Source: Blastococcus sp. URHD0036 (GTDB lineage Bacteria > Actinomycetota > Actinomycetes > Mycobacteriales > Geodermatophilaceae). Taken from it: a DNA stretch of 64,000 bases. Below are positions 1-64,000 of this stretch, piece after piece (the stretch's first letter is position 1; the number at the start of each line of letters is the position of its first letter). The stretch is taken from positions 62,001-126,000 of the forward strand of contig NZ_JNIK01000011.1 in the NCBI RefSeq assembly GCF_000701365.1, written 5' to 3'. Below the pieces are notes generated by a model, which saw nothing but the letters and a program-made list of their open reading frames with translations, did not search any database and was not told the origin of the DNA. The position numbers were made by a program, and so were the translations under genes.

Positions 1-2246
<2,246 letters not shown>

Positions 2247-2290
2247 GCGCACGACGGCGAGACTCCCACACGCGGTGTGACCCGCCTCGC

Positions 2291-2337
2291 AGGTGGAGGA
2301 CATCCGTCGGCGTGACGCCGACGGATCTCCTCCACCT
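2291..2337 (-). terminator. Near-perfect 47-nt palindrome, likely mfd terminator
   Basis: Arms 2291-2313 and 2315-2337 are complementary over 23 positions with one mismatch (2301/2327). The mfd stop codon lies at the distal end of the arm. There is no U-tract, as is common for GC-rich actinobacterial stem-loops. It separates mfd from the SurA-like gene 45 nt further on. Confidence 0.65.
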
Positions 2338-5300
2338 CAGGCGGCGACGGGCTGGTCCAGCACCGCGCGCAGCGTCGCGTGCAGGTTCTCCAGCAGGGCG
2401 ACGTCGCGCAGCGGGGTCCGGCGGTCGGGACCGACCGGGACCTTGAGCGAGATCGTCGACGCCGCGGCCTTGTAGGTCGCGCCCTCCGCGAGCCGGGCCA
2501 GCCGCATCTGCTTGGACTCGGGCAGGTCCACGGGGCCGATCCGGATGACGCGCCCGGTGAGCGACACCTCGGTGATGCCCATGGCCCGCATCGCCACCCG
2601 GAACCGGGCGACCGCCAGCAGGTTGAGCACCGGGGCCGGCGGGGCGCCGTAGCGGTCGGTCAGCTCGTCGAGCACGGCCTGAGCCTGGTCGTCGTCCTGC
2701 ACGGAGGCGACCTTGCGGTAGGCCTCCATCCGCAGCCGCTCGCCGGGGACGTAGTCGTGCGGCAGGTGCGCGTCGACCGGCAGGTCGACCCGGACCTCGG
2801 CGGGCTCGACCGGCGGGGACTCCCCGGTGACCTGGGCGCGGTAGTCCGCGACCGCCTCCCCCACCAGCCGGACGTAGAGGTCGAAGCCGACCCCGGCGAT
2901 GTGCCCGGACTGCTCGCCGCCGAGCAGGTTGCCCGAGCCGCGGATCTCCAGGTCCTTCATCGCCACCGCCATGCCGGCGCCGAGGTCGGTGTTGTTGGCG
3001 ATCGTGGTCAGCCGGTCGACCGAGGTCTCGGTGAGCGTCCGCGTCGGGTCGTAGGTGAAGTAGGCGTAGGCCCGCTCCCGCCCACGGCCGACCCGGCCGC
3101 GGATCTGGTGCAGCTGCGACAGGCCGAAGGTGTCGGCCCGGTCGACGATCAGCGTGTTGGCGTTCGGGATGTCCAGCCCCGACTCGACGATCGTCGTCGA
3201 GACCAGGACGTCGTACTCCTTCTCCCAGAAGCCGACCATGATCCGCTCGAGCTCGTGCTCCTTCATCTGGCCGTGGCCGACGGCGACGCGGGCCTCCGGC
3301 ACCAGGTGGCGGATCTTGGCCGCGGCCTTGTCGATCGACTGCACCCGGTTGTGGATCACGAAGACCTGGCCGTCGCGCAGCAGCTCGCGGCGGATCGCCG
3401 CGGCCATCTGCTTGTCCTCCCACGCGCCGACGTAGGTCAGCACCGGGTGCCGCTCCTCGGGCGGGGTGAGGATCGTCGACATCTCCCGGATGCCGGTCAG
3501 CGACATCTCGAGCGTGCGCGGGATCGGGGTGGCCGACATCGAGAGGACGTCCACCGCCGTCCGCATCGTCTTCAGGTACTCCTTGTGCTCGACGCCGAAC
3601 CGCTGCTCCTCGTCGACGATCACCAGCCCGAGGTCCTTGAACCGGGTGGTCGGCTGCAGCAGCCGGTGGGTGCCGACCAGGACGTCGACCTCGCCGGCGG
3701 CCAGCGCGCGCAGGATCTCGGTGCTCTCGGCGTCGGACTGGAACCGCGACAGCACCTTCACCGTCACCGGGAACTGGGCGAACCGCTCGGAGAAGGTCTT
3801 GAAGTGCTGGTTGGCCAACAGCGTCGTCGGCACCAGGACGGCGACCTGCTTGCCGTCCTGCACCGCCTTGAACGCCGCCCGCACCGCGATCTCGGTCTTC
3901 CCGTAGCCGACGTCGCCGCAGATGATCCGGTCCATCGGGACCGGGTTCTGCATGTCGCCCTTGACCTCGTCGATCGCGGCGAGCTGGTCGGGCGTCTCCT
4001 GGAAGGGGAAGGCGTCCTCCAGCTCGCGCTGCCACACGGTGTCCGGGCCGAACGCGTGCCCCTTCGTGGCCATCCGGGCGGAGTACAGCCGGATGAGCTC
4101 GGCGGCGATCTGCTTGACCGCCTTGCGCGCCTGGCCCTTGGTCTTCTGCCAGTCGGCGCCGCCGAGCTTGGACAGCGCCGGGGCCTCGCCACCGACGTAG
4201 CGGGTCAGCTGGTCCAGGGAGTCGGTGGGCACGAACAGCCGGTCCGGCGGCTGGTTCCGCTTGCCCGGCGCGTACTCGACGATCAGGTAGTCGCGCTGCC
4301 CGCCGTTGACGGTGCGGCTGATCATCTCGACGTACCGGCCGATGCCGTGGTGCTCGTGGACGACGAGGTCGCCGGGCTGCAGCTGCACCAGGTCGACGGC
4401 GTTGCGGCGCCGGGCCGGCATCTTCACCGCGTCGCGCATCGTGGTGCCACGGGACCCGGTGAGGTCGTGCTCGGTGAGCAGCGCCAGGCCGACGCCCGGG
4501 AAGGCGAAGCCGGACTCCAGGTTGCCCTGGGTGACCGTGGTCAGCCGCGGCTCGGGCGCGGCCTCGATGCCGGGCACCAGCGCGGCACCCAGCTCGGCCT
4601 CGGCCAGCTGGTCGGCGGCGCGCTGGGCAGGACCAGGGCCGGCGAAGGTGACGACCACCCGCCAGCCCTCGCGGTGCCAGTCGCGGATCGTCTCGATCGC
4701 CTTCGGCACGTCGCCGGCGAACCGGTCGACGGTCGTGGCGTCGAGGGTGATCTGCGTGTCGTCGTCCTCGGCCTGGATCGTGAACGACCCGGTCGTCCAC
4801 CACGGCAGGCCACGGGCGAGCGCGGCGGCCTCGACGTCGACGAGGTCGCGGAAGATCGAGGCGCCCAGGTCCAGCGGGGCCTCGCCGGCCTCCGCGGCGG
4901 TCGTCCAGCTGGCCGCCAGGAACTCCTCGGCGGTGCGGACGAGGTCCGCGGCGCGGCTGCGGACCCGCTCGGGGTCGCAGACCAGGACGTGCGTGCCGCG
5001 CGACACCAGGTCGGTCAGCAGCTCCATCGACCGGTCCCCCAGCAGCGCCGGGGTCAGCGACTCCATGCCCTCGACCGCGATGCCCTCGGCGATCCGGCCC
5101 AGGACGTCGGCCAGCGCGGGGTGCTCGGTGGCCAGCTGCGCGGCGCGGGCGCGGACCTCCTCGGTCAGCAGCAGCTCGCGGCACGGCGGCGCCCACAGGC
5201 GCTCGGGTCGGTCGTCGAGCGAGCGCTGGTCGGCGGCGGAGAAGTAACGCAGCTCGTCGACCTCGTCGCCCCAGAACTCCACCCGCACCGGGTGCGGCTC

Positions 5301-5876
5301 GGTCGGGGGGAAGACGTCGAGCAGACCACCGCGGACGGCGAACTCGCCGCGCTTCTCGACCAGCTCGACGCGGGTGTAGGCGGCGTCGACCAGCGCACGG
5401 GCGACGTCGTCGAGGTCGGCCTCCTGGCCGGGGCGCAGCTCCACCGGGGTCAGGTCGCCGAGCCCCGGCGCCATCGGCTGCAGCACGCTGCGCACCGGCG
5501 CGACGATGACGTCGACCGGCGGGCGGTCGCCGGGGTGGGTCAGGTCGCGGAGGACGGCGAGGCGGCGGCCGACGGTGTCCGCGCGCGGCGAGAGCCGCTC
5601 GTGCGGCAGCGTCTCCCAGGCGGGGAAGACCTCGACCCGGCGGTCGGGGAGGAAGCAGCGCAGCAGGTCGGCGGTCGCGTCGGCGTCCCGCTCCCCCGCG
5701 GTGACGACGAGGACCGGCACGCCCGCGCCCGGTGCCGGCGCGGCCAGGGCCGCAGCGACCAGCGGCTGCACCGGTGGCGGGGCGGTGACCGCCATCCCGG
5801 CCGATCCGGCCGCGGCCACCACACGGGCCATCCCGGGGTCGGTGAGGACGACGTCGAGCACGCCGCGCAGGGACAC
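2337..5876 (-). CDS. mfd: Transcription-repair coupling factor Mfd
   Basis: Mfd is an ATP-dependent translocase that removes stalled RNA polymerase from lesions and recruits UvrA. The order of parts is: a UvrB-like N-terminal module with degenerate nucleotide motifs; the RNAP-interaction domain around GDLVVHEHHGIGRY; the RecG-like motor with Walker A GDVGYGKTE (about 652-660) and DEEQRFGVEHKE (about 755); a SATPIPRTLEM helicase motif; and a C-terminal TRCF domain. At about 1,179 residues it matches the usual length. The GTG at 5876 was chosen because GGGAG lies 9 nt upstream and the following SLRGVLDVVL resembles Mfd N-termini. A GTG at 5909 would add 11 residues. A TAACCT -10-like box lies about 40 nt before 5909. 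Confidence 0.95.
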   Translation of the reverse strand: MSLRGVLDVVLTDPGMARVVAAAGSAGMAVTAPPPVQPLVAAALAAPAPGAGVPVLVVTAGERDADATADLLRCFLPDRRVEVFPAWETLPHERLSPRADTVGRRLAVLRDLTHPGDRPPVDVIVAPVRSVLQPMAPGLGDLTPVELRPGQEADLDDVARALVDAAYTRVELVEKRGEFAVRGGLLDVFPPTEPHPVRVEFWGDEVDELRYFSAADQRSLDDRPERLWAPPCRELLLTEEVRARAAQLATEHPALADVLGRIAEGIAVEGMESLTPALLGDRSMELLTDLVSRGTHVLVCDPERVRSRAADLVRTAEEFLAASWTTAAEAGEAPLDLGASIFRDLVDVEAAALARGLPWWTTGSFTIQAEDDDTQITLDATTVDRFAGDVPKAIETIRDWHREGWRVVVTFAGPGPAQRAADQLAEAELGAALVPGIEAAPEPRLTTVTQGNLESGFAFPGVGLALLTEHDLTGSRGTTMRDAVKMPARRRNAVDLVQLQPGDLVVHEHHGIGRYVEMISRTVNGGQRDYLIVEYAPGKRNQPPDRLFVPTDSLDQLTRYVGGEAPALSKLGGADWQKTKGQARKAVKQIAAELIRLYSARMATKGHAFGPDTVWQRELEDAFPFQETPDQLAAIDEVKGDMQNPVPMDRIICGDVGYGKTEIAVRAAFKAVQDGKQVAVLVPTTLLANQHFKTFSERFAQFPVTVKVLSRFQSDAESTEILRALAAGEVDVLVGTHRLLQPTTRFKDLGLVIVDEEQRFGVEHKEYLKTMRTAVDVLSMSATPIPRTLEMSLTGIREMSTILTPPEERHPVLTYVGAWEDKQMAAAIRRELLRDGQVFVIHNRVQSIDKAAAKIRHLVPEARVAVGHGQMKEHELERIMVGFWEKEYDVLVSTTIVESGLDIPNANTLIVDRADTFGLSQLHQIRGRVGRGRERAYAYFTYDPTRTLTETSVDRLTTIANNTDLGAGMAVAMKDLEIRGSGNLLGGEQSGHIAGVGFDLYVRLVGEAVADYRAQVTGESPPVEPAEVRVDLPVDAHLPHDYVPGERLRMEAYRKVASVQDDDQAQAVLDELTDRYGAPPAPVLNLLAVARFRVAMRAMGITEVSLTGRVIRIGPVDLPESKQMRLARLAEGATYKAAASTISLKVPVGPDRRTPLRDVALLENLHATLRAVLDQPVAA

Positions 5877-5983
5877 GAGATCGAACTCCCAGAGGATCGC
5901 CGGCCCCACGACGGTGCCGCCCAGTGCGGCAGGGGCCGGTCCCCGAGGTTAGTCGCGGCTGCCGACAACTGCCGTCGGCCGGA

Positions 5984-6658
5984 TCAGCTCGCGGGGGTCG
6001 GGGCCAGCCCGCGGACGCCGGCGACGAACAGGTCGATGCCGAGGCCGAAGTACTCCTCGTCGTCGCAGTAGGTCATCGCCACGGCGTGTGACACCAGGGC
6101 CGGGTACTTCTCCGGGGAGAGCGAGGCGATCAGCGCCTGCTTGTGCCGCAGGTGCTCGGCGCGGGTCTCGGCGTCCACACCGCTGGCGTCCACCTGGTCA
6201 CCGGTGACCATGGCGATCGCCGAGCGCAGCGCCTGCATGGCCAGCGCGCTGGCCGCCTCGGGGGTGAAGCCGGCGGCGGCCAGCCGGGACAGCGCCCGCT
6301 CGGTCAGGTCCAGCCCCAGGGGGTGCGCCATCATCCGCGTGGCCACCAGCGGCGCCACCTGCGGGTGCGGGCGCATCGCGGCGACCAGCGTGGTGAGCAC
6401 CGCGCGCAGGTCCTCGGCCCAGAGCTCGCCCGGCGGCGGGACGACCACGTCGTCGAGGACCCGGTCGGCCGCGCCGGCGAGCAGGTCGTCTTTGGTCTTG
6501 AAGTGCCAGTAGAGCGCCATCGGCGTGACGCCGAGTTCGGTCGCCAGGCGGCGGATGGTCACCGCGTCGATGCCCTCGGCGTCGGCGACGGCCAGCGCCT
6601 TGTCCACCACCCGCTCACGGGTCAGCGAGGTGCGGGCAGCTGCCTTCGTCTCCGTCAC
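5984..6658 (-). CDS. TetR-family repressor, tetracycline-repressor C-terminal type
   Basis: A DNA-binding repressor of 224 residues. Residues about 14-60 form the TetR helix-turn-helix (RERVVDKALAVADAEGI ... IRRLATELGVTPMALYWHFKTKDDLL). The C-terminal ligand domain is of the TetR_C type (dimerising helices, histidine- and arginine-rich stretches). The GTG start (6658) follows directly on the palindromic spacer shared with the divergent MFS exporter, so the protein very likely autoregulates and represses that exporter until a drug-like ligand binds. The frame stays open further upstream, but that extension crosses the operator and the exporter and has no protein character. The ligand is unknown. 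Confidence 0.88.
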   Translation of the reverse strand: MTETKAAARTSLTRERVVDKALAVADAEGIDAVTIRRLATELGVTPMALYWHFKTKDDLLAGAADRVLDDVVVPPPGELWAEDLRAVLTTLVAAMRPHPQVAPLVATRMMAHPLGLDLTERALSRLAAAGFTPEAASALAMQALRSAIAMVTGDQVDASGVDAETRAEHLRHKQALIASLSPEKYPALVSHAVAMTYCDDEEYFGLGIDLFVAGVRGLAPTPAS

Positions 6659-6739
6659 GGTTGACAACTGTACACCGTATGGTGTCGGCTGTACGACGTA
6701 CACGTACGGTGTACATGTACAGCGCAGAGGAGACCTCCC
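6659..6739. promoter_or_regulatory. Divergent promoter/operator between tetR and MFS exporter
   Basis: An unusually A/T-rich spacer packed with inverted repeats. TGTACACCGTA (6669-6679) is matched by TACGGTGTACA (6705-6715). TGTACATGTACA (6710-6721) is a perfect 12-bp palindrome, and GTACGACGTAC lies between. A TTGACA -35-like hexamer is at 6661-6666. AGAGGAGA ahead of GTG 6740 is the exporter's ribosome binding site. TetR binding here is inferred from position and symmetry. Confidence 0.7.
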
Positions 6740-8182
6740 GTGACCCCCACCCGCCGCCCCTGGGCACTGCTCGCCGTGTCCCTGGCGACCTTCATGACCT
6801 ACCTCGACAACAACATCGTCAACGTCGCGATGCCGGCCATCCAGCGCGACCTCGGCCTGACCACGTCCGGCCTCGAGTGGGTGGTCAGCAGCTACGTGCT
6901 GGTCTTCGCCGCGCTCCTGCTGGCCGGCGGCCGGCTGGCCGACGCGTTCGGCCGGCGCCGGCTCTTCCTGGTCGGACTCGGGGTGTTCGTCGGCGCCTCG
7001 CTGGTCGCGGGCCTCGCCGGGTCGGTCGAGGTGCTCGTCTCCGCCCGCGCCGTCCAGGGCCTCGGAGCCGCTCTTGTCACGCCGACGACGCTGGCGATCA
7101 TCAGCGATGCCTTCCGCGACCCGCGCGAGCGCGCGCAGGCCGTCGGTCTGTGGGCCGGCGTCGGGGCGCTCGCCCTCGCCGTCGGTCCGCTGCTGGGTGG
7201 CCTGCTGGCCCAGCACGCGTCGTGGGGCTGGATCTTCACCATCAACGTCCCGGTCGGCCTGGCCACCCTCGCCCTCGGCGCCTGGGCGATCCGCGAGTCC
7301 CGCGAGGAGGTCCGCCGTCCCCTGGACGTCCCCGGCCTGGTCCTCTCGTCGTCCGCGCTGACCGGTCTGACCTGGTCGTTGATCGAGGGCGGCGAGCGCG
7401 GTTGGACGTCGTCCCCGGTGCTCGGCGGCTTCGCGCTCGCCGCGGTGGCCGGTGCACTGTTCCTGCTGGCCGAGCGCCGGTCCGCAGCACCGATGGTGGA
7501 CGTCGCGCTCTTCCGCGAGCGCGCCTTCTCCGGCGGTCTGGCCGCGATGATGCTGTGGGCCTTCGGCCTGTTCGGCATCTACTTCTTCACGTCGCTGTAC
7601 CTGCAGGACGTGCTCGGGTTCTCCCCCACCGAGGCCGGGCTGGCCTTCCTGCCCATGGCCCTGTGCATGGTGGCCGGCGCGGTCGTCTCCGAGCAGGTCG
7701 CCCGGGCGGTCGGCGCGGCGCGGCTGGTGGGCGGCGCCATGGTGCTGATGGCCGCGGGCATCGCGTCGGTGAGCCTGCTCGGGGCCGACACCGGCTACTG
7801 GCAGCTGATGCCGAGCTTCGTGCTCATCGGCATCGGCGGCGGCCTGGTGACCCCCCTGACCGCGACCGTGCTCGCCGTCATGCCGACCTCGCAGGCGGGC
7901 ATCGCCTCGGGCCTGTTCAACGCCTCCCGCGAGGTGGCCGGACTGCTCGGCATCACCGTCATCGGCGCGGTACTGACCGGCCGCCAGTCGGCGTCCCTGC
8001 GTGGCGGGTCGGCACCGGTGGACGCCTTCCTCGACGGCTACCGATTCGGGCTGCTCGGTGCGGCCACGCTGGTCGCCCTCGGCGGGCTGGCCGCCTACCT
8101 CGCGCTGCGCACCGCCACCCCCGCGGCGGCCGACGACGAACTGCTCGTCCCGGCGGCCCCGGTCCCGGTGCCGGCGGGCTGA
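6740..8182 (+). CDS. MFS drug exporter, DHA2 (EmrB/QacA) family
   Basis: A proton-driven drug efflux transporter of 480 residues with about 14 hydrophobic segments. TM1 carries the family's D1 motif (MTYLDNNIVNVAMPAIQRDL). Motif A appears in the TM2-TM3 loop (GGRLADAFGRRRLF). Motif C is in TM5 (LALAVGPLLGGLL), followed by WGWIFTINVPVG. The GTG start is preceded by AGAGGAGA. The divergent TetR gene and shared operator support ligand-induced expression. The substrate cannot be read from sequence. The C-terminus is a short Pro/Ala tail. Confidence 0.92.
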   Translation: MTPTRRPWALLAVSLATFMTYLDNNIVNVAMPAIQRDLGLTTSGLEWVVSSYVLVFAALLLAGGRLADAFGRRRLFLVGLGVFVGASLVAGLAGSVEVLVSARAVQGLGAALVTPTTLAIISDAFRDPRERAQAVGLWAGVGALALAVGPLLGGLLAQHASWGWIFTINVPVGLATLALGAWAIRESREEVRRPLDVPGLVLSSSALTGLTWSLIEGGERGWTSSPVLGGFALAAVAGALFLLAERRSAAPMVDVALFRERAFSGGLAAMMLWAFGLFGIYFFTSLYLQDVLGFSPTEAGLAFLPMALCMVAGAVVSEQVARAVGAARLVGGAMVLMAAGIASVSLLGADTGYWQLMPSFVLIGIGGGLVTPLTATVLAVMPTSQAGIASGLFNASREVAGLLGITVIGAVLTGRQSASLRGGSAPVDAFLDGYRFGLLGAATLVALGGLAAYLALRTATPAAADDELLVPAAPVPVPAG

Positions 8183-8207
8183 CCGACCGACGGGCGGACG
8201 TGCCCGT

Positions 8208-8250
8208 GCGCCCGCTGCCCTCCGCCGGTCCGGCGGTCGGCAGCGGGCGC
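8208..8250. terminator. Bidirectional terminator hairpin
   Basis: GCGCCCGCTGCC (8208-8219) pairs with 8239-8250. After two mismatches, CCGCCGG (8222-8228) pairs with CCGGCGG (8230-8236). It lies between the convergent MFS exporter and cytidylyltransferase genes and can serve both. Confidence 0.75.
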
Positions 8251-8270
8251 GCGGCGGCGTCCGCCGAGGC

Positions 8271-8729
8271 TCAGGAGCTGAGAGCGTGAGCGGCCCGCGG
8301 CGCGGGGACCGAGGTCTCCATGGCGGCGAGGGCCCGGCGCAGAGCCGTGCTCGAGGTGTGCATCGTGTACGGGAAGTAGCGCACCTCGACGCCCACGGCG
8401 GCGAAGTCCCGCTCCAGCCGCTCGCCCTTGGGCGTCCCCCGCCAGTCGTCGCCCTTGAAGATGACGTCGAAGCGGACCTGCCGCCACGTGTCGATCTTGT
8501 CCGGCACGACCTCGGCGTGGACGTCGTCCACGAAGCGCAGCGACCGGACGATCTCCAGGCGCTCGGCGAGCGGGATCATCGGCAGGCGGCCCTTGGTCTG
8601 CAGCAGCATCTCGTCGGAGACGACGCCGGCGATCAGGTGGTCGCAGTTGTCCGCGGCGTGCCTGAGGATGTTCAGGTGCCCGATGTGGAACAAGTCGTAG
8701 GCACCAGGCGCATAGCCGATGACCGTCAT
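8271..8729 (-). CDS. TagD-like cytidylyltransferase (nucleotidyltransferase of the HIGH superfamily)
   Basis: This 152-residue protein has the cytidylyltransferase fold. GAYDLFHIGHLNIL carries the HxGH nucleotide-binding motif (H15-H18). VVSDEMLLQTKGRLPMIPLAERLEIVRSLR resembles glycerol-3-phosphate cytidylyltransferase (TagD). FKGDDWRGTPKG and TSSTALRRAL correspond to the C-terminal signature (ISTTxLR in TagD). It likely activates an alcohol phosphate with CTP to give a CDP-alcohol; CDP-glycerol is a guess by similarity. A GGGGGA ribosome binding site precedes the ATG. Its position at the edge of a polysaccharide locus that also encodes a CDP-alcohol phosphotransferase (17302-18063) suggests a shared pathway. 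It could instead be an adenylyltransferase of the same superfamily. Confidence 0.8.
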   Translation of the reverse strand: MTVIGYAPGAYDLFHIGHLNILRHAADNCDHLIAGVVSDEMLLQTKGRLPMIPLAERLEIVRSLRFVDDVHAEVVPDKIDTWRQVRFDVIFKGDDWRGTPKGERLERDFAAVGVEVRYFPYTMHTSSTALRRALAAMETSVPAPRAAHALSS

Positions 8730-9073
8730 GGGATCCCCCGATCCTCCCGTGGCGCCCGGCCCCCAGTCGGGGCCGACGCCTGATCACACTGAGTCATCGA
8801 GGAGCGACACTCATGGCGCTCGATGTGCGATGACCTCGGAAAACTAACCGAATCCCGTCACTCGCGGTGATCTCTTCAGGCATCTTCACCCGTTCGGAGA
8901 GGCGCCCTTGCGGGCAGGCCCCTCCGAGGGGTGAGGCCGACCCGTCGGACGGGGTCAGGGCCCTCACCTGCGGGTTACCGTCGGCGCTCCGACTGGGGAC
9001 ACACCGGACGGGCGTCGGCCGGCCTTCCGGCCGTCGACGCCCGCTGCAGGTGCGCGGGCAGGGAGTTGACGGC
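8730..9073. other. Divergent intergenic region (344 nt) of the polysaccharide locus
   Basis: This region lies between the TagD-like gene (minus) and the Wzz-like gene (plus). It holds the inverted repeat listed at 8858-8870 and, about 21 nt from it on the minus strand, the sequence AGGTCATCGC that also appears behind the equivalent repeat upstream of the giant surface proteins. No open frame here looks protein-like. GGGAG before 9074 is the Wzz-like gene's ribosome binding site. Confidence 0.6.
8858..8870. promoter_or_regulatory. TCAC-N5-GTGA inverted repeat (site C)
   Basis: TCACTCGCGGTGA, centred 135 nt upstream of the TagD-like start and about 210 nt upstream of the Wzz-like start. It matches TCACTCGCAGTGA (site B, reverse strand) at 12 of 13 positions. 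The regulator is unknown; function is inferred from recurrence in the locus. Confidence 0.45.
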
Positions 9074-10291
9074 ATGGAACTGAGGGACTACCTCGCCGCA
9101 CTGCGACGGCACTGGGCCATCTGGGTGGGCGCGACGCTGGTCGGCGCGCTGGCCGGGTTGCTGGTCTTCGCGGTGACCCCGAAGACCTACGAGGCGAGCT
9201 CCACCGTCTTCGTGTCGGTGTCCCCGTCGATCCCCAACAGCGCCTCGTTCGTGCAGCAGCGCGTGAAGAGCTACCCGGAGATCGTGACGAGCGAGGCCGT
9301 GCTGGCCCCGGTCATGGACGAGCTCGACCTCGACGTGTCGCTGGCCGAGCTCCGCACCCGCGTGAGCGCGACCAACCCGGCGGACACCACGCAGCTGCAC
9401 GTCACCGTCAGCGGAACCGACCCGGTCGAGGCGGCCGCGATCGCCAACGCCGTCTCCGACCACTTCGCCGACGTCGTCGAGACCCTGGAGACGCCGTCCT
9501 CCGGTGACGAGCCGGTGCACCTCACGGTCGCCGACCCCGCCGTGGCTCCCACGTCGCCGTCGTCGCCCGTCCTGCTCTACGTGCTTGCGCTCGGCGTCAT
9601 CGCCGGGCTGTTCCTCGGCCTGGCCGGCGCGGTGGTGCGCAGCCGGATGGACACCACGCTGCACACCGGGGACGACGTCCGCCGCGCCTGGGGCGAGGAG
9701 CCCGGCGACACCGAGTTCCTCGTACAGCCCTCCGGCCGCGCGCGGCGCAGTGCCCTGACCGGCCAGGCGGCCAGCACGCTGGCCCGGCGGCTCGAGCTCC
9801 GCGCCGAGGAGCGGCCGGTGCGCGTCGTCGTCCTCTCGCCCTCCCCGTCGGAGGAGCGCGCCACGCGCGCCTTCGCCGAGCAGGTCACCGCCGTGCTCCA
9901 CAGCCGCGGCGTGGACGCGACCGTCGCCGGGCCCGAGGCGCGTCCCGGCACAGCCGGGGACGACGGCGCTCGGGTCCGCCTGGACGTCGTCGACCCGCTG
10001 TCACCGCTGCGCGTGTGGAAGGACGTGGCCGAGCGCTACGACGGCGTCGTGCTGGTCGTGGCCAACGGCCGGGTCGACGAGCAGGAACTCAGCGAGATGC
10101 GCACCGTCCTCGCGTCGGCCGGCGTCACCCCGCTCGCCGTCGCCCTCGTCCCGCGCGGGCGGGACCGCCAGCGCGGTACGGACGACGCGCCCCGAGGCTC
10201 GCAGCCTCCCGCCCCTCCCGCGCGGCGGACGCCGGGGCCGGCCGCGGCGGCCGGCAAGCGGCCCGTCCTGAACGGAGCCGACCGCGGCTGA
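9074..10291 (+). CDS. Wzz/YveK-like chain-length determinant with degenerate kinase-like domain
   Basis: A 405-residue inner-membrane protein of polysaccharide export. It has an N-terminal Wzz domain (MELRDYLAALRRHWAIWVG; TM1 about 14-34; YEASSTVFVSV; then a coiled extracytoplasmic part) and TM2 at about 172-194, followed by the family's VRSRMDTTLHTGDDVRRAWG. The cytoplasmic C-terminus starts like a bacterial tyrosine kinase (RVVVLSPSPSEERATRAFAEQ) but lacks the Walker A Gly-Lys-Ser/Thr and the aspartate motifs, so kinase activity is unlikely. The last 50 residues are Pro/Arg-rich. The ATG at 9074 was chosen because it directly precedes the Wzz domain; the frame is open upstream without protein character. 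It stands alone, head to head with the TagD-like gene. Confidence 0.82.
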   Translation: MELRDYLAALRRHWAIWVGATLVGALAGLLVFAVTPKTYEASSTVFVSVSPSIPNSASFVQQRVKSYPEIVTSEAVLAPVMDELDLDVSLAELRTRVSATNPADTTQLHVTVSGTDPVEAAAIANAVSDHFADVVETLETPSSGDEPVHLTVADPAVAPTSPSSPVLLYVLALGVIAGLFLGLAGAVVRSRMDTTLHTGDDVRRAWGEEPGDTEFLVQPSGRARRSALTGQAASTLARRLELRAEERPVRVVVLSPSPSEERATRAFAEQVTAVLHSRGVDATVAGPEARPGTAGDDGARVRLDVVDPLSPLRVWKDVAERYDGVVLVVANGRVDEQELSEMRTVLASAGVTPLAVALVPRGRDRQRGTDDAPRGSQPPAPPARRTPGPAAAAGKRPVLNGADRG

Positions 10292-10297
10292 TCCACA

Positions 10298-10355
10298 GAA
10301 CGACGACGGCAACGGGCCGGTCGGGACACACGTCCCGGCTGGCCCGTCGTCGTTC
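10298..10355 (+). terminator. Terminator after the Wzz-like gene
   Basis: A 12-bp stem pairs 10298-10309 with 10344-10355. A second small GC stem (CGGGAC/GTCCCG) lies in the loop. It starts 7 nt after the stop codon. Confidence 0.75.
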
Positions 10356-10721
10356 CGCGTGTTGATCGAGCCGTTCCGCGGCTCGGGGAGTTAGACGACT
10401 CCCTCCGGGTTGGCCCGGCGATCACCGTGGGCTGGATCGAGAGAGCGAGGCGCGCCACGGTCCGCCGGCGCCTCTGTCGGGACCCCGTCGGTGGGTCGCC
10501 TGGGGAGGGCGGATCTCTCCACGGGAAGCAGCACCCGCGTCGGCATCGCGCTCCGCACGCGCCGGGGCAGTCCTATCGCATGCGCCCAGCTGTCCCTAAG
10601 GGCGGCCTATGGGACACCCCACCGGGCCCGGCGAGGGTAGCCGCGACAGCGCGGGGCTCGGAGGCTTCGACCAGCATGGAACATGAGGGCCTGGGCGGTC
10701 ATTCCGAGGCGGGAGTTTCCG
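10356..10721. other. Gene-free stretch leading into the repeat-punctuated island
   Basis: I see no convincing gene here. The open frames on both strands lack a ribosome binding site and protein-like composition. A small stem-loop (GGGGAGT/ACTCCCT, about 10386-10405) and the first island repeat (10592-10615) are the only structures recognised. Confidence 0.5.
10592..10615 (+). repeat. Island repeat copy 1 (variant)
   Basis: GTCCCTAAGG then GCGGCCTATGGGAC, an imperfect palindrome with GTCCC/GGGAC ends. It shares the GTCCCTAAG left half with copies 2-5 but has AGGGCGGCCT in the centre, like the partial copies at 11654 and 12660. Confidence 0.65.
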
Positions 10722-11264
10722 GTGGTTAGACGGCGAAGTGAGACGGCAATCCCGTCGGACCCTGTTGTCGCAATTGAAAAGTTGTTTGGAGACCTCACCC
10801 CGGATCAGCGCGTCTGGTTCGGCCAGGGACTTCTGGGATTGGTTCTGCTCGCAGGGTCGTCTCCCGTAGAGCTCGCCGTGCCGCTGGTCCGATTCGTGGG
10901 TGGACGGCGGGGAATCCAAACAGGGGCGGCCCTGGGGAGTCTGCTCTGGTTCCTGGCGGGCCGCGCCTACTCGGGGGCCATGCTGCGCCAGCTCATCGCG
11001 GAAGGCACGACCAGTGCGGACCCCGATCACGAGAGCTGGTACGAGCGTTACGACCGCTTGATCACCCGGCTTCTCTTCTCCGGCGCAGTCTGGCTGCCCT
11101 CCGCAGGTGCAGTTCTGCCCACGGTTGTGTTGCGTAAGCGGTCCCCACTGTGGGGCCTCGCGCTATGGCTTGTGGTACGGCTCTGCGCCGTGACCGTCCT
11201 GGCGGTCGATGCTTCTCGCTTGAAGAAGCGTCAGGAAGCGCAAGCTGCGGTCACTAGCGAGTGA
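10722..11264 (+). CDS. Hypothetical membrane protein, first island gene
   Basis: The family is not recognised. It has about 180 residues with three to four hydrophobic stretches: WFGQGLLGLVLLAGSSPVELAV, GALLWFLAG-like, WLPSAGAVLPTVV, and LALWLVVRLCAVTVLAV near the end. A charged, Lys/Arg-rich tail follows. Codon use is visibly richer in A/T at third positions than in the flanking polysaccharide genes, suggesting a different origin. The GTG at 10722 has GGGAG about 7 nt upstream; the ATG at 10683 would add 13 residues but has no ribosome binding site. The TGA stop abuts island repeat copy 2. No function is proposed. Confidence 0.6.
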   Translation: MVRRRSETAIPSDPVVAIEKLFGDLTPDQRVWFGQGLLGLVLLAGSSPVELAVPLVRFVGGRRGIQTGAALGSLLWFLAGRAYSGAMLRQLIAEGTTSADPDHESWYERYDRLITRLLFSGAVWLPSAGAVLPTVVLRKRSPLWGLALWLVVRLCAVTVLAVDASRLKKRQEAQAAVTSE

Positions 11265-11286
11265 CCCCAAGTGGGCCGCTCAGAGC
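11263..11286 (+). repeat. Island repeat copy 2
   Basis: GACCCCAAGTGGGCCGCTCA then GAGC. The core AAGTGGGCCGCTCAG is identical to copies 3 and 4. It overlaps the stop codon of the preceding gene by 2 nt. The following 20 nt (CGCGCGGACGGCTTGAT) also resemble the sequence right of copy 4. Confidence 0.75.
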
Positions 11287-11337
11287 GCGCGGACGGCTTG
11301 ATGACGCAGGTCCCCTCTGTACTGCAAAGCTCGCCAC

Positions 11338-11597
11338 ATGCTGGTTCGTGAGCTGATGGCCATCCTCGCCGAGGAGCATCCCGACTCCCCAATATCGGTA
11401 GAGGGGTCTGTCCTCATGGCGACTACCTCGTCCAGTACGACCTTGAGGTCACTCACGACGAGGGGCCGGCGCCTGACATTGAGGAGGTCGTCATCGCGTG
11501 GACCGCGACGTCTGAGGCTCAGCGTTTGGCCCGAGAGCGACAAGATCGCGGGCGCTCGGTGGATCAACCGGGGACCACGCAGCGGAGGCTGCCCTGA
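11338..11597 (+). pseudogene. Small orphan gene with an apparent -1 frameshift
   Basis: ATG 11338 opens a frame reading MLVRELMAILAEEHPDSPIS. After about 11400 protein-like sequence continues in the next frame as HGDYLVQYDLEVTHDEG, then APDIEEVVIAWTATSEAQRL, and ends at TGA 11595-11597. Adding one G to the GGGG run at 11403-11406 would join the two into one protein of about 87 residues. The N-terminus resembles small phage and actinobacterial proteins of the type MTVxELIxxLxxxPPDxPV, which have no known function. It may be a real mutation, a sequencing error in a homopolymer, or less likely programmed frameshifting. Island repeat copy 3 follows 13 nt after the stop. Confidence 0.5.
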
Positions 11598-11610
11598 GAG
11601 GTTCGCCGGT

Positions 11611-11634
11611 GTCCCTAAGTGGGCCGCTCAGGGC
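11611..11634 (+). repeat. Island repeat copy 3
   Basis: GTCCCTAAGTGGGCCGCTCA then GGGC. It lies between the convergent ends of the frameshifted gene and the minus-strand gene, whose TAG stop starts on its last base. The similarity to copy 5 continues to the right for about 60 nt. Confidence 0.8.
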
Positions 11635-12200
11635 TACGTGCCGTCGACGCCCGGAAGGCGACCTGAGGGACTTTCCAAATCGGCCGTTCGACGCGCCCAA
11701 CTGAGAAGCCGAAAGGGCGAAGTCCAATCGGGTCGTTGGAGATAGATGGCTGCGTCGTCAAGTTCGGTGTAGTCCGGGGGTGCGTCCGGAAGGCCGTCGA
11801 CGTGGACCTGATAACACGCGAACTCGGAAGCCGTAACGATCAGATCGCTGCCCCGCTCGACGCGCAGTCCCCAACGTAGAAGCCCGTCGGGTGTCGTCGA
11901 CAATGCCGAGATTCCCACTTCACGAGCGAACCGATCTCCGAGCCTGGGAAGGTCATGCGTGCCCAGCTCCCAGCTCACCGCCCGTACACGGCGCGCGACG
12001 ACCACACGAAGGTCCGGACCATCGATGATCATGGCACCGACGGTGGAGCGACCAGGGTCGAGTCGAACATCGAGAAGCTCGTGCCCCTCGAGAAACTCGC
12101 CTCCGAGCTCATTCCAGGGGCGAGGGGCCACGTCGGCAACGACCTCGTACGTCGGCCACAACAGGTCCGTCAGGGTCGCCAAGCTGCACCTCCCGAGCAC
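11634..12200 (-). CDS. Hypothetical protein, third island gene
   Basis: I do not recognise the family. It is about 188 residues, soluble, with a mixed alpha/beta look and no signal peptide or membrane segment. Stretches such as VGAMIIDGPDLRVVVARRV, RWGLRVERGSDLIVTASEFA and PDAPPDYTELDDAAIYLQRP read like a genuine folded protein. ATG 12200 is the longest start. A TTG at 12182 has GGGAGG just upstream and may be the real one. It is the only island gene on the minus strand, so its stop rather than its start meets repeat copy 3. Confidence 0.55.
   Translation of the reverse strand: MLGRCSLATLTDLLWPTYEVVADVAPRPWNELGGEFLEGHELLDVRLDPGRSTVGAMIIDGPDLRVVVARRVRAVSWELGTHDLPRLGDRFAREVGISALSTTPDGLLRWGLRVERGSDLIVTASEFACYQVHVDGLPDAPPDYTELDDAAIYLQRPDWTSPFRLLSWARRTADLESPSGRLPGVDGT
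11654..11671 (+). repeat. Island repeat, partial copy
   Basis: AAGGCGACCTGAGGGAC resembles the right half of copy 1 (AAGGGCGGCCTATGGGAC). It lies 20 nt right of copy 3, with the same spacing as the partial copy after copy 5, so copies 3 and 5 look like about 60-nt composite units. Confidence 0.45.
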
Positions 12201-12259
12201 GCGGATTGCCGAGCCTACGTTCGACGTGCCAGTCGTCTGGGGCGGTTACTGGTCGAAGT

Positions 12260-12284
12260 CGCCCTAAGTGGGCCGCTCAGGGCG
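12260..12284 (+). repeat. Island repeat copy 4
   Basis: CGCCCTAAGTGGGCCGCTCA then GGGCG. The 6-nt ends are complementary (CGCCCT/AGGGCG) and the core is identical to copy 3. It lies 60 nt upstream of the minus-strand island gene. Confidence 0.8.
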
Positions 12285-12419
12285 CCGGAGGCTCGATCGC
12301 TATTCTCAACCCCAAGCGCTCCGTTTGGAGTGACATGGCCGCCCGCTGTCAGGCGCGGCGCCGCGGGGTCGGGCCGGATGTGAGCCGGCCGAGCCCCCTG
12401 CATCGAGAGATGCATCGCG
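12285..12419. other. Spacer before the zinc-ribbon gene
   Basis: There is no gene here. TTTGGAG is visible, and an A/T-richer patch (TATTCTCAA at about 12300) could be promoter sequence for the following small gene, but no clear -35/-10 pair can be assigned. Confidence 0.4.
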
Positions 12420-12629
12420 ATGTCGGGTTGCGTCAAGAAGTGCTATCCGTCCCGAGCTGCTGCCGTGCGGGCACTCGAGGCGATACAGGAGCGTTGTAGG
12501 GAACGGGATCGGAAGGCGCCGAGAGGCGCCTACCTCTGCCCCTCGTGCCGAGGGCAGTGGCACTTGACTTCCAAGTCGGCGACGCAGACCCCGCCATGGC
12601 AAAGAAGGCGCCAGCCGACCGTTCCTTAG
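12420..12629 (+). CDS. Small zinc-ribbon protein with CPxC-WHLTS motif
   Basis: A 69-residue basic protein with Cys pairs C4/C8 and C40/C43, then W47-H48 within AYLCPSCRGQWHLTSK. The Y-x-CPxC-x3-WHLTS signature recurs in small actinobacterial and actinophage proteins and suggests a one-zinc ribbon, probably nucleic-acid binding; that role is inference. A helix (RAAAVRALEAIQERCRER) links the Cys pairs. The ATG at 12420 is followed immediately by C4. The stop codon TAG lies inside island repeat copy 5, mirroring the first island gene. The gene is too short and compositionally atypical to place further. Confidence 0.7.
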   Translation: MSGCVKKCYPSRAAAVRALEAIQERCRERDRKAPRGAYLCPSCRGQWHLTSKSATQTPPWQRRRQPTVP

Positions 12630-12645
12630 TGGGCCGCTCTGGGAC
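12621..12645 (+). repeat. Island repeat copy 5
   Basis: GTTCCTTAGTGGGCCGCTCT then GGGAC, with GT..CC/GG..AC ends. The stop codon of the zinc-ribbon gene lies within it. It aligns with copy 3 over about 60 nt including the downstream CTGCCG-CG segment. Confidence 0.75.
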
Positions 12646-12659
12646 ACCTGCCGGCGCAC

Positions 12660-12682
12660 CGTGAGGGCGGCCTGAGGGCGAC
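12660..12682 (+). repeat. Island repeat, partial copy at the island edge
   Basis: CGTGAGGGCGGCCTGAGGGC matches the centre of copy 1 (AGGGCGGCCTATGGG). It ends 1-2 nt from the tRNA-like sequence. Confidence 0.5.
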
Positions 12683-12762
12683 TCAGCGCTGAGGGATTCG
12701 AACCGGCGTCCCTGCGTCACACAGCCGAGATGTCGCTACCTCGCATGCTCGACGGCATGCTG
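12683..12762 (-). pseudogene. Degenerate tRNA-like sequence (possible old attachment site)
   Basis: Read on the minus strand it carries a T-loop GGTTCGAATCC, D-stem GTCG/CGAC (12753-12750 with 12735-12732) with a GG-containing 14-nt D-loop, and partly pairing acceptor ends (CAGC/GCTG). The anticodon and T stems do not pair, so it is not a functional tRNA. It lies at the junction between the island and the Wzy gene, where an integrated element would leave a tRNA 3' remnant. Chance resemblance is possible. Confidence 0.3.
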
Positions 12763-12832
12763 AACCGCGTCGACGAGCCGGCCCCAAGCCATGTTGCACC
12801 CGTTTCCGGATGGATGTAGTGACCGTCGCGCC

Positions 12833-14080
12833 TCAGCCGGCGACTGAGGACGACGGCGCGAGGACACGCGGCCGCTCCGGAGCTCCGCCGGAAACGTCGT
12901 CGTCCGACAGTTCGTCCGTGAGACGGCGACGGGAGCCGCCCTCGACCAGCAGCGAGACGGCCAGGAACGCGAGGAACTCCGGCGTCGCGTCGAACAGCCC
13001 GCTCTCCAGCACGCTGCGCCCGAGGACGAACACCAGCAGCCCGAGGAACAGGGCCCGGTGGGCGCGCGGCGCCTGGAAGGCCCCGCGGAGAGCCCACAGC
13101 GCCCACAGCCCGGCCACGAGGCAGCCGACGAGGCCGATCTGGACGAGGACGGAGACCCAGCTGCTGTCCAGCGGCTGCTCGGTCCAGTACTGCCCCTTGA
13201 CCGGGATGATCTTGACCGACAGGCCCCCGCCGAAGGCGAGCTGCCACCGGTCGTCGGCCCACGTGGTCGCGGCGTCCCAGGCGATGAAGCGGGACTGCAC
13301 CGTGCTCGTGCCCTCGCCGTCGCGCTCGAGGAAGCTCCCGAGCGCGTCGGTGCCGAAGACGGCGACGGTCGCGGCGGCCCCGGTCAGGAGCGCGCCGACC
13401 ACCAGCCCGACCCGGGCGCGGCGCATGTGCAGCGCCATGATCAGCAGCGCGGGGACCAGCATGAGCAGCGCGGTGCGAGAGCCGGTGAACCAGACGACGC
13501 CGAGGGCCACCACGATGACCGCGGCGGCGCCGGCGCCCGCCGTCCCCATCGTGATCCGCCACCCGGCGTACAGCACGACCAGGCAGGAGAGCAGAGCGAG
13601 CGTGTTCGGGTCGACCTCCGGGAAACCGCCGGCGAGCCGGCCGCTGGACAGCGTCGACAGGCCGGTGACCGCCGCCACACCGCCGATCACGGCACAGGCC
13701 CGCGCCAGCGCGGCGAAGAACTCCAGCGCGGTGTAGCAGCGCAGCAGCAGGACGACCGTGAGAGCCAGGATCGTCACGCGGACGGCGACGACCCCGCCCG
13801 CGACCAGTCGCCCGTCGGTCAGGGCGCCGAGCACCGACGCGGTGAGCAGCGCGCCCAGCACCCACAACGTCCCGGTGCCCACCCGCAGGTCCCGACGGCG
13901 GGTGCCCGCGTACGCCACCACCAGGGCGACCAGGCTCAGCGCGCCCTTCGCCGCGACGACCGGGTCCAGGGAACCCTCGAAGTAGGTGCCGCGCCGCCAG
14001 CCCACCGTGGTGAGCACGAGCAGGAGCATGCACACGAGGAGCCGGACCGGGATCCGCTCCGAGCGGCGGGCGGCGCTCAC
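12833..14080 (-). CDS. O-antigen ligase/polymerase (Wzy-like) membrane protein
   Basis: A polytopic membrane protein of 415 residues with about 11 hydrophobic segments and one long extracytoplasmic loop. The loop and its flanks carry the Wzy_C signatures: DPNTLALLSCLVVLYAG, WFTGSRTALLMLVPALL, and an R-x3-W pattern (SRFIAWDAATTW). The Wzy/WaaL family joins lipid-linked repeat units at the outer face of the membrane. The GTG start at 14080 overlaps the stop of the flippase gene (GTGA), so translation is coupled. It is the last gene of the five-gene coupled operon and ends in a short Ser/Pro-rich tail. Polymerase versus ligase cannot be decided from sequence, but polymerase fits the presence of Wzx and Wzz. 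Confidence 0.83.
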   Translation of the reverse strand: MSAARRSERIPVRLLVCMLLLVLTTVGWRRGTYFEGSLDPVVAAKGALSLVALVVAYAGTRRRDLRVGTGTLWVLGALLTASVLGALTDGRLVAGGVVAVRVTILALTVVLLLRCYTALEFFAALARACAVIGGVAAVTGLSTLSSGRLAGGFPEVDPNTLALLSCLVVLYAGWRITMGTAGAGAAAVIVVALGVVWFTGSRTALLMLVPALLIMALHMRRARVGLVVGALLTGAAATVAVFGTDALGSFLERDGEGTSTVQSRFIAWDAATTWADDRWQLAFGGGLSVKIIPVKGQYWTEQPLDSSWVSVLVQIGLVGCLVAGLWALWALRGAFQAPRAHRALFLGLLVFVLGRSVLESGLFDATPEFLAFLAVSLLVEGGSRRRLTDELSDDDVSGGAPERPRVLAPSSSVAG

Positions 14081-15339
14081 GCCGGCACCGCCTGCCGGAT
14101 CGGCTCGCGCAGGGCCGGATCGGTCAGGCGCAGGACGACGGACTGGCGGACGGCGACGGCGGCGAGCACCGGACCGAGGGCGAGCGCCACCGGCGACCAC
14201 TCCGCCTGGCCGGGCGCGAGGAGCACCAGCGCGGCCACGGCGGCCAGCGAGCCGGCCTCGAGCAGCCGCAACGCCAGGACGCGGCGCTGCCGGCCGTGGA
14301 CGGAGGCCAGCGAGGCGTAGGGCAGGAGCGTCGCGCCGGCGACGGCGTAGAGCGTCCAGCCGACCACGCCCACGACCGGCACGTCGTAGTCGCCACCGGT
14401 GAGCGCCGGACCGAGCACCGGCAGCAGGACCAGGCCTCCGGCGCCGATCGTCGCGATGCCGCCGACCAGCCCGAGCGCGGCGCGGTCGGCGACCCGCAGG
14501 CTGTCGGCGACCGGCCGGGCGCGCAGCGTGACGAAGTGCGGCAGCAGGAAGGACCCGATGCCGGCGACCAGGGTCAGCATGGGAGCGGTGTAGACGCGGG
14601 CGGCCTCGACCGGGCCGTAGGCGGCCGCGCCGACCGCCGCGACGACGAGCAGCCGCAGCAGGGTCAGCGATCCGGGCCGGATGGTCTGCGCGGCGGCGCG
14701 CCACACACCGAAGTCGGCGACGGCGCGCAGGGCGGGCCGGCGCCAGGGGCCGGACGGGCGCTCGCCGGCGGGCAGCAGCGCCCACGCGACGACCGCGGCG
14801 GCCACCTGCCCGGCCAGCAGCGCGACGACGAAGGAGCCGAGGGTGACCGGACCGGCCAGGGCGCACAGCGCGAGCGCCGCCAGCGCGCCGATGAGGCTGG
14901 TGGCGTCCACGGCCGGGAGGGCTGCGTACCGGCCGGTGGCCATGAGCAGCCGGCGCAGGGTGTCCTCGACGACGAAGGCGGCACAGGCCGGGGCCAGCAG
15001 CAGCCCCGCCCAGACGGGAACGACGTCGGTGACCAGCGCGGCGAGGGCCCCGGCCAGGCCCGCGGCCGCGGAGACCAGCGCCGTCCAGACGTGCAGGCCG
15101 GCGCGGACCCCGCGGTCGTGGCGGTCCAGGACGGTGAGCGAGTCGCCGACCATCCCGCTGCACACGGCGGTGACCAGCACGAGCGCGCCGTAGACGAGCG
15201 AGAAGACGGCCAGCCCGCCCGCACCGAGCAGCCGCGCGGCGGCGACCTGCAGCACCAGCCCGGCCAGCGCCATCGTGGCCTGGCCGAGCACGGCTGCGGT
15301 GGCGCGCCTGCGGAGCAGGGCGGAGAGGGTCGCGAGCAC
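14077..15339 (-). CDS. Polysaccharide flippase (Wzx/MATE-like)
   Basis: A 420-residue membrane protein of about 12 hydrophobic segments. The family's N-terminal pattern is seen: AVLGQATMALAGLVLQVAAARLLGAGGLAVFSLVYG, then DSLTVLDRHD and ATGRYAALPAVDA. Members of the MVF (Wzx) group flip undecaprenyl-linked repeat units across the membrane. The start is a GTG 2 nt from the deacetylase stop, and the stop overlaps the next gene's start by 4 bp. It is strongly Ala/Leu/Val-rich, so alignment-level subfamily assignment is not attempted. Confidence 0.82.
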   Translation of the reverse strand: MLATLSALLRRRATAAVLGQATMALAGLVLQVAAARLLGAGGLAVFSLVYGALVLVTAVCSGMVGDSLTVLDRHDRGVRAGLHVWTALVSAAAGLAGALAALVTDVVPVWAGLLLAPACAAFVVEDTLRRLLMATGRYAALPAVDATSLIGALAALALCALAGPVTLGSFVVALLAGQVAAAVVAWALLPAGERPSGPWRRPALRAVADFGVWRAAAQTIRPGSLTLLRLLVVAAVGAAAYGPVEAARVYTAPMLTLVAGIGSFLLPHFVTLRARPVADSLRVADRAALGLVGGIATIGAGGLVLLPVLGPALTGGDYDVPVVGVVGWTLYAVAGATLLPYASLASVHGRQRRVLALRLLEAGSLAAVAALVLLAPGQAEWSPVALALGPVLAAVAVRQSVVLRLTDPALREPIRQAVPA

Positions 15340-15341
15340 CG

Positions 15342-16094
15342 TCAGGCCGCCCCGGCGGGGGCGGTCGCCGGCAGCGGACGGCGGACGCGCAGGGCGTGCC
15401 GGGCCAGCCGGGCGAGGAGGACGGCGCGCCCGTCCCGCGGGCTGATGTAGCAGCGCGGCAGGGTGAACCGGTCCCCCGGCTCGTAGTCGCCGGTCACGCA
15501 GGCGTTGTCGTAGCCGGCGGCGCGGACGGCCTCGGCGGCCGCGGCGTCGTAGGCGCCGTAGGGGTAGCAGAAGCCCGGGACCTCGGCCTGCAGCACGTCC
15601 TCGAGCACGCGACGGCTGTCGGTCACCTCGGCGGCCACGGTGGCCGGATCGGCGCCGGCGAGGCGGGCGTGGCTGGTCGTGTGGCTGCCCACCTCGTGGC
15701 CCGCGGCCGCCGCGGCGCGCACCTGGTCGGCGGTCATGATCGGGAACTGCGGGCCGGTGTCCCAGGAGTTGGTGGCCCCCATGTGCCCGGCCACGACGTA
15801 CACCGTGGCGGTCATGCCGTGCCGCGCCAGCACGGGGACGGCGGTGCTCAGGAAGTCGGCGTAGCCGTCGTCGAAGGTGAGGCCGACCAGACCCGCGGAC
15901 TCCCCACGGTCGACGGCCCGCAGCAGCTCGGTCTGCGAGACGCCGCGCAGGCCGAACCGGCGGAGCAGCCGCAGGTGCCGGTCCAGCCGGTCGGGGTGCA
16001 CCCGGATGCGGTGCGGATCGGGCTCGGTCGAGGCGCTGATCGAGTGGTACATCAGCACGGCGGGAGCGGACAGCCGGTCCGCGCCGGCGGTCAC
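15342..16094 (-). CDS. Polysaccharide deacetylase (NodB-homology, CE4)
   Basis: A 250-residue CE4 esterase. PAVLMYHSIS leads the domain. Motif 1 LTFDDGYADF supplies the catalytic base and metal Asp, and motif 2 is EVGSHTTSHARL (HxxxH metal pair). FCYPYGAYD is motif 3. These enzymes de-N-acetylate sugars in polysaccharides or peptidoglycan. No signal peptide is visible, so it may act in the cytoplasm on lipid-linked intermediates or be exported by another route. The GTG at 16094 overlaps the stop of the upstream glycosyltransferase by 4 bp (GTGA). A longer frame reaches 16982 but is a shadow of the glycosyltransferase. Confidence 0.88.
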   Translation of the reverse strand: MTAGADRLSAPAVLMYHSISASTEPDPHRIRVHPDRLDRHLRLLRRFGLRGVSQTELLRAVDRGESAGLVGLTFDDGYADFLSTAVPVLARHGMTATVYVVAGHMGATNSWDTGPQFPIMTADQVRAAAAAGHEVGSHTTSHARLAGADPATVAAEVTDSRRVLEDVLQAEVPGFCYPYGAYDAAAAEAVRAAGYDNACVTGDYEPGDRFTLPRCYISPRDGRAVLLARLARHALRVRRPLPATAPAGAA

Positions 16095-17305
16095 GCCGCG
16101 GCTCCGGAGCCGGCGACGGGCGCCGGCGACGACTCCGCGACGACGGGCAGCCCGCGCGGCACCGGGACCACGGCGGGCGGGGTGCCGAGGACGGCGGCGA
16201 CGAGTTCGGCGGCGTACCGCTCGGGCGACGAGCGGCGGCGCGCGACGGCGGCGTCGGCGAGGGCGGCGGTGCAGGTGCGGGGCCAGTCGGTGACCATCCG
16301 CGCCACGGCGTCGGCCACGGCGACGGGGTCGCCCGCGGGGACGGCGGAGACGGCGGAGTACCCGGCCGCGGCCTCGCGCAGGCCGCTGTGGTCGCTCACC
16401 ACCAGCGGGCGGGCGGCGAGGACGGCCTCGACGGCGGTGTTGCCGAACGACTCGTCGCCGATCGCGGGGACCAGGACGACGTCGGCGCCGGCCACGTGCG
16501 GCCAGACGTCGGCGGAGAAGCCGAGGAACTCCACGCGGTCGCCGAGGCCGGCGTCGGCCACGGCGGCCCGCAGCTCCTCGGCGAACCACTCGTAGCCGGT
16601 GAAGACGTCGCCGACCACGGTGAGCTGGGCGTCGACGCCGCGGTCGTGCAGCTCGCGCAGCGCGGCGACCGCGACCTGCGGGCCCTTGCGGGGGTTCAGC
16701 CGGCCGACGAACAGCAGGCGCACCGGGCCGTCCAGGCGGGGGCGGGCCGCGACGACCTCGGCCGGGCCGCGCACGGCGTTGTGCACCACGGTGGCGCGAC
16801 GGCGCAGCCGCGGCGCCACGTCGGTGAGCACGTCGAGCGTGAACCGGCTGTTGGCCACGACCCGGCCGGACAGCGCGGGGCACAGCGCCATGCCGCGCCG
16901 GAGCAGGCGCGGCGCGGACTGCTCGGCCTCGTGCACGTGGCAGATCGACCGGCGGCGGGCCAGCCGGGCCAGCAGCGGCCACGACGGCAGGGTCAGCGTG
17001 CTGACGTAGACCCCTCCGGGGTGCCGGCGCAGCAGGCGCCAGGCGGGGACAAGGCCGCGGAGGCCGTCGGCGAGCAGCCGCAGGGCTCCGCGGGGGCGCA
17101 GCGCGGAGTTGCGCAGCACCGGCATCGGGCAGATCTCGACCGGGATGCCGCGCGCCTCGAGCTCGTCCACCAGCGGACCGGGGCCGGGCAGCGCGACGGT
17201 GACCGGGCAGCTCCCGGAGAGCGCGACGGCCGACTCCAGCAGCATCCGGTCGGCGCCGTAGAGCTCCGAACCGGGGTGCACGATCAGCAGCGGCGGGCGG
17301 CTCAT
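16091..17305 (-). CDS. Glycosyltransferase, GT4 family
   Basis: A 404-residue GT-B glycosyltransferase. The N-terminal Rossmann half starts RPPLLIVHPGSELYGADRML. The C-terminal half has GRLNPRKGPQVAVAAL (phosphate-binding Lys) and an E-x7-E region: DESFGNTAVEAVLAARPLVV. It transfers a sugar from an activated donor to the growing lipid-linked unit on the cytoplasmic side; donor and acceptor cannot be deduced. ATG 17305 overlaps the stop of the CDP-alcohol transferase (ATGA), and its stop overlaps the deacetylase start, so it sits in a tight operon. The last 30 residues are Pro/Ala-rich. Confidence 0.9.
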   Translation of the reverse strand: MSRPPLLIVHPGSELYGADRMLLESAVALSGSCPVTVALPGPGPLVDELEARGIPVEICPMPVLRNSALRPRGALRLLADGLRGLVPAWRLLRRHPGGVYVSTLTLPSWPLLARLARRRSICHVHEAEQSAPRLLRRGMALCPALSGRVVANSRFTLDVLTDVAPRLRRRATVVHNAVRGPAEVVAARPRLDGPVRLLFVGRLNPRKGPQVAVAALRELHDRGVDAQLTVVGDVFTGYEWFAEELRAAVADAGLGDRVEFLGFSADVWPHVAGADVVLVPAIGDESFGNTAVEAVLAARPLVVSDHSGLREAAAGYSAVSAVPAGDPVAVADAVARMVTDWPRTCTAALADAAVARRRSSPERYAAELVAAVLGTPPAVVPVPRGLPVVAESSPAPVAGSGAAA

Positions 17306-18063
17306 CGGGGCAGCCGTCCCATCTCGCGGAACCACTTGCCCGCGGCGAGGAGCAGGAAGCCGGCGGCCGCGAGGAAGAGGACGGTGTAGACGGGGACGAA
17401 GACCGACGTCCAGCCGAACAGCACGAACGTGCAGGCCAGCAGGCCGTAGTCGGTCGGCAGCGTCATGATCGAGCGGCCGATGCCGGCCGGCTGCGAGGTG
17501 CGCGCGGCCCGGGTGGGCGCCCCGTGCTGGGCGCGCAGCGCCTCGTTGAGCATGGTCGCGAAGTAGGTGACGGCGTCGACGACGCAGTAGCCCAGCGGCA
17601 CCAGCAGCCAGACGGCGTCGAGGTCGGTGAAGCGGTACAGGCCGATCAGGACGGCGAGGTGCAGGCTGGAGGCCTTGGCCGCGTCGACCATGTGGTCCAG
17701 CCACTCCCCCGCCGGCGAGCCGCCGCCGCGCAGCCGGGCCAGCTGCCCGTCCGCGGCGTCCAGGCCGTAGCCGAGCACCAGGCAGGCGGCCACGGCGAGG
17801 CCCATGGGCACCGACGGCGAGACCAGGGCCAGCAGCGCGACGCCGGTGGCGGTGGCCGTGGCGCTGAGCGCGGTCACGGCGTTGGGCGTGAGGCCGGCGG
17901 AGAAGGCGAGCGCGGCGAACAGCCGGCCCAGGGGCCGGTTGACGAAGCGTGAGTACAGCGGCGCCCCGGCCGCGCCCTTCTGCGCGGCGGACAGCCGCGA
18001 GAGCGTGTCGCGCAGTCCCTGTGGCGCGGGGGTGTCCGGACGGCGCTCGGCGACCGTGGTCAC
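17302..18063 (-). CDS. CDP-alcohol phosphatidyltransferase-family membrane enzyme
   Basis: A 253-residue integral membrane enzyme that displaces CMP from a CDP-alcohol. The full active-site signature is present at about 102-127: DAADGQLAR, eight residues, G, then D-x3-D (LDHMVD), matching D-x2-DG-x2-AR-x8-G-x3-D-x3-D. About five hydrophobic segments follow. The frame is open to 18252, but the upstream part is Gly/Arg-rich and overlaps palindromes. GTG 18063 gives the usual short charged N-terminus. As first gene of the coupled operon with glycosyltransferase, deacetylase, Wzx and Wzy it probably decorates the polymer or makes a special lipid. The TagD-like enzyme at 8271 may supply its donor. 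Confidence 0.87.
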   Translation of the reverse strand: MTTVAERRPDTPAPQGLRDTLSRLSAAQKGAAGAPLYSRFVNRPLGRLFAALAFSAGLTPNAVTALSATATATGVALLALVSPSVPMGLAVAACLVLGYGLDAADGQLARLRGGGSPAGEWLDHMVDAAKASSLHLAVLIGLYRFTDLDAVWLLVPLGYCVVDAVTYFATMLNEALRAQHGAPTRAARTSQPAGIGRSIMTLPTDYGLLACTFVLFGWTSVFVPVYTVLFLAAAGFLLLAAGKWFREMGRLPR

Positions 18064-18346
18064 GACGCCTGCCCGACCTGTGCCGGTGCGTTCCGCGTGC
18101 CGTCCACTGGTGCCTCCCGTACTGCTGGCCGTCCGATCGGACGGGGCGGGACCCTGCGGATACGCAGGGGCCCGGCCGTCGCTCTGACCAGCATCGACAC
18201 CCGCAGCGCGGCTGGGGAGGCCTTGCCGGATGCCCTCACCCGCACGGGTCACCCGGACGGGCGCCCCCTCATCCGGGAGGGGGGGACGCCACCTCCGCGG
18301 CTACCGAGCGTCACGCGACCGCGCTGGGTCCCGGCCCCGGACAGCA
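18064..18346. promoter_or_regulatory. Upstream region of the polysaccharide operon
   Basis: This region holds no gene. On the plus strand it contains a perfect 16-bp palindrome CCGTCCGATCGGACGG (18129-18144) and a 7-bp hairpin CCCTGCG-GATA-CGCAGGG (18152-18169), both in the leader of the minus-strand operon. TCACCCG is repeated at about 18235 and 18249. A specific promoter cannot be assigned. Confidence 0.45.
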
Positions 18347-18381
18347 CGGTGCCGGGGCGGCACGAGGCCGCCCCGGCACCG
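18347..18381 (-). terminator. Terminator of the first giant surface-protein gene
   Basis: A 15-bp perfect stem (18347-18361 with 18367-18381) and a 5-nt loop ACGAG, starting 17 nt after the stop codon at 18398. A strong GC stem without a U-tract. Confidence 0.8.
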
Positions 18382-18397
18382 GGGGTACTGCAGCGGA

Positions 18398-21300
18398 TCA
18401 GCGGGCGACGGTGGCCGTGACCGCGTCGAACCGGACGTCGACCGGAGCGGTCGCGCTGCCCGACAGGTAGGCCGCGATCCCGATCGTGCCGGGCGCCTGG
18501 AGCGTCGCGGAGCCGTCGGTCCGGGCCAGGGTCGGGGTGGCCGGCGCCGGAGCGCCCGCCTGCCAGACCGAGAGCTCCAGGCCGGTGGTCCCGCTGCCGG
18601 TCACCCGGAGCCGCACCTCGAGCTGCATGCCCGCGGTGTAGGTCAGGCCGGGCACCGTGACGTTCCCGAGCACCGTCTCGACCCCGCCGACCTCGCGGGT
18701 CAGCGCCACCCCGACCGCACCGGTCGGCAGCACCTGCAGCCGGCCGCGGTACTGGTCGGTGCCGACCCGGCGGCCGGTCACGTAGACCAGCGCCCCGGAG
18801 CCACCGGTCGGCGTCGCCGACAGCGACACCGTGGTGCGGACGTCGACGTCGGTGGCCGAGACACCGGCCAGGTAGGCACCGGTGTTGTTGCCCGCGCCCA
18901 CCGTCAGGACGGCGGCGCCACCGGCGACCGACTGCCGGACGAGACCGGCCACCGAGGTCCAGGCGCCACCGAGGTCGGCGGTGCCCAGCCCACCGGTCAC
19001 CGACCGGTCGAAGGTGTCGGTCGCGACCGGCGCGGCCGGCAGCTCCACCGGCGGGGCCGGCGGCGCGGTGACGGTGATCGACCGGGTCGTGGTCGCCGTG
19101 GCGCCCTCGTCGTCGGTGACCGTCAGGCGGACGGTGTAGCTGCCCGCCGCCGCGTAGTCGTGCGTCGCGGTGACGCCGGTGCCGGTGGTCCCGTCACCGA
19201 AGGCCCAGTCGGCCCGGGCGACCCGGCCGTCGGCGTCCGCCGAGCCGGAGGCGTCGACGGCGACCGTCAGCTGGCCGGCGTCCGCGGTGAACGCGGCGGT
19301 CGGCGCCAGGTTGGTGTGCGCACCGGCGCCCACCAGCCCGACCCGGAAGGAGCTGATCCGGACGGCCGTGGCCACGGTGTTGCTGCTGGGCCGGTAGGCG
19401 GCCAGACCGACCGAGCCGGCGACCTGGAGGGCCTCGGTGGTGTCGGTCCGCGACAGCTGCGCGGTGGTGGGCTCGGCCTGGCCGGCCACCCACACCGACG
19501 CGGTGATGGCGGTCGTCCCGGTGCCCGAGACCTGCACCCGGCTGGCGAGCGTGGTGCCCGGCGTCCAGGTCAGACCCGGCACGAGGACCTCGCCACCGGG
19601 GAAGGACTCGACGCCCGCGACGACCCGCGACAGGGCCAGGTACACCGCGCCGTCGGTGGCGACCCGCACCCGCACCCGGTACTCGTCACCGGTCACCGTG
19701 CGGCGGCCGGTCAGGTAGACCCAGGTGCCGCTGGTGCCGGTCGGCGCCGCGGTGAGGGTGAAGGAGCTGCGCAGGTCGGCACTGGTGGTGCTGACCGAGC
19801 CCAGGTAGGAGCCGGTGTTGTTGCCGGCGCCGGGCAGGGCGAGCTCGGCGACCCCGTCGGTGACCGACTGGCGGGCGGCGCCGACCGTGACGGTCCACGC
19901 CCCACCGACGTCGGCGGTGCCGAGGCCCCCGGTGACCGAGCGGCCGAAGGTGTCCTTCGCGATCGGCGCGGTCGGGATCGGCGCGGTCACGGTGACCTGC
20001 TGCGAGGTCGTGTGCGTGGCGCCGTCGTTGTCCGTGACGGTCAGCGCGACGGCGTAGGTGCCGGCCGCGGCGTAGGTGTGCGCCGCGGTCTTGCCGGTGC
20101 CGTTGGCCGACCCGTCGCCCCAGTTCCAGCTGTAGCCGGCGACGGTGCCGTCGGTGTCGTTGCTGGCGGTGCCGTCGACGGCGACGGCCAGGTCACGACC
20201 GGTGGCCGTGTAGGCCGCCACCGGCGCCTGGTTGACCCGCGCCGGGGCCACGGTGACCAGCGTCTTCGCGGTCGTGGTGGCGCCCTTGTCGTCGGTCACC
20301 GCGAGGGCGACGACGTAGGTGCCGGCGGTGGCGTAGGTGTGCGACGCCGTGGCGCCGGTGCCCCGCTGGCCGTCGCCGAAGTCCCAGGCGTAGGAGGCCA
20401 CGGTGCCGTCGCTGTCGGCCGAGCCGCGGCCGTCGAGCGCCGCGGTCAGGCCGGTGGGCGTGGCGGTGAGGCGCGCGGTCGGCGACATGTTGGCCGCCGG
20501 GCCGGTGGAGACGTGCGCGGCGATCTGCTGCGCCGACAGGGCCGTCGGGTACAGCGCGACCTCGTCGATCGAGCCGGTGAAGGTGCTGGCACCGGAGATG
20601 GACTTGTCGGCGCCGACACGGAAGAAGCCGTTGTAGGACTGCCCGCTGGTGGCGGCGGTGTTCGTGCCGACCAGGACGCCGTCCACGTACAGCGAGATGC
20701 CCGCGGGGCTCATCGTCGCCGCGACGTGGTGCCACTTGCCGTCGTTCACCGCGGCGGTGCTGGTGACGGTGCGGGTCGTGGTGATGCCGAGGATGCCGGG
20801 CACCTTGACGCTGAAGTTGATCCGGCCGTTGGTGCCGAGGTAGACCTGCCGGTCGTAGGTGCCGCTGGTGCCGGTGGCCTTGTTGGCGAAGCCCATGATC
20901 CGGCCGCCCGCGGTGGACGTGGTCGAGAACCACGCCTCCTGGGTGAAGGTGTTCGGCGCCGCCGTGGCGGTGCCGGTCGCCAGCGCGGCGGTGGCGCTGC
21001 CGTTGAACGCGTAGGCGGTGTCGCCGGGAACGGCGCCGGCCTGCCCACGGGTGACCCCGGCGCCGACCGTCATCGGCCGGGTGCCGATGGCGTCGGCCGC
21101 GGTGCCGGAGGCCTCGCCGAGCCGCCAGTAGGACGACGCACCGTCGGCGCGCACGCTGTCGGCGTAGGACACGGTCTGGGTGGGAGCTGCGGCGACCTCG
21201 ACGGCGACCCAGGGGGTCGCGACCGTGTTGCCGAACGGGTCGGTGGCGGTGACGCGGTAGCGCAGGCTGCCGCTGACCCCGGCGTCGCCGGCGGACATCG

Positions 21301-22876
21301 CCGGGCGGTTCCACCAGGTCGAGGCCTGCACGGTCTCGGCGACCGGGAGGGCCTGGCCCTCGCGCTGGACGCGGTAGACGAGGTTGGCGTTGTCCTGGTC
21401 GGACGTCGCCGTCCAGGAGACGGTGACCTTGCCGGGGGCCGGCGAGGTGGCGGTGGCGGTGAAGCCGTCGGCCGCGGGGCCGACCTTGTTCGGCGCGGTG
21501 CCCGGCAGCGCGTAGCGCACCAGGCCCTGCTGGCCGATGCCGTTCACGCGCGGGAACTCACCGCCGTAGACGATGTACTGGCCGTTGCCGGTGACCGACC
21601 AGCCGGCCTGGCCCTGGCCGGTGAAGGTGCCCGGCGTCATGGTCGGGAACCAGGGCAGCAGCGCGCCGGCCGGCTGACCGCGGAAGTTGGCGTTGGTGAT
21701 GGTCGAGGAGCCGACCGTCCCCTGCGGCGCGAGCGTGTACGCGGTGCCGAACTTGTGCACCCGGACGGGCTGCTCGGGGAAGCCACCGATGTTCTTGCAG
21801 TCGTGGGTGTGGCTGGCGATGTAGACGACGCCGTCGCTCACGTAGTTGGAGTACGAGTCGCCGCGGCAGTCGTTGATCTCGACGATCGAGCCGCCGTCGG
21901 CCTTGACCACGAACGAGCCCTCGAGGTTGCCGGGGCCGTAGAAGTCGTAGGCGGTGCCGATGACCATGTCGCCGTAGGTGGTGAGGCTGTAGACGGCGGA
22001 GTTCACGCCCTGGTTGGTCAGCCGCTGGTTGATCGCGAACGGCTTGTTCTCGCCGGAGACCGGGTCGAGGGCCGCGACACCGGTGGCCTTGACGCCGTTC
22101 ATGCTGTCGAAGCGCCCACCGGCGATGACCTGGCCGTTGGAGGCGACGGTCAGCGCGAGGACGGCGTCGCTGGTGCCCTTGGCACCGTTGCTGTTGCCGG
22201 CGGTGGACCCGACGCCGGGCACCGGGGCCCAGGGCAGCAGGCTGCCGTCGACGGCGCTGACCCCGGCGAGCCGGCTGCGGCTGACGCTGCCGACCGCGGT
22301 GATGCTGCCGCCCATGTAGACGGTGTCGTTCGTGACGGCGAGCGCGGCGACCTGGCTCTGCACGGCCGGGGCGAAGTTCGCGACCACGGCGCCGGTGGCG
22401 GTGTCGAAGGCGACGACGCGCTTGCGGGTCTGCCCGTCGACGGTGTTGAAGTCGCCGGCCGCGTAGAGGCGGGTGCCGTCGGGCGAGGCCGCGACGGCCA
22501 GGACCTGGCCGTTGAGCTCGTGGGCGAACGAGGTGATCAGCTCGCCGGTCCGGATGTCGTAGGCGAGGAGGTTCGCCCGCGGCGTCTCGTTGACACCGGC
22601 CGCCGCACCGGCGGGGCGCGCACTGGTGAACGAGCCACCGACGTACACGGTGTTGCCGACCACGACCTGCGACCACGCCACGCCGTTGATCTGCACGGTG
22701 GGCAGCGCATCGGCGGTGGCCGTGACCGGCGTGCTCGCCGACGGCGTCAGCGGCGCGGAGTCCGCCTGCGCGATGCCGGGGAGGAGCGCCAGGCTGCCGG
22801 CCGCGAGCAGGAGGCTCAGGCCTCCGGCGACCCCGCGGATGGGCGCCCGCCAGGGCGCGGTCGAAGACGTGGACAT
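18398..22876 (-). CDS. Giant secreted multidomain protein (beta-propeller, LamG, PKD)
   Basis: 1,492 residues. Signal peptide 1-38 (cleavage after AQA, ahead of DSAP). About 45-470 is a delta-60-like or PQQ-like beta-propeller of repeats such as VVVGNTVYVGGSFTSA and SPDGTRLYAAGDFNTV. A fibronectin III-like part follows (about 480-565), then a LamG/concanavalin-like domain (about 575-785, SYWRLGEASG to IDEVALYPTALSAQQIAAH). Two PKD domains follow (about 800-965, WDFGDG, WNWGDG), a repeated 205-residue module starting DTFGRSVTGGLGTADVGGAW (about 974), a third PKD (about 1195-1270) and a second module (about 1286 to the end). No sortase or membrane anchor is seen. Likely an extracellular carbohydrate- or matrix-binding protein. 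GGGGGAA precedes the ATG. Confidence 0.85.
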   Translation of the reverse strand: MSTSSTAPWRAPIRGVAGGLSLLLAAGSLALLPGIAQADSAPLTPSASTPVTATADALPTVQINGVAWSQVVVGNTVYVGGSFTSARPAGAAAGVNETPRANLLAYDIRTGELITSFAHELNGQVLAVAASPDGTRLYAAGDFNTVDGQTRKRVVAFDTATGAVVANFAPAVQSQVAALAVTNDTVYMGGSITAVGSVSRSRLAGVSAVDGSLLPWAPVPGVGSTAGNSNGAKGTSDAVLALTVASNGQVIAGGRFDSMNGVKATGVAALDPVSGENKPFAINQRLTNQGVNSAVYSLTTYGDMVIGTAYDFYGPGNLEGSFVVKADGGSIVEINDCRGDSYSNYVSDGVVYIASHTHDCKNIGGFPEQPVRVHKFGTAYTLAPQGTVGSSTITNANFRGQPAGALLPWFPTMTPGTFTGQGQAGWSVTGNGQYIVYGGEFPRVNGIGQQGLVRYALPGTAPNKVGPAADGFTATATSPAPGKVTVSWTATSDQDNANLVYRVQREGQALPVAETVQASTWWNRPAMSAGDAGVSGSLRYRVTATDPFGNTVATPWVAVEVAAAPTQTVSYADSVRADGASSYWRLGEASGTAADAIGTRPMTVGAGVTRGQAGAVPGDTAYAFNGSATAALATGTATAAPNTFTQEAWFSTTSTAGGRIMGFANKATGTSGTYDRQVYLGTNGRINFSVKVPGILGITTTRTVTSTAAVNDGKWHHVAATMSPAGISLYVDGVLVGTNTAATSGQSYNGFFRVGADKSISGASTFTGSIDEVALYPTALSAQQIAAHVSTGPAANMSPTARLTATPTGLTAALDGRGSADSDGTVASYAWDFGDGQRGTGATASHTYATAGTYVVALAVTDDKGATTTAKTLVTVAPARVNQAPVAAYTATGRDLAVAVDGTASNDTDGTVAGYSWNWGDGSANGTGKTAAHTYAAAGTYAVALTVTDNDGATHTTSQQVTVTAPIPTAPIAKDTFGRSVTGGLGTADVGGAWTVTVGAARQSVTDGVAELALPGAGNNTGSYLGSVSTTSADLRSSFTLTAAPTGTSGTWVYLTGRRTVTGDEYRVRVRVATDGAVYLALSRVVAGVESFPGGEVLVPGLTWTPGTTLASRVQVSGTGTTAITASVWVAGQAEPTTAQLSRTDTTEALQVAGSVGLAAYRPSSNTVATAVRISSFRVGLVGAGAHTNLAPTAAFTADAGQLTVAVDASGSADADGRVARADWAFGDGTTGTGVTATHDYAAAGSYTVRLTVTDDEGATATTTRSITVTAPPAPPVELPAAPVATDTFDRSVTGGLGTADLGGAWTSVAGLVRQSVAGGAAVLTVGAGNNTGAYLAGVSATDVDVRTTVSLSATPTGGSGALVYVTGRRVGTDQYRGRLQVLPTGAVGVALTREVGGVETVLGNVTVPGLTYTAGMQLEVRLRVTGSGTTGLELSVWQAGAPAPATPTLARTDGSATLQAPGTIGIAAYLSGSATAPVDVRFDAVTATVAR

Positions 22877-23074
22877 GCGGTTCCCCCGTGTGCCAGGACC
22901 CGAGGCCGGCGGCTTCCCCCTGGATGCCGTCGTCGAGTACCGACAGTGACGATGACACGGCGTGACGGTCCTGCCGATCGCCCATATGGGTGGCGACCTG
23001 CGGTTTCCTCCCTCGTCGTGATGAGGTCGCTCACACAGTGTGAGTGCGAACTCGCTCTCGGCTGGGCGGAACGG
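22877..23074. promoter_or_regulatory. Upstream region of the first giant surface-protein gene
   Basis: Read on the minus strand, the TCAC-N5-GTGA repeat (site A, 23031-23043) is followed after 31 nt by AGGTCGCC, then ATCGTCAC and a GGTACT -10-like box. The same order and 31-nt spacing occur upstream of the paralogue (site B). No gene is present. Confidence 0.5.
23031..23043. promoter_or_regulatory. TCAC-N5-GTGA inverted repeat (site A)
   Basis: TCACACAGTGTGA, within the larger palindrome CTCACAC-A-GTGTGAG. It is centred 161 nt upstream of the giant surface-protein start at 22876. Confidence 0.5.
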
Positions 23075-23110
23075 CGCCGGGCCGGCCCCCGTGAGGGAGC
23101 CGGCCCGGCG
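23075..23110 (-). terminator. Terminator of the second giant surface-protein gene
   Basis: A 12-bp perfect stem (23075-23086 with 23099-23110) plus CCC/GGG closing a GTGA loop, 8 nt after the stop codon at 23118. Confidence 0.8.
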
Positions 23111-23117
23111 TCGGGGA

Positions 23118-26100
23118 TCACTGCGCGACGGTGACCTGCAGGTCGTCGAAGCGCACCGCCGTCGCGGCGGTGGCGCTGCCCGGCCGGTAGGCGCCGATCC
23201 CGACCGTCCCGGGCGCCTGCAGCGCCGCGGTCGTGTCGGTGCGCGACAGCTGCGGCGTCACCGGCTCGGTGCCGCCGGTCGCCCAGACCGCCCCGGTGAC
23301 CGTGGTCGTGCCGGTCCCGGTCACCCGGACCCGCACCTGGAGCACCGAGCCCGGCGTCCAGGTCAGCCCCGCCACCTGCGTCTCCCCGCCCGGGAAGGTC
23401 TCGGTGCCGGCGACGATCCGGGACAGCGCGAGGAACACGCCGCCGTCCGGCGCCACCCGCATCCGCACCGTGTACTCGTTGCCCGCACCCACCCGGCGGC
23501 CGCCGATCTCGACGAACGTGCCGGTGCCGGTCGGCGCCGAGGAGAGGCTGACCGCGGCGCGGACGTCGACGGCGGTCGCGGCCACCGAGCCGAGGTAGGC
23601 CCCGGTCTCGTTGCCCGCGGTGGGCAGCGACAGCACCGCCCCGCCGGAGGCGACCGAGAGGCGGGAGGCCCCGACCGACGCCGTCCACGCACCACCGACG
23701 TCGGCGTTGCCGAGGCCTGCGGTCACCGCGCGCTCGAAGGCATCGGCGGCCAGCACCAGCGGCTGGGCCGGGCCCCCGGGTGCGGTGAGCGTGACCGGGC
23801 GCGTCGCCGTCGCCGTCGCGCCGTCGTCGTCGGTCACCGTGAGCGTCACGGTGTACGAGCCGGCGGTGGCGTAGGTGTGCGACGCGGTCGCACCCGAGCC
23901 GGCGGCGGTGCCGTCGCCCCAGTTCCAGGAGTACCCGGCGACCGTGCCGTCGGAGTCGGCGGAGGTCCGCCCGTCGACCGCCACGGCCAGGCCGGTGGCC
24001 TGAGCGGTGAAGGCCGCGGTCGGTGCCACGTTCGCCGGCGGCGGGGTCGGCGTCGCCCCGACCGCGGTCACGGCCAGGTCGGCGAACGCCACCGAGGTCG
24101 CCGCGGTCGCGTTGGCGGGCCGGTAGGCACCGATCCCGACCGAGCCCGGCTTCTGCAGGGCCGCGGTCGTGTCGGTCCGCGACAGCTGCGGCGTCGCCGG
24201 CTCGGCCTGCCCGGCCACCCACACCGAAGCGGTGATGGTCGTGGTGCCGGTGCCCGCGACCTGCACCCGCGTGGCCAGGGTGGTGCCCGACCGCCAGGTG
24301 AGGCCCGGCACGAGCACCTCCCCACCGGGGAAGGTCTCCACGCCGCCGGTCACCCGGGACAGCGCCAGGTAGACGCTCCCGTCGGGAGCCACCCGGACGC
24401 GGACCGTGTACTCCTCGCCCGAGCCCACCCGGCGGCCGGTCACGTAGGCGTACGTGCCGCTGCCGGTCGGGACGGAGGACGGGGTGAACGCGGTGCGGAC
24501 GTCGGCGCTGGTCACGCTGACCCCGCCGAGGTGGGCGATGGTCTCCAGGCCGGCCGAGGGCAGCGTGAGCACCGCGGCGCCCCCGCTGACCGACTGCCGG
24601 GCCGCGCCGACGGACGCCGTCCAGAGACCACCCAGCGGGGCGGTGCCCAGGCCGCCGGTCGTCGACCGGTCGAAGGCGTCGGTGACGATCGGCGGGGTGG
24701 CGCCCGCCGCGGCCACGGCGACCCCACGGGTCACCGAACCGGTGGCGCCGTCGTCGTCGGTGACCGTGAGGGTCACCTGGTAGACGCCGGCCGCCGCGAA
24801 GGCGTGCGTGGCGGTGGCGCCGGTACCGGCCGCCGTGCCGTCGCCCCACGTCCAGCGGTAGGAGGCCAGGGTGCCGTCGGCGTCGGACGAGCCGCGCCCG
24901 TCCACCGCCACCGACAGGTCCGTCGCCGTCGCCGTGAACGCGGCCGTCGGGGCCTTGTTCGGCGGCGCCGCGACGATGACCTGCCGCTGCGCGGTACCGG
25001 TCGCGCCGGCCGCGTCGGTGACGGTCAGCCGGACGGTGTACGTGCCACCGGCGGCGTAGGCGTGCGTGGCGGTGACGCCGGTGCCGGTGGTGCCGTCACC
25101 GAAGTCCCAGCGGTAGCCGGCGATCGCCGCACCGTCGGGGTCGACGGACAGGGTGCCGTCGAAGGAGGCGGTCAGGTCCTGGGCGCTCGACGTGAACGAC
25201 GCCTCGGGGGCGAGGTTCGCACCCGTCCCGGTGGTGCCCACCGCGTAGTGACGGGCCACCTGGTCGGCGGAGAGCACCGTCGGGTACACGGCGACCTCGT
25301 CGATCAGGCCGTTGAAGTACGGCGCCCCCGACCACGTGCGGTCGCCACCGATGCGCCAGTAGCCGGTGATGTACTGCGCCATGATCACGTCGGTCCGGCT
25401 GGCCACGAGCTTCCCGTCGACGTACAGCGACATGCCCGACGCGCCCACCGAGGCGACCACGTGGTGCCACTGACCGTTGTTCAGGGCGGTCGGGGTGACG
25501 AGCTCGGCGCCGAAGCCGGGGAACACCGCGAAGTGCAGCTTGCCCGACGGCTCGAGCCAGACCTGGCGGTCGTGGTTGTTGCTCAGCCCCGTCCGCTGGT
25601 CACCGAAGCCGAGGATCTTCCCGCCGGCGGTGCTGCGGGTCTCGAACCACGCCTCGACGGAGAAGGTGTGCAGGCCCTGGCGGGGGGTCTGGGTCGAGAA
25701 GTAGCCACCGACCCCGTCGAACCAGGTGGAGGTGTCGGTGTCACCGCGGAGGGCACCGGCGATGCCCCGGGCGAGGCCACCGCTGCCGACCAGGTCGTCG
25801 ACGCCGTCCAGGTCCGAGCTCGTCGTCCCGGAACGCTCGCCCAGCGACCAGTGGTCGGTCGCGCCGTCGGCCTGCACGGCCGCGGCGTAGGGCCGGGTCG
25901 CCGTCGTACCCGACGACGTACCCGTGCCGGTGCCGATCGCGACCTCGTTGCCGAAGGGATCGCTCACGGTGACCCGGTAGGTGTGCGAGCCGGCGGCCGC
26001 CGTCCGGTCGGTCCACGCGACGGGCGCGACCTGCCACCACAGCGACGACCGGGTGAACGTCGCCACCGGCTGGGCGCCGTTGTCACGGAAGACCCGGTAG

Positions 26101-27641
26101 GTGAGCACCCGGTTGTCCTGGTCGGTGCTCCCCTGCCAGCCGACGCGGAGACCACCGGACGTCGGGGTGACCGAGACGCCCGGGGTCACCGACGGGCCCA
26201 TCGCGTTCGGTGCCATCGAGGGGACGGCGAAGCGGACGAGGCCCTGCTGCCCCTGACCGTTCACCCGCGGGAACTCGCCGCCGTAGACGACGTACTGCCC
26301 GTTGCCCGTGACGCTCCAGCCGGCCTGGTACTGGCCGGTGAAGCTGCCCTGCGTGAAGGTCGGGAACCAGTTGAGCAGCTGCGGCGCCGGCTGCCCGGCG
26401 AAGTTGGCGTTGGCCTGCGTGATGGTGCCGACCCGGCCGTTGGCGGCCGTGCTCAGCGCCGTCGCAAACTTCCACACCTGCGGGTCCTGCTCGGGGTAGC
26501 CACCGATGTTGATGCACTGGTGGGCGTGCGAGGCCAGGTAGAGGGCGTCACCCATCGCGTAGCTGCTGTAGGTGTCACCCCGGCAGTCGCCGATCATCTT
26601 GACCTGGCCACCGTTCGCCGTCACGGCGAAGGAACCCTCGAGGTTGCCGGGTCCGTAGTAGTCGTAGCCCGTGCCGTAGACGGTGGTGCCGTCGGTCGAC
26701 AGGCTCCAGACGGCGGAGTTCACGCCCTGGTTGGTGATGATCTGGTTGAACGCGAAGGGCCGGTTTGCGGCGCTCACCGGGTCGAGGGCGGCGATGGCCG
26801 TGGCCAGCGCACCGTTCATGGAGTAGAACCGCCCGCCGACGACGACCTGCGCACCACCGCCGGTCACGACGAGGGACGTGACGTCGATCGAGGTCTGGTT
26901 GTTGCGCCCCGCGTCGAGGGTCCCGGGGATGGGCTTGCCGGCGGCGTCGAAGAAGGGCAGCCGGTTACCACTGGTCGGCCCGGCACCGGGGACCGGCGCC
27001 CAGGGCAGCAGGCCACCGTCGGCCGCGCGGACAGCGGCCAGCCGGGTGCGGCTCACGCCGCCGACGGCACTGAGGCCACCACCGAAGTACACCGTCGTGT
27101 TGGTCGCGGCGACCGCGGCGACCTCACCGTTGACGCTGGGCTTGAAGCCGTCGACCAGGGCACCGGTGCGGGTGTCGTAGGCGGCGATCCGCTGGCGGGG
27201 CTGCCCGTCGGCGACCGTGAAGTCGCCGCCGACGTACAGCCGGGTGCCGTCGGGAGAGGCCGCCAGGGCCCGCGCCTGGGCGTTGAGGTTCGGCGCGAAC
27301 GAGGTGATCAGCTGGCCGGTGCGGATGTCGAAGGCCAGCAGGTTGTTGCGCACGGTCTCGTTCGTACCGGCGGCCGCTCCGGCCGGACGGGCGCGGGTGA
27401 ACGAGCCGCCGACGTACACGGTGTCGCCGACGACGACCTGCGACCACACCACACCGTTGATCTGCACGGTCGGCAGTGCGTCCGCCGTCACCGTCGTGGG
27501 GTTGGTCGCCGTCACCGGCGTCGGGGCGCTGTCGGCCCTCGCGGTCCCCGGGAGGGCCAGGGCCCAACTCCCTACCGCGACCGCCGCTGCCGCCATCGCC
27601 GCGACGGCGCGCTTGCGCACACCTGTCCTCACGTCCCCCAT
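23118..27641 (-). CDS. Giant secreted multidomain protein, paralogue of the 18398-22876 gene
   Basis: 1,507 residues with the same architecture as its downstream neighbour. Signal peptide 1-37 (ARA|DSAP); beta-propeller (about 45-480); fibronectin-like segment; LamG-like domain (about 590-800, DHWSLGERSG); PKD pair (about 815-980, WDFGDGTTGTG, WTWGDGTAAG). Then the 205-residue module (from about 990, DAFDRSTTGGLGTAPLGGLW), a third PKD (about 1241) and the module again (about 1305 to end, DAFERAVTAGLGNADVGGAW). Propellers of the two proteins are very alike (TVQINGV.WSQVVVG.TVYVGGSFT); the LamG parts differ more. This indicates tandem duplication followed by divergence. It is exported; ligand unknown. 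Confidence 0.85.
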   Translation of the reverse strand: MGDVRTGVRKRAVAAMAAAAVAVGSWALALPGTARADSAPTPVTATNPTTVTADALPTVQINGVVWSQVVVGDTVYVGGSFTRARPAGAAAGTNETVRNNLLAFDIRTGQLITSFAPNLNAQARALAASPDGTRLYVGGDFTVADGQPRQRIAAYDTRTGALVDGFKPSVNGEVAAVAATNTTVYFGGGLSAVGGVSRTRLAAVRAADGGLLPWAPVPGAGPTSGNRLPFFDAAGKPIPGTLDAGRNNQTSIDVTSLVVTGGGAQVVVGGRFYSMNGALATAIAALDPVSAANRPFAFNQIITNQGVNSAVWSLSTDGTTVYGTGYDYYGPGNLEGSFAVTANGGQVKMIGDCRGDTYSSYAMGDALYLASHAHQCINIGGYPEQDPQVWKFATALSTAANGRVGTITQANANFAGQPAPQLLNWFPTFTQGSFTGQYQAGWSVTGNGQYVVYGGEFPRVNGQGQQGLVRFAVPSMAPNAMGPSVTPGVSVTPTSGGLRVGWQGSTDQDNRVLTYRVFRDNGAQPVATFTRSSLWWQVAPVAWTDRTAAAGSHTYRVTVSDPFGNEVAIGTGTGTSSGTTATRPYAAAVQADGATDHWSLGERSGTTSSDLDGVDDLVGSGGLARGIAGALRGDTDTSTWFDGVGGYFSTQTPRQGLHTFSVEAWFETRSTAGGKILGFGDQRTGLSNNHDRQVWLEPSGKLHFAVFPGFGAELVTPTALNNGQWHHVVASVGASGMSLYVDGKLVASRTDVIMAQYITGYWRIGGDRTWSGAPYFNGLIDEVAVYPTVLSADQVARHYAVGTTGTGANLAPEASFTSSAQDLTASFDGTLSVDPDGAAIAGYRWDFGDGTTGTGVTATHAYAAGGTYTVRLTVTDAAGATGTAQRQVIVAAPPNKAPTAAFTATATDLSVAVDGRGSSDADGTLASYRWTWGDGTAAGTGATATHAFAAAGVYQVTLTVTDDDGATGSVTRGVAVAAAGATPPIVTDAFDRSTTGGLGTAPLGGLWTASVGAARQSVSGGAAVLTLPSAGLETIAHLGGVSVTSADVRTAFTPSSVPTGSGTYAYVTGRRVGSGEEYTVRVRVAPDGSVYLALSRVTGGVETFPGGEVLVPGLTWRSGTTLATRVQVAGTGTTTITASVWVAGQAEPATPQLSRTDTTAALQKPGSVGIGAYRPANATAATSVAFADLAVTAVGATPTPPPANVAPTAAFTAQATGLAVAVDGRTSADSDGTVAGYSWNWGDGTAAGSGATASHTYATAGSYTVTLTVTDDDGATATATRPVTLTAPGGPAQPLVLAADAFERAVTAGLGNADVGGAWTASVGASRLSVASGGAVLSLPTAGNETGAYLGSVAATAVDVRAAVSLSSAPTGTGTFVEIGGRRVGAGNEYTVRMRVAPDGGVFLALSRIVAGTETFPGGETQVAGLTWTPGSVLQVRVRVTGTGTTTVTGAVWATGGTEPVTPQLSRTDTTAALQAPGTVGIGAYRPGSATAATAVRFDDLQVTVAQ

Positions 27642-27847
27642 GCGAGCCCCCGCTCAAGTACCGATACACAACCGTCCCGAAGGGGCGGTCGATGGATACT
27701 AAGCGTGACGATCGCGGCGGGAACAGGGCCGGGCGACTACACGATCCGGTGATGACCTGCGCTTTCTCACCACAAGGGATGAGGCGCTGTCACTGCGAGT
27801 GATCGCGCGCTGGCCGGTAGGCGCGCCGGTCCCGGCCCCACGACGCA
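27642..27847. promoter_or_regulatory. Upstream region of the second giant surface-protein gene
   Basis: Minus strand: site B (27790-27802), 31 nt, AGGTCATC, then a TTCCCG/TAGTAT promoter-like pair 16 nt apart with TAGTAT at about 27695-27700, about 55 nt upstream of the ATG. No gene is present. Confidence 0.5.
27790..27802. promoter_or_regulatory. TCAC-N5-GTGA inverted repeat (site B)
   Basis: TCACTGCGAGTGA, perfectly symmetric (TCACT-GCG-AGTGA), centred 155 nt upstream of the start at 27641. Confidence 0.5.
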
Positions 27848-27885
27848 CGACGACCCGCCCCCGCGGGTGCGGGGACGGGTCGTCG
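27848..27885 (-). terminator. Terminator of the DUF4352-like gene
   Basis: A 10-bp stem (27848-27857 with 27876-27885), one mismatch, then 5 more pairs around a 6-nt loop, 24 nt after the stop codon at 27910. Confidence 0.75.
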
Positions 27886-27909
27886 GGCGGAACTGGGTGG
27901 TGCGGCGGC

Positions 27910-28578
27910 TCAGGCCACCGGACCGGTGAACAGCAGCAGCGGGGCGCCGGCCTGGTAGCCGACCTCGACGGTGATCAGGTCGCGGTCCTGGGTCGGCACG
28001 GTGAAGACGTAGACGCCCTCGCCGCTCTCGCCCGGGGCCACCATGCCGGTGAACGGGACCCGCGACGGGTCGTCCAGCGGAGAGGCCGGCGTCCGGTCGC
28101 TCCCGCGGTACAGGTTCACCGCCACGCCGTCGAGCGAGACGGGCTCCGAGGTCCCGTTCTCGATGCGCACGGTCAGCCGGAGCGCCGGCCCGGCGATGTT
28201 GCCCGGACCGACGGCCGTCCCGTCGATGGCGTCGATAGCCGTGATGGTCGCCACGATGCCGTTCCCGACCGCGGCCGGGGCGTCGAGCGACACCTCCGAC
28301 AGCGACGCCGGCGGCTCGTCGACGTCCTCGGTCGGCCCGGTGGGCGTGGGAGTCGGCGGCAGCGGCGCGATCGTCACGTCGGGAGCACCCGCGGTGGGCG
28401 CGGCGGTGGACGAGGCCGCAGCCGCATCACCCCCGTCGTCCCCCCGGGTGCTCAGCAGCCACACCAGCGCGACGAGGACGACGAGCAGGGCTCCCCCGGC
28501 GGCGACCACCCGACGGCGGCGCAGCGGGCTCTCCCCGCCGTCCTCCCTCGACGGCGCCGGCCGTTCCTGGACCTCCAC
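27910..28578 (-). CDS. Membrane-anchored protein with DUF4352-like extracellular domain
   Basis: About 222 residues. An Arg-rich cytoplasmic start is followed by one membrane helix (VVAAGGALLVVLVALVWLL), a Ser/Thr/Pro-rich linker (TIAPLPPTPTPTGPTEDVD), then a beta-sandwich-like domain (LRLTVRIENGTSEPVSLDGV ... FTGMVAPGESGEGVYVFTVP) that looks like DUF4352/Telomeric-repeat-like secreted folds. Function unknown. GTG 28578 has GGGGGAG 5 nt upstream. A GTG at 28645-28647 overlaps the upstream glycosyltransferase stop (GTGA) and would add 23 residues. It is probably co-transcribed with that glycosyltransferase. Confidence 0.7.
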   Translation of the reverse strand: MEVQERPAPSREDGGESPLRRRRVVAAGGALLVVLVALVWLLSTRGDDGGDAAAASSTAAPTAGAPDVTIAPLPPTPTPTGPTEDVDEPPASLSEVSLDAPAAVGNGIVATITAIDAIDGTAVGPGNIAGPALRLTVRIENGTSEPVSLDGVAVNLYRGSDRTPASPLDDPSRVPFTGMVAPGESGEGVYVFTVPTQDRDLITVEVGYQAGAPLLLFTGPVA

Positions 28579-28643
28579 GGTGTCTCCCCCCTGACGCCCC
28601 TCCGGGGGCGCCTCGTGTGCCTCGGTCCCGCGACCGGCGCGGG

Positions 28644-29903
28644 TCACTGCTGCGCTGCCGGCAGGTGGTGCCAGGCCGGCGACTGCGTGGGCCTGGGCAG
28701 GTGGAGCACGTTGTCCGGCCGCGGCTCAGCGGCCACCGCGACCGACGGCAGGTCGGCGTCGGTGGCGCGACGGGCCCCGCTGGGCCGGCGCTTCGGGACG
28801 TCGCGGGTGGCCAGGCGCCGGGCGAGGTCCTCGTAGCCGGCGGCCACGTGGTCCCAGTCGTAGCGCAGGGCCAGCTCCCGCGAGCGGCGACCGTCGCGGG
28901 CGGCCTTCACGGGGTCGGCCTCGACGCCCTCGACCTCACGGGCGACGTCCTCCGGGGTGCGGAAGAAGCGGCCGGCGTCGGCGATGACCTCACGGTTGAA
29001 GGAGCAGTCGAACGCGGTGACGGCCGCCCCCGCGCCGATCGCCCGCAGCAGCGACGGGTTGGTGCCCCCCACCGAGTGGCCGTGCAGGTACGTCGCGCTG
29101 TGCGCGTACAGCTGGTCGAGCAGCTCCTGGTCCCAGACCCCGCCGAGGAAGCGGGTCCGGTCGTCGGCCAGGTCGTGCACCCGCTGGGTGTACTCGTCGG
29201 CGTAGGGCGCCGAGCCGACGACGACCAGCGGCTTGACCGCCGCACTGCGGGTGTAGCCGTCCACGATCACGTCGACGTGGTTCTCCGGCTCGAAGCGGGC
29301 CACGACCAGGTGGAAGCCGCCCGGCTCCAGCCCGAGCTCGGCCAGCCGGTCCTGTCCGGGCCGGATGATCGGGGCGCCGTAGGTCAGCAGCGTGGTCGGC
29401 GCGGCGAAGGCGTCCTCGTAGTAGTCGGCGATGCCCTGCGCGTCGGCGATCAGCGCATCGGACCAGCGCACCGCCAGGCTCTCGGCCATGCGGTAGTAGC
29501 GCCGGCCGGCGCCGCCCCACTTCGCGCGCTTCCACTCCAGGCCGTCCACGTGCGTGGCGACCGGGATGCGGGCGGCGCGGAGCACCGGCAGCAGCGGCGA
29601 GTTCGCGGAGTTGAACACGAAGGCCGCGTCCGTCCGGTGCGTGACCAGGTGCGCGACCGACAGCGCGGTGTGGCTGAGCGTCTCCAGCGAGCGCTTCCGC
29701 GCCGCCGGCAGGTGCACCAGCTCCATGCCCTGGAACTCCGCGAGCGGCTGCTCCGTCGATCCGGGGACCGTGCGGCAGTAGACGACGACGCGGTGACCGG
29801 CGTCGGCGAGCCGCCGGCCGATCTCCTCGACGGCGGTCTCGAACCCGCCGTATCGCGCGGGGACGCCGCGCGTCCCCACCATGGCGATGCTCATGCGGTC
29901 CAT
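28644..29903 (-). CDS. Glycosyltransferase with DUF1972 N-terminal domain (rhamnosyltransferase-like, GT4)
   Basis: About 419 residues. The N-terminal DUF1972 signature is unmistakable: MVGTRGVPARYGGFETAVEEIG. It is followed by HVDGLEWKRAKWGGAGRRYYR and ADAQGIADYY. The GT-B C-terminal half has VARFEPENHVDVIVDGY and the HSVGGTNPSLLRAIGAG acceptor/donor region. Relatives add rhamnose or galactose early in exopolysaccharide repeat assembly; the sugar here is unknown. ATG 29903 was chosen because the conserved domain follows at once; frames upstream (to 29960) lack a ribosome binding site. The downstream gene overlaps or closely follows. Confidence 0.87.
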   Translation of the reverse strand: MDRMSIAMVGTRGVPARYGGFETAVEEIGRRLADAGHRVVVYCRTVPGSTEQPLAEFQGMELVHLPAARKRSLETLSHTALSVAHLVTHRTDAAFVFNSANSPLLPVLRAARIPVATHVDGLEWKRAKWGGAGRRYYRMAESLAVRWSDALIADAQGIADYYEDAFAAPTTLLTYGAPIIRPGQDRLAELGLEPGGFHLVVARFEPENHVDVIVDGYTRSAAVKPLVVVGSAPYADEYTQRVHDLADDRTRFLGGVWDQELLDQLYAHSATYLHGHSVGGTNPSLLRAIGAGAAVTAFDCSFNREVIADAGRFFRTPEDVAREVEGVEADPVKAARDGRRSRELALRYDWDHVAAGYEDLARRLATRDVPKRRPSGARRATDADLPSVAVAAEPRPDNVLHLPRPTQSPAWHHLPAAQQ

Positions 29904-29972
29904 CGGAGAAGTCCGTTCGTCGCGGGTCGGTCCCCACCTGATCGGCAGGACCTCATCCATCCTGAAGACGCA

Positions 29973-30019
29973 GGTCGCGGCGGGCGTCCCCCCGGAGGGT
30001 GAGGATGACCGCCGCGACC
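29973..30019 (-). terminator. Stem-loop after the sugar-phosphate transferase gene
   Basis: An 11-bp perfect stem (29973-29983 with 30009-30019) with a 25-nt loop, 7 nt after the stop codon at 30027. The long loop makes termination less certain. Confidence 0.5.
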
Positions 30020-30026
30020 GTCACGG

Positions 30027-31523
30027 TCAGTAGGCGCCAGACCGGCTGAGGACGGCGCGGAACGTCTTGACGAGGATCAGCAGGTCCATGGCCATCGACC
30101 AGTTCTCGACGTAGCGCAGGTCGAGGCGCACGGCCTCCTCCCACGCGAGGTCGCTGCGGCCGGAGATCTGCCACAGGCCGGTGAGACCCGGCTTCACCAG
30201 CAGCCGTCGGCTGACCTGGGTGTCGTACCGGGCGACCTCACCCGGCAGCGGCGGCCGAGGGCCGACCAGCGACATGGAGCCGCCCAGGACGTTGAGCAGC
30301 TGCGGCAGCTCGTCCAGGGAGAGCCGGCGGAGCCAGCGGCCGACCGGCGTCACCCGCGGGTCGACGCGCATCTTGAACAGCAGACCGTCGGAGATGTTGC
30401 CCGCACTCAGGGCGTCGACCTGCCGGTCGGCGTCGACGACCATGCTGCGGAACTTCAGCATCGTGAAGGTCTGACCGTTCACGCCCACCCGCTCCTGGCG
30501 GTACAGCACCGGCCCGGGGCTGTTCAGCCGCACGGCGAGGGCGATGCCGAGCAGGACCGGCGCCATGAAGATCAGCGCCACGGCCGCGACCGTGCGGTCG
30601 AGGGCGGCCTTGGCGACGCGGTGCCAGCCCTCGAACCGGGGCTGCTCGACCGCCAGCAGCGGCAGCCCCTCGAAGGGGCGGATGTGCAGCCGGGGGCCGG
30701 CGACCTCGATGAGGCCAGGGGCGACGAGCAGCTCGATGCCGGTGCCCTCGAGCTGCCACGACAGCTGACGCAGGTACTGCGCGGCGGTCTCGCTCGCCGA
30801 GGTCACGGCGATGGTCTCCGCGCCGTGGCGGCCGGCCATCGCGACGACGTCGTCCAGGCCCCCGACGGGCACACCCAGGGAGGCGGCGACGAGGTCGCGG
30901 CTCTCCGGGGTGACGCAGGCGGCGACGACGTCCATGCCGGCGAAGCGCTCCTTGCGGATCCGCTCGACCAGCTCGAGCACGGCCCCGCCGCGGCCGACCA
31001 CGATGACCCGGCTCGTGCACGAGCCGAGGGCGCGCAGCCGGCGCAGCCAGCACCGGGCGCCGAAGCGGACGATCAGGGAGGCCAGCGTCAGCGCCGGGAC
31101 GGCGACGACGACCAGGCCGCGGGAGAGGTCCAGGGCGGCGGCGTAGGAGGCCAGGCCGAGCGCCGACAGCAGCAGGAGGCCGGCCCGGCCCGCCCGGCGG
31201 TACTCGTCGCTGCCGGTACCGAAGACCCGCTCCGAGTAGGCGCCGGTCGCGGCCAGCAGGGCCGGCCAGGCCAGGACGAGGGAGATGGCGGCCCACAGCA
31301 ACGGCTCCCGCGCCGACAGCATCTCGCGGTGGGCGACCAGGACGGCACCTCCGGCGACCGCGGCGGCCAGTGACTCGATCGCCACCAGCGCCAGCGTGTA
31401 GCGGCGGGCCCACGCCGACGGGCCGCGGCGCACCGTGGCCCGGGGCGCGAACGGGACGGATGGGCGAGCAGTCGCCTGCAGCGACGTGGTTCCCAGTCGG
31501 ATCTGATCGCGGTCGAGTAGCAC
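30027..31523 (-). CDS. Undecaprenyl-phosphate sugar phosphotransferase (WbaP/CpsE type)
   Basis: A 498-residue initiating enzyme of lipid-linked polysaccharide synthesis. It has about five N-terminal membrane helices (to about 155), a CoA-binding-like domain with RVIVVGRGGAVLELVERIR, and a C-terminal bacterial sugar transferase domain. The latter carries DRTVAAVALIFMAPVLLGIA, SPGPVLYRQERVGVNGQTFTM, FRSMVVDADRQ, RRLSLDELPQLLNVLGGSMS, GPRP and KPGLTGLWQISGRSD. It transfers a hexose 1-phosphate from UDP-sugar to undecaprenyl phosphate. GTG 31523 is preceded by GGGGGG. It is probably the first gene of a unit including the DUF1972 glycosyltransferase, although a stem-loop separates them. Confidence 0.93.
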   Translation of the reverse strand: MLLDRDQIRLGTTSLQATARPSVPFAPRATVRRGPSAWARRYTLALVAIESLAAAVAGGAVLVAHREMLSAREPLLWAAISLVLAWPALLAATGAYSERVFGTGSDEYRRAGRAGLLLLSALGLASYAAALDLSRGLVVVAVPALTLASLIVRFGARCWLRRLRALGSCTSRVIVVGRGGAVLELVERIRKERFAGMDVVAACVTPESRDLVAASLGVPVGGLDDVVAMAGRHGAETIAVTSASETAAQYLRQLSWQLEGTGIELLVAPGLIEVAGPRLHIRPFEGLPLLAVEQPRFEGWHRVAKAALDRTVAAVALIFMAPVLLGIALAVRLNSPGPVLYRQERVGVNGQTFTMLKFRSMVVDADRQVDALSAGNISDGLLFKMRVDPRVTPVGRWLRRLSLDELPQLLNVLGGSMSLVGPRPPLPGEVARYDTQVSRRLLVKPGLTGLWQISGRSDLAWEEAVRLDLRYVENWSMAMDLLILVKTFRAVLSRSGAY

Positions 31524-31726
31524 GGTTCCCCCCGGACACCATGTGACAGTGTGTGGCCGCCGTCACCGCCCACCGCGTTCCTGACGTGCAGGTTCACCGG
31601 TGGAACGATGTCGAGCCACGGATGACCATCACAGTCCGTCACCCGAGGGTCAACACGCTCCGTGACGTTCACCCCGACGAGGGGCGAAAGGGGTCACCCG
31701 TTCACCACGGAGCGTGACGAGAGCCG
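31524..31726. promoter_or_regulatory. Upstream region of the sugar-phosphate transferase with two TCAC-N5-GTG sites
   Basis: Minus-strand TCACGGAGCGTGT (31665-31653) and TCACGCTCCGTGG (31717-31705) are near matches of the TCAC-N5-GTGA element. They contain inverted 11-mers (CACGCTCCGTG/CACGGAGCGTG, 31654-31664 and 31706-31716). TGGTCATCC follows the nearer site. The nearer site is centred 136 nt before the start. No gene is present. Confidence 0.4.
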
Positions 31727-32323
31727 TCAGGTCCTGGGGTGGACCACGTTCTGCGCGCCCTCGAGGCCCTTGCCGAGAAGCTCCTCCGTGGCGTCGGCCG
31801 CCTCGGCGATCAGCAGTTCGAGCTCCTTGCGCTCGGTGCCGGAGAAGTCCTTGAGGACGAAGTCGGCCGGGTCCTGCCGACCGGGCGGACGCCCGATGCC
31901 GACGCGGACGCGGAGGTAGTCCTTGGTGCCGGCGGACCGGCTGATGGAGCGCAGTCCGTTGTGGCCGCCCTCGCCACCGCCGCGCTTCAGCCGCACGGCC
32001 GAGAAGGGGATGTCGAGCTCGTCGTGGACCACGACGAGGTCGTCGGCCGGGATCTTCGACCAGTCGAGCAGCCCGCGCACGGGGCCGCCGGACTCGTTCA
32101 TGTAGCAGGTGGGGCGGGCCAGGACGACGCGGCGCCCGGCCAGCCGGCCCTCGCCGACGAGCGCCCGGGACCGGGCGCCCTTGCCCGGCGACAGCTTCAC
32201 GCCGGCGCGGGCGGCGAGCTCGTCGAGCACCATCGCGCCGACGTTGTGCCGGTTGCCCGCGTAGGCCGGCCCGGGGTTGCCGAGCCCGACCACGAGGAAG
32301 GGACCCTCGGACGGCGGCGACAC
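31727..32323 (-). CDS. pth: Peptidyl-tRNA hydrolase
   Basis: Pth releases tRNA from peptidyl-tRNA that has dropped off ribosomes. The 198-residue protein has GLGNPG (13-18), YAGNRHNVG with catalytic His26, CYMNESGG (Asn76), HDELDIPF (Asp101) and [13 protein letters not shown] (His121-Asn122), then [19 protein letters not shown]. Length and all active-site residues match bacterial Pth. The start is GTG 32323, with [17 protein letters not shown] following. rplY lies directly upstream, the standard actinobacterial pair, separated by a strong hairpin. Confidence 0.96.
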
Positions 32324-32335
32324 CGCCGGGGACGC

Positions 32336-32368
32336 CGCAGGGGCGCCGGCGGTGCCGGCGCCCCTGCG
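32336..32368 (-). terminator. Terminator between rplY and pth
   Basis: A 15-bp perfect stem (32336-32350 with 32354-32368) with a 3-nt loop, 26 nt after the rplY stop. It ends 13 nt before the pth GTG, so it could attenuate pth expression. Confidence 0.8.
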
Positions 32369-32394
32369 GGTCGTGCTCTCGGTCAGCGGATGCC

Positions 32395-33096
32395 TCAGCT
32401 GTTCTCGGTGGCGTCCATCGACTCGCCGCTGCCCTGGTCCTGCGGCTCGGGGACGACGTCGCCCTCGCCGGCGGCCTGGGCCTCGTCGGACTCCTCGCGC
32501 TCGATGCCGGCCTCGGCCTCGGCCTCGGCGAGCTCGGCCTCCAGGGCCTCGGCCGTCGGGGCGCCCAGGAAGCCGATGACCAGCGCCTCGGGGTCGCTGA
32601 CCAGCGTCGAGCCGGCCGGCAGCACCAGGTCGCCGGCGGTGATGTTCTGGCCGGCGGTGCGACCGGTGACGTCGACCTCGATGGAGTCGGGCAGGCGCGT
32701 GGCGTCGGCCTCGATCGAGACGGCGTTCATCTGGTGGTTCGGGATGGCGTCGACGCCCGGCTCACCCACGATGACGATCGGGACCTCGACCGTGGTCTTC
32801 TCGCCGCGGCGGACGGTCAGCAGGTCGACGTGCTCGTGCTGACGGGTCAGCGGGTCGCGCTGCACGGCCTTGGTGAGGGCCAGGTGCTCGGTGCCCTCGA
32901 GGTCGATCCTGATGAGGGCGTTGCCGCCACCGTTGCGCAGGATGGCCGCGAACTCGCGGGCCGGCAGGGACAGGTGGACGACGTCCTGGCCGTGCCCGTA
33001 GAGGACGGCGGGGATGCGGCCGGCACGGCGGGTACGGCGGGCGCTGCCCTTGCCGAACTCGGTGCGGGCCTCGGCGACGAGGCGGTAGTCAGCCAC
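32395..33096 (-). CDS. rplY: 50S ribosomal protein L25/general stress protein Ctc
   Basis: L25 binds 5S rRNA. The 233-residue long (Ctc/TL5) form has an N-terminal L25 domain (about 1-93: [29 protein letters not shown]) and a C-terminal TL5 beta domain (about 95-185: [26 protein letters not shown]). An acidic Glu/Ala-rich tail follows. The GTG at 33096 has GAGGAG 9 nt upstream. The frame is open to 33147 without protein character. It sits between prs and pth in conserved actinobacterial order. Confidence 0.95.
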
Positions 33097-33238
33097 GGTG
33101 GTGTGCTCCTCGATCTCGGGTCTGGGGCCGGCGCACGCGCACGGCACACCTCACGGAGCACACGCACGTCGATCACGGAGAACGGGTCTCCCTCGCCGGG
33201 CAGGAGCGAGGATACCCCAGCGCCTCCAGCTCCCGGTC

Positions 33239-33300
33239 TTGCGGTTCTCCCCGTGCCCTTGCGGTGCTGCAGCGCCGCAACAGCACGAGGAAGACCGCAG
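33239..33300 (-). terminator. Long imperfect hairpin terminating prs
   Basis: The inner stem 33259-33267 with 33272-33280 closes a TGCA loop. Further paired blocks continue outward to 33239/33300, with about 25 pairs in total. It begins 5 nt after the prs stop codon. Confidence 0.7.
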
Positions 33301-33305
33301 AAGCT

Positions 33306-34286
33306 CTAGCTGGCGCCGTCGAAGAGGCTGGTGACGCTGCCGTCCTCGAAGACCTCCTTGATCGCGCGCGCCAGGAGCGGGGCGATCGAGAGGACGGTGA
33401 GCTTGTCGAACAGGCGGTCGGCCGGGACGGGCAGCGTGTTCGTGATGACGACCTCGCTGACCCGGCTGTTCTTCAGCCGGTCCACGGCCGGGCCGGACAG
33501 CACGCCGTGCGTGGCGGCGACGATCACGTCGGCCGCGCCCGAGTCGAAGAGGGTCTCGGCGGCCTTCACGATCGTGCCGCCGGTGTCGATCATGTCGTCG
33601 ACCAGGATGCAGACCCGGCCCTCGACCTCACCCACGACGCGGTTCGCGACGACCTCGTTGGGCTTCAGCGGGTCGCGGGTCTTGTGGATGAAGGCCAGCG
33701 GGACGCCACCGAGCTTGTCGCTCCAGCGCTCGGAGACGCGCACCCGGCCGGAGTCGGGCGAGACGACCGTGATCTCGCTGCCCGCGAGCCGCTCCTTGAG
33801 GTGGTCGACCAGCAGGTCGAGCGCGAAGAGGTGGTCGACCGGGCCGTCGAAGAAGCCCTGGATCTGCGCGGTGTGCAGGTCGACGGTCATCAGCCGGTCG
33901 GCGCCCGCGGTCTTGAACAGGTCGGCGACCAGGCGGGCGGAGATGGGCTCCCGACCGCGGTGCTTCTTGTCCTGGCGCGCGTAGGGGAAGAACGGCGCGA
34001 CGACGGTGATCCGCTTGGCCGAGGCGCGCTTGAGCGCGTCGACCATGATCAGCTGCTCCATGAGCCAGGTGTTCAGCGGCGCCGTGTGGCTCTGCACGAC
34101 GAAGGCGTCGCTGCCCCGCACCGACTCTTCGAACCGCACGAAGAGCTCTCCGTTGGCGAACTCGTACGAGGCGGTCGGCGTCGGGGTGACCCCGAGGTGA
34201 CCGGCGATCTCGTCGGTGAGTTCCGGGTACGCCCGCCCGGAGAAGAGCATGAGGCTCTTGCTGTTCGCCTGCCGGATCACGCTCAT
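33306..34286 (-). CDS. prs: Ribose-phosphate pyrophosphokinase
   Basis: Prs makes PRPP from ribose 5-phosphate and ATP for nucleotide, His and Trp synthesis. At 326 residues it has the usual length. Motifs: SGRAYPELTDEIAGHLG, the flexible-loop region RQDKKHRGREPISARLVAD, DLHTAQIQGFFDGPVDHL, VVSPDSGRVRVSE and the PRPP-binding loop VDDMIDTGGTIVKAAE. ATG 34286 was chosen because MSVIRQANSKSLMLFSG is the typical N-terminus; the frame extends upstream into glmU only as a shadow. glmU ends 13 nt upstream on the same strand, giving a glmU-prs operon. Confidence 0.96.
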   Translation of the reverse strand: MSVIRQANSKSLMLFSGRAYPELTDEIAGHLGVTPTPTASYEFANGELFVRFEESVRGSDAFVVQSHTAPLNTWLMEQLIMVDALKRASAKRITVVAPFFPYARQDKKHRGREPISARLVADLFKTAGADRLMTVDLHTAQIQGFFDGPVDHLFALDLLVDHLKERLAGSEITVVSPDSGRVRVSERWSDKLGGVPLAFIHKTRDPLKPNEVVANRVVGEVEGRVCILVDDMIDTGGTIVKAAETLFDSGAADVIVAATHGVLSGPAVDRLKNSRVSEVVITNTLPVPADRLFDKLTVLSIAPLLARAIKEVFEDGSVTSLFDGAS

Positions 34287-34299
34287 CGGTTGGATGCCC

Positions 34300-35844
34300 C
34301 TACTGGTCGAGATTCGTGCCGGAGGCCGGCGGCCGGCCCTCAGCGGTCCCGGGTCGAGTGTCTGCCGCCGGCGCGACACCTGCATCCCCGGCCGCTGCTG
34401 CGGCCTGCGCGGCTGCGGAGCCCGGACGGCGGCGGCCCACCCAGCCTGCCACATTGCGCTGCACACCCCGCGCGACGGCCATCGCCCCCGGGGGGACGTC
34501 ACCGGTGATCACCGAACCCGCGGCGGTGTAGGCGCCGTCCCCGACGGTGATCGGCGCGACGAGCATCGTGTCCGAGCCGATGCGCACGTGGTCGCCGACG
34601 GTCGTGTGGTGCTTGGCCACGCCGTCGTAGTTCACGAACACGGTCGCTGCGCCGATGTTCGACCCCGTCCCGATCGTCGCGTCGCCCACGTAGGACAGGT
34701 GCGGGACCTTGGAGCCCGGGCCCAGCTCGACGTTCTTCGTCTCGACGAACGCGCCGACCTTCGAGCCCTGGGCGAGCCGCGTGCCCGGCCGGAGGTAGCT
34801 GAACGGGCCCACCGTGGCCGCCGGGCCGATGACCGCACCGGCGCAGTGCGAGCGGACGACGGAGGCCCCCTCCCCCACCTCGCAGTCGGTCAGCGTGCTG
34901 TCCGGGCCGACGACCGCGCCGGCGGCCACCCGCGTCGTCCCGTGCAGCTGGGTGCCCGGGTGCAGCACCGCGTCGGCCCCGACCGACACCGTCACGTCCA
35001 CCCACGTCGTCGCCGGGTCGACGACGGTGACGCCGGCGACCATCAGCTCGTCCAGCACGCGGTCGTTGAGCACCCGGCGCCGGGCGGCCAGCTCGCGGCG
35101 GTCGTTGCAGCCGAGCACGTCGGCGGGGTCGGCCGCGAGGGAGCCCTGGACGAGGGCTCCCTCGTCGACGAGCAGGCCGACCACGTCGGTCAGGTAGACC
35201 TCGCCCTGGGCGTTGCCGGAGTCGACGCGGGCCAGCGAGCGGCGCAGGGCGCCGGCGTCCCCGATGTAGACGCCGGCGTTGACCTCGCGGATCGCCCGCT
35301 GGTCGGGCGTCGCGTCCTTCTCCTCGACGATGGCGCGGACCGCCCCCTCGCCGTCGCGCACGATCCGGCCCAGGCCGGTCGGGTCGTCGACGGCCGCGGT
35401 CAGGACGGTCAGCACCGCGCCGGACGCCCGGTGGTCGGCCACGAGGCCCGCGACCGTCGCGGCGCGCAGCAGGGGCGCGTCCCCGTTCACGATCAGCACC
35501 GGTCCCCGCAGGTCCGGGACGGCAGCCAGCGCCTGGGCAGCGGCGTGGCCGGAACCGCGCTGCTCCTCCTGCACCACCGGCAGCGCCCCGGGGGCGACGG
35601 CGGACAGGTGCTCGACGACCGCCTCGCGACCGGCACCCACGACGACGAGCGTGCTGCCGGCGGCCAGCGGCTCCGCGGCGGCCAGCACGTGGCCGAGCAT
35701 GCTGCGGCCGCCGAGGGGGTGCAGCACCTTGGGCGTGGCCGAGCGCATGCGGGTGCCCTGCCCGGCGGCGAGCACGACGACGGCGGCGATGCCGTCCGCG
35801 CCCTGCTGCTCGAGGTGGTGGTTTCCCGACGGGGGCTGGCTCAC
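34300..35844 (-). CDS. glmU: Bifunctional GlmU (UDP-GlcNAc synthesis)
   Basis: GlmU acetylates glucosamine 1-phosphate and uridylates it to UDP-GlcNAc for cell-wall synthesis. The 514-residue protein has an N-terminal uridylyltransferase domain (VVVLAAGQGTRMRSATPKVLH at about 22-42, VNGDAPLL, GEVYLTDV) and a C-terminal left-handed beta-helix acetyltransferase domain with hexapeptide repeats. The latter carries RPGTRLAQGSKVGAFVETKN, HLSYVGDATIGTGSNIGA and VNYDG. The C-terminal 60 residues are Ala/Pro-rich and disordered. GTG 35844 was chosen because GAGGAG lies 5 nt upstream. It is transcribed with prs. Confidence 0.96.
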   Translation of the reverse strand: MSQPPSGNHHLEQQGADGIAAVVVLAAGQGTRMRSATPKVLHPLGGRSMLGHVLAAAEPLAAGSTLVVVGAGREAVVEHLSAVAPGALPVVQEEQRGSGHAAAQALAAVPDLRGPVLIVNGDAPLLRAATVAGLVADHRASGAVLTVLTAAVDDPTGLGRIVRDGEGAVRAIVEEKDATPDQRAIREVNAGVYIGDAGALRRSLARVDSGNAQGEVYLTDVVGLLVDEGALVQGSLAADPADVLGCNDRRELAARRRVLNDRVLDELMVAGVTVVDPATTWVDVTVSVGADAVLHPGTQLHGTTRVAAGAVVGPDSTLTDCEVGEGASVVRSHCAGAVIGPAATVGPFSYLRPGTRLAQGSKVGAFVETKNVELGPGSKVPHLSYVGDATIGTGSNIGAATVFVNYDGVAKHHTTVGDHVRIGSDTMLVAPITVGDGAYTAAGSVITGDVPPGAMAVARGVQRNVAGWVGRRRPGSAAAQAAAAAGDAGVAPAADTRPGTAEGRPPASGTNLDQ

Positions 35845-35912
35845 GGATCTCCTCGGACGACGGGCGGCGGTGCGCGCCGGGCTGCGGTCGCGGCGGTCTG
35901 CCGGTACGGCTG

Positions 35913-35985
35913 CTGGGGGACTCGGACTCGAACCGAGACTGCACGGCTCCAAAGGCCGGCGGGCTGCCGATTACCCCATCCCCCA
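35913..35985 (-). tRNA. tRNA-Gln (anticodon TTG)
   Basis: The cloverleaf can be drawn: acceptor TGGGGGA/TCCCCCA, discriminator G, anticodon loop CTTTGGA (TTG) and T-arm CTCGGTTCGAGTCCGAG. CA follows but the full CCA is not encoded. It lies just upstream of glmU on the same strand. Confidence 0.95.
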
Positions 35986-36058
35986 TCCGCGGGCACGGTG
36001 CCGCACGCCGCGGAGCGCCCCGCGGGCGCCGTGTGCAGCCTAGTGACAGCAGCCGCTC

Positions 36059-36156
36059 CGATCGCGGGACCGCGCGCGTGCGGAGAGGCCCGGGGCGCTG
36101 ACCTGCGGGGTTGGCCGACGCCCTCCCCCCGAACGGCGGCAGCCGCCGGATGCACG
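36059..36156. other. Intergenic region between tRNA-Gln and desaturase
   Basis: GC-rich; the divergent promoters must lie here. A CGGCGGC-AG-CCGCCG inverted repeat is present at about 36133-36148. Nothing else is recognised. Confidence 0.4.
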
Positions 36157-36176
36157 TAGGTTACGGAGCCGTAACC
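36157..36176 (+). promoter_or_regulatory. Desaturase operator/promoter (palindrome GGTTACGG-AG-CCGTAACC)
   Basis: A perfect 8+8 palindrome at 36159-36176. It overlaps a TAGGTT -10-like box (36157-36162), so a bound repressor would block RNA polymerase. The adjacent TetR gene is the obvious candidate regulator (inference). Confidence 0.6.
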
Positions 36177-36270
36177 ACGGTCGTGGACGCTGCGGCGAGC
36201 GACCCCCTTCCCACCCCCTTCCCTGGAGGACGTTCTGTCCGCTCCCACCCTCACCCGGCCCACGGCTCCG

Positions 36271-37221
36271 ATGCGGCCGGCCGACCCGGACGCCGGCCTG
36301 CCGGCCACCGCCTACGGCAAGGAGAAGGGCGCGGTCGAACAGATCACGCTCTACCTGTTCGTGATCGTCCCGTTCCTGGCCGTCGCCGCGATCGTGCCGG
36401 TGGTGTGGGGCTGGGGGATCTCCTGGCTGGACCTCGGCCTCCTGGTCGGCTTCTACTTCATCCCGCTGCTCGGCGTGACCGTCGGCTACCACCGGTACTT
36501 CACCCACGGCTCGTTCAAGGCCGGCAAGCCGCTGCGCTACGGGATGGCGATCATCGGCTGCATGGCCATCGAGGGCCCGGTCGTCCAGTGGGTCGCCGAC
36601 CACCGCCGGCACCACGCGTTCTCCGACCGCGAGGGCGACCCGCACTCCCCGTGGCGCTACGGCACGGACACCCGGTCGCTCATGAAGGGGATCTGGCACG
36701 CGCACCTCGGCTGGCTGTTCGACCGCCGGCAGACCAACGCCGAGCGCTACGCCCCCGACCTGCTCAAGGACAGGGGCCTGAAGGTCGTCAGCCGCCTCTT
36801 CGTCGTCTGGGCGTTCCTCAGCCTGGCGCTGCCCGCCGTGATCGGCGGTCTGGTGACCGGCTCCTGGGCCGGCGCGCTCTCCGCCTTCTTCTGGGCCGGT
36901 CTGGTCCGGACGTTCCTGCTGCACCACGTCACCTGGTCGGTCAACTCGATCTGCCACGTGATCGGCACGCGGCCCTTCACCTCCCGCGACCGCGCGACCA
37001 ACGTCTGGCCGCTGGCGATCCTCAGCGGTGGCGAGTCCTGGCACAACCTGCACCACGTCGACCCGACCAGCGCCCGGCACGGCGTGCTCCGCGGCCAGGT
37101 CGACATGAGCGCCCGGATCATCTGGGTGTTCGAGAAGCTGGGCTGGGCCCACAGCGTCAAGTGGCCCGACCCGGTGCGTCTGGCGGCCAAGCGCCACACG
37201 CCTGTCCGGGCAGCCGGCTGA
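36271..37221 (+). CDS. Membrane acyl-CoA/acyl-lipid desaturase (delta-9 type)
   Basis: A di-iron, membrane-bound fatty-acid desaturase. The 316 residues contain three histidine boxes: HRYFTH (74-79), HRRHH (111-115) and HNLHH (about 258-262). It has two pairs of hydrophobic segments (about 25-48 and 55-72; about 178-205). ATG 36271 is the first standard start, but no ribosome binding site precedes it. GGAGG at 36225-36229 is correctly spaced for a CTG at 36235, which would add MSAPTLTRPTAP in frame, so the real start may be CTG. A TetR gene follows on the same strand and an operator-like palindrome lies upstream; together they suggest lipid-responsive control of membrane fluidity. Confidence 0.92.
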   Translation: MRPADPDAGLPATAYGKEKGAVEQITLYLFVIVPFLAVAAIVPVVWGWGISWLDLGLLVGFYFIPLLGVTVGYHRYFTHGSFKAGKPLRYGMAIIGCMAIEGPVVQWVADHRRHHAFSDREGDPHSPWRYGTDTRSLMKGIWHAHLGWLFDRRQTNAERYAPDLLKDRGLKVVSRLFVVWAFLSLALPAVIGGLVTGSWAGALSAFFWAGLVRTFLLHHVTWSVNSICHVIGTRPFTSRDRATNVWPLAILSGGESWHNLHHVDPTSARHGVLRGQVDMSARIIWVFEKLGWAHSVKWPDPVRLAAKRHTPVRAAG

Positions 37222-37322
37222 CCACGGCCAGGAACGTCCCGCCGTCCGGGCCGCCTGCTCCCCAGCGGGCGCCCGGCCGACGTCGTCCCGACAGCGGACC
37301 GGCCGGGCGGCCGCGCGTGCGG

Positions 37323-37922
37323 ATGACCGGCCCGCAGCGCCGGCAGCAGCTCATCGACATCGGCCGGGAGCTGTTCGGCCGGCGCGGCTACGAGGCGACC
37401 TCCATCGAGGAGCTCGCCGCGCTGGCGTCGGTGAGCAAACCGGTCGTGTACGGCCACTTCGGCGGCAAGGAGGGGCTCTACGCCGTCGTCGTCGAGCAGG
37501 AGATGCGCCGGCTGCTCGACCGATTCGCCGAGGCGCTCACGGCGGGCGGGCACCCCCGGGAGCTGCTCGAGCGGGCCGCCCTCGTCCTGCTGGACTACAT
37601 CGAGGAGGACACCGACGGCTTCCGCGTCCTCTCCCGCGACTCACCGATCAGCGACGCGGCGGGCCACTACTCCTCGCTGCTCGGCGAGGCCGCGCACCAG
37701 GTGGAGCACCTGCTGGCCGCGCAGTTCTCCCGGAACGGCTACGACCCCCGGCCCGCGGGGCTCTACAGCCAGGCGCTGGTCGGGATGGTCGCCATGGTCG
37801 GCGCCTGGTGGCTGGAGGACCGGTCCCGCGGCAAGCGCGAGGTGGCCGCGCACCTGGTGAACCTCGCCTGGAACGGCATGGGCCACCTGGAGGACCACCC
37901 GCGCCTCTCCGGCGACGCCTGA
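37323..37922 (+). CDS. TetR-family regulator, probably of the desaturase
   Basis: 199 residues. The HTH is at about 1-50: RRQQLIDIGRELFGRRGYEATSIEELAALASVSKPVVYGHFGGKEGLY. A helical ligand domain follows, with AALVLLDYIEEDTDGFRVLSRD and MVGAWWLEDRSRGKREVAAHLVNLAW, features shared with actinobacterial TetR proteins near fatty-acid desaturases. It starts at ATG 37323 (GTG 37317 is also possible). The 101-nt gap from the desaturase could contain its own promoter. The ligand, perhaps an acyl-CoA, is inference. Confidence 0.88.
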   Translation: MTGPQRRQQLIDIGRELFGRRGYEATSIEELAALASVSKPVVYGHFGGKEGLYAVVVEQEMRRLLDRFAEALTAGGHPRELLERAALVLLDYIEEDTDGFRVLSRDSPISDAAGHYSSLLGEAAHQVEHLLAAQFSRNGYDPRPAGLYSQALVGMVAMVGAWWLEDRSRGKREVAAHLVNLAWNGMGHLEDHPRLSGDA

Positions 37923-37938
37923 GCCCCTCGGAGCTCAG
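37919..37938. terminator. Small hairpin between convergent TetR and ispE genes
   Basis: CTGAGC (37919-37924) pairs with GCTCAG (37933-37938) across an 8-nt loop, overlapping both stop codons. Weak. Confidence 0.35.
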
Positions 37939-38903
37939 CCGACGAGTCTCGCGCCGTGCACCGGGCCGTGGACGGCACGCACCGTCCGGAACGACCCCGT
38001 GGCGGCCAGTTGCGCGGCGAGGGCCTCGGCGCCGGCCTCGTCGTCGGCGAGCGCGGCCACGGTGGGCCCCGAGCCGCTGACCAGCGCGCCGACGGCCCCG
38101 GCCGCGGTCGCCTCCTCCAGCGCCCGGCGCAGGTCCGGCCGCAAGCTGATCGCCGGGTCCTGCAGGTCGTTCCAGAGCGCCGCGCCCAGCGCGTCGGCCG
38201 GGCCGCTGCGCAGCGCGGCGACGACGGGGTCGGGCGACACGAGCTCCTCCCCGGAGGGCAGGTCCCCGGCGGCGCGCAGCCGGTCGAGCTCGCCGTAGAC
38301 CGCGGGGGTGGACAGCCCCGCACCGGCGATGCCCAGCACCCAGTGCCAGGGCCGGCGGGCGAGCACGGGGCTCAGCCGGTCCCCCCGCCCCGACCCGAGC
38401 GCCACCCCGCCGAGCAGGCTGAACGGCACGTCGCTGCCGAGCTGGGCCGCGAGCCCGGCGAGGTCGCCGCGGGTCGCGTGGGTGCCCCACAGCGTGTCCA
38501 GCGCGACCAGCGCGGCAGCGGCGTCGGCACTGCCGCCGGCCAGCCCGGCCGCGGCGGGGATGGACTTGTCGATGGTGACGGCGGCATGGGCCGGCACCCC
38601 GGCGTGCTCGGCCAGCAGCTCGGCGGCCCGCCACACGATGTTGCGCCGGTCGGTGGGGACCCGGTCGGGCCCTGACCGGCCACCGGCGAACTCCCCCGTC
38701 AGCTCGATCGACAGGTCGCCGGCGGGGCGCACCGTGACGGTGTCGAACAGCGAGACGGCCAGGAAGACGGTGCGCAGCTCGTGGTATCCGTCGGGGCCCA
38801 GCGGGGCCACGGCCAGGTGCACGTTGACCTTGGCCGGTGCCCGTGCCACGACCGCCCCGTCGCCCCGGATCCGCCCGGGGCCGCCGTGCGAGGTCGGGCT
38901 CAT
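37935..38903 (-). CDS. ispE: 4-diphosphocytidyl-2-C-methyl-D-erythritol kinase
   Basis: IspE phosphorylates CDP-methylerythritol in the non-mevalonate (MEP) isoprenoid pathway. The 322-residue GHMP kinase has [24 protein letters not shown] at its start, the ATP-binding loop [18 protein letters not shown] (about 113-130), [19 protein letters not shown], and a C-terminal [17 protein letters not shown] 38903 overlaps the ksgA stop (ATGA), so rpfB-ksgA-ispE are translationally linked, as in many actinobacteria. Confidence 0.96.
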
Positions 38904-39781
38904 GCCGGTCCGGGTCCGGTCGGCTCGGCCGGGGTGGCTGCCAGGCGCGCGAAGTCGGTGACCGAGAGCCGCTCGCCGCGGGTGGCGGGGTCGATCCCGG
39001 CGGCCCGCAGCCGGGCTTCCGCGGCGGCCGGGCTGCCGGCCCAGCCCGCCAGCGCGGCCCGCAGCCCCTTGCGACGGGTGGCGAAGGCGGCGTCGACGAC
39101 GGCGAACGTGGCGGCGCGGTCACCCGGGGGCGGCGGACGCCGGTCCAGCGCCACCAGCCCGGAGTCCACGTTCGGCTCGGGCCAGAACACCCGGCGTCCG
39201 ACCGCTCCGGCCCGGCGGACCTCGCCGTACCAGGCGGCCTTGACCGAGGGGACGCCGTAGGCGGCCGACCCGGGAGGCGCGGCCAGCCGCTCGGCCACCT
39301 CGGCCTGCACGAGGATGAGCGCCCGCCGCAGCGTCGGCAGGAGCTCGAGCAGGGTCAGCAGGACGGGCACCGCCACGTTGTACGGCAGGTTCGCCACGAG
39401 CGCCGTGGGAGGCGGTCCGGGCAGCTCGCGCAGCCGCAGCGCGTCGGCCGTCACGACGGTCAGCCGACCGGCCAGCGCGGGTGTGCGCTCGGCGACCGTC
39501 CGCGGCAGGCGCTCGGCCAGCCGCGGGTCGATCTCCACGGCCGTCACCGCCGCGGCGGCGGGCAGCAGGCCCAGGGTCAGCGATCCCAGGCCTGGGCCGA
39601 CCTCGAGGACGACGTCGTCGGGCCGCAGCTCCGCGGTGCGCACGATCCGCCGGATGGTGTTGGCGTCGTGCAGGAAGTTCTGCCCGAGGGACTTGGTCGG
39701 GCGCAGGTCGAGCTGCTGGGCGAGGTCGCGGATGGCGGCCGGGCCCAGCAGCCCGTCGGACGAGTCGGGAGGAGTGCTCAG
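38900..39781 (-). CDS. ksgA: 16S rRNA dimethyladenosine transferase KsgA/RsmA (apparent CTG start)
   Basis: KsgA dimethylates two adjacent adenosines near the 16S rRNA 3' end. Motifs: [21 protein letters not shown] at the N-terminus, SAM-binding [10 protein letters not shown] (about 61-70), and catalytic NLPYN (about 131). The first ATG/GTG/TTG in frame is GTG 39643, but that would delete the conserved SLGQNFL segment. The rpfB stop is in the same frame at 39793-39791, so the true start must lie between. CTG 39781, giving [20 protein letters not shown], resembles actinobacterial KsgA N-termini and lies 12 nt past the rpfB stop. There is no clear ribosome binding site, so coupled re-initiation is plausible. 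Confidence 0.9.
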
Positions 39782-39790
39782 GGGGTCGGC

Positions 39791-40891
39791 TCAGTCGTAG
39801 AGGTGGGACCCGCAACCCCACTGGCCGGCGCCAGAGCGGGCGTAGAGCATCTGGGCGCGCATCGTCTGCTCCTCGGGCGAGGCGGCGGCCGGGTCACCGC
39901 TGCCGCCCACCGACGCCCAGGTGGCCGTGGAGAACTGGTAGAGGCCCCGGTAGCGGCCGGACGCGCTGACGGCGTTGGGCCGGCCACCGGACTCGCACCG
40001 GGCCAGTGCCGCCCAGTTCAGCCCGTCGGCGGTGCTGGGGGCCGCCGCGACCGGGGCCGGGCGGGCCTTCGTGCCGACGGTGACGAGCTCGTCGACCGGG
40101 GCCGCGGTCACGGCGGTGGTGACCTGCTCGCGGCCGGTCTCCACGCCGTCGACGACGGTGACCCGCCAGGTGACCGACTGCTGACCGTCGGCGCCCTCCT
40201 GGGTGACCTCGTCGTCGCCCTCGAACGCCTCGGGGTCCGGGGTCTCGATGGTCTGGTGCGGGATGGCCACGGTCTCGACGACGTCGCTGACCTGCACGCG
40301 GAACACCTGCAGGCGCATCCGGGACAGCAGCGGCTGGGTCGGGTACATGCTCGTGCGGTCGGTCGGGCTCAGCACGATGCCCTGCTCGGCGAGCAGGTCG
40401 CCGACGGTCGGAGCCGTCGTGGTCACCACGCGCTGCTGGCCGTCGGCCACGAGGGTGACGTCCTTCGGGGTGGAGATCGACAGCACCATGCCGTCCAGCG
40501 GGAGACGGTCGCTGCGGCTGGCCGAGACGACCAGACCCTCCGCGCGCAGGCCGAGCTGCTCGAGGGCCTCGTCGACCGACAGCGCGGTCACGTAGACCTC
40601 GCTGGACCGGCCGTCCACGGTCAGCTGCAGCGGGCGCGCGCGGTTCAGGACGACGGTGTCGCCGTCGGAGACCGAGGCGCCGGGATCGGGCAGGACCACG
40701 TCGTGCGACCGCGGCTGCAGCCCCTCGTCCTCGAGCACCTCACCGACGGTGCCGGCGTAGGTCTGCACCTCTCGGACCTGACCGTCGACGGTGAGCGTCA
40801 GCGTCTTCTGCGCGGCGTAGAACGCCACGACGCCACCGACGAGTCCGAGGAGGACCAGGGCGAAGAGGGAGAGCTTGAGGGTTCGAGGCAC
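39791..40891 (-). CDS. rpfB: Resuscitation-promoting factor RpfB
   Basis: A secreted or membrane-tethered muralytic enzyme that revives dormant cells. 366 residues: signal-anchor 6-28; three DUF348 repeats (about 30-200: LTLTVDGQVREVQTYAGTVGEVLED is the first pattern); a G5 domain (about 205-280, ending VTTAVTAAPVDELVTVGTK); and a C-terminal Rpf transglycosylase-like domain from about 291 with catalytic Glu300 in LNWAALARCESGGRP, ending in GCGSHLYD. The GTG start has GGAAG upstream. It is the first gene of the rpfB-ksgA-ispE unit with a long structured leader. Confidence 0.95.
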   Translation of the reverse strand: MPRTLKLSLFALVLLGLVGGVVAFYAAQKTLTLTVDGQVREVQTYAGTVGEVLEDEGLQPRSHDVVLPDPGASVSDGDTVVLNRARPLQLTVDGRSSEVYVTALSVDEALEQLGLRAEGLVVSASRSDRLPLDGMVLSISTPKDVTLVADGQQRVVTTTAPTVGDLLAEQGIVLSPTDRTSMYPTQPLLSRMRLQVFRVQVSDVVETVAIPHQTIETPDPEAFEGDDEVTQEGADGQQSVTWRVTVVDGVETGREQVTTAVTAAPVDELVTVGTKARPAPVAAAPSTADGLNWAALARCESGGRPNAVSASGRYRGLYQFSTATWASVGGSGDPAAASPEEQTMRAQMLYARSGAGQWGCGSHLYD

Positions 40892-41048
40892 GACACTTCC
40901 ACGGGGTCACGGGACCGGGCAGAGGGGTGCCCCACCGGCGTGCCGCCGGCAGGCGGCCCGCCGGGCGGCTCCGTCCCGGACAGCTCCCCCCGGAGCCGGT
41001 GAAGGCTCCGGGCGACGCCGCCCAGGGGCGGTCCCCACCCCGGCTGGT
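40892..41048 (-). promoter_or_regulatory. Long structured 5' leader of rpfB
   Basis: About 157 nt between the predicted start site and the rpfB GTG. It contains GC hairpins, the clearest being CCGGAGCC/GGCTCCGG with a 6-nt loop (40990-41011). c-di-AMP riboswitches often precede rpf genes in actinobacteria, but I cannot match the consensus here, so the type is left open. Confidence 0.45.
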
Positions 41049-41054
41049 CACGAC

Positions 41055-41082
41055 ACGATAACGGGCGCGATACAGGTGGCAA
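41055..41082 (-). promoter_or_regulatory. Candidate rpfB promoter
   Basis: On the minus strand TTGCCA (41082-41077), a 16-nt spacer and TATCGT (41060-41055) form a good SigA-type promoter. The patch is markedly A/T-richer than its surroundings. Confidence 0.6.
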
Positions 41083-41252
41083 CGGTGCGTACGGAGTGAA
41101 GCAGGGTGCCGACACGTCGACATGTAGGCGCGCCGACACAGAACGTGAGCGCCGGGCCGGTCCCGCCGGGCACACCGCCACTCAGCGTCGACGAACCCCT
41201 GTGAGGGAGGTCACCGGGTGGTCGCGGGCACAGCGGGTACCTGCGCCGGTCC

Positions 41253-42092
41253 TCAGCCGGCGAGCGCCCGCTCCGAGAGCTGCACCGGCCGCAGCCACGT
41301 GATCAGGAAGGCGGCCACGGCGAGGCCCGCGGCCAGGGCGGAGAACCCGCCCGCGACCAGCGCCACCGGCCGCAGGTCGACGCCCTCGCTGGTCGAGTCA
41401 CCCAATCGCACCCCGGCGACCAGGAGGAGCGCCCCCAGGGGCAGCAGGGCGAGGACGCTGGTCGCCCCGGTCACCAGGTGCGCCGTCCAGGTGCGCAGCG
41501 CCTCGTCCACCGGGACGTCGGCCCCCTCGGCCGGCAGCGGCCGGACCAGGGCACGCAGCAGCGCGACCTCGGCCAGGGCCCAGGCCACGAGCGGCACCGC
41601 GAGCGCCACCCACGTCACGCGGTCGGGCAGGTCGTCGTTCCGCCACATCAGGACGGCGGTCAGCACCACGGCGGCGACGACGACCCGCATGGTCCACAGC
41701 AGCCACAGGGAGATCTGCTCCGACCGCCGGGGCCGTCGCACCGGGGTGCTCGACCGCCAGCGCGGGCGCGGGCGCGTGGCCTCGGCCAGCACGACCCCCA
41801 GGAGCAGCCCGAGCGCCACGGCCGGCGCCCAGAGGAAGACCGAGGCCTCTGCGAACACGGCCACGGTGCCGGCCACCGCGACCAGGCCGAGCAGCAGCCC
41901 GATCCGGCGCACGCGCCGGCCGTGCGTGGCCTGGCGCTGCACCGTGTCGCGGGCCTCCGGGGTCGGGGAGGCGAAGTCGACCGAGGCCGATGCGACGGCC
42001 CGCCGTCCGGCGGCCAGCGCCCAGGCCCGGGCGAGGAGGACACCTGGCACCAGCACGGCGATGAACAGCACGACGGCGATGAGGCGACCCAC
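41253..42092 (-). CDS. Hypothetical integral membrane protein
   Basis: 279 residues with about seven hydrophobic segments: LIAVVLFIAVLVPGVLLA at the start, two at about 65-105, LWLLWTMRVVVAAVVLTAVL, WVALAVPLVAWALAEVALL, SVLALLPLGALLLVAGV and VALVAGGFSALAAGLAVAAF at the end. Arg-rich cytoplasmic loops lie between. No conserved motif points to a function. The GTG start is 49 nt from the tatD stop and lies on the same strand. The 40892-41252 interval behind it contains the rpfB leader and promoter but no clear terminator for this gene. Confidence 0.7.
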   Translation of the reverse strand: MGRLIAVVLFIAVLVPGVLLARAWALAAGRRAVASASVDFASPTPEARDTVQRQATHGRRVRRIGLLLGLVAVAGTVAVFAEASVFLWAPAVALGLLLGVVLAEATRPRPRWRSSTPVRRPRRSEQISLWLLWTMRVVVAAVVLTAVLMWRNDDLPDRVTWVALAVPLVAWALAEVALLRALVRPLPAEGADVPVDEALRTWTAHLVTGATSVLALLPLGALLLVAGVRLGDSTSEGVDLRPVALVAGGFSALAAGLAVAAFLITWLRPVQLSERALAG

Positions 42093-42141
42093 GGGACCAT
42101 TGTCGTCCTCCGGACGACTCCACGGCCACGGCCCCGTCCCC

Positions 42142-43026
42142 TTATTCCGGAGCGTTCGCCTCCCACGTCCCGAAGACGCGCTCGGCGGTGGCGGTGAGTG
42201 CCGCGCAGAGCCGGTCCACCTCGACGCCGGTGACCTCGGCCAGCACCCGCACGGTGTGCGGCACCAGCCGGGAGGCGTTGGGCCGGCCGCGGTACGGCAC
42301 GGGGGTCAGGAAGGGGGCATCGGTCTCGACCAGCAGCTGGTCCAGCGGGGTCAGCGCCGCCGCCTCCCGCAGGTAGGCCGCGTTGGCGAAGGTCAGCGTG
42401 CCGGCGAAGGACAGGACGTGGCCCCGCTCGACGCAGGCTCGGGCGAACGCGGCGTCTCCGGAGAAGCAGTGGAACACCGTGCGTTCCGGCGCCCCCTCGT
42501 CGTCGAGCACCCGCAGGATCTCGTCGTGCGCCTCGCGGTCGTGGACGACCAGCGCCTTGCCCCGGTCCTTGGCGATCCGGATGTGGGCACGGAACGACGC
42601 CTCCTGGGCGGCCCATCCCTCCGGTCCGGTGCGGAAGCGGTCCAGCCCGGTCTCCCCCACCGCCCGCACCCGCGGCAGCGCGGCCAGCCGGTCGATCTCG
42701 GCGAGCGCCTCGTCGTCCGCGGCGCCCTCGCCGGCCTCGTTCGGGTGGACGGCGACGGCGGCCAGCACGTTCGGGTGCCGGGCCGCGAGCTCCGCCGACC
42801 ACCGGGAGGAGGGGACGTCGACGCCGACCTGCACCAGCCGGGGCACCCCGACCGCCTCCGCCGCGGCCACCTGCGCGTCGACCTCGGCGGCGTCGGGCGC
42901 CCGATCGAAGCCGCCGACGGCGATGTCGAGGTGGGTGTGGCTGTCGACGACCGGCGCCGGGAGCGGCTCCGGGTCCGGCGGCAGTTCCCCGCGCCGGTTG
43001 GCCCGGGACGACGACGACCGACTCAC
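42142..43026 (-). CDS. tatD: TatD-family metal-dependent deoxyribonuclease
   Basis: 294 residues of the TatD amidohydrolase-like barrel. Metal and catalytic motifs are present: [39 protein letters not shown] and [19 protein letters not shown]. Members are 3'-exonucleases or DNases and D-aminoacyl-tRNA-like deacylases; the exact substrate is not clear. GTG 43026 overlaps the metG stop by 4 bp (GTGA). A much longer frame to 44346 is a shadow of metG. The metG-tatD order is conserved upstream of rpfB-ksgA in actinobacteria. Confidence 0.94.
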
Positions 43027-44816
43027 TCGCCGCCCTCCAGGCGGGCCAGCTCCTCCTCGACGATCGACTCGTCGAGCTTGGTGAAGACCGGGGTCGGCGC
43101 GGCCAGCGGCAGCCCGGGCTGCAGCGGCCGCGAGGCCCACACCGCCTGGGCGCTGTCGTAGTCGCCGGTGATGACCGGGTAGGGCGAGCCGTCGTCGAGG
43201 TCGGTGACCTCGTCGATCCGCGGCGCCGGCGACCAGACACCGGTGCCGCCGAGCAGCTCGTGGATCTGCTGCGCCGAGTGCGGCAGGAACGGCGTGAGCA
43301 GCGCGTTGCAGTCGCTGATCGCCTGGAGCGCGGTGTACAGCACCGTGTCCCGGCGGGCCGGGTCCTCCTTGAGCTTCCACGGCGCCTGGTCGGAGAGGTA
43401 CTTGTTGGCCTCCGAGACCACCCGCATGGCCTCGCCGATCGCCGCCTTCTGCCGGTTGCGCGACAGCAGGTCCCCCACGCCGGCGAACGCGCCCGACGTG
43501 GTGGCCAGCAGCTCCCGGTCGGCGTCGGTCAGCTCGCCGGGCGTCGGCACGGCGCCCACGTTCTTGGCCGCCATCGACACCGAGCGGTTCACGAGGTTGC
43601 CCCAGCCGGCCACGAGCTCCTCGTTGTTGCGGCGGCGGAACTGCTCCCAGGTGAAGTCGGTGTCCTGGTTCTCCGGCCCCGCGACCGCGATGAAGTAGCG
43701 CAGCGCGTCGGCGTCGTAGCGGGCGAGGAAGTCGCGCACGTAGATGACGACGTTCCGGGAGGAGGAGAACTTGCGGCCCTCCATCGTCAGGAACTCGCTC
43801 GACACGACCTCCGTCGGCAGGTTGAGCCGGCCCAGCGAGCCGGGGCTGCCGCCCTTGTCGCCCTCGCCGTTGTAGCCGAGCAGCTGGGCCGGCCAGATCT
43901 CGGAGTGGAAGACGATGTTGTCCTTGCCCATGAAGTAGTAGGCGTCGGAGTCCGGCGCCTGCCACCACTGGCGCCAGGCCTCGGGGTCGCCGGACCGGCG
44001 GGCCCACTCGATGGACGCCGAGAGGTAGCCGACGACGGCGTCGAACCACACGTAGATCCGCTTGTCCGGCCGGTCCCGCCAGCCGTCGAGCGGAACGGGC
44101 ACGCCCCAGTCGATGTCGCGGGTGTAGCTGCGCGGCTTGAGGTCCTCCAGCAGGTTCACGCTGAAGTTCAGGACGTTGGAGCGCCAGTTCTTCCGGGTGC
44201 CCAGCCAGTCGCCCAGCGCCCGGGTGAACGCGGGCAGGTCGAGGAAGTAGTGCTCGCTCTCGACGAACTTCGGCGTCTCGCCGTTGATCTTGCTCACCGG
44301 GTTGATGAGGTCGGTCGGGTCGAGCTGGTTGCCGCAGTTGTCGCACTGGTCGCCGCGGGCGCCGTCGTAGCCGCAGATGGGGCAGGTGCCCTCGATGTAG
44401 CGGTCGGGCAGCGTGCGGCCGGTCGAGGGGCTGATCGCGCCCAGCGTCGTCTGCGGGAAGACGTACCCGTTCTTCAGCAGCCCCAGGAAGATCTCCTGGC
44501 TGACCGCGGCGTGGTTTGCCGTCGTCGTCCGCGTGAAGAGGTCGTAGCTGAGCCCGAGCGACTGCAGGTCGCCGGTGATGATGCGGTTGTTGCGGTCGGC
44601 GATCTCCCGGGGCGTGACGCCCTCGGCGTCGGCGGCGACCGTGATGGGTGTCCCGTGTTCGTCGGTTCCGCTGACCATCAGCACCCGGTCCCCCACCATC
44701 CGGTGGTAGCGGCTGAAGACGTCCGAGGGGACGCCGAAGCCGGAGACGTGGCCGATGTGCCGCGGGCCGTTGGCGTAGGGCCAGGCCACGGCGGTCAGGA
44801 TGTGACGATCACTCAC
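43023..44816 (-). CDS. metG: Methionyl-tRNA synthetase
   Basis: Charges tRNA-Met with methionine. 597 residues: HIGH at 20-23 (PRHIGHVSG), catalytic Rossmann fold, zinc knuckle with CPICGYDG and CDNCG, and anticodon-binding alpha-bundle. The KMSKS loop reads KFSSSRN, with Ser replacing the usual second Lys, a variant also known from other class Ia MetRS. No C-terminal tRNA-binding (Arc1p-like) domain is present. tatD is translationally coupled downstream. Confidence 0.95.
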
Positions 44817-44850
44817 GGCACGAGAGTAGTGAGCCGCCGGGCGGCACCGC

Positions 44851-45462
44851 TCAGTGCTGGCTGGTGGAGACCGGCGACGGCGTGCCGGCGTCGTCGTCTA
44901 CCGGGTTCAGCAGGACCACCGAGAGCAGCGCGAGGCCGATGACGGTCAGCGTGGCGACGCGCACGGCCTGCTGGTCCTCGCTGAGCTGGGGGCGCGGGGC
45001 GCGCGGGCGCGGGCCGGCGTCCGACCAGGCGGTGGACGACGGCGCGGTGGCCAGCAGCAGCTTGCCGACCGGCACCGCGAGCGCGGCCAGGGCGAGCGCG
45101 GGCACCGGCAGGCCGGCCGCCGAGCCGAGGGCGGACGTGGCCAGGCCCAGCACGAGGACGACGGCCAGGACGGCCACCTCGGCGCAGGCGACGAGGGTCA
45201 GCAGCCGCGAGCCGGAGCCGTCGGCCAGCAGCAGGCCGCCGCCGGCGCCGAGCACCGCCCAGCCGGCGAGCACGAGCAGCCACAGCGCGGCCACGGCACC
45301 GGAGGGCCGGTCGGGCGACGAGAACAGCCCGTCCAGGCCGGTGAGGGCCGCGGCGACGACCGCCACCGCGTCGAGCAGCGAGATCCCGGCAGCGGCCAGC
45401 ACGGCGGCCGGCGGCAGCACACGGGCTGCGTCGGCTCGGACATGGGGGGTGGTGCTCGCCAC
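44851..45462 (-). CDS. Hypothetical membrane protein
   Basis: 203 residues with five hydrophobic segments (about 18-40, 58-78, 88-110, 114-138 and 168-186) and a Pro/Arg-rich loop before the last one. No recognised domain. The GTG start has GGGAG 7 nt upstream. It lies 34 nt upstream of metG on the same strand, so co-transcription is possible. Confidence 0.7.
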
Positions 45463-45547
45463 GGGGGTGCTCCCTGGCCGGGGACGGTCGGTCTCCGGTC
45501 AGGTCGTCGCCTCCGCTGCCGCTCTGTACGGCGGCGGGCGGCGTCTC

Positions 45548-45559
45548 ACCCCATGGGGT
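45548..45559. repeat. Perfect 12-bp palindrome at the permease stop codon
   Basis: ACCCCATGGGGT; its last base is the first of the permease stop. Outer bases continue to pair after one mismatch. It could be a weak terminator or a protein site. Confidence 0.35.
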
Positions 45560-47115
45560 CAGCCACCGCTGGGCCGGCCGCGGGCCTCGCGATCGGCGGT
45601 GAGGCGCTCGGCGGCCGCCTCCCCCTCGGCCCCGCCCAGCCGGCTGTGCCGCCGTCCGTACGTGAAGTAGACGACGAACCCGAGCGCCATCCAGATGAGG
45701 AACCGGACCCAGGTCTCCACCGGCAGGTTCGCCATCAGGTAGAGGCAGGCGAGCACCGACACGATCGGCAGGAAGGGCACCAGCGGGACGCGGAACGCCC
45801 GCGGCAGGTCCGGCCGGGTGCGGCGCAGCACGACGACGGCGATGGAGACGAGCACGAAGGCGAACAGCGTGCCGATGTTCACCAGCTCCGACAGCGCGCT
45901 GATCGGCAGGAACCCGGCCAGCAGGGCCACGACGACGCCCGTGATGATCGTGATCTTGTACGGGGTGCCGTACCGCGGGTGGACGGCGCCCAGCGCGGGC
46001 GGGAGCAGGTGGTCGCGGCTCATCGCGAAGAGCACCCGGGACTGGCCCAGCATCAGGATCATCACCACCGACGTCAGCCCGGCCAGCGCGCCGACCGAGA
46101 TCAGGCTCGATGCCCACGAGAGGCCCACGCTGCTGAACGCGTCGGCGAGGGGCGCGGTCACCGACAGCTCGTCGTAGGGCTGCATGCCGACGACGACCAG
46201 CGACACCGCGACGTAGAGCAGCGTGCAGACCAGCAGCGAGCCGATGATCCCGCGCGGCAGGTCGCGCTTCGGGTTCTTCGTCTCCTCGGCAGCGGTGGCG
46301 ACGATGTCGAAGCCGATGAACGCGAAGAAGACGATCGACGCCCCAGCGATGACCCCGCCCCAGCCGAAGGTGCCCTGGGTGATCCCGAACAGCTGGATGA
46401 GCGGCTGCTTCCAGCCGCCCTCGCCCTCCGGCGTGGCCTCCGACGGCGGGACGAACGGGGTGTAGTTGTCGGCGGTGACGTAGAAGACGCCGAGCACGAT
46501 GATGAACAGGACGATGAGGACCTTGATCGCGACGATCACGTTCGTCACGACCGAGGAGAGCTTGATCCCCAGGACCAGCACGCCGGTCATGACCAGGGCG
46601 ATGACGATGGCCGGGATGTTGACCGTCGCGTCCTCCCCCGCGATCGTCGTCGACAACGGGATGCCCATGTCGCCCAGCAGCTGGTTCAGGTAGCCCGACC
46701 ACCCGACCGACACCGTGGCGGCACCGAGCGCCAGCTCGAGGACCAGGTCCCAGCCGATGATCCAGGCCAGCAGCTCGCCGAGGGTGGCGTAGCTGAACGT
46801 GTAGGCCGACCCGGCGACCGGCACGGTGGAGGCGAACTCGGCGTAGCAGACCGCCGCGAGGGCGCAGACGACGCCGGCGACGACGAACGAGATCGCCACC
46901 GCCGGGCCCGCCGTCGTCTTCGCCACCTCGCCGGTCAGCACGAAGATGCCGGTGCCGATGATCACCCCGACGCCGAAGACGGTGAGGTCCAGGGCCGAGA
47001 GGTTCTTCTTCAGCCGGTGTTCGGGTTCCTCCGTGTCGCGGATCGAGTCCTCGACGGACTTCACCCGCGCCGTGTTGCTGCGAGCCGTGCCCTTGCCGGT
47101 CTGGTTGACGGCCAC
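45559..47115 (-). CDS. APC-superfamily amino acid permease (cationic amino acid transporter type)
   Basis: 518 residues, about 12-14 hydrophobic segments. The N-terminus carries KSVEDSIRDTEEPEHRLKKN, typical of the CAT group, then the APC signature GVGVIIGTGIFVLTGEVA. EETKNPKRDLPRGIIG and GQSRVLFAMSRDHLLPP are further group motifs. It likely imports basic or other amino acids, with the substrate not resolved. GTG 47115 is preceded by GGGAGGGA. It is divergent from CorA. Confidence 0.9.
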   Translation of the reverse strand: MAVNQTGKGTARSNTARVKSVEDSIRDTEEPEHRLKKNLSALDLTVFGVGVIIGTGIFVLTGEVAKTTAGPAVAISFVVAGVVCALAAVCYAEFASTVPVAGSAYTFSYATLGELLAWIIGWDLVLELALGAATVSVGWSGYLNQLLGDMGIPLSTTIAGEDATVNIPAIVIALVMTGVLVLGIKLSSVVTNVIVAIKVLIVLFIIVLGVFYVTADNYTPFVPPSEATPEGEGGWKQPLIQLFGITQGTFGWGGVIAGASIVFFAFIGFDIVATAAEETKNPKRDLPRGIIGSLLVCTLLYVAVSLVVVGMQPYDELSVTAPLADAFSSVGLSWASSLISVGALAGLTSVVMILMLGQSRVLFAMSRDHLLPPALGAVHPRYGTPYKITIITGVVVALLAGFLPISALSELVNIGTLFAFVLVSIAVVVLRRTRPDLPRAFRVPLVPFLPIVSVLACLYLMANLPVETWVRFLIWMALGFVVYFTYGRRHSRLGGAEGEAAAERLTADREARGRPSGG

Positions 47116-47237
47116 GTGACGTCCCTCCCGACGGCCGGCGACGACCCGCCGGAACGCTGCCCGTCACCGTGGCACGGGTTGCCGCGGTCCGCATGCCTAC
47201 GCTGGCGATCCCTGACCGGCGAGCGTGGAGGCGTGCC

Positions 47238-48371
47238 GTGACCGCGACCGACCCGTCCCGCGAAGCGACCCCCGAGGGGCCGTCGTCCGCCGTCGGTCCC
47301 CGGGAGCGTCCGCGGTTGCCGAGCAACCGCCCGCGGCCGGCCGGCGCGCCGCAGAAGACCACGAGCCGGCCGCCCGGACAGGACGCCGTCGTCGACTGCG
47401 CCGTCTACGTCGACGGCCGCCGGCAGCCACCGGTACCGCACGGCGAGGCGCTGTCCACCGCGGTCGCCGAGGGCGGGTTCGTCTGGCTGGGGCTGTACGA
47501 GCCGACCGAGGCCGAGCTGACCTCGATCGCCGAGCGCTACGGCCTGCACCCGCTCGCCGTGGAGGACGCCGTCTACGCCCACCAGCGGCCGAAGCTGGAG
47601 CACTACGACGACGACCTGTTCATGGTGCTCAAGACCGCGACCTACGTGGAGCACGACCGGCTGACGGCGACCAGCGACATCGTCGACACCGGCGAGGTCA
47701 TGGTCTTCCTCGGCGCCCACTACGTGATCACCGTGCGGCACGGCCGGCACGGCGACCTCAGCGATCTGCGCCACCGGCTGGAGGACCAGCCGGACCTGCT
47801 CTGCCTGGGCCCCGCCGCCGTGCTCTACGCGGTCGCCGACCTCGTCGTGGACACCTTCGTCGAGGTGGCCGAGGCGGTGCAGGACGACGTCGACGAGCTC
47901 GAGGCCTCGGTGTTCAGCCCCGAGCGCACCGACGACATCGGCCGGCTGTACCAGCTGAAGCGGGAGCTCATGGCGCTGCGCCGGGCGGTCGCGCCGCTCG
48001 AGGTGCCGCTGCAGAAGCTGTCGGAGCGGCAGATCGACGTCGTCCCCGAGGCGATGCGCTCCTACTTCCGCGACGTGCTGGACCACGCGCTCCGGGTCCG
48101 CGACGCGGTCGGCGGCCTGGACGAGCTGCTCTCGTCGATCCTGCAGGCGTCGCTGGCCCGGACGCAGATGACCGACAACGAGGACATGCGCAAGATCTCG
48201 GCGTGGGCGGGCATCATCGCCGTCCCCACCGCGATCGCCGGGATCTACGGGATGAACTTCCGCTTCATGCCCGAGCTGGACTGGCGGTACGGCTACCCGC
48301 TCGTGCTGCTGGTGATCGCCGTGGCCTGCGCCCTGCTCCACCGCGGCTTCAAGCGCAACGGCTGGCTCTAG
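47238..48371 (+). CDS. corA: CorA-type magnesium/cobalt transporter
   Basis: 377 residues. The N-terminal 55 residues are Pro/Arg-rich and poorly conserved. The cytoplasmic funnel (RPKLEHYDDDLFMVLKTATY, TGEVMVFLGAHYVITVRHG) leads to a long helix and two C-terminal membrane helices. TM1 ends in the selectivity motif YGMNF (GMN at about 338-340), followed by PELDWRYGYP. GTG 47238 has GGAGG 7 nt upstream; the frame is open further up but overlaps the divergent promoter. It forms a pentameric Mg2+ channel. Confidence 0.94.
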   Translation: MTATDPSREATPEGPSSAVGPRERPRLPSNRPRPAGAPQKTTSRPPGQDAVVDCAVYVDGRRQPPVPHGEALSTAVAEGGFVWLGLYEPTEAELTSIAERYGLHPLAVEDAVYAHQRPKLEHYDDDLFMVLKTATYVEHDRLTATSDIVDTGEVMVFLGAHYVITVRHGRHGDLSDLRHRLEDQPDLLCLGPAAVLYAVADLVVDTFVEVAEAVQDDVDELEASVFSPERTDDIGRLYQLKRELMALRRAVAPLEVPLQKLSERQIDVVPEAMRSYFRDVLDHALRVRDAVGGLDELLSSILQASLARTQMTDNEDMRKISAWAGIIAVPTAIAGIYGMNFRFMPELDWRYGYPLVLLVIAVACALLHRGFKRNGWL

Positions 48372-48414
48372 TCCGACCCGCTTGGCCCGCCGCTGTGCAG
48401 CTCCCGCCTGCGCC

Positions 48415-48479
48415 CGAGGCATAGGAAGCTCTCCCCACGTCGCCGCCCCCCGAACGGGCGGATTGCTTCCTATGCCTCG
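48415..48479. repeat. Long palindromic element, left copy
   Basis: A perfect 15-bp inverted repeat with arms CGAGGCATAGGAAGC (48415-48429) and its complement (48465-48479). An inner GC stem CCGCCC/GGGCGG lies in the loop. The arm sequence recurs at 49500. Confidence 0.85.
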
Positions 48480-48568
48480 ACCACTCCGAGCCATCCACAC
48501 GCCGATCGGCTCTCCACAGGTCGACGACGACCCCCTCGGACAGGTGCCGTCCCCGACACGCTGCCCCG

Positions 48569-49492
48569 GTGCAGTGGCGTGAGGTCATCGACGAGGTCCT
48601 GAGACAGACGGGCGGGCTGGCAACCCGACGTGAGCTCCTGGCACGCGTTCCGGAGACCGTCCTCGACGGCTACGTCGGTCGACGAACCGTCGTCCGGGTC
48701 TTCCCACACGTGTACCGCCTCGCGAGTGCCCCCGTGACCGACGAGCTCCTCCTCCGTGCCGCCCTCCGTCACACCGGACCGGTCGCGGCGTTGAGCCACA
48801 CGACGGCTTTGGCGGTGTGGGGCTTGATGCCCCTCGGGCGTCCCTTGCATCTGACGGTCGACCAGTCCGTGCGACGGGCAGGCTCCGTGGACCTCGTCGT
48901 CCATCGCCGTCTTCGCTTCCACCCCGAGGCACCGCAGTGCGTCGTGCGGAGAGGGCTGACGATCACCGTCCTCCCCCGCACCCTCGTCGATGCGTGGCCT
49001 CTGCTGCCCGCGGCCGAGCGCCGCCCTCTACTCCTCGACGCGGCTCGTCGAGGCCTCGTCAACCCCGAACACGTCCGGCAGGCACTCGCGGAGCGACCCA
49101 ACGTCGGAGGTCATCGAACTCTTGCCCAGGCCATCGACCTCGTCGAGGACGGCTGCCAGAGCGAGCTGGAGGCCCATGGCGTTCTGAACGTCTTCCGTCA
49201 CCGGTCGCTCCCGCGGAGCGTCGGGCAGTACCGGATCGTCCTCCCTCAAGGGCCTGTCCGCCTCGACCGGACCTGGCCGGAGGTCAAGCTGGTCGTCGAG
49301 TTGGACGGCGCCAGGCACCACACGTCCCCCGAGGACCGCCGCCGCGACCTGGCGCGGGACACAGCGCTCGCCGCCCTCGGCTGGGTCGTTCTCCGATTCA
49401 CCTACGCGGACGTGCTTCGTGACCCCGACCTGGTACGCCGGCGGGTACTCGATGTCTACGCCACGCGCGCCGCGCAGCTCCGCGTCGGCTGA
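48569..49492 (+). CDS. AbiEi-like N-terminal plus DUF559 endonuclease-like protein
   Basis: 307 residues. The N-terminal winged-helix region (IDEVLRQTGGLATRRELLAR ... VVRVFPHVYRLA) and the central AALSHTTALAVWGL/LHLTVDQSVRRAGSVDLVVHRR part resemble the AbiEi antitoxin-like family. The C-terminal part has a Vsr/PD-(D/E)xK look: a Glu in CQSELEAHGVL, VRLDRTWPEVKLVVELDGARHHTSP, then LGWVVLRFTYADVL. Such proteins are abundant in actinobacteria and labelled type IV TA/AbiEi; their function is not settled. The GTG at 48569 is the first start. It is framed on both sides by matching palindromes, which suggests a mobile or defence-type cargo gene. Confidence 0.75.
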   Translation: MQWREVIDEVLRQTGGLATRRELLARVPETVLDGYVGRRTVVRVFPHVYRLASAPVTDELLLRAALRHTGPVAALSHTTALAVWGLMPLGRPLHLTVDQSVRRAGSVDLVVHRRLRFHPEAPQCVVRRGLTITVLPRTLVDAWPLLPAAERRPLLLDAARRGLVNPEHVRQALAERPNVGGHRTLAQAIDLVEDGCQSELEAHGVLNVFRHRSLPRSVGQYRIVLPQGPVRLDRTWPEVKLVVELDGARHHTSPEDRRRDLARDTALAALGWVVLRFTYADVLRDPDLVRRRVLDVYATRAAQLRVG

Positions 49493-49499
49493 GCGCCTG

Positions 49500-49560
49500 G
49501 GGCATAGGAAGCAATCCCTACGTCTGCGGACTCAGGACGTGGGGATTGCTTCCTATGCCT
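49500..49560. repeat. Long palindromic element, right copy
   Basis: GGCATAGGAAGCAATCCC (49501-49518) pairs perfectly with 49542-49559, and pairing continues to a stem of about 24 bp. The first 12 nt and the last 20 nt are shared with the left copy. The rsmI stop codon (49553-49555) lies inside the right arm. Confidence 0.85.
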
Positions 49561-50407
49561 CGACGGGCGACCCGCCCTTCGCGGCGACGACGGCGTCGTA
49601 GACCGTGCGGCGCGGGAGACCGGTGCGGACGACGACGGCGCGGATCGCGTCCTTGCGGGTGGCGCCCGCCGCCTCCTCCGCGGCCACCTCGGCGGCGAGC
49701 TCGGCCGCGCTCAGCTCCACCGCCACCTCCGGCGCCCCGGCCACGACGAGGGTGATCTCCCCGCGCACCCCCTCGGCCGCCCACTCCACGAGCTCGGCCA
49801 GCGGACCGCGCCGGATCTCCTCGTAGGTCTTGGTCAGCTCCCGGCAGACGGCGGCCTCGCGCCCGGCCCCGAAGGCCCCCGCCGCGTCGGCGAGCGCGTC
49901 GGCCAGCCGGTGCGGGGACTCGAAGAACACCATCGTCCGCCGCTCCCCGGCGAGGGAGGCCAGCAGCGACCGCCGCTCGCCGCCCTTGCGCGGGAGGAAG
50001 CCCTCGAAGCAGAACCGGTCGACCGGCAGGCCGCTGACCGCCAGCGCCGTCGTCACCGCCGACGGGCCGGGCACCGAGGTCACCGGGATGCCGGCCTCGA
50101 TCGCGGCGCGGACCAGCGTGTAGCCGGGGTCGGAGACCGACGGCATGCCGGCGTCGGTGAGCAGCAGCACGGTGGCGCCGCCGGAGAGCGCCTCCAGCAG
50201 CCCGGGCAGCCGGGAGAGCTCGACCGACTCGTGGAACGTGACGATGCGGCCGGTGAACGTGACGCCCAGGTCGGCGGCCAGCCGGTGCAGCCGCCGGGTG
50301 TCCTCGACGGCGAGGACGTCGGCCGACGCCATGGCCTCGCGCAGCCGCGGACCGACGTCGCCGGGCTGCCCGAGAGGCGCCCCACCGAGCACCAGCCGTC
50401 CCGTCAC
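49553..50407 (-). CDS. rsmI: 16S rRNA (cytidine-1402 2'-O) methyltransferase RsmI
   Basis: RsmI methylates C1402 in the decoding centre. 284 residues of the tetrapyrrole-methylase fold: LVLGGAPLGQPGDVGPRLREAM at the start, VLAVEDTRRL, GATVLLLTDAGMPSVSDPG, SVPGPSAVTTALAVSGLP and VFFESPHRL. GTG 50407 gives the standard N-terminus; the frame upstream is a shadow of the mannosyltransferase. Its 3' end is embedded in the right palindrome. It is divergent from pmt with only 38 nt between. Confidence 0.94.
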   Translation of the reverse strand: MTGRLVLGGAPLGQPGDVGPRLREAMASADVLAVEDTRRLHRLAADLGVTFTGRIVTFHESVELSRLPGLLEALSGGATVLLLTDAGMPSVSDPGYTLVRAAIEAGIPVTSVPGPSAVTTALAVSGLPVDRFCFEGFLPRKGGERRSLLASLAGERRTMVFFESPHRLADALADAAGAFGAGREAAVCRELTKTYEEIRRGPLAELVEWAAEGVRGEITLVVAGAPEVAVELSAAELAAEVAAEEAAGATRKDAIRAVVVRTGLPRRTVYDAVVAAKGGSPVEA

Positions 50408-50445
50408 GGCGTCGAGCCTGTCACGGCCGGCCCGCCACCTACCCT

Positions 50446-51966
50446 GTGGCCATGGCGGTGCTGGCTCCCGAACGCGCGGAGCAGGAGCCACCGGTCCGGC
50501 CACCCCGGCGGCGGCTGCCGGCACGTCGACTCGACCGGACCCCGCCGCTGCCCGATGACAACCGGCTGGCCTGGGCGCTGACCGCCGTGCTGGGCGTCGT
50601 CACGCTGGCCAGCCGGCTCTGGGACATCAGCTATCCGCGCGACCTGCTCTTCGACGAGGCCTACTACCCGCCCGAGGCCCAGGAGCTGCTCACCTGGGGC
50701 CACGAGTACAACCGCGGCTACACGTTCATCGTCCACCCGCCGCTGGGCAAGTGGCTCATCGCGCTGGGCATCAAGGTCTTCGGCGACGACTCCTTCGGCT
50801 GGCGGTTCCCCTCGGCGGTGGCCGGCACGATCGCCGTCGTCGTCCTCGTCCGCCTGACCCGGCGGCTCACCGGCTCGACCCTCCTCGGCCTGCTCGCCGG
50901 GCTGCTGATGTCCCTCGACGGCTTCGCGTTCAGCCTCAGCCGGATCGGCCTGCTCGATGTCTTCCTGCAGGTCTTCGTGGTCTCCGCGGTGGCCTGCCTG
51001 GTGGTCGATCGCGACCGCGTCCGACAGCGGGTGCGCGCCCTCGGCGAGGTGCCCCGCACCGGGTTCCGGCTCGGCCCCCGCGGCTGGCGGATCGCGGCGG
51101 GCTTCCTCTTCGGCTGCGCCTGCGCGGTCAAGTGGAGCGGGGTCTACTTCCTCGCCGCCGGCGTCGTCCTGTCGCTGTTCTGGGACCGCGCCGCGTGGCG
51201 GGGGGCGGGCGTGCCCCGGCCCACGCTGGTCGCGCTGCGCCGCGGACTGCCCGGGGCGGCCTGGGCGCTGGGTGCCGTCCCGGTGCTGACCTACGTCGCC
51301 AGCTTCACCGGCTGGTTCCTCGGCGAGACCTCGCAGGGCAAGGCGTGGGCCCAGCAGAACCCGGACACCGCCTGGCCCTGGATCCCCGACGCGCTGCGTT
51401 CGCTGTGGCACCAGCACGCGGAGTGGCTGGAGTTCCACAACGGGCTGTCGTCCCCGCACCCGTGGGAGTCCGGGCCGTGGACCTGGCTGGTGAACGGCCG
51501 CCCGATCCTGCTGTGGAACCCGCAGGGGCTGACCGACTCCGCGGGCGACCAGGTGGTCCGCTACATCCTCATGGTCGGGACGCCGACGCTGTGGTTCGCC
51601 TTCGCGCCGGCGCTGCTGTGGCTGGGCTGGCGGATCGTCGCGCGCCGGGACCCGGCCGCGATCCTCGTCGCGGTCATGGTGGCGGCCGGCTGGGGCACCT
51701 GGTTCCTCAACCCCGAGCGGACGATGTTCGCCTTCTACACCGCCCCCGTGCTGCCGTTCTTCGTGCTGGCCGTCGTCCTGGCACTCCAGGACGTGATCGG
51801 CCCCCCGGAGGCGCCGCGGATCCGCCGGCAGATCGGGCTGGGGGCGGTGTGCCTCTACGTGGGGGTCGTCGCGGCGACGTTCGTCTTCTTCTACCCGGTG
51901 CTCACCGGGCAACCGCTGTCGCACGCCGAGTGGCTGGCCCGGATGTGGTTCCCCTCCTGGTTCTGA
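50446..51966 (+). CDS. pmt: Dolichyl/polyprenyl-phosphate-mannose protein mannosyltransferase
   Basis: GT39 membrane enzyme that O-mannosylates secreted proteins. 506 residues, about 11 membrane helices. The first extracytoplasmic loop has LLFDEAYYPPEAQELL with the catalytic Asp-Glu (about 70-71). HPPLGKWLIALGI, FGWRFPSAVAGT and MSLDGFAFSLSRIGLLDVFL are PMT motifs, and the C-terminal PMT_4TMC region follows. The start is GTG 50446 or ATG 50452. A TACCCT -10-like hexamer at 50440-50445 directly before it suggests leaderless transcription. The pairing with rsmI is conserved in actinobacteria. Confidence 0.93.
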   Translation: MAMAVLAPERAEQEPPVRPPRRRLPARRLDRTPPLPDDNRLAWALTAVLGVVTLASRLWDISYPRDLLFDEAYYPPEAQELLTWGHEYNRGYTFIVHPPLGKWLIALGIKVFGDDSFGWRFPSAVAGTIAVVVLVRLTRRLTGSTLLGLLAGLLMSLDGFAFSLSRIGLLDVFLQVFVVSAVACLVVDRDRVRQRVRALGEVPRTGFRLGPRGWRIAAGFLFGCACAVKWSGVYFLAAGVVLSLFWDRAAWRGAGVPRPTLVALRRGLPGAAWALGAVPVLTYVASFTGWFLGETSQGKAWAQQNPDTAWPWIPDALRSLWHQHAEWLEFHNGLSSPHPWESGPWTWLVNGRPILLWNPQGLTDSAGDQVVRYILMVGTPTLWFAFAPALLWLGWRIVARRDPAAILVAVMVAAGWGTWFLNPERTMFAFYTAPVLPFFVLAVVLALQDVIGPPEAPRIRRQIGLGAVCLYVGVVAATFVFFYPVLTGQPLSHAEWLARMWFPSWF

Positions 51967-51975
51967 GGGCGAGGG

Positions 51976-54786
51976 TCAGTACCGCCGGTCGACGACAGCG
52001 CCGGTCCGCAGGTCCGCGGTGACGTAGCCGCGCTCGAAGTCCTGCCGCCGGACGGTGCCGATCGCGTACTCGCCGCTGGTCGGGTAGCCGAGGTAGGACC
52101 GCTCCCAGCCCAGGCCACGCCAGCGGTCGAGGATCGCGCCGTAGACGGGATGGGCACCGGTCCGCGGCGTCCAGTAGATCGATCCCCCCTCGAAGTGGCT
52201 GTACCGGCCGGTCGTGTCCGGGGTGGCCGTCTCGTCGGTCACCGGGAAGCCGAGTCGGCTGCCCTCCCAGCCCATGGCTCCCCAGGCGGCGTAGATGGCC
52301 CCGAGGACGCTGCGCGGCCCCACTCCCGGCCGCCAGTAGATGCCGCCGTTCTGGAAGTCGTTGTAGCGCCCGCGGCCGTTGGGGGTGGCCTGCTCGGAGC
52401 TGCGGGGGTAGCCGTGCGGACCCCGCTCCCACCCGGTGGCCGACCAGAGCTGACGGATCTCGCCGTAGACCGCTCGCGCGCCGGTCTCCGGCGTCCAGTA
52501 GACCGACGCGCCCTGCAGCCGGAAGTGGTTGTACCGGCCGCGACCGTCCGGCGTGGTCGTCTCGTCCGTCGTCGGCTCCCCGAAGGCCACGTGACCGCCC
52601 GCGCCGAGGTAGGTGCCCAGGATGGCGCCGTGCACCTCGTGAACCCCGGCTTCCGGCGACCAGTAGAGCCGCCCGGACTCGTGGACGCGGTAACGGACCG
52701 CGGCGTCCCCGGCCTCGGCCCCGGTCGCCGGCCCCAGCAGCGCCCGGAGCGCCGCCTCGCCGTCGTACCGGCGGTCGATGGGCGTGAGGTAGGTGGAGGT
52801 CAGCACGACGTCGGCGTCGGGCATCACGACGTCGCGCTGCCGCGGCGCACCGTCGTCCCACCGCTCGAAGGTGGCGACGCCGTCGGCGGCCACCGTGGGC
52901 GCCGAGATCGAGACACGGGCTCCGGCGGTCACCGGGACGGTGGACTGCGCCACGCCGTTCACCGTGGTGGCGGCCGGGGTGGACGCGGCGAGCGTCAACG
53001 TCCGCAGCCGCGGCTGGGCGACGAAGCTCCGCTCCGTCCGGACGCCGCCGGCATCCGTGGCCGACGCGATGATCGTCAGGCGCGTCTGGTCGCCGTGGTC
53101 GTCGAACGGCCGGTCGAACGTCGGACCGGGGAACGACTCCCCCGGGTGGTCGTGGCAGTAGTCGGCGCTGCAGTGCACCAGGACGACCCGCCAGGTGACC
53201 GGCAGCGGCGCCCCGGCCGAGTCCGTGGCGGTGGCGCTCGCCCGGACGGGCTCACCGACCCCGAAGGTCGCCGTCGGCGGCGGTGCGGTCAGCACGAGGT
53301 CCGGCGCGCCCGCCGCCGGCGCGACCGTCAGGTCCCTGGTCCCCGCGCCGCCCTGGGGGTCGGTCACGGTCAGCCGCACGGTGACGGTGGTCGGCGTGGT
53401 GGCCGCGTAGGTGTGGTCCACCCGGACGCCGGTGCCGATGGTGCCGTCCCCGAAGTCCCAGGCGTAGCCCAGCGGGTCGCCGTCGAGGTCGGTGGAGCGG
53501 GCGGCGTCGAAGGAGACCGTGCGCGCGGCCGCGTTCGTGGTGAACGTCGCCTCCGCGGTCGGCGGCCGGTTGCCGGGCAGGTAGACCAGGCGCTTCAGCG
53601 TGCTGCCGGCGATGTCGGCGTAGACCACGTCGCCGTTGGCCGCGGTGCCGAAGGCGACCGGCAGCCCGTTCCCGGCGCCGAAGCCGGCGGCCTCGGGCTG
53701 ACGGGTCAGCCGGCCCTGGGCGTCGTAGCGCAGCGTGTACACGCGCTGCGAGGCGTAGTCGCCGAAGAAGTAGGCGCCGCGGTAGGCCTCGGGGTACGAC
53801 GACCCGGTGTAGACGACGCCGCCGGTCACGCTGCTGCCGAGGGGTCCGTGCGGATAGGTCCACAGCGGCGAGGTGTTCGTCGCGCCCTGGCAGCCGGGCA
53901 GGTCGCGGTAGCCCGGGGTCTGCGTGTCCCCCTCCCAGCACGGCCAGCCGTAGTCCGCCCCCGGGCGGATGAGGTCGACCTCCTCCCAGGTGTTCCAGCC
54001 GACGTCCCCGAGCACGGGCGCGCCGGAGGTGGGATCCAGGCTCAGCCGGAAGGGGCTGCGGAAGCCGCTGGCGTACACCCGGCTCTTCCACGACTGCGGG
54101 GCGGCCGCGTCGAAGTACGGGTTCGAGGGCACGCCCCGCCCGTCGGGGAGGAGGTGCAGGAGCTTGCCGTGCCCCTGTTCGATGTCGTGCGCGCGCAGGG
54201 CGAGCGGGTCGACCACCCGGAAGTCGGCGGCGTCCCCCATGGAGACCCACAGCGTGCCGTCGGGCGCGGCGACGATGTCGGTCATCCCGTGGACGTCGGC
54301 GTCCTGGCGCAGCTCGAGGACGACGCGCTCGGCCGCGAGGCCGGTGGGCTCGGGGGAACCGGTGACCGTCCAGGCGCTCAGGCGGGCGGTCCAGACGCCG
54401 TTCACGCTCAGCGTCCGCGACGTGTAGACCTGGCGTGACGTCGGGTAGTCGGCCGGCACGGCGATCCCGGTCAGCCCCAGGTCCTGCTGCGTGACCACCG
54501 GGAGGGTCGCCAGCGTGCGCGCTCCCCCGGCCGCCGAGACCCAGGCCACGCGCCCGTTCTTGCCGGTCGTGAACCAGCTGCCGTCGGGAGCGGAGTCGAA
54601 GTCCGTGAGGGTGTCGGACTGGCCGCTGGGCAGGTCGCGGACGACGAAGCCGGCCGGCAGGGACGGCGCCGCGGACGCCGGTGCGCCGGGCAGGACGGCG
54701 AGCACGCCCGCGACGAGCGCCAGGACCACGCCCACGCGGAGCGCGAGCTGGACGACGGTCGCGGCGGCGCGACGTTCCCTGGGCAT
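51976..54786 (-). CDS. Secreted GSDH-like beta-propeller with PKD and LGFP repeats
   Basis: About 936 residues. A signal peptide at 1-40 is followed by a glucose/sorbosone dehydrogenase-like propeller (about 45-410: FDSAPDGSWFTTGKNGRVAWV, MTDIVAAPDGTLWVSMGDA, YASGFRSPFRLSLDPTSG, WEEVDLIRPGADYGWPCWEG). A PKD domain follows (about 415-495, YAWDFGDG), an Ig-like stretch with paired Cys (CSADYCHDHPGESFP), and from about 702 four to five LGFP repeats (RYNHFRLQGASVYWTPETG type) that bind cell-wall arabinogalactan or peptidoglycan in relatives. It probably acts as a wall-bound oxidoreductase or sugar-binding protein; activity unproven. ATG 54786 was chosen because a clean signal peptide follows; upstream frame to 54930 is discarded. 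Confidence 0.83.
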   Translation of the reverse strand: MPRERRAAATVVQLALRVGVVLALVAGVLAVLPGAPASAAPSLPAGFVVRDLPSGQSDTLTDFDSAPDGSWFTTGKNGRVAWVSAAGGARTLATLPVVTQQDLGLTGIAVPADYPTSRQVYTSRTLSVNGVWTARLSAWTVTGSPEPTGLAAERVVLELRQDADVHGMTDIVAAPDGTLWVSMGDAADFRVVDPLALRAHDIEQGHGKLLHLLPDGRGVPSNPYFDAAAPQSWKSRVYASGFRSPFRLSLDPTSGAPVLGDVGWNTWEEVDLIRPGADYGWPCWEGDTQTPGYRDLPGCQGATNTSPLWTYPHGPLGSSVTGGVVYTGSSYPEAYRGAYFFGDYASQRVYTLRYDAQGRLTRQPEAAGFGAGNGLPVAFGTAANGDVVYADIAGSTLKRLVYLPGNRPPTAEATFTTNAAARTVSFDAARSTDLDGDPLGYAWDFGDGTIGTGVRVDHTYAATTPTTVTVRLTVTDPQGGAGTRDLTVAPAAGAPDLVLTAPPPTATFGVGEPVRASATATDSAGAPLPVTWRVVLVHCSADYCHDHPGESFPGPTFDRPFDDHGDQTRLTIIASATDAGGVRTERSFVAQPRLRTLTLAASTPAATTVNGVAQSTVPVTAGARVSISAPTVAADGVATFERWDDGAPRQRDVVMPDADVVLTSTYLTPIDRRYDGEAALRALLGPATGAEAGDAAVRYRVHESGRLYWSPEAGVHEVHGAILGTYLGAGGHVAFGEPTTDETTTPDGRGRYNHFRLQGASVYWTPETGARAVYGEIRQLWSATGWERGPHGYPRSSEQATPNGRGRYNDFQNGGIYWRPGVGPRSVLGAIYAAWGAMGWEGSRLGFPVTDETATPDTTGRYSHFEGGSIYWTPRTGAHPVYGAILDRWRGLGWERSYLGYPTSGEYAIGTVRRQDFERGYVTADLRTGAVVDRRY

Positions 54787-54951
54787 CGGAGGGAGTGTCT
54801 CCGGGACCGGAGGGGGTTCCCGGTCGCCCCGACGGACCGGATCGGCAGCGGCCCGGTGTCCCGGCGCTGCGCTGCGGGATCGGCGCGCAGCCGTCACGGG
54901 GTGTGAGCGGGCGACTGTGGCGCTCCGCACCCCGAGCCGGTGGCCATATCG

Positions 54952-54972
54952 TTAGTTGTGTATTACAACTGG
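54952..54972 (+). promoter_or_regulatory. AT-rich operator-like palindrome before MFS gene
   Basis: AGTTGT-GTATT-ACAACT, a perfect 6+6 inverted repeat (54954-54970) in an A/T-rich patch with TATTAC inside. The size fits a MarR or TetR site. No regulator gene is adjacent. Confidence 0.45.
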
Positions 54973-55007
54973 TAGACGTGTCGCACGCAGCCAGCTCGGG
55001 GTCGAGC

Positions 55008-56270
55008 ATGTTCCGGCAGCCGAAGGCCGTCTACGCCGTCGCCTTCGCCTGCGTCGTCAGTTTCATGGGCATCGGCCTGGTGGACCCGATCCTCCCGGCG
55101 CTGTCCGAACAGCTGGACGCCACGCCCAGCCAGGTCAGCCTCCTGTTCACCAGCTACCTCGTCGTCACCGCCGTCGCGATGCTCGGCACCGGGTGGGTCT
55201 CCAGCCGGATCGGCGCCAAGAAGACGCTGATCACCGGGCTGGCCATCATCGTCGTCTTCTCGGCCCTGGCCGGCCTGAGCGGTTCCATCAACGGGATCGT
55301 CGGCTTCCGCGCCGGCTGGGGCCTGGGCAACGCGCTGTTCATCGCCACCTCGCTGGCCGTCATCGTCGCCTCGGCGACCGGTGGCTTCGCCGGCGCGATC
55401 GTCCTCTACGAGGCCGCGCTCGGGCTCGGCATCGCCGCCGGCCCGCTCATCGGAGGCCTGCTCGGCGACATCAGCTGGCGCGGCCCGTTCTTCGGTGTCG
55501 CCGCGCTCATGGCGATCGCGCTCATCGCGACCGTCGTCCTGCTCGACGAGATCCCGAAGCCCGCGCAGAAGACCTCGCTCCTCGCGCCGCTCAGGGCCCT
55601 GCGGCACCGCAGCCTGCTGACGATGGGCGTCACCGCGCTGCTCTACAACTGGGGCTTCTTCACCATGCTCGGGTACGCGCCGTATCCGATGGAGCTCGAC
55701 GCGATCCAGCTCGGCTTCGTCTTCTTCGGCTGGGGTCTGCTCGTCGCCTTCTTCTCCGTGGTCGGCGCCCCCCGCCTGCAGGCCCGGTTCGGCACCGCCC
55801 CCTCGCTCTACGGCGCGCTCGGGCTGTTCGCGGTCCTGCTGCTGCTGATCGGCCTGTTCACCGACACCCGCTGGGCGCTGATCGCCTGCGTGATCGCCTC
55901 GGGGATCGTCGTCGGCATCAACAACACGCTGACCACCCAGGCGGTCATGCTGGTCAGCCCGGTGGAGCGGCCGGTCGCCTCGGCGGCCTACGGCTTCGTC
56001 CGGTTCCTCGGCGGCGGGCTGGCGCCCTACGTCGCCGGCAAGCTGGCCGAGCACTGGAACCTGCACGTGCCATTCGTCGTCGGCGCCGTCGCGGTCCTGG
56101 CCGGCATCGCCGTCCTGTCCACCGGCCACCGCATGCTGGCCGCGGCCGACGCCCGACTCGGGGCCGACGGCACCGAGGACGTCGCCGGCGAGGTCGCCGA
56201 CGAGTTCGGCGGAGCCCCGGCCGCGGTCGACAGCGAGCTCCGGTCCGAGCACCTGCGGGCGAGCGCCTGA
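55008..56270 (+). CDS. MFS efflux transporter (12-TM, DHA1-like)
   Basis: 420 residues with 12 hydrophobic segments. MFRQPKAVYAVAFACVVSFMGIGLVDPILPAL is a common start of actinobacterial EmrD/YitG-like exporters. TSYLVVTAVAMLGTGWVSSRIGAKKTLI carries motif A, and LYEAALGLGIAAGPLIGGLLG carries motif C of antiporters. The C-terminal 45 residues are acidic and cytoplasmic. ATG 55008 is used; a GTG at 54978 in frame would add 10 residues. The substrate is unknown. Confidence 0.88.
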   Translation: MFRQPKAVYAVAFACVVSFMGIGLVDPILPALSEQLDATPSQVSLLFTSYLVVTAVAMLGTGWVSSRIGAKKTLITGLAIIVVFSALAGLSGSINGIVGFRAGWGLGNALFIATSLAVIVASATGGFAGAIVLYEAALGLGIAAGPLIGGLLGDISWRGPFFGVAALMAIALIATVVLLDEIPKPAQKTSLLAPLRALRHRSLLTMGVTALLYNWGFFTMLGYAPYPMELDAIQLGFVFFGWGLLVAFFSVVGAPRLQARFGTAPSLYGALGLFAVLLLLIGLFTDTRWALIACVIASGIVVGINNTLTTQAVMLVSPVERPVASAAYGFVRFLGGGLAPYVAGKLAEHWNLHVPFVVGAVAVLAGIAVLSTGHRMLAAADARLGADGTEDVAGEVADEFGGAPAAVDSELRSEHLRASA

Positions 56271-56319
56271 GCTGCCCTCCGCCCTAGGTTGGGAGGACCC
56301 GGCCGACGAGGGGACGACG

Positions 56320-57114
56320 ATGACGAGCACCGACGCACGCCCTGCCGTGACCACCGCGGTCGACGGGGACCTCTGGCGGATCACCGTCGACCGCCCGGAG
56401 ACGGGGAACGCGATCGACCCCGAGCTCGCCGACGCGCTGGCGGCGGCCGTCGAGGCCCGTCCCGAGTCGGCCCGCGCGGTGCTCCTGCTGGCCAACGGCC
56501 CGCGGTTCAGCGTCGGCGGGGACGTGCGGCTGTTCGCGCAGGCCGACGACCCGGGCCGGTTCGTCGGGGACCTCGCCGACGCCTGGCACCGCGTCGTCCG
56601 GGCGGTCCTCTACTGCCCGGTACCCGTGGTCGCCGGCATCCAGGGCGCGGTGGCCGGCGCCGCGGTCGGACTCATCGGCGCCTGCGACATCGTCGTGTGC
56701 GCCCGCTCGACCAAGATCCGCCCGGCCTACGGATCGATCGGCCTCTCCCCCGACGGCGGCACCTCCTGGGCGCTGACCCGCGCCCTCGGCGCGCCGCGCA
56801 CGCTCGACCTCTGCCTCACCAACGGCTCGCTCACCGCCGCCGAGGCGCACGCGGCCGGGCTCGTGGCGCGCCTGGTGGAGGACGACGAGGTGCACGCCAC
56901 CACCGCGGCGCTGGCCCACCAGGTGGCCGCCGGGCCCGTCCGGGCGATGGTCCGCACCCGGTCGCTGGTGCGCAGCGCCGCGATCCGCACCCTCGAGCAG
57001 CAGCTGGACGAGGAGGCCCGGCTCATCGCCGAGTCCGCCGCCGACCCCGAGGGCCGCGAGGGCGTCCGGGCGTTCGTGGAGAAGCGCACGCCGGACTTCC
57101 GCGGCGCGCGCTGA
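56320..57114 (+). CDS. Crotonase-family protein (PaaG-like enoyl-CoA hydratase/isomerase)
   Basis: 264 residues of the crotonase fold. The oxyanion-hole segment GPRFSVGGDVRLF (about 60-72) and AVAGAAVGLIGACDIVVCA (about 108-126) are clear. In the second catalytic position it reads GLSPDGGTSWALTRALG, with Asp in place of the hydratase Glu. This is as in PaaG-type 1,2-epoxyphenylacetyl-CoA isomerases and some delta3,delta2-enoyl-CoA isomerases, so an isomerase is more likely than a hydratase. A TAGGTT -10-like box lies about 35 nt upstream. It converges on the DAHP synthase gene 3 nt away. Confidence 0.88.
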   Translation: MTSTDARPAVTTAVDGDLWRITVDRPETGNAIDPELADALAAAVEARPESARAVLLLANGPRFSVGGDVRLFAQADDPGRFVGDLADAWHRVVRAVLYCPVPVVAGIQGAVAGAAVGLIGACDIVVCARSTKIRPAYGSIGLSPDGGTSWALTRALGAPRTLDLCLTNGSLTAAEAHAAGLVARLVEDDEVHATTAALAHQVAAGPVRAMVRTRSLVRSAAIRTLEQQLDEEARLIAESAADPEGREGVRAFVEKRTPDFRGAR

Positions 57115-57117
57115 CCC

Positions 57118-58371
57118 TCAGCCGGCGGCGCGGCGGGCGCGGGAGGCCGCGGCCAGCTCGGCGAGCAGCTGCTCGGTGGTCGCCGGGTCGACGCACGCGT
57201 CGGTGACGCTCTTGCCGTACTCGAGCGAGCCGGGGTCCCGCTGGTCGAGGTCCTGCCGGCCGGCGACGAGGTTGCTCTCGATCATCACGCCGCGGATCGC
57301 CGGCTCCCCGCCGGCGATCTGGCCGGCGAGGTCGTGCACGACGTCGATCTGCCGCAGGTGGTTCTTCTGGCTGTTGCCGTGCGAGGCGTCGACCACGACG
57401 ACCTCGGGCAGCCCGCGGGCCCGCAGCGCCGCCCGGGTCGCCGCGATGTGCTCGGCCGAGTAGTTCGGACCGGACTTGTCGCCGCGGAGGATGACGTGGC
57501 CGGTCTCGTTGCCGGTCGTCGACAGCTGCGCGGTCATCCCGTGCCGGTCGACGCCCAGGAACTCGTGCGGCGCGCGGGCCGAGACCACCGCCTGGACGGC
57601 GACCTCGATGCTCCCCTCGGGCGAGTTCTTGAAGCCGACGACGGCCGAGAACCCAGACACCCGCTCACGGGCGGTCTGGTCGGTGACGTTGCGGGCGCCG
57701 ACGCCGTTGTAGGTGACGAGCCCGTTCACGTACTGCGGGGTGAGCGCGTTCAGCGGCTCGGCCGCCACGGGCACGCCGAGGGCGGTGATCCGGCCCATGA
57801 GCATGCGGGTCGCGACCAGCCCGACGCTGATCCGGCTGGACCCGTCGAGGAACGGGTCGTAGGCGAAGCCCTTCCAGTCCACCTCGGTGCGGGGCTTCTC
57901 GGTGTAGGTGCGCATGAGGATCTCGAGGTCCTCGGCGTGCCGCTCGCGCATCCGGGCGAGGAAGGCCGCGTACTCCAGCGCGGCGGCGGGGTCGTGGATC
58001 GAGCAGGGGCCGGCGATGACGGCCAGCCGGCGGTCGGTCCCGGTGACGATGCCGGTCGTGGCCCGACGCCCGGCGCGCGTGGTCGCCGCGGAGGCGGCGG
58101 TCAGCGGCAGCACGGTGGCGACCGCCTCGGGCGTGACGACGACGCTGAGGCCGGCGATCCGGGCGTTGACCAGGTCGGAGACGTCGACGGGCTCGGCCTC
58201 GGCGACACCGAGCCGGCGACGCACGTCCGGCATCAGGCTCGCCTGCAGCAGGTCGACCTGGTCGTTCACCCGCTGCTGCACGGCCAGCAGGTGCTCGGCG
58301 ATCCGCGCGGCCTCGGGCAGCAGCCGGTCGGCCGGCACCGTCTCCGTCGCGACCTGAGCCTCGCCAGCCAT
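57118..58371 (-). CDS. aroG: 3-deoxy-7-phosphoheptulonate synthase, class I
   Basis: First step of the shikimate pathway: phosphoenolpyruvate plus erythrose 4-phosphate to DAHP. 417 residues. About 1-100 is a helical N-terminal region resembling a chorismate-mutase-like regulatory domain (AARIAEHLLAVQQRVNDQVDLL). The barrel has GPCSIHDP (121-128), MRTYTEKPRT, AEPLNALTPQYV, GFKNSPEGS and DASHGNSQKNH. This is longer than E. coli AroG because of the N-terminal domain. ATG 58371 was chosen; the frame continues upstream as a shadow of the CoA-transferase. The aroG symbol marks the class, not orthology. Confidence 0.9.
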   Translation of the reverse strand: MAGEAQVATETVPADRLLPEAARIAEHLLAVQQRVNDQVDLLQASLMPDVRRRLGVAEAEPVDVSDLVNARIAGLSVVVTPEAVATVLPLTAASAATTRAGRRATTGIVTGTDRRLAVIAGPCSIHDPAAALEYAAFLARMRERHAEDLEILMRTYTEKPRTEVDWKGFAYDPFLDGSSRISVGLVATRMLMGRITALGVPVAAEPLNALTPQYVNGLVTYNGVGARNVTDQTARERVSGFSAVVGFKNSPEGSIEVAVQAVVSARAPHEFLGVDRHGMTAQLSTTGNETGHVILRGDKSGPNYSAEHIAATRAALRARGLPEVVVVDASHGNSQKNHLRQIDVVHDLAGQIAGGEPAIRGVMIESNLVAGRQDLDQRDPGSLEYGKSVTDACVDPATTEQLLAELAAASRARRAAG

Positions 58372-58433
58372 CCGCCGTCCCCTCGTCGTCGTACCGGGGA
58401 CCGCCCTCGGACCCCGGTAGGACGGTACGGGCC

Positions 58434-59561
58434 TCAGATCACGCCGGACCCGCGCAGCCCGCGGAGCTCCTCCGCGGTGAACCCGGCGGCGGTCAGCACC
58501 TCGTCGGTGTGCTGCCCACCGCGGGGCGGCTCGGCGGTGGCCGGCGCGGACCGCGGCCCGTCGACGTCGCGCAGCCGCACCGGGCTCACCGGCACCTGCG
58601 TGCCGGCCACCTCGACGAACGTCCCGCGGGCCTGTGTCTGCGGGTCGTCGACGACCGCGCGGCCACGGTTGACCGGCGCCACGGCGGCACCGGCCGGACC
58701 CAGCAGGTCGATCCACTCCCGCATCGGCCGCGTGGCGAAGACGGCCGCGATCCGCCCGGTGACCGCCTCGGCGTCCTGCGGGTACGGGTCACCCGCCAGG
58801 TCGTCGAGGCCGAGCCCCGTGCACAGCGCGGCCCAGGTGCGCGGCTCGGCGGCCGCGACGGACACGAACTCGCCGTCGGCGCAGGCGTAGAGGCGCCGTC
58901 CCGGCGAGGGCGGGATGCCCGTGGAGCGCTCGCCCAGCGACCAGCCCTGGCCGGCGAGCACCCACGTCGTGGACTCGGCGAGGCTGATGTCGACCTGCCG
59001 CCCGGCCCCGGTGCGGTCCCGCTCCACCACCGCCGCGGCGATCCCCAGCGCGGCCATCGAGGCGCCCAGCGGCACCGAGATCATCGCGCCCGGGTGCCAC
59101 GGCAGCTCCGGGGAGAGCACGCCGAGCAGGCCGGACTGCGCGAGGTAGCTGGGGTCGTGGCCGGCCCACGAGGCGTAGGGCCCGTCCTGGCCGTAGCCGG
59201 TGATCGAGCACCAGATCAGCGCGGGGTTCGCCTCGGCGGCCTGCCGGTAGCCGAAGCCGCGCGCCTCCATCGAGCCGGGCGGGCTGTTCTCCACGACGAC
59301 GTCGACGGCGCGCACCAGCCGGGCGAGCACCTCGTGCGCCCCGGGCGCGCGCAGGTCCAGCGTCATCGATCGCTTGCCGCGGCTGAGCCCCACCTCGCCC
59401 ACGACGAGGTCGACCGTCTCGGCGCGCGACGGTGGCACGACGCGGACGACGTCGGCCCCGAGGTCGGCGAGCAGCAGCGTGCAGTAGGCGCCCGGGGGGA
59501 AGCGGGTCAGGTCGAGCACCCGCAGGCCGCGCAGTGGTCCGTCGTCCGGAGCAGAGGTCAC
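58434..59561 (-). CDS. Family III CoA-transferase (CaiB/BaiF)
   Basis: 375 residues. N-terminal GLRVLDLTRFPPGAYCTLLLADLGADVVRVVPPS, SRGKRSMTLDLRAPGAHEVLARL and VENSPPGSMEARGFGYRQ, followed by WCSITGYGQDGPYASWAGHDPSYLAQSGL, are diagnostic of the family. Members transfer CoA between acids or racemise alpha-methylacyl-CoA. The segment after QVDISLAE has Glu where many members have the catalytic Asp, so the exact chemistry is uncertain. GTG 59561. It stands apart from any obvious catabolic operon. Confidence 0.88.
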   Translation of the reverse strand: MTSAPDDGPLRGLRVLDLTRFPPGAYCTLLLADLGADVVRVVPPSRAETVDLVVGEVGLSRGKRSMTLDLRAPGAHEVLARLVRAVDVVVENSPPGSMEARGFGYRQAAEANPALIWCSITGYGQDGPYASWAGHDPSYLAQSGLLGVLSPELPWHPGAMISVPLGASMAALGIAAAVVERDRTGAGRQVDISLAESTTWVLAGQGWSLGERSTGIPPSPGRRLYACADGEFVSVAAAEPRTWAALCTGLGLDDLAGDPYPQDAEAVTGRIAAVFATRPMREWIDLLGPAGAAVAPVNRGRAVVDDPQTQARGTFVEVAGTQVPVSPVRLRDVDGPRSAPATAEPPRGGQHTDEVLTAAGFTAEELRGLRGSGVI

Positions 59562-59592
59562 GGACGGAACCTAGCCGGGTCCGGGAACGACT

Positions 59593-59622
59593 CAGGGCGC
59601 CCTCCGGGAGGAGGACGCCCTG
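59593..59622 (-). terminator. Terminator of tRNA-Ala
   Basis: CAGGGCG (59593-59599) pairs with CGCCCTG (59616-59622), one mismatch, then CCTCC/GGAGG with a 4-nt loop, 10 nt past the tRNA 3' end. Confidence 0.7.
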
Positions 59623-59630
59623 GGTGTCGG

Positions 59631-59706
<76 letters not shown>

Positions 59707-59776
59707 TGACCGGAGTCGAGAGTACCGCCCGCGGACCCCGGCGCCGCCACGGGGTGGCGGCGCCGGGGTGTCGTGC

Positions 59777-60469
59777 TCAGAGGCCGGCGACCCGGCGCGG
59801 CTGGTACTCGTCGATGTCGGCGAACCCGATGTCGTCGTCGTCCAGGCCGACGACGGCGCTGTTCTGCCAGCCGGCCGGCGCGCCGGTGCGGCCGCCGACC
59901 ACCCGGCCGGGGCGCAGCGGGTGCACCGGGGCGAGCGGCAGGCTCGGGTGGCGCAGGCCGACGGTGTGGTGCACCGGCCCGGCCGCGACCAGCTCCTCCT
60001 CGAACTCCTCCGCCACCTCGACCGGCGCGGGGCGCGCCGTGCGACGGGCTGCCATCCGAGCGGCACGGCGGGCGGCCGCCTGCTCCCGGCGGGCGGCGGC
60101 GCGCAGCACCATGAGGTAGCCGACGACGGCGACGTCGAGCAGCGCCTGCAGCGCCCACACCCAGGGGGTGACGACGACCGCGGCGACGGCGGCGAGCACC
60201 GCGAGCGCGACGAGGCCGGCCAGCGTGCGGCGCCGCACGGCGTGCACGTCGACCCGCAGCTCACCGGACTCGAGGAGCCGCACGCGGTCGACCGAGACGC
60301 GCTCGGTGTCGGCGTGCACGACCGGGTCGACGACCCTGCGCCGCTGGAGCGTGCGACCGGAGTCGCTCGCCGTCGGTCGCTTCCGCTCGTCGCCACGGGT
60401 CACCACCATCGGGACCAGCACGACGAACCAGAGGACGACCAGAGCTGCGAGCAGCACACCTGATCCCAT
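59777..60469 (-). CDS. glpR: GlpR-like membrane receptor for the gephyrin-like protein Glp
   Basis: About 230 residues: N-terminal membrane helix (LLAALVVLWFVVLVPMVV), Arg-rich cytoplasmic loop, two more helices (LAGLVALAVLAAVAAVVV, ALLDVAVVGYLMVL), then a basic coiled stretch and a C-terminal acidic tail ending near DDDIGFADIDEYQPRR. This matches actinobacterial GlpR proteins, which in corynebacteria recruit the gephyrin-like Glp to the division machinery (established for that group). A glp homologue lies 0.8 kb upstream here, supporting the call. ATG 60469 is used; GTG 60481 is possible. Confidence 0.78.
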   Translation of the reverse strand: MGSGVLLAALVVLWFVVLVPMVVTRGDERKRPTASDSGRTLQRRRVVDPVVHADTERVSVDRVRLLESGELRVDVHAVRRRTLAGLVALAVLAAVAAVVVTPWVWALQALLDVAVVGYLMVLRAAARREQAAARRAARMAARRTARPAPVEVAEEFEEELVAAGPVHHTVGLRHPSLPLAPVHPLRPGRVVGGRTGAPAGWQNSAVVGLDDDDIGFADIDEYQPRRVAGL

Positions 60470-60635
60470 GGAGAACACCACCCGTCACACGAGTAACTTG
60501 CCGCGGCAGATTAAGCAGGCCGCTCGCTCATTCGAGGGAGGCGCGCGGTGTGTCGCGGGAGCGTTGTGTGACTGGAGTGCCGGCCGGGCGGCGTGTCGAC
60601 ACGGCGACCGGTGAGGACCGGTCGGTTCCGTGCTA

Positions 60636-60662
60636 CGCGGGGCCACTACTAGTACCCCCGCG
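60636..60662 (-). terminator. Stem-loop after the acetyltransferase gene
   Basis: CGCGGGG/CCCCGCG (60636-60642 with 60656-60662) around a loop containing TACTAGTA, 9 nt after the stop codon. Confidence 0.55.
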
Positions 60663-60671
60663 GAGCGCTGG

Positions 60672-61295
60672 CTAATCACGGGAACCGGCGCGCCAGCGGG
60701 TCAGCACGCCACCCGGCAGGTCCTCGGCCAGCAGTGCGTACGTGTAGTGGTCGCGCCAGTCGCCGTCGATGTCCAGGTACCGGCGGAGCAGCCCCTCCCG
60801 CTGGAACCCGAGTCGCTCCACCAGCCGCTGGCTGGGGCCGTTCTCCGGCCGGATGTCGGCCTGGACGCGGTGCAGCCCGGCGGGGCCGAACGCGTGATCG
60901 CACACCAGGGCCACCGCCAGCGAGGCGACGCCCCGGCCGGCGACCGCCCGGTCGATCCAGTAGCCGATGTTCCCCGAGCGCATGGCGCCGCGGACGACGT
61001 TGTCGAGGGTCACCTGGCCCGCGAGCCGGCCCTCGACGCGCAGGGTGAACGGCAGCGTCAGGCCCAGCCGGGCGCGTTGCAGCACCCGGCGGCGCACCGC
61101 CCGGTAGGCCGCGGGCGTGTGCCGCGGCGCCCACGGCTGGTTCCCGCTCGGCTCCCAGCGGGCGAGCCACTCCTCGTTGGCCAGCCGCACCCGGCTCCAC
61201 TCCACGGCATCGGACCGGCGCAGGGGGTGCAGCTCGACCGGCCCCTCGCGCAGCGTCGCGGGCCAGCCGGGGCGCAGCGCCGGATCGGCGAGCAC
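60672..61295 (-). CDS. GNAT N-acetyltransferase, RimJ/RimL type
   Basis: 207 residues. The RimJ-like pattern is seen throughout: LREGPVELHPLRRSDAVEWSRVR, TLDNVVRGAMRSGNIGYWIDRAVAGRGVAS (acetyl-CoA pyrophosphate loop GRGVAS) and LHRVQADIRPENGPSQRLVERLGF. YLDIDGDWRDHYTYALLAED closes the domain. Relatives acetylate N-termini of ribosomal proteins, but other substrates are possible. The GTG start lies just past the glp stop, and the order galU-glp-rimJ is conserved in actinobacteria. Confidence 0.9.
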   Translation of the reverse strand: MLADPALRPGWPATLREGPVELHPLRRSDAVEWSRVRLANEEWLARWEPSGNQPWAPRHTPAAYRAVRRRVLQRARLGLTLPFTLRVEGRLAGQVTLDNVVRGAMRSGNIGYWIDRAVAGRGVASLAVALVCDHAFGPAGLHRVQADIRPENGPSQRLVERLGFQREGLLRRYLDIDGDWRDHYTYALLAEDLPGGVLTRWRAGSRD

Positions 61296-61296
61296 C

Positions 61297-62682
61297 TCAG
61301 CCGCCGAGCAGGAGCGGCATGACCGTCACCAGCCCGCCGGCGGCCACCTCGGTGACGTCCTCGTCCACGACGATCAGGCAGTTGGCGCGGGCCATGCGGG
61401 CGAGCATCGCCTCGTCGCCGTCCCCGAGCGGCTCGACCACGTAGCCGCCGTCGGGGTGCCGCATGACCTGGCCGTGCAGGTACTGCCGGTAGCCCAGCGG
61501 CGAGTAGACCGGTTGCGCGCAGATCGCCTGCACGGTGCGGCGGAACAGCTGCCGCTTGCCCAGCATCAGCCGGATCGCCGGGCGGACGAACACCTCGAAG
61601 GCCACCAGGGCGGCGACCGGCTCCCCGGGCACCACGATGACCGGCACCGGGTCCCGGCCGATCCGGCCGAACGCCTGCACCGGTCCCGGGTGCATCGTCA
61701 CGGGACGGAACCGGACGTCGCCGAGCGCGCTCAGCGCCTCGCGGACCATGTCGCCCTCGTCGGGGAAGGTGCCCGAGATGAGGATCAGGTCGCTGCGCAG
61801 CGTCTGGCTCTCCAGGACCTCCGACAGCCGGCGCGGGTCGGCCGGCAGGATGCCCGACCGGTAGGCGTCGGCCCCGGCGTCGCGGGCGGCCGCGGCCAGG
61901 GCGTAGCTGTTGACGTCGACCGCCTGGCCCGGAGCCGGGTCGCTGGCGATGTCGACGAGCTCGCCGCCGCCGGAGAGGATCCCGACCCGGGGCCGGGGGC
62001 GGACGAGCACCCGCTCGCGGCCGACCGCGGCCAGCAGGCTGATCTGCGCCGGCCCGATCGGGGTGCCGACGGCGACCGCGGGGGTGCCGGCGGCGACGTC
62101 GTCCCCGGTGCGGCGGACGTAGTTCCCCGGCGCGACCCCGGCGTGCACGGTCACCGTGACGACGCCCCGGTCGGTCCACACGGCCGGGACGACGGCGTCG
62201 GACCCGCCCGGCAGCAGGGCACCGGCGGCCACCTTCTGCGCGAGCCCCGGGCCGATGGAGGAGGGACCGGCCGCGCCCGCGGCCGTCTCCCCCACCACCG
62301 ACAGCCGGATCGGCGCCTCGAGCGTCGCCGGCGTCACGTCGTCGGCACGGACGGCGTACCCGTCGAGGGCGGCCTGGTCGTGGGCGGGCAGCGCGCGCTT
62401 GCTGACGACCTCCTCCGCGCAGAGCAGACCCTGGGCGTCGAGCACGGCCAGCTCGATCGGGTCGGGCTGCGGCACCGCGCCGAGGATCTCGTCGAGGTGC
62501 GACTCGACGGTGCGCGGCAGCTCCGGCGTCCCGGGTGGCGGCGGCACCGCGCCGGGGTCGATCTGCGCGGTGTGCTGGACACCGCCGGTCGGCGTCACGG
62601 CCCCGGACCGCAGGTCCAGCGCCGTCGTCTCCCGGTACCCGCGCACGCCCGTCGCGGCGTTGTCGTCGTCCACACCCATCAC
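61297..62682 (-). CDS. glp: Gephyrin-like molybdotransferase Glp (MoeA family)
   Basis: 461 residues. The MoeA core starts around residue 55 (VESHLDEILGAVPQPDPIELAVLDAQGLL), with LPAHDQAALDGYAVRADDV, VAAGTPIGPAQISLLAAVG, RVGILSGGGELVD and DEGDMVREALSALG. VIVVPGEPVAALVAFEVFVRP and a C-terminal beta-barrel follow. The first 50 residues are a Pro-rich extension. In corynebacteria the equivalent Glp has a role in cell division through GlpR rather than, or in addition to, molybdopterin synthesis (known for that group; inferred here). Start GTG 62682 with GGGGGAG upstream; ATG 62679 also possible. Confidence 0.85.
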   Translation of the reverse strand: MMGVDDDNAATGVRGYRETTALDLRSGAVTPTGGVQHTAQIDPGAVPPPPGTPELPRTVESHLDEILGAVPQPDPIELAVLDAQGLLCAEEVVSKRALPAHDQAALDGYAVRADDVTPATLEAPIRLSVVGETAAGAAGPSSIGPGLAQKVAAGALLPGGSDAVVPAVWTDRGVVTVTVHAGVAPGNYVRRTGDDVAAGTPAVAVGTPIGPAQISLLAAVGRERVLVRPRPRVGILSGGGELVDIASDPAPGQAVDVNSYALAAAARDAGADAYRSGILPADPRRLSEVLESQTLRSDLILISGTFPDEGDMVREALSALGDVRFRPVTMHPGPVQAFGRIGRDPVPVIVVPGEPVAALVAFEVFVRPAIRLMLGKRQLFRRTVQAICAQPVYSPLGYRQYLHGQVMRHPDGGYVVEPLGDGDEAMLARMARANCLIVVDEDVTEVAAGGLVTVMPLLLGG

Positions 62683-62714
62683 GACAGTCGATGCTCCCCC
62701 CTGCGGGGCCGCGG

Positions 62715-63632
62715 TCAGGCCTGCGACGCGCCCTCGGGGGCCAGCTCGGCGACGAACTCGGTCAGCCAGGCCCGCAGCGGCGGCCCCAGGTCGTCGCGCT
62801 CGACGGCCAGGCGGACGACCGCCTTGAGGTAGTCCAGCTTGTCGCCGGTGTCGTAGCGGCGGCCGTCGAAGACCACGCCGTGCACCGGCTGACCGCGCTC
62901 CACCAGGGTGGCCAGCGCATCGGTCAGCTGGATCTCGCCGCCGCGGCCGGGGGCGGTCTCGCGCAGCACGCCGAACACCTCGGGGGCGAGCACGTAGCGG
63001 CCGATGATCGCCAGGCTGCTCGGCGCCTCGTCGACCGGCGGCTTCTCGACCAGGCCGGTGATCGTGACGACGCCCTCCTGGACGTCCTCCCGGATCGCCA
63101 CCGCGCCGTACTTGTCGATGTTCTCCCGGCCCACGTCGAGCAGCGCGACCACGCAGCCACCGTGCTCGGCCTGCACCGCGAGCATCTGCTCGAGCAGGTG
63201 GTCGCGGGCGTCGATGAGGTCGTCGCCCAGCAGCACCGCGAACGGCTCGTCCCCGACGAACGCGGCCGCCTGGAGGACGGCGTGCCCGAGGCCGCGCGCC
63301 TCGCCCTGGCGGACGAAGTGCACCTGGGCGACGTCGGTGGACTCCTGCACCGCGGCCAGCCGGCCGGCGTCCCCCTTCTTCTCGAGCGCCGTCTCCAGTT
63401 CCGGCGTGCGGTCGAAGAAGTCCTCGATGGCGGCCTTGTTGCGGCCGGTGACCATGAGCACCTCGCCGAGGCCGGCGCGGGCGGCCTCCTCGACGATGTA
63501 CTGCAGGGCCGGCCGGTCGACGACCGGCAGCAGCTCCTTGGGCACGGCCTTGGTCGCGGGGAGGAACCGGGTGCCCATCCCCGCGACGGGGATGACGGCC
63601 TTGCGCGCGGCGCGCGTGCTCGAGGCGGACAT
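62715..63632 (-). CDS. galU: UTP-glucose-1-phosphate uridylyltransferase
   Basis: GalU makes UDP-glucose for polysaccharide and lipid glycosylation. 305 residues: AVIPVAGMGTRFLPATKAVPKELLPVVDRP at the N-terminus, VMVTGRNKAAIEDFFD, FVRQGEARGLGHAVLQA, LLGDDLID and KYGAVAI. The C-terminal segment VEKPPVDEAPSSLAIIGRYV and GGEIQLTDA is typical. ATG 63632. A TAGGCT -10-like box ends 7 nt before the ATG and there is no ribosome binding site, so the mRNA is probably leaderless. It supplies the exopolysaccharide genes in trans. Confidence 0.95.
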   Translation of the reverse strand: MSASSTRAARKAVIPVAGMGTRFLPATKAVPKELLPVVDRPALQYIVEEAARAGLGEVLMVTGRNKAAIEDFFDRTPELETALEKKGDAGRLAAVQESTDVAQVHFVRQGEARGLGHAVLQAAAFVGDEPFAVLLGDDLIDARDHLLEQMLAVQAEHGGCVVALLDVGRENIDKYGAVAIREDVQEGVVTITGLVEKPPVDEAPSSLAIIGRYVLAPEVFGVLRETAPGRGGEIQLTDALATLVERGQPVHGVVFDGRRYDTGDKLDYLKAVVRLAVERDDLGPPLRAWLTEFVAELAPEGASQA

Positions 63633-63639
63633 GGGCGGG

Positions 63640-63670
63640 AGCCTAGCCAGGGCGGGACGAGGCCTAACCT
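63640..63670. promoter_or_regulatory. Divergent leaderless promoters of galU and 5-FTHF cyclo-ligase
   Basis: Minus-strand TAGGCT (63645-63640) lies 7 nt before galU ATG. Plus-strand TAACCT (63665-63670) lies 6 nt before the cyclo-ligase GTG. With start sites about 7 nt past the -10, both transcripts would begin at the start codon. Confidence 0.55.
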
Positions 63671-63676
63671 GCGTCC

Positions 63677-64000
63677 GTGACCTCCCCCGACCCGGTGGGC
63701 GCGGCCAAGGTCGCGCTGCGGGAGCGACTGCTGGAGCAGCGGCGCCGCCGGCCGGCACCGGAACGGGCGGCGGCGGCCGCCGCGGTCACGGCCGCTCTGC
63801 TCCGCGGCCTGGGCTCGGCGCGCACCATCGCGGCGTTCTGCCCGGACGAGTTCGAGCCCGGGCACGGCCGGATCCCGGCGGCGTTCACCCAGCTGGGGGC
63901 CCGGATCCTGCTGCCGGTCGTGCACGACGGCGACCCCGAGCTGCGCTGGGCGGTGGACACCGGCCGGCTCGCCCCCGGCCGGTTCGGGCTGATGGAGCCG
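63677..64000 (+). CDS. 5-formyltetrahydrofolate cyclo-ligase, N-terminal part (runs off the window)
   Basis: Converts 5-formyl-THF to 5,10-methenyl-THF with ATP. 108 codons are visible: VALRERLLEQRRRRPAPERA is the basic N-terminal helix with the family's R-x3-L pattern. RTIAAFCPDEFEPGHGRIPA and ARILLPVVHDGDPELRWAVD follow, then GRLAPGRFGLMEP, the signature just before the active-site loop. The start GTG 63677 follows a leaderless-type promoter. The pairing with galU is conserved in actinobacteria. The C-terminal half lies beyond the window. Confidence 0.9.
   Translation, partial: MTSPDPVGAAKVALRERLLEQRRRRPAPERAAAAAAVTAALLRGLGSARTIAAFCPDEFEPGHGRIPAAFTQLGARILLPVVHDGDPELRWAVDTGRLAPGRFGLMEP

Follow-up and report, generated by a model that had tools for sequence, protein, structure and literature searches.

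Integrons and CALIN are known as co-directed arrays of cassettes, mostly of one gene and about 0.5 kb, that are delimited by short boundary sites. Many such arrays lack an integrase, the same cassettes are found in several genomes and encode mostly proteins of unknown function, and elements of the IS110/IS1111 type insert into the boundary site. The pdif modules of Acinetobacter, on which XerC/XerD act, are likewise bounded by short sites with inverted arms that serve a Xer-type tyrosine recombinase, and these modules alternate in orientation. In the Cre/loxP and Flp/FRT systems two inverted arms surround a short asymmetric centre that sets the direction of the site, and in shufflons the gene of a tyrosine recombinase (Rci) adjoins an array of short repeated sites.

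Resemblances to all of these systems are combined in an island of small genes within a 64-kb stretch of DNA from Blastococcus sp. URHD0036, referred to here as the window, which an earlier note had read either as an unnamed cassette system or as a family of mobile short repeats. The tests described below favour the cassette system. We propose, with a probability of roughly three in four, that the island represents a small array of mobile cassettes, each with a single gene, that would be moved at double-stranded core sites of a tyrosine recombinase, the candidate enzyme being XerC/D-like. That this is a cassette system is well supported, and the identity of the enzyme that would drive it is something that we infer. 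In the literature that was covered, subscription papers and preprints being outside that coverage, no account of a system of this kind in Geodermatophilaceae was found.

Repeats and genes of the window island

Alignment with relatives defines a full repeat of 29 nt, GTGTCCCTNAG-TGGGCCG-CTCNGGGACAC, rather than the 21–25 nt first estimated, in which two inverted 11-nt arms flank an asymmetric and nearly invariant 7-nt centre, TGGGCCG. The repeats are genuine, and we take them to be site-specific recombination sites. With up to three mismatches allowed, the core CCTAAGTGGGCCGCTCAG matches the window four times, against a chance expectation of 0.06; all four matches are on the plus strand and inside the island, at 11.2–12.7 kb, which agrees with the earlier observation that the core is restricted to the island. 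The common orientation that had been described also holds. The count of five copies does not: there are four full sites and one collapsed site (Table 1), the latter having been taken for the first copy, at about position 10592. In the collapsed site, arm 1 (CTGTCCCTAAG) is joined straight to a third half-site (GGCGGCCTATGGGACAC), the centre and arm 2 being absent. The third half-site, GGCGGCYTNNGGGACA, follows 79 of the 269 sites collected from the family, and its spacing from the site is nearly always 2 nt or 17–22 nt. The partial copies that had been reported, together with the 60-nt extensions of copies 3 and 5, are real in this sense and correspond to third half-sites located 18–19 nt past the sites at 11609 and 12619.

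Table 1. Predicted recombination sites, cassette genes and variable region of the island (positions in the window)
Feature	Position	Strand	Description
Collapsed recombination site	10590..10617	+	CTGTCCCTAAGGGCGGCCTATGGGACAC; parts defined from relatives
Recombination site 1	11261..11289	+	GTGACCCCAAG-TGGGCCG-CTCAGAGCGCG
Recombination site 2	11609..11637	+	GTGTCCCTAAG-TGGGCCG-CTCAGGGCTAC
Third half-site of site 2	11657..11672	+	GGCGACCTGAGGGACT, 19-nt spacing
Recombination site 3	12258..12286	+	GTCGCCCTAAG-TGGGCCG-CTCAGGGCGCC
Recombination site 4	12619..12647	+	CCGTTCCTTAG-TGGGCCG-CTCTGGGACAC
Third half-site of site 4	12666..12681	+	GGCGGCCTGAGGGCGA, 18-nt spacing
Cassette gene 1	10683..11264	+	193 aa, without Pfam match; stop codon within site 11261
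Cassette gene 2	11338..11597	+	Frameshifted
Cassette gene 3	11634..12200	-	188 aa; stop codon within arm 2 of site 2
Cassette gene 4	12420..12629	+	69 aa, Cys-rich; stop within arm 1 of site 4
Variable region of window locus	10360..12888	.	Both flanks kept in congeners G111 and G113, the stretch itself not

The stop codons of three of the genes lie inside sites, in keeping with the earlier remark that genes end at the repeats, and the genes are indeed richer in A/T than their neighbours, the units having a G+C content of 64–67% against 74–75% in the flanks. Candidatus Blastococcus massiliensis (L108) has an intact homologue of gene 2 (MLVRELRALLAQEHPESP...) that is flanked by sites, and the nearest homologues of gene 4 are found among or beside sites in two further genomes (G103 and G088); gene 3 has no relative among the 115 genomes of the family. 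No tyrosine recombinase is encoded within the 64-kb window, where the absence of an integrase had already been noted.

The two genes that flank the island are conserved in three congeners (G110, G111 and G113). In G110 they adjoin, with no gene between them, so that the locus is empty, and in G111 and G113 the space between them is occupied by unrelated ordinary genes with no sites; as the orthologous loci in these last two genomes are site-free, the gain of single units is unreadable at the window locus. With no gene at the locus in one congener and other genes there in two, the island is a strain- or species-specific insertion on this comparison, and the situation that had been raised against its mobility, an island conserved unchanged in all relatives, is not the one observed.

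Distribution, shared cassettes and the position of the crossover

Sites are present in 78 of 115 genomes of the Geodermatophilaceae, bacteria of soil, deserts and stone, and the reversed pattern in almost none. When the search was extended to 399 genomes of the order, 77 of them Geodermatophilaceae, only 2 of the 322 genomes outside the family carried a site, once each; none was found in viral contigs. The genome that contains the window has site clusters on contigs C19 (150–157 kb) and C3 and single sites on C1. At a threshold defined as the score never reached by the reversed motif, 74 fully read loci yielded 269 sites and no reversed motif. Neighbouring sites no more than 2.5 kb apart have the same orientation in 162 cases and opposite orientations in 12, and the quartiles of the site-to-site units are 372/537/1017 bp.

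Homologous units recur, with unrelated neighbours each time, in different arrays, in different genomes and even in different genera. One unit is shared between G089 and G086 (86%); another is present in two G000 copies (96%) and has relatives in G099, in a Geodermatophilus (G046) and in a MAG of Blastococcus (G036); further ones are common to two arrays of G089, to G054 and G089, and to G064 and G053. Since the best-conserved shared unit inside G000 is at 96% and not 100%, the movement need not be very recent. The host's codon usage proved a poor guide to the cargo, whose composition is foreign (67% versus 73% G+C): scoring by it detected a gene in only 36 of 158 units. The cargo was therefore read from the ORFs conserved between paired units. 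Each full-length unit pair contains one conserved ORF, on either strand, with its stop located −11 to +60 nt from the site. As in integrons, the sites delimit cassettes of one ORF each, arranged in tandem. Pfam gave no confident name for any of 10 cargo proteins.

The comparison of the same locus in relatives that the earlier note had suggested was made between species, with one genome per species, and shows flanks that are kept and a cassette content that changes. G000 and G111 have one locus with both flanks in common and with 3 versus 1 sites; G064 and G053 have one with 8 versus 2 sites; and at a common locus of G089 and G094, with 10 versus 4 sites, homology stops beside a site in both genomes. 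In this one-genome-per-species set no circle, junction read or rearrangement within a species was observed. The note had also named, as support for its claim, a gain of units with the repeat at their ends, and this is seen in homologous single-gene units that end inside sites among unrelated neighbours.

The point at which homology ends was used to locate the crossover. It falls inside the site in both loci in 25 of 95 cases, against 0.07 with shifted site positions, the former figure being somewhat inflated by the tendency of conserved sites to draw alignment ends towards themselves. In 43 site pairs with only the right flank in common, identity is above background in arm 2 (p=0.0002) and at background in arm 1, and in 35 pairs with only the left flank in common it is above background in arm 1 (p=0.002) and at background in arm 2, the pairs being partly non-independent owing to units that are present more than once; both flanks are shared in only 3 pairs. 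It follows from this one-sided identity that the two ends of a cassette lie between the arms, which is where strand exchange in the 7-nt centre would place them. Cassette boundaries, the crossover region, the direction of the sites, the sharing of cassettes between species and the variability of loci are, in this way, established by comparison of genomes.

The same data bear on whether the sites could be REP-, MITE- or terminator-like palindromes, that is, short mobile or regulatory repeats gathering at gene ends. Such elements are also short palindromes at gene ends, and REP sequences are, like the sites, targeted by IS110-type elements (PMC11187229). Nevertheless, there are only about 1–18 sites per genome, clustered and co-oriented, instead of the genome-wide, REP-like scatter that had been considered; homologous segments begin within one site and finish within the following one; paired sites share a flank on one side only; and the stem lacks covariation (see below). 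We consider this explanation very improbable.

Covariation between the arms is absent both for the short stem (z=1.1) and for a long stem made of arm 1 and the third half-site (z=−1.7), and the full sites of the window show no unusual folding relative to shuffled DNA (z about −1 to +0.8). Because the arms neither covary nor fold unusually, the sites are considered to be double-stranded, unlike attC, the arms behaving like half-sites of duplex DNA that are recognised by their sequence. An attC-like fold formed through the long stem was rejected, its pairing being no better than that of shuffles.

If the array were instead an ordinary integron array (CALIN) whose degenerate attC sites are acted on by IntI, the layout would be the same, with cassettes of about 0.5 kb that each hold one gene, ORFs without known function and arrays free of an integrase, and it would also offer a target to an IS110-family element. 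However, the attC boxes RYYYAAC...GTTRRRY are absent from the site consensus, as the earlier note had found for the GTTRRRY core. The site is a palindrome of 11-7-11 layout that is conserved in sequence without covariation, structure being what is conserved in attC; the crossover is central, in the middle of the palindrome and not at R'; the genes lie on either strand; and the host belongs to a phylum, the Actinobacteria, in which complete integrons were not found with IntegronFinder 2.0 (PMC9024848). Together with the properties of the recombinase given below, these differences leave very little probability for an integron proper.

The sites are also the target of an insertion sequence. An IS110-family element splits the sites at one exact position, TGTCCCTRA/IS/...GGATGTCT/RAGTGGGCCG, with insertions in G000, G032 and G035, one of the copies in G035 being inside a reversed third half-site, and a partial copy in G041. 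Related elements target the attC sites of integron cassettes as well as REP sequences (PMC11187229).

A candidate recombinase

A search of the strain's own genome for PF00589 located a tyrosine recombinase inside the array on C19 (E=4.5e-17). Its catalytic R-K-HxxR-H-Y residues are intact (R140, K166, H229, R232, H255 and Y265 of a 289-aa core), and orthologues with 63–91% identity are encoded in other genera. The G000 gene is at L061:10321-11391 on the minus strand, and its true start is probably internal. The protein is XerC/XerD-like, yet it scores far under the XerC/XerD cut-offs (97 versus 335 bits), and against the integron integrase model TIGR02249 it reaches 50 bits, the cut-off being 265. 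The distance between the catalytic K and H is 63 and the IntI insert is absent, which again speaks against IntI; the corresponding distances are about 106 for IntI1 and 72 for XerD.

The earlier proposal to look for a tyrosine recombinase with the same repeat beside it was borne out elsewhere in the strain's own genome and in three relatives. In G000, G051, G054 and G045 the stop codon of the recombinase is located 4–37 nt from a site in inverted orientation, and the other flanks differ among the four genomes. A further site is present about 182 nt upstream of the recombinase in G000 and G054, and in G000 this upstream site is interrupted by the IS110-family element. In integrons, cassettes enter at a primary site, attI, next to the integrase, and a site placed like these may be a counterpart. 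When the proteins encoded no more than 400 nt from a site were all clustered in an unbiased way, the recombinase family ranked first.

The host's own XerC and XerD could be thought to move the cassettes as dif-like (pdif) modules, given that genes are placed between palindromic Xer-type sites of 28–29 nt and that the recombinase is XerC/D-like. Against this, the centre has 7 nt and not 6, the sites contain no dif sequence, and the genome's dif-like sequence (GATAATGCACATTATGT, at C14:326477) is distinct from them; the sites within an array share one orientation, the arrays are chromosomal, and the recombinase is dedicated and array-linked. An origin as pdif modules is thus hardly probable.

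The recombinase adjoins a site in only 4 of the approximately 75 array loci examined. The orthologues of G017 and G033 are not close to any site, and the G033 copy seems to have lost catalytic residues. Given this rarity beside arrays, most arrays would need an enzyme in trans, an enzyme since lost, or another enzyme, and the recombinase-free ones, including that of the window, may be served in trans or stranded. An alternative is that the cassette system is real and is driven by another tyrosine recombinase in trans or by the host's XerC/D, the recombinase in the array being cargo or a recent occupant. It would explain why most arrays lack an adjacent recombinase of the candidate group and why site-rich genomes such as G089 are devoid of a close orthologue, and other tyrosine recombinases do occur 0.3–5 kb from some arrays. 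However, none of these directly adjoins a site and their groups are different ones, whereas the candidate is the top recurrent family near sites and its stop codon keeps its distance to the inverted site in four genomes with differing other flanks; arrays without an integrase are, in addition, common among integrons (CALIN). We therefore regard this alternative as unlikely, although it deserves to be taken seriously, and retain the XerC/D-like tyrosine recombinase as the best candidate for the enzyme.

Proposed mechanism and implications

In the proposed mechanism, each 11-nt arm would be bound by one recombinase monomer and strands would be exchanged in the TGGGCCG centre, the asymmetry of which would give every cassette of an array the same site orientation. 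The limits of a cassette would be the centres of two successive sites. The cassette would start, on its 5' side, with arm 2, usually accompanied by the third half-site; a single gene in either direction would follow, and arm 1 would close it on the 3' side. Two neighbouring sites would recombine to release a circle with one complete site, and recombination of this circle with any other site would insert the cassette there. The recombinase encoded on another contig of the same genome would act on the window island in trans. The circular intermediate, the identity of the enzyme, any current activity of the system and any benefit of its cargo are matters that we infer.

The arrangement departs from Cre/loxP and Flp/FRT in that many sites, distributed over a family, build arrays of genes, and in the third half-site at 2 or about 19 nt. 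It departs likewise from shufflons, in which the sites are inverted and permute the ends of one gene, since here direct sites carry separate genes between loci and species. The system would accordingly be a new variant of recombinase-driven cassette system, integron-like in its working and outside the integron family. Going further, we consider it on balance probable that it represents a second, independently evolved platform for gene capture equivalent to the integron, with an XerC/D-derived recombinase, simple double-stranded sites accompanied by a third half-site, one-gene cassettes that are assembled into arrays and exchanged throughout an actinobacterial family, and its own site-specific IS110 parasite.

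If this is true, a possible simple double-stranded cassette recombinase for high-GC hosts would be at hand, and a pool of small genes of unknown function that have been selected for mobility would be exposed. It becomes possible to test whether folded single-stranded attC sites are required for cassette arrays or are one route among others. The capture of gene cassettes would have arisen more than once, and a family of Actinobacteria would possess a functional equivalent of the integron made from other parts.

Recombination sites and an IS110-family element

In several genomes the recombination sites are interrupted by an IS110-family element, always at the same exact position within the site, except that one insertion lies in a reversed third half-site instead of a full site. 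The element is a parasite specific to the cassette sites. Across all array loci the third half-site, where present, nearly always sits either 2 nt or 17–22 nt past the 29-mer, two discrete distances that suggest two site subtypes.

A recombinase orthologue in another genome

The G033 orthologue of the XerC/D-like array recombinase has GNGG in place of GKGD and HALL in place of HALR, and appears to have lost catalytic residues; no recombination site lies near it.

Cassette genes and array ends

Features by locus
Feature	Position	Remark
IS110-family element	L061:11350-12880 (G000:C19)	within recombination site
IS110-family element	L117, L107 (n=2), L111	further copies
Array recombinase orthologue	L133:9184-10128 (G033)	
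Window cassette gene 2	window 11338-11597	
Paired cassettes	L105:7570-10436 (G043:C9)	
Large site-adjacent protein family	L157:10771; L162:11539; L149:13534; L173:8028	

A large protein family directly adjoins sites in four genomes; inspected only by eye, some or all of these array ends resemble DUF222/HNH (13E12-type) genes. Compared with its intact homologue in Blastococcus, cassette gene 2 carries a frameshift, reflecting either decay or sequencing error. In G043, two neighbouring cassettes encode diverged copies (61% identity) of one 412–440 aa protein of unassigned function, as if it had been captured twice, or duplicated and then retained.
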